DNA from: JADFSZ01 sp022560555 [NCBI: PVC group bacterium]
Lineage (GTDB): Bacteria; GCA-001730085; JADFSZ01
Reading direction: 5' to 3'
Length of the DNA stretch: 7,063 nucleotides
Assembly (NCBI GenBank): GCA_022560555.1
Contig: JADFSZ010000091.1
Location: forward strand, 1-7,063
Shown piece by piece: positions 1-7,063 of the stretch (the stretch's first letter is position 1; every line of letters starts with the position of its first letter). Made by a program: the position numbers and the translations under genes. A model generated the notes under the pieces. The model had not been told where the DNA came from. It saw only the letters and a list, made by a program, of their open reading frames with translations, and made no database searches.

Positions 1-30
1 GGCTCTTCTAAATATTAGGCGTTCGAAGGG

Positions 31-42
31 CGAAGGCCTTCG
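31..42. repeat. 12-bp perfect palindrome in the uvrB downstream region
   Basis: CGAAGGCCTTCG is a perfect palindrome, preceded on the plus strand by a further CGAAGGG (24-30). On the minus strand it could fold into a small hairpin after uvrB, but no T-run follows in the direction of uvrB transcription, so I do not call it an intrinsic terminator. No gene is visible in bases 1-96. Confidence 0.45.
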
Positions 43-50
43 GAAATCCA

Positions 51-95
51 GGCAACCGTCTGTGGACTGTCGACTGTCTTCTGTTGTCTGTTGCC
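51..95. repeat. Five tandem CTGT heptamers inside a GGCAAC/GTTGCC inverted repeat
   Basis: Positions 57-91 are five consecutive 7-base units, each ending in CTGT on the plus strand (CGTCTGT, GGACTGT, CGACTGT, CTTCTGT, TGTCTGT). On the minus strand they read ACAGNNN. The first three bases of each unit vary and the last four are invariant. The array is bracketed by GGCAAC (51-56) and GTTGCC (90-95), which can pair as a 6-bp stem. It begins 5 nt after the uvrB stop codon. The layout is visible directly. Whether it is a dispersed repeat family, a transcript-end structure or a decayed repeat cannot be decided from one copy. Confidence 0.7.
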
Positions 96-96
96 T

Positions 97-2103
97 TTAC
101 GCTCCCATCAACAATGACTGCATTTTACGAATTTCATCTCTAATGTCAGCCGCTTCTTCAAAATCTAACTTTCGCGCGGCCGCTTTCATGGCTTCTTCCA
201 TCTCGATAATTTCGCTGGCTAATTCCTCTTGGTTCAAACCTTGAGTCATCAGATCGTGTTTTCTGCTTTTCCGCTTTTTTCCCTTTTTGCTTTTTTGAAC
301 AAGGTCCTCGATCCCCATTAAATCACGAATCTCATTCACAACGGTGCGAGGTGTAATCCCCATTTTTTGATTGTAGGCAAATTGTACTTTTCTTCGTCGC
401 TCCGTTTCCTGGACAGCCTGTTGAATGGATTTCGTAAAACGATCAGCGTACAAAATCACTTGGCCATGAATATTTCTGGCCGCACGACCCATGGTTTGAA
501 TGAGAGCACGCTCATTTCTCAAGAACCCTTCCTTGTCAGCGTCAAGAATGGCAACAAGGGATACTTCCGGCAAATCCAAACCCTCACGCAGCAGGTTCAC
601 ACCGACAAGACAGTCGTATTTCCCTTTTCGAAGATCCCTTAAAATCATCGAGCGCTCAAGCGTTTTTACCTCCGAATGAAGGTATTGACTCCGGATTTTT
701 ATTTCACGAAGATACTCATCCAAATCCTCTGCCATTCGCTTGGTGAGTGTTGTAACCAGCGTTCGTTCTTTTCTCTCGGCACGAATTCGGATTTCTTCGA
801 TAACATCATCAACCTGATTTTTAAGCGGACGAACGCTCACGCTGGGATCAAGCAAGCCTGTCGGCCGGATCACTTGTTGGACAATATTTTGACTTTCTTT
901 CATTTCATACGGACCGGGAGTTGCTGAAATACACACAAGCTGGTTAATTTTTTTTTCAAACTCTTCGAATTTCAGAGGCCGATTATCTTTCGCGGACGGC
1001 AGCCGGAACCCGTGCTCAATAAGCACTTTTTTTCGCGCTTGATCTCCTTCATACATCCCTCTTAATTGAGGAAACGTGGCGTGAGATTCATCGATAAAGA
1101 TGAGAAAATTCTTAGGAAAATAGTCAATAAGAACACTTGGGGCTTCTCCCGCGGCTCTCCCGCTCATATGCCGGGAATAATTCTCAATTCCCTTGCAGTA
1201 CCCGATCGCGTCCATCATCTCAAGATCATACTCTGTTCGTTTTCTCAATCGCTCAGCTTCAACAATCATGTTTTGGCTTTCAAAATACTTCAATTGACCG
1301 GCAAGTTCCCTCTTAATATGCTTCTTGGCCCTTTGCATTTTATCGCGCGGTAAAACATAGTGACTGGCCGGGTTTATGAGGATCTCATTTTCTTTACGAA
1401 CGACTTTTCCCGAGACGGTTTCGATCTCATATAAGCCGTCTATTTCATCTCCAAAAAGTTCAATGCGCACGGCTTTATCACTTTCGTAAGATGGAACCAC
1501 TTCGATCACATCTCCCCTAACACGAAATTTTGTCCGCATTAAATCTGTGTCGTTCCGTTCATAGTACATCCGAACCAGAGCTTCGATGATTTCTTTACGT
1601 GTGATGGATTGACCGGCTTTTAAATGCAGATTCATGCTTTTATAGTCTTCGGGTGCTCCTAATCCGTAGATACATGAGACACTCGCGACAATAATCGTAT
1701 CCGGTCTTGTGAGGACAGATCGTGTGGCACGATGACGCAATTTATCAATTTCTTCGTTTACGGACGCGTCTTTTTCAATATAAATATCCCGTTGGGGAAT
1801 GTAAGCTTCCGGCTGATAATAATCATAGTAGCTGACAAAATACTCAACGGAATTTTTAGGGAAAAATCTTTTAAATTCATTGCATAATTGAGCGGCAAGC
1901 GTTTTATTGTGTGTGATCACAAGCACGGGGCGGTTAACTTTTGCAATCAAATTGGCAACAGTAAATGTTTTTCCGGATCCGGTTACTCCTTTTAGGGTCT
2001 GTATGCGCGCGCCCTGTTCAATGCCCTTTGAGAGCTCTTTGATAACTTTGGGCTGATCTCCACAGGGTTGAAAATCCGAGGTGAGTTCAAATTTTTGAGG
2101 CAT
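97..2103 (-). CDS. uvrB: UvrABC system protein B (excision repair helicase-like subunit)
   Basis: UvrB is the central damage-verification subunit of nucleotide excision repair. It is loaded by UvrA, inserts a beta-hairpin between the DNA strands and recruits UvrC for incision. The 668 residues match the family's usual length, so the protein is full length. Visible landmarks are the Walker A motif GVTGSGKT (39-46), the tyrosine-rich beta-hairpin YYDYYQPEAYIP (92-103), the Walker B-type DESH box (338-341), the SAT motif (393-395), the helicase motif VI region QTMGRAARN (536-544), and a C-terminal UVR domain (about 630-668) that contacts UvrC. A lysine/arginine-rich linker (604-615) precedes the UVR domain. 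The ATG start gives the expected N-terminus (FELTSDFQPCGDQP, 5-18). It overlaps the 3' end of the upstream thioesterase gene by 17 nt and has no strong Shine-Dalgarno sequence, so translation is probably coupled. No key residue is missing. Confidence 0.98.
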   Translation of the reverse strand: MPQKFELTSDFQPCGDQPKVIKELSKGIEQGARIQTLKGVTGSGKTFTVANLIAKVNRPVLVITHNKTLAAQLCNEFKRFFPKNSVEYFVSYYDYYQPEAYIPQRDIYIEKDASVNEEIDKLRHRATRSVLTRPDTIIVASVSCIYGLGAPEDYKSMNLHLKAGQSITRKEIIEALVRMYYERNDTDLMRTKFRVRGDVIEVVPSYESDKAVRIELFGDEIDGLYEIETVSGKVVRKENEILINPASHYVLPRDKMQRAKKHIKRELAGQLKYFESQNMIVEAERLRKRTEYDLEMMDAIGYCKGIENYSRHMSGRAAGEAPSVLIDYFPKNFLIFIDESHATFPQLRGMYEGDQARKKVLIEHGFRLPSAKDNRPLKFEEFEKKINQLVCISATPGPYEMKESQNIVQQVIRPTGLLDPSVSVRPLKNQVDDVIEEIRIRAERKERTLVTTLTKRMAEDLDEYLREIKIRSQYLHSEVKTLERSMILRDLRKGKYDCLVGVNLLREGLDLPEVSLVAILDADKEGFLRNERALIQTMGRAARNIHGQVILYADRFTKSIQQAVQETERRRKVQFAYNQKMGITPRTVVNEIRDLMGIEDLVQKSKKGKKRKSRKHDLMTQGLNQEELASEIIEMEEAMKAAARKLDFEEAADIRDEIRKMQSLLMGA

Positions 2104-2494
2104 GGAGAATCTCGGTCAATTCTTGAGGCATGCGGGTCGGTTTTCCCTCTCTGTCGCAAAAACAGTGCGCTGTCCATCCTTCGGCAATGATCGCTTTATC
2201 GCCATTCTTAGATAATTTATAAGCAAATTTTAGTGAGCTTTTACCAACATGCGTTATGCTTGAAGAAACATGAATAATGTCATCATAACAGGCGGCCTTC
2301 CGGTATTTGCAATAGACCTCAAGCACAGGAAGAAACTCTCCCTTATGTTCGAGGTCCTTATAATTCACACCTAAAGAGCGGATATGTTCCGTTCGCGCCA
2401 TTTCAAACCAGGTCATGTAATTCCCATAATACACAAACCCCATTTGATCCGTATCTTTGTATGTTACACGAATTTTAAGAGTAGTTTCACTCAT
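2087..2494 (-). CDS. YbgC/FadM-like hot-dog acyl-CoA thioesterase
   Basis: A single hot-dog-fold thioesterase of the 4-hydroxybenzoyl-CoA thioesterase type, predicted to hydrolyse acyl-CoA thioesters in the cytoplasm. With this start it is 135 residues, the usual family length. The signature DTDQMGFVYYGNY (14-26) carries the expected catalytic Asp16 followed by the Val-Tyr pair and the start of the long hot-dog helix (WFEMARTEHIRSLG). Later elements are YDD (70-72) and EGWTAHCFCD (105-114). The ATG at 2494 overlaps the nnrE stop by 8 nt and fits family N-termini. Upstream in-frame starts exist at 2512 (ATG, 141 aa) and 2521 (TTG, 144 aa), but they only add a basic, unconserved extension. A GAGAGGG sequence lies about 18 nt before the chosen ATG and abuts the ATG at 2512, so the start is not certain. 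The substrate cannot be read from sequence. Its place between nnrE and uvrB looks like general housekeeping. Confidence 0.88.
   Translation of the reverse strand: MSETTLKIRVTYKDTDQMGFVYYGNYMTWFEMARTEHIRSLGVNYKDLEHKGEFLPVLEVYCKYRKAACYDDIIHVSSSITHVGKSSLKFAYKLSKNGDKAIIAEGWTAHCFCDREGKPTRMPQELTEILHASKI
2090..2132 (-). repeat. Imperfect 15-nt direct repeat across the thioesterase/uvrB junction
   Basis: Positions 2090-2104 and 2118-2132 match at 14 of 15 bases, with an offset of 28 nt. Each copy holds an ATG followed by CCTCAA on the minus strand. The downstream copy carries the uvrB start codon (Met-Pro-Gln). The upstream copy encodes an internal Met-Pro-Gln near the thioesterase C-terminus. Because 28 is not a multiple of three, the two are read in different frames. 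Confidence 0.6.
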
Positions 2495-3197
2495 GTTTCG
2501 ATTTTTTTTCATCCCTCTCAATTACCCGGCGAACGACCTGAGAAGGAAACCCGATATCAGCCACGATCAGATTCCCAACATAGGGCACGGCAGGCACCTC
2601 CAGTAAATGATTTTTGGCTAATCCGAAGGTTATAGTCTCTTTGGCTTGAATGCATGGGGTGCAAATTTGCTTGTTTTTTACACAAAGTCCTGAAGGAATA
2701 TCAACGGACAAAATGGGGATTCCCGATTGATTCATGGTGTTAATAATGTTTTGAAAGGAACCGTCAAGATCACCCCGGAATCCGGTGCCAAAAATCGCAT
2801 CGATAATAAGGTGTGATTCTTTAAACATTTCTTGGGAATCTTGATTAGGCCAATTCGTGACGGATATATGCAGCGCTTCGAGAATGCGGTAATTGACGAG
2901 GGAGTCTCCGTGGAATTGATCTTTTGATGACAGAATGCATACAGTGACGTCACCGCCCAAGTGATTCAGCCACCGCGCGGCTACAAATCCGTCTCCGGCA
3001 TTATTCCCTTTACCGCATACAATGACAAATTTCTTTTTCTGACGAGATCCAGCAAGTATCCAAGCCCGTTCGGCAACAGATTTACCAGCGTGTTCCATCA
3101 GAACAAGACCGGGAATACCAATGATCTGAATGGTCACCCGGTCAATCTCTCTCATCGTTTCATTCGATACGGCTATCACGTGACTTGATTCATCCAT
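2487..3197 (-). CDS. nnrE: NAD(P)H-hydrate epimerase, stand-alone YjeF N-terminal domain
   Basis: This enzyme interconverts the R and S epimers of hydrated NAD(P)H, so that a partner dehydratase (NnrD) can restore the cofactor. The 236 residues cover only the YjeF N-terminal (Rossmann-like) domain. The C-terminal ribokinase-like dehydratase domain of bifunctional bacterial Nnr proteins is absent. Evidence: an N-terminal helix with MREIDRVTI (15-23), the loop CGKGNNAGDG (61-70), DAIFGTG (133-139), SVDIPSG (164-170) and ITFGLAKNHLL (189-199). The position after PSGL, often Asp or Asn, is Cys172. The ATG start has no Shine-Dalgarno sequence and lies only about 20 nt from the RNase P RNA 3' end. 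A GTG at residue 7 (3179-3177) is a possible alternative start. It overlaps the downstream thioesterase gene by 8 nt. The epimerase call is firm. The NnrD partner must be encoded elsewhere. Confidence 0.93.
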   Translation of the reverse strand: MDESSHVIAVSNETMREIDRVTIQIIGIPGLVLMEHAGKSVAERAWILAGSRQKKKFVIVCGKGNNAGDGFVAARWLNHLGGDVTVCILSSKDQFHGDSLVNYRILEALHISVTNWPNQDSQEMFKESHLIIDAIFGTGFRGDLDGSFQNIINTMNQSGIPILSVDIPSGLCVKNKQICTPCIQAKETITFGLAKNHLLEVPAVPYVGNLIVADIGFPSQVVRRVIERDEKKSKHE

Positions 3198-3218
3198 GAA
3201 TTGAATTTATTGATGGGG

Positions 3219-3636
3219 ATCAAACGAGCAGATCTATAAGCCGAGTTCTGTTATCGATGGCTATTTATCTTGTCCCGATGTTACCATCGGGATCCAGCGA
3301 CCTACCCGAAAGGATATAAGCGGGCCGCTTCCCTTCGTATTTGGTCTTGCTCCGGATGGGGTTTACCCGGCCATGATGTCACCACCATGCCGGTGCGCTC
3401 TTACCGCACCTTTTCACCCTTACCCCGAACCTCTCACAAAGCTCAGGTCATACCTACATTATGAGAGACTTGTCTTTGTGCCTGAGTGTTGTGAGAGTTT
3501 CGGGGCGGTATCGTTTCTGTGGCACTTTCCTTCTCGTTACCGAGACTGGACGTTATCCAGCATCCTGCCCTATGGAGCTCGGACTTTCCTCTATGCCGAA
3601 TATTCGGCACAGCAACCATCCGATCTGCTTTTTGAT
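3219..3636 (-). ncRNA. rnpB: RNase P RNA, bacterial type A
   Basis: This is the catalytic RNA of RNase P, which removes tRNA 5' leaders. On the minus strand it reads, 5' to 3': a 16-nt palindromic P3 hairpin (3609-3594), the conserved GAGGAAAGTCC followed by CTCCATAGGGCAGG (about 3591-3564), the P8 hairpin CTGGA/TCCAG, a GUAA-capped hairpin (3545-3532), GTGCCACAGAAAC and ACCGCC, a long P12 arm (about 3505-3423), then GGGTGAAAAGGTGCGGTAAG, GGAGCAAGACCAAATA, GGGTAGG, a GUAA-capped P18-like hairpin (3291-3274) and ACAGAACTCGGCTTAT. P4 forms from AAGTCCGAG (3586-3578) and CTCGGCTT (3245-3238) with the usual bulged U. The L15 GGU that binds tRNA CCA ends is at 3306-3304. GGGC after P4 can pair with GCCC in L17 (P6). 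P16/P17 and P6 support type A. The exact ends are estimates: P1 (AGCAGATC/GATCTGCT) can be lengthened to about 3643/3211. There is no separate clear promoter, so it is probably processed from the surrounding transcript. Confidence 0.97.
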
Positions 3637-3653
3637 CCCATCAGATATGATTA

Positions 3654-4070
3654 TTAATTTTTGAATTCTAATACTTCTTCTAACGCTTCGTTGGCCAGAC
3701 GATCCGCCTCTTTGTTCTCGCTTCTCCTGACGTGGCGAAGGCTAAACTCAGGGAAATGAGTCACAAGGTTTTTTGCGATTTCAAAAAGAGGCTTTAATTT
3801 ATCATCACTGACTTTATATTGACCTAACAATTGTTTAACCACCAGTTCACTGTCAACATAGGCTTCAACACGTTTGGCTCTCAGGCCCAGAGCTTCCTGC
3901 AGGCCTAAAATCAACGCAGTATATTCCGCAACATTGTTGGTTGTTATACCAATAAATTTCTTTATTTCTTTTATAAGTTCATCCGGAGGCACGAGTATCC
4001 TGATACCCACCGCCGCGTACCCGGGATTTCCCCGTGATGCTCCGTCCGTATACACTCGTAAATGGTTCAT
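3654..4070 (-). CDS. rnhA: Ribonuclease HI
   Basis: A cytoplasmic endonuclease that degrades the RNA strand of RNA:DNA hybrids such as R-loops and Okazaki primers. It has 138 residues, a single RNase H domain without an N-terminal hybrid-binding domain. The four acidic metal ligands are visible: Asp9 in YTDGASRGNPG, Glu49 in TNNVAEYTAL, Asp73 in YVDSELVVKQL and Asp123 in ENKEADRLAN. His113 (RHVRRSEN) lies in the region of the flexible catalytic loop. The compact form resembles the short bacterial/archaeal type more than E. coli RnhA, because the basic handle region is reduced. The ATG follows immediately after the stop codon of the zinc-ribbon gene (TAAATG), with only a weak Shine-Dalgarno, so translational coupling is likely. 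Two tandem TAA stops end the gene (3656-3651), and rnpB starts about 20 nt further on. No sign of damage. Confidence 0.96.
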   Translation of the reverse strand: MNHLRVYTDGASRGNPGYAAVGIRILVPPDELIKEIKKFIGITTNNVAEYTALILGLQEALGLRAKRVEAYVDSELVVKQLLGQYKVSDDKLKPLFEIAKNLVTHFPEFSLRHVRRSENKEADRLANEALEEVLEFKN

Positions 4071-4793
4071 TTATGTGGTCTCGCTTATTTTTTCCTTACA
4101 ATAAAGCATGCGGCTGCAATCTGGGCACATTTGAACGCCCAGGCCGGACATCGTTTCATTGATCAGTTGGGGTGAGAGACGCATGTGACATCCACCGCAT
4201 TCTTGACCTTCGATACTTACAATGGCCGTGTCTTTTGTTTTGATCAAAATCTTTTCATACTGATCGAGTGTCTTAGTGTCAACGGCCTTGAGATGCTCTT
4301 CACGCTTAGCCATCCAATCCTTGATTTGGGCATCCAGTTTAGCCACTTCTTCATGGCACTCTTTTTCTTTAGCATTTAAATCATCTTCCTGAGATTTAAG
4401 ATCTTTTTTCTTCTTATCGATACTATTTTCGGAATTTTCAATTTGTTCCATTTTATTTAAAATTTCTTCCTCGAGAAGAGAATTTTTATCTTTAGCGGTA
4501 TTGATTTCATTCTGCAAAGCTTTATAGGACTCATTATCTTTCACTTGGGTGAGTTGCCCTTCGTGTTTTTTTATACCCTCAAGATTCGTGGCGACTTCTT
4601 GTTCCAAGGCATTTTTAGAGACTTGAAGGTCCTTGAATTTTCCCACATATTCATTCAGATCCACCAAAAGGGCCTTCTTTAACACTTGCAGCCGTGTCAC
4701 TTCCCTTGGATATGTATCTCTTTTTGTCCTCAGCTCCAGCATCTTTAAGTCCAGTTCGCTCAGAGACAAGAGAGCTATTATGGTGTCTTTCAT
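4071..4793 (-). CDS. Coiled-coil protein with C-terminal C4-type zinc ribbon
   Basis: The family (zf-RING_7, C4-type zinc ribbon, as in CT398/FlgZ-like proteins) has no single agreed function; members are thought to act in nucleic-acid or protein-complex roles. The 240 residues are mostly a charged, Lys/Glu-rich helical hairpin (about 5-170), including the family-typical SYKALQNEI segment. A C-terminal ribbon follows, with CGGC and CPDC as the two CxxC knuckles (199-202 and 223-226 counted from this start). There is no signal peptide or membrane segment. The ATG at 4793 is preferred because AGGTGGAAGG lies 4 nt upstream of it. An in-frame GTG at 4805 would add four residues but sits inside that ribosome binding site. 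It heads a unit with rnhA and rnpB, which suggests a link to RNA or replication metabolism, but that is inference from context only. Confidence 0.9.
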   Translation of the reverse strand: MKDTIIALLSLSELDLKMLELRTKRDTYPREVTRLQVLKKALLVDLNEYVGKFKDLQVSKNALEQEVATNLEGIKKHEGQLTQVKDNESYKALQNEINTAKDKNSLLEEEILNKMEQIENSENSIDKKKKDLKSQEDDLNAKEKECHEEVAKLDAQIKDWMAKREEHLKAVDTKTLDQYEKILIKTKDTAIVSIEGQECGGCHMRLSPQLINETMSGLGVQMCPDCSRMLYCKEKISETT

Positions 4794-4797
4794 AGAA

Positions 4798-4807
4798 CCT
4801 TCCACCT
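4798..4807 (-). promoter_or_regulatory. Ribosome binding site that fixes the zinc-ribbon gene start
   Basis: AGGTGGAAGG on the minus strand, 4 nt before the ATG at 4793. Its spacing supports this ATG over the upstream GTG at 4805, which lies within the site. Confidence 0.75.
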
Positions 4808-4831
4808 AGCAGGGATTTTAATCATTTATAA

Positions 4832-4848
4832 TGTGTCTTAGAGACACA
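4832..4848 (-). promoter_or_regulatory. Small 5'-UTR hairpin at the predicted transcript start
   Basis: TGTGTCT and AGACACA form a perfect 7-bp stem with a 3-nt loop. With the transcription start expected near 4850, the hairpin would occupy roughly the first 20 nt of the transcript, where it could protect the 5' end from decay. As DNA the same inverted repeat could be a regulator site. No T-run follows, so it is not a terminator. Confidence 0.5.
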
Positions 4849-4856
4849 GGGGTGAG

Positions 4857-4885
4857 AGTATAGCATCAGCTATGGGGAAAGTCAA
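4857..4885 (-). promoter_or_regulatory. Sigma-70-type promoter for the zinc-ribbon/rnhA/rnpB unit
   Basis: On the minus strand TTGACT (4885-4880) is a -35 box one base from TTGACA, and TATACT (4862-4857) is a -10 box one base from TATAAT. They are separated by exactly 17 nt. A TG one base before the -10 makes it an extended -10 promoter. The site sits in the only sizeable intergenic gap of the window, with transcription expected to start near 4850. The downstream genes are tightly packed, so it may drive everything through to uvrB, including rnpB. Confidence 0.8.
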
Positions 4886-4946
4886 ACAGTGTAAAGCTCC
4901 TAAAAATGAAGGACTTAGTGCGGTAAAGAACCCTTTGAAGGGGGCA

Positions 4947-6104
4947 TCAGGATTTCGCCCTCTTTTTAATTTTTGTGAAGGCGATGGCCACTTCAACCTT
5001 GTCTTTGGACATAACCCGGCTCTTTCGAACCACACGCCCAATGGCACTCACCAGAGATTTCTTTTCAAACGAATCGATATTCAACTCCACATCACGGCCA
5101 AAAGGAGGTTCTTTGGTACTTTCGAACAAAACACCATGAGAGCATATGTTTTTTACGATTCCGAACATTTCAATCGTTTCGCCTCCCTGGGAGTAAGAGT
5201 ACAAAATAGGGACCTCGAGATTTCTTCTTGTAGATTCTCTTTTTTCAACAAGATATTGGCGGATTTGATTTTTTCCGCCTCTTTTAGCGACATAGAGGGC
5301 CATATCAGATCGTTTAATCAGTTCTTTGGCGGCAATACCATCTTCGGGAAATGTTGCAACACCTCCGCTGACGGTTAACCCTGTTTGATTCGAAAAAAGC
5401 ATTAACTGACTTCGGCAAAAACGTTCGATTTTGTCTTTGAGACGCTTTCCGAGCTCAATGGCGGCTGATTTTTGAGTTTCGCGCATGACCATAACAAACT
5501 CTTCGCCCGCATAACGCATAATCATATCTTTACCTCTCACGTTCATACGTAACACGCTGCCGATCTTCTTTAACGCGTTATCCCCCTCTTGATGTCCAAA
5601 TGTGTCATTATACTTCTTAAAATTATCCACATCAAAAAAGAGGAGGCTGAGGTTCGTATTATGTTTATGCGCTTCCTGAATTTGTTTCTCAAGATAAATA
5701 TCTAAATAGCGTCGATTAAACAATCCGGTCAGAGGATCTTTAAAAGCGGATTCGAGAACACTCACAAAAACATCCTGTTCAATCACTTTCGGATTTTTGA
5801 TAAGCTTCGTGATATTGAGAAAGTAATCAAAGATGGCCACACGCAGTCCGACATCACGCATAAGGCTTTCCGACATATCTCTTTTGTGTTCTAAAATATT
5901 TTCCCAATGAAGCAGAGCTTCCTCACCGGGCAAATCAATATTCACTAAAAAGCGAAAAATATCTTTAAGATCACATCCTCGCGAAAGGCTCGGTTGATTT
6001 TTAAGCCGGTTGACCAGCTCTTCACATTCTTTGGATGGGTTTTCATGGAGCATGCGTATGAGATCTTTACGACTATGAACTGCATCAATGCCGACGATAT
6101 CCAT
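4947..6104 (-). CDS. Diguanylate cyclase (GGDEF) with C-terminal PilZ-like domain
   Basis: Predicted to make cyclic di-GMP from two GTP in the cytoplasm. Of 385 residues, about 1-118 are a helical N-terminal region of no named type, with no membrane segment. A GGDEF domain follows (about 119-285): DPLTGLFNRR (123-132), FDVDNFKKYND (157-167) and GHQEGD (170-175). The signature loop is RYAGEEF (197-203), so the first Gly is replaced by Ala199 while the acidic pair is intact. An RxxD inhibitory site (Arg190-Asp193) lies at the standard distance upstream. Residues about 288-383 resemble a PilZ domain: basic residues 288-294, then NICSHG (319-324), a variant of the (D/N)xSxxG motif with Cys at the Ser position. 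Cyclase activity with product feedback is likely; c-di-GMP binding by the PilZ part is less sure. The gene lies 20 nt after the HD-GYP/MinD gene, almost certainly in the same operon. Confidence 0.93.
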   Translation of the reverse strand: MDIVGIDAVHSRKDLIRMLHENPSKECEELVNRLKNQPSLSRGCDLKDIFRFLVNIDLPGEEALLHWENILEHKRDMSESLMRDVGLRVAIFDYFLNITKLIKNPKVIEQDVFVSVLESAFKDPLTGLFNRRYLDIYLEKQIQEAHKHNTNLSLLFFDVDNFKKYNDTFGHQEGDNALKKIGSVLRMNVRGKDMIMRYAGEEFVMVMRETQKSAAIELGKRLKDKIERFCRSQLMLFSNQTGLTVSGGVATFPEDGIAAKELIKRSDMALYVAKRGGKNQIRQYLVEKRESTRRNLEVPILYSYSQGGETIEMFGIVKNICSHGVLFESTKEPPFGRDVELNIDSFEKKSLVSAIGRVVRKSRVMSKDKVEVAIAFTKIKKRAKS

Positions 6105-6110
6105 ACCGGT

Positions 6111-6117
6111 CTCCTTT
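6111..6117 (-). promoter_or_regulatory. Strong ribosome binding site of the GGDEF/PilZ gene
   Basis: AAAGGAG on the minus strand, 6 nt before the ATG at 6104 and wholly inside the 20-nt gap after the MinD-type gene. It fixes the start and contrasts with the lack of any such site before the MinD-region ATGs. Confidence 0.8.
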
Positions 6118-6124
6118 CTAGGCC

Positions 6125-7063
6125 TTAGCTCACAATGGAAGCCAGGCGATACAAAGCTTTCTTCATATTTTCTTCATAACCCGCGTTCGATTTAAGATCC
6201 CTTTTCTGGCCGCTGATTTTATAGGCCATGGTTCTGACACATTCTGTCGCGCGTGAATACGGAAATTCCAAATAAAACGGCCGCTGCCGTTTGACAGATT
6301 TGGGCACGGCTTCATCCCGCACAATGAAACCTTCCATAGAAATACCGCGATTGAGAAACTGTTTCGTGATGGTGATCATTTTTTGTCCAAGTTTTTGAGC
6401 TTCTTTTTCATTTTTAACCATATTGAGGACAAGCTTAATATTGACATCATTATTATGCGCTAACAGGGTCTTGATCATGGCATAGGCGTCAATGGTGGAT
6501 GTAGGCTCCGGTGTGCATACGACAAAAACGTCATCAGCGGCCAGATTAAAATTAATGGCATTTTTCCCGAGGCCTGCTTCTGTATCAATGAGCACATAAT
6601 CAACATGTTTACGGACCTTTTCAAAGTGTTCCAAAAATATTTTTTGCTGAAGCGTATCGAGACTCGTCAGTTCCTCAATACCCGAACTTGCGGGAAGAAT
6701 ATTGAGTCCAAGTGGCCCTTCGATCATGATATCCAGAACATCTTTTTGTCCGCTTATCACGTGATGAATATTGTATTGGGGCGTTAATCCAAAAAGAACA
6801 TCCACATTCGCGAGCCCAAGATCGGCGTCAATGAGAACCACGCGTTTCCCCAATTGACATAAAGCTAATCCCAGGTTCACGGCTAAATTAGTTTTTCCGA
6901 CTCCCCCTTTTCCGCTTGTAATCGCGATCACTTTCACTTGATGAACCGGCTTTCTCGACATACGACTGTATAAACCCATAAAACTTGTAGTTTTCTGGTC
7001 CGGGCGAACAACATCAATGATTTCAACAAATGGGCCGACAATGTCGGGGTCAAATTGAGTGTT
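6125..7063 (-). CDS. FlhG/MinD-type ATPase, apparently fused to an HD-GYP tail; 5' end cut by the window edge
   Basis: The ATPase part (284 residues from the ATG at 6979) is a deviant-Walker-A P-loop protein of the FlhG/YlxH/MinD kind, which use ATP-driven dimerisation to position or count surface structures such as flagella or pili. From that ATG: SGKGGVGKT (22-30, with signature Lys24 and Lys29), LIDADLGLANVD (49-60), the Walker B strand YVLIDTEAG (128-136) and TPEPTSTIDAYAMIK (156-170). The frame has no stop before the window edge. The 28 codons upstream (7063-6980) begin NTQFDPDIVGPFVEII, a close fit to the conserved HD-GYP C-terminal stretch, and continue in frame through a short linker. 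No Shine-Dalgarno precedes the ATGs at 6979 or 6961. I therefore read this as the 3' part of a larger HD-GYP-MinD protein. The ATPase call is firm; the fusion rests on a short stretch. No catalytic HD or GYP residues lie inside the window. Confidence 0.85.
   Translation of the reverse strand, partial: NTQFDPDIVGPFVEIIDVVRPDQKTTSFMGLYSRMSRKPVHQVKVIAITSGKGGVGKTNLAVNLGLALCQLGKRVVLIDADLGLANVDVLFGLTPQYNIHHVISGQKDVLDIMIEGPLGLNILPASSGIEELTSLDTLQQKIFLEHFEKVRKHVDYVLIDTEAGLGKNAINFNLAADDVFVVCTPEPTSTIDAYAMIKTLLAHNNDVNIKLVLNMVKNEKEAQKLGQKMITITKQFLNRGISMEGFIVRDEAVPKSVKRQRPFYLEFPYSRATECVRTMAYKISGQKRDLKSNAGYEENMKKALYRLASIVS

What the first reader, a model, noticed from the sequence alone, without database searches (positions are those of the whole stretch)
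6125..7063. Apparent HD-GYP phosphodiesterase fused in frame to an FlhG/MinD-type ATPase
The reading frame of the MinD-type ATPase is open to the window edge. The 28 residues before its first ATG start NTQFDPDIVGPFVEII, which resembles the C-terminal end of HD-GYP domains (pattern xTQFDPxIVxxF). There is no stop, no frame change and no ribosome binding site at the junction. CpaE/TadZ-type proteins join receiver domains to MinD-like ATPases, but I do not know of an HD-GYP joined to one. A fusion would tie c-di-GMP breakdown physically to an ATPase that positions surface machinery. Seen: the open frame and the motif. Known: the families. Inferred: the full domain and its coupling.
Basis: partly seen in the sequence, partly recalled or inferred. 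Interest (0 to 1): 0.75.

Follow-up and report, generated by a model that had tools for sequence, protein, structure and literature searches.

The report
HD-GYP tail fused to FleN-type ATPase
A protein that probably breaks down the bacterial signal molecule c-di-GMP appears to be joined in one chain to an ATPase of a kind that positions flagella, in a bacterium with no detectable flagellar export gene, but the sequence stops before the signal-degrading part can be read.

Summary
On the minus strand, 312 codons are open from the window edge to a stop at 6125. The window is a whole 7063-bp contig, so the rest of the gene cannot be read. The first 16 residues (NTQFDPDIVGPFVEII) match the C-terminal end of HD-GYP domains: 23.2 bits on a profile of 25 HD-GYP tails, reached by none of 2.16 million shuffled 16-mers. 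Residues 44-285 are a FleN/FlhG-type ATPase (E 4e-61 to FleN). No stop separates the parts, and the tail's codons fit the genome.

No other such fusion appeared in 423 genomes (own included) searched with a joined probe, or in the titles and abstract starts of papers listed. FlhA was not found in this genome, which has nine T2SSE (pilus/secretion-type) ATPases, so 'flagellar' is probably the wrong frame. A sister ATPase in the genome is fused to a MerR domain. A GGDEF-PilZ gene follows 20 bp downstream.

The HD and GYP catalytic motifs remain unseen. A chimeric contig end is not excluded. Nor is one base error in the linker: the +1 frame stops in a GTGA at the ATPase's edge, as two overlapping genes would. 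A new domain combination is likely; its function is inferred.

The parts
7016..7063 (-). C-terminal end of an HD-GYP-type domain, residues 1-16 NTQFDPDIVGPFVEII; 5' part lies off the contig
   Evidence: Profile of 25 HD-GYP tails, 0 of 2,155,440 shuffled 16-mers as high; no Pfam hit on the fragment alone
6935..7015 (-). Linker, residues 17-43, open in frame; contains in-frame start codons ATG 6979, ATG 6961 and GTG 6937
   Evidence: No stop in frame 0; frame +1 first stop at 6936 (in a GTGA with GTG 6937), frame +2 first stop after the tail at 6890; low model confidence for residues 1-41
6209..6934 (-). FleN/FlhG-type (MinD superfamily) ATPase domain, residues 44-285
   Evidence: Pfam AAA_31/CbiA; FleN 5j1j E 4.4e-61; Foldseek top hits FleN and FlhG
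6890..6910 (-). Deviant Walker A motif KGGVGKT, residues 52-58
   Evidence: Sequence; aligned with FleN and five homologues
6131..6193 (-). Predicted C-terminal helix, residues 291-311, possibly amphipathic membrane-targeting
   Evidence: Helix 291-311 at low to moderate pLDDT; hydrophobic moment 0.62, reached by 1.5% of 11-mers of the ATPase part; inconclusive
4947..6104 (-). GGDEF-PilZ protein (385 aa), probable diguanylate cyclase with c-di-GMP-binding domain, next gene in the same direction, 20 bp after the fusion's stop
   Evidence: Pfam GGDEF 1.7e-44 and PilZ 7e-6; motifs AGEEF and RGKD in the translation; strong ribosome site -9.0

Best explanation
The gene encodes one polypeptide: an HD-GYP domain (probable c-di-GMP phosphodiesterase) followed by a roughly 27-residue linker and a FleN/FlhG-type ATPase. 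Shown: the open frame, the HD-GYP-type tail and the ATPase. Inferred: the rest of the HD-GYP domain upstream, its catalytic activity, and the coupling. Most likely working: ATP-driven dimerisation and membrane or partner binding of the ATPase places the phosphodiesterase at a chosen cellular site, probably pilus machinery since FlhA was not found. c-di-GMP is lowered there, opposed by the neighbouring GGDEF-PilZ cyclase. Alternatively, the HD-GYP ligand state gates the ATPase cycle, much as the FleQ partner of FleN is governed by c-di-GMP.
For: Open frame of 312 codons to the contig end. HD-GYP tail profile score 23.2 with 0 of 2,155,440 shuffles as high. Tail codon score at the 62nd percentile of 660 windows of 28 codons from the genome's own long ORFs. 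ATPase closest to FleN and FlhG, with similarity to FleN reaching back to residue 38 or 28, before the GTG at residue 43. Another FleN-type ATPase of the same genome is fused to MerR. GGDEF-PilZ gene 20 bp downstream. FlhA not found in G000 (0 of 2 genomes searched) and 9 T2SSE matches in G000.
Against: HD and GYP motifs were not seen; only 16 residues carry the assignment, and they score lower than 20 of the 25 reference tails. The tail starts with N where 24 of the 25 have G. The +1 frame ends in a GTGA overlapping an in-frame GTG right before the ATPase's first strand, the layout of two coupled genes, so one indel error in the linker would imitate a fusion. No second fusion among 423 distinct genomes including the own one. 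None of the three complete HD-GYP genes of the genome lies at a contig end, and the last 27 bases recur nowhere. No read coverage was available.
Confidence: 0.65

Rival explanations
1. Artefact: two separate, probably adjacent genes joined by a base error in the linker, or a contig end taken from another HD-GYP gene (misassembly or chimeric read).
For: The assignment rests on the last 84 bases of a contig of a 222-contig assembly. If one base was gained or lost in the linker, the HD-GYP gene would end at the TGA of a GTGA at 6937-6934 and the ATPase could start at that GTG, with duplex energy -4.1, a common layout of coupled genes (recalled). No second fusion found.
Against: As given, tail and ATPase share strand and frame without a stop. 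Tail codon use fits the genome. The end is not a copy of another contig of this genome at up to 2 mismatches over 27 bases. Similarity to FleN reaches upstream of the GTG.
Confidence: 0.22
2. Remnant or degenerate fusion: the upstream part is an HD-GYP-derived domain that lost the HD/GYP catalytic residues and serves only as a dimerisation or c-di-GMP-sensing module for the ATPase. (Overlaps with the main reading that one chain is encoded.)
For: Catalytic motifs unseen. Inactive signalling domains can act as interaction modules: the GGDEF domain of PdeB is inactive and mediates polar recruitment (PMC9061725, passages).
Against: The visible tail keeps the conserved TQFDP core, which argues mildly against heavy degeneration.
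Confidence: 0.2
3. The 16-residue resemblance is chance and the N-terminal extension is an ordinary FleN/FlhG leader.
For: No Pfam match for the fragment. Many FleN/FlhG relatives have variable N-terminal leaders.
Against: 0 of 2,155,440 shuffles as high; among real 16-mers examined only HD-GYP tails score in its range. The DQA-type leader seen in many relatives is absent.
Confidence: 0.05

Closest known systems
FleN/FlhG (MinD-like ATPases that set flagellar number and place; role recalled)
   Same: ATPase domain with deviant Walker A; best solved relatives are FleN 5j1j (E 4.4e-61; 41% identity) and FlhG 4rz2. FleN forms a complex with FleQ that is solved with and without c-di-GMP (entry titles).
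   Different: Preceded in frame by an HD-GYP-type tail; the DQA-type leader common in relatives is not seen; FlhA not found in the genome.
HD-GYP c-di-GMP phosphodiesterases (Pfam HD_5)
   Same: C-terminal TQFDPxIVxxF element.
   Different: In the 25 compared the frame closes soon after the element; here it runs on into an ATPase. Catalytic part unseen.
CpaE/TadZ (receiver domain joined to MinD-like ATPase; architecture recalled)
   Same: Regulatory domain N-terminal to a MinD-superfamily ATPase; a protein that looks by eye like receiver-CpaE was met in G019 (L180).
   Different: Different regulatory domain; the ATPase is FleN-like, and the CpaE-type NCBIfam model scores 34.6 against a cut-off of 154.45.
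PdeB, a c-di-GMP phosphodiesterase recruited to the pole by HubP (PMC9061725, passages)
   Same: Idea of confining c-di-GMP breakdown to one cell site.
   Different: There the contact is between separate proteins and the catalytic domain is EAL; here the link would be covalent and HD-GYP.

Membership tests
HD-GYP phosphodiesterase | C-terminal (G)TQFDPxxVxxF element | tested here: met
   first residue N instead of G, score below 20 of 25 references
HD-GYP phosphodiesterase | HD dyad and GYP motif in the same chain | not testable with these tools
   Contig ends at 7063; no continuing contig found
HD-GYP phosphodiesterase | Pfam HD_5 match | tested here: inconclusive
   No match of the 28- and 42-aa fragments; too short to judge
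HD-GYP phosphodiesterase | c-di-GMP hydrolysis | not testable with these tools
   Needs the full protein
FleN/FlhG ATPase | Deviant Walker A and DADLGLANVD motif | tested here: met
   Sequence and alignment with FleN
FleN/FlhG ATPase | Closest solved relatives by sequence and fold are FleN/FlhG rather than MinD or ParA | tested here: met
   MinD equivalog model 132.1 bits, under its cut-off of 212.9
FleN/FlhG ATPase | N-terminal DQA-type motif (function recalled; motif seen in relatives) | tested here: not met
   Absent from the 51 readable residues before the Walker A motif, present before it in many relatives; the true N-terminus is off the contig
FleN/FlhG ATPase | Flagellar context | tested here: not met
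   FlhA family 0 of 2 genomes of the phylum held; genome 91.5% complete, so a missed gene is possible
FleN/FlhG ATPase | C-terminal membrane-targeting amphipathic helix | tested here: inconclusive
CpaE/TadZ | N-terminal receiver domain and CpaE-type ATPase | tested here: not met
   FleN-type ATPase, CpaE-type model far under cut-off; no receiver domain in the readable part

The most novel reading that the evidence does not exclude
A new class of bifunctional protein in a bacterium without a detectable flagellar export gene: an active HD-GYP phosphodiesterase covalently carried by a FleN-type positioning ATPase. Paired with a probably co-transcribed GGDEF-PilZ cyclase, it would write a local c-di-GMP gradient at type IV pilus sites, so that the messenger and the positioning ATPase control each other in one chain.
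Probability: 0.28. Interest if true: 0.72.

Novelty: new variant of a known kind. Interest (0 to 1): 0.5.

Why it matters
Whether cells make local rather than global c-di-GMP pools is an open question (recalled). A phosphodiesterase covalently tied to a positioning ATPase would be a clean test object: its location, its ATP state and its c-di-GMP turnover could be measured on one chain. It would also suggest that FleN/FlhG-type ATPases have roles outside flagella, since FlhA was not found here while T2SSE-type ATPases abound, and that this family repeatedly acquires N-terminal regulatory domains (HD-GYP here, MerR in a sister protein).

Tried and rejected
Looking for the missing part in the same genome: three complete HD-GYP genes exist, none at a contig end, and the last 27 bases of the contig occur nowhere else at up to 2 mismatches. 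Looking for a homologous fusion: 59 genomes with the 312-aa protein, 386 with the first 64 residues, then 386, 2 and 40 genomes with a joined HD-GYP + ATPase probe (423 distinct genomes, own included). Limits: at most 4 candidates per genome were scored, only matches at E 1e-20 or better counted, and the lists are cut. No listed row, apart from the ones read below, spans both domains. G217, which seemed to span, is an HD-GYP gene with a stop followed by an unrelated gene. G149, matching from residue 4, is another P-loop ATPase (ApbC/Mrp-like by eye). G119 has a leader without HD-GYP signature. G019 looks like a receiver-CpaE type protein. Long open frames in G230, G175, G281 and G144, as far as fetched, are leaders without HD-GYP. 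A few other rows whose match runs past the end of the HD-GYP part (for example G405 and G404) were not read. Plasmids: 1,655 records match the ATPase; the 15 listed start at residue 19 or later. Viral contigs: no relative. Genome contigs: 7 loci, none matched before residue 30. HD-GYP genes beside FleN-type genes: none in 114 loci with a MinD-type ORF (not de-duplicated, most with about 1.5 kb of flank). Papers: HD-GYP with MinD and fusion, 17 papers; with FlhG, 5; with ParA and domain architecture, 82, of which 25 listed; with FleN, 23, of which 20 listed; with MinD-like, 3; with CpaE, 3; c-di-GMP with ParA-like ATPase, phosphodiesterase and fused, 2. I saw titles and starts of abstracts only, and none of those listed reports such a fusion. 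For MerR with FlhG and MinD, 8 papers (listing only). The review PMC8846402 (term search of the held main text) has no whole word ParA, MinD or ATPase; its architecture tables are supplements I could not open, so a database listing of this architecture is not excluded. A structure model was used to bound the ATPase domain and compare its fold; mean pLDDT 74.7 with 6 aligned sequences. On checking the draft I found the GTGA at 6937 and withdrew the argument that a lone indel is unlikely; the odds of the main reading went from 0.70 to 0.65, of the artefact from 0.17 to 0.22, of the novel case from 0.30 to 0.28, and interest from 0.52 to 0.50.

Full report
What is there. The window is the whole of contig G000:C61, 7063 bp, in an unnamed 1.66-Mb genome of 222 contigs, 91.5% complete. 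On the minus strand a frame of 312 codons runs from the contig end to a stop at 6125. That the gene is 'open to the edge' is therefore true and also marks its limit: nothing further 5' exists in this contig.

The tail. The first residues NTQFDPDIVGPFVEII look like the signature end of an HD-GYP domain. The window scores 23.2 bits; the 25 positives, each left out in turn, score 2.2 to 42.4, and 5 of the 25 score below the window; 0 of 2,155,440 shuffled 16-mers score as high (best 14.4); and of 567,834 real 16-mers the 26 unique ones no more than 6 bits below the window are the window itself and the 25 profile members. In the genome's own HD-GYP from C55 the same element reads GTQFDPEIVEAFLKAA. 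Pfam and PDB searches of the fragment alone give nothing useful, as expected for 28 residues.

The junction. No stop lies in frame. The 28 tail codons have ordinary usage for this genome (62nd percentile of 660 windows). Against a simple reading: the +1 frame has its first stop at 6936, and that TGA forms a GTGA with the in-frame GTG at 6937, residue 43, just before the ATPase's first strand. Two coupled genes often overlap in this way (recalled), so one wrong base count in the linker could imitate a fusion. In favour of one chain, similarity to FleN begins at residue 38 or earlier. Ribosome-site energies are 0.0 (ATG 6979), -3.6 (ATG 6961) and -4.1 (GTG 6937), against -9.0 for the next gene; most other window genes are also weak, so this decides nothing.

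The ATPase. Residues 44-285 match AAA_31/CbiA, FleN with E 4.4e-61 and 4rz2, which is FlhG, with 2.3e-48, and by fold FleN and FlhG first (model mean pLDDT 74.7, residues 1-41 under 50). It falls under the MinD and BcsQ equivalog cut-offs. Deviant Walker A and DADLGLANVD are intact.

Context. The next gene, 20 bp on and in the same direction, encodes GGDEF-PilZ. Its translation shows AGEEF and, five residues before it, RGKD, which fits an I-site (motif meaning recalled). It is followed by a CT398-like coiled-coil zinc-ribbon protein, an RNase H, a YjeF_N protein and a thioesterase-family protein. The genome has no FlhA match (0 of 2 genomes of the phylum held), but nine T2SSE matches, so type IV pili or related machinery are the more likely clients. 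The genome has two other FleN-type ATPases: one plain on C1, among genes that look by eye like cell-wall and mismatch-repair genes, and one on C129 fused to a MerR domain (MerR_1 E 3.8e-10). A similar N-terminus recurs in 13 further ORFs, all from the phylum of G013, giving 14 of 92 distinct MinD-type ORFs then in hand (by similarity, not by a Pfam scan of each). N-terminal fusion of a regulatory domain to this ATPase type therefore occurs more than once.

Is it elsewhere? A joined probe found no second fusion in 423 distinct genomes, own included, within the limits told under Tried and rejected; shorter probes found none either. The apparent exceptions that I read were dismissed. Held relatives are sparse: one other genome of the phylum, G001, which has one HD-GYP gene and no match to the ATPase better than E 2.3e-9. 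Seven paper searches show no listed title or abstract start with such a protein.

How it may work. FleN forms a complex with FleQ that is solved with and without c-di-GMP (entry titles). PdeB shows that a phosphodiesterase can be confined to a cell pole by a landmark protein (PMC9061725, passages). By analogy the fused ATPase would place the phosphodiesterase and couple its turnover to ATP state, against the neighbouring cyclase. All of this last step is inference.

Verdict. The complete catalytic domain is not shown. A joining error or chimeric contig end (0.22) or a degenerate HD-GYP module (0.2, overlapping with the main reading) remain open.

Noticed in passing
L078:16040-17209 (G000:C129), and L019, L158-L168, L170: MerR-type DNA-binding domain fused to a FleN/FlhG-type ATPase; Pfam MerR_1 confirmed for the G000 copy, similar N-termini in 13 ORFs of the phylum of G013.
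   Followed up: partly
window 4947-6104 (-): GGDEF-PilZ protein with AGEEF and an upstream RGKD; a cyclase with a built-in c-di-GMP-binding domain beside a putative phosphodiesterase.
   Followed up: partly
G000: No FlhA match but nine T2SSE matches and three FleN/FlhG-type ATPases: flagellar-type positioning ATPases in a genome without a detectable flagellar export gene.
   Followed up: partly
L008 (G048:C5): A FleN/FlhG-type ORF with a GGDEF-motif ORF in its flank, the only such place besides the window among 114 loci with a MinD-type ORF (L058 is the same place). Found by motif only.
   Followed up: no
window 4071-4805 (-): CT398-like coiled-coil hairpin protein with C4 zinc ribbon in the same gene run; listed start GTG 4805, but ATG 4793 has a better ribosome site.
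   Followed up: no
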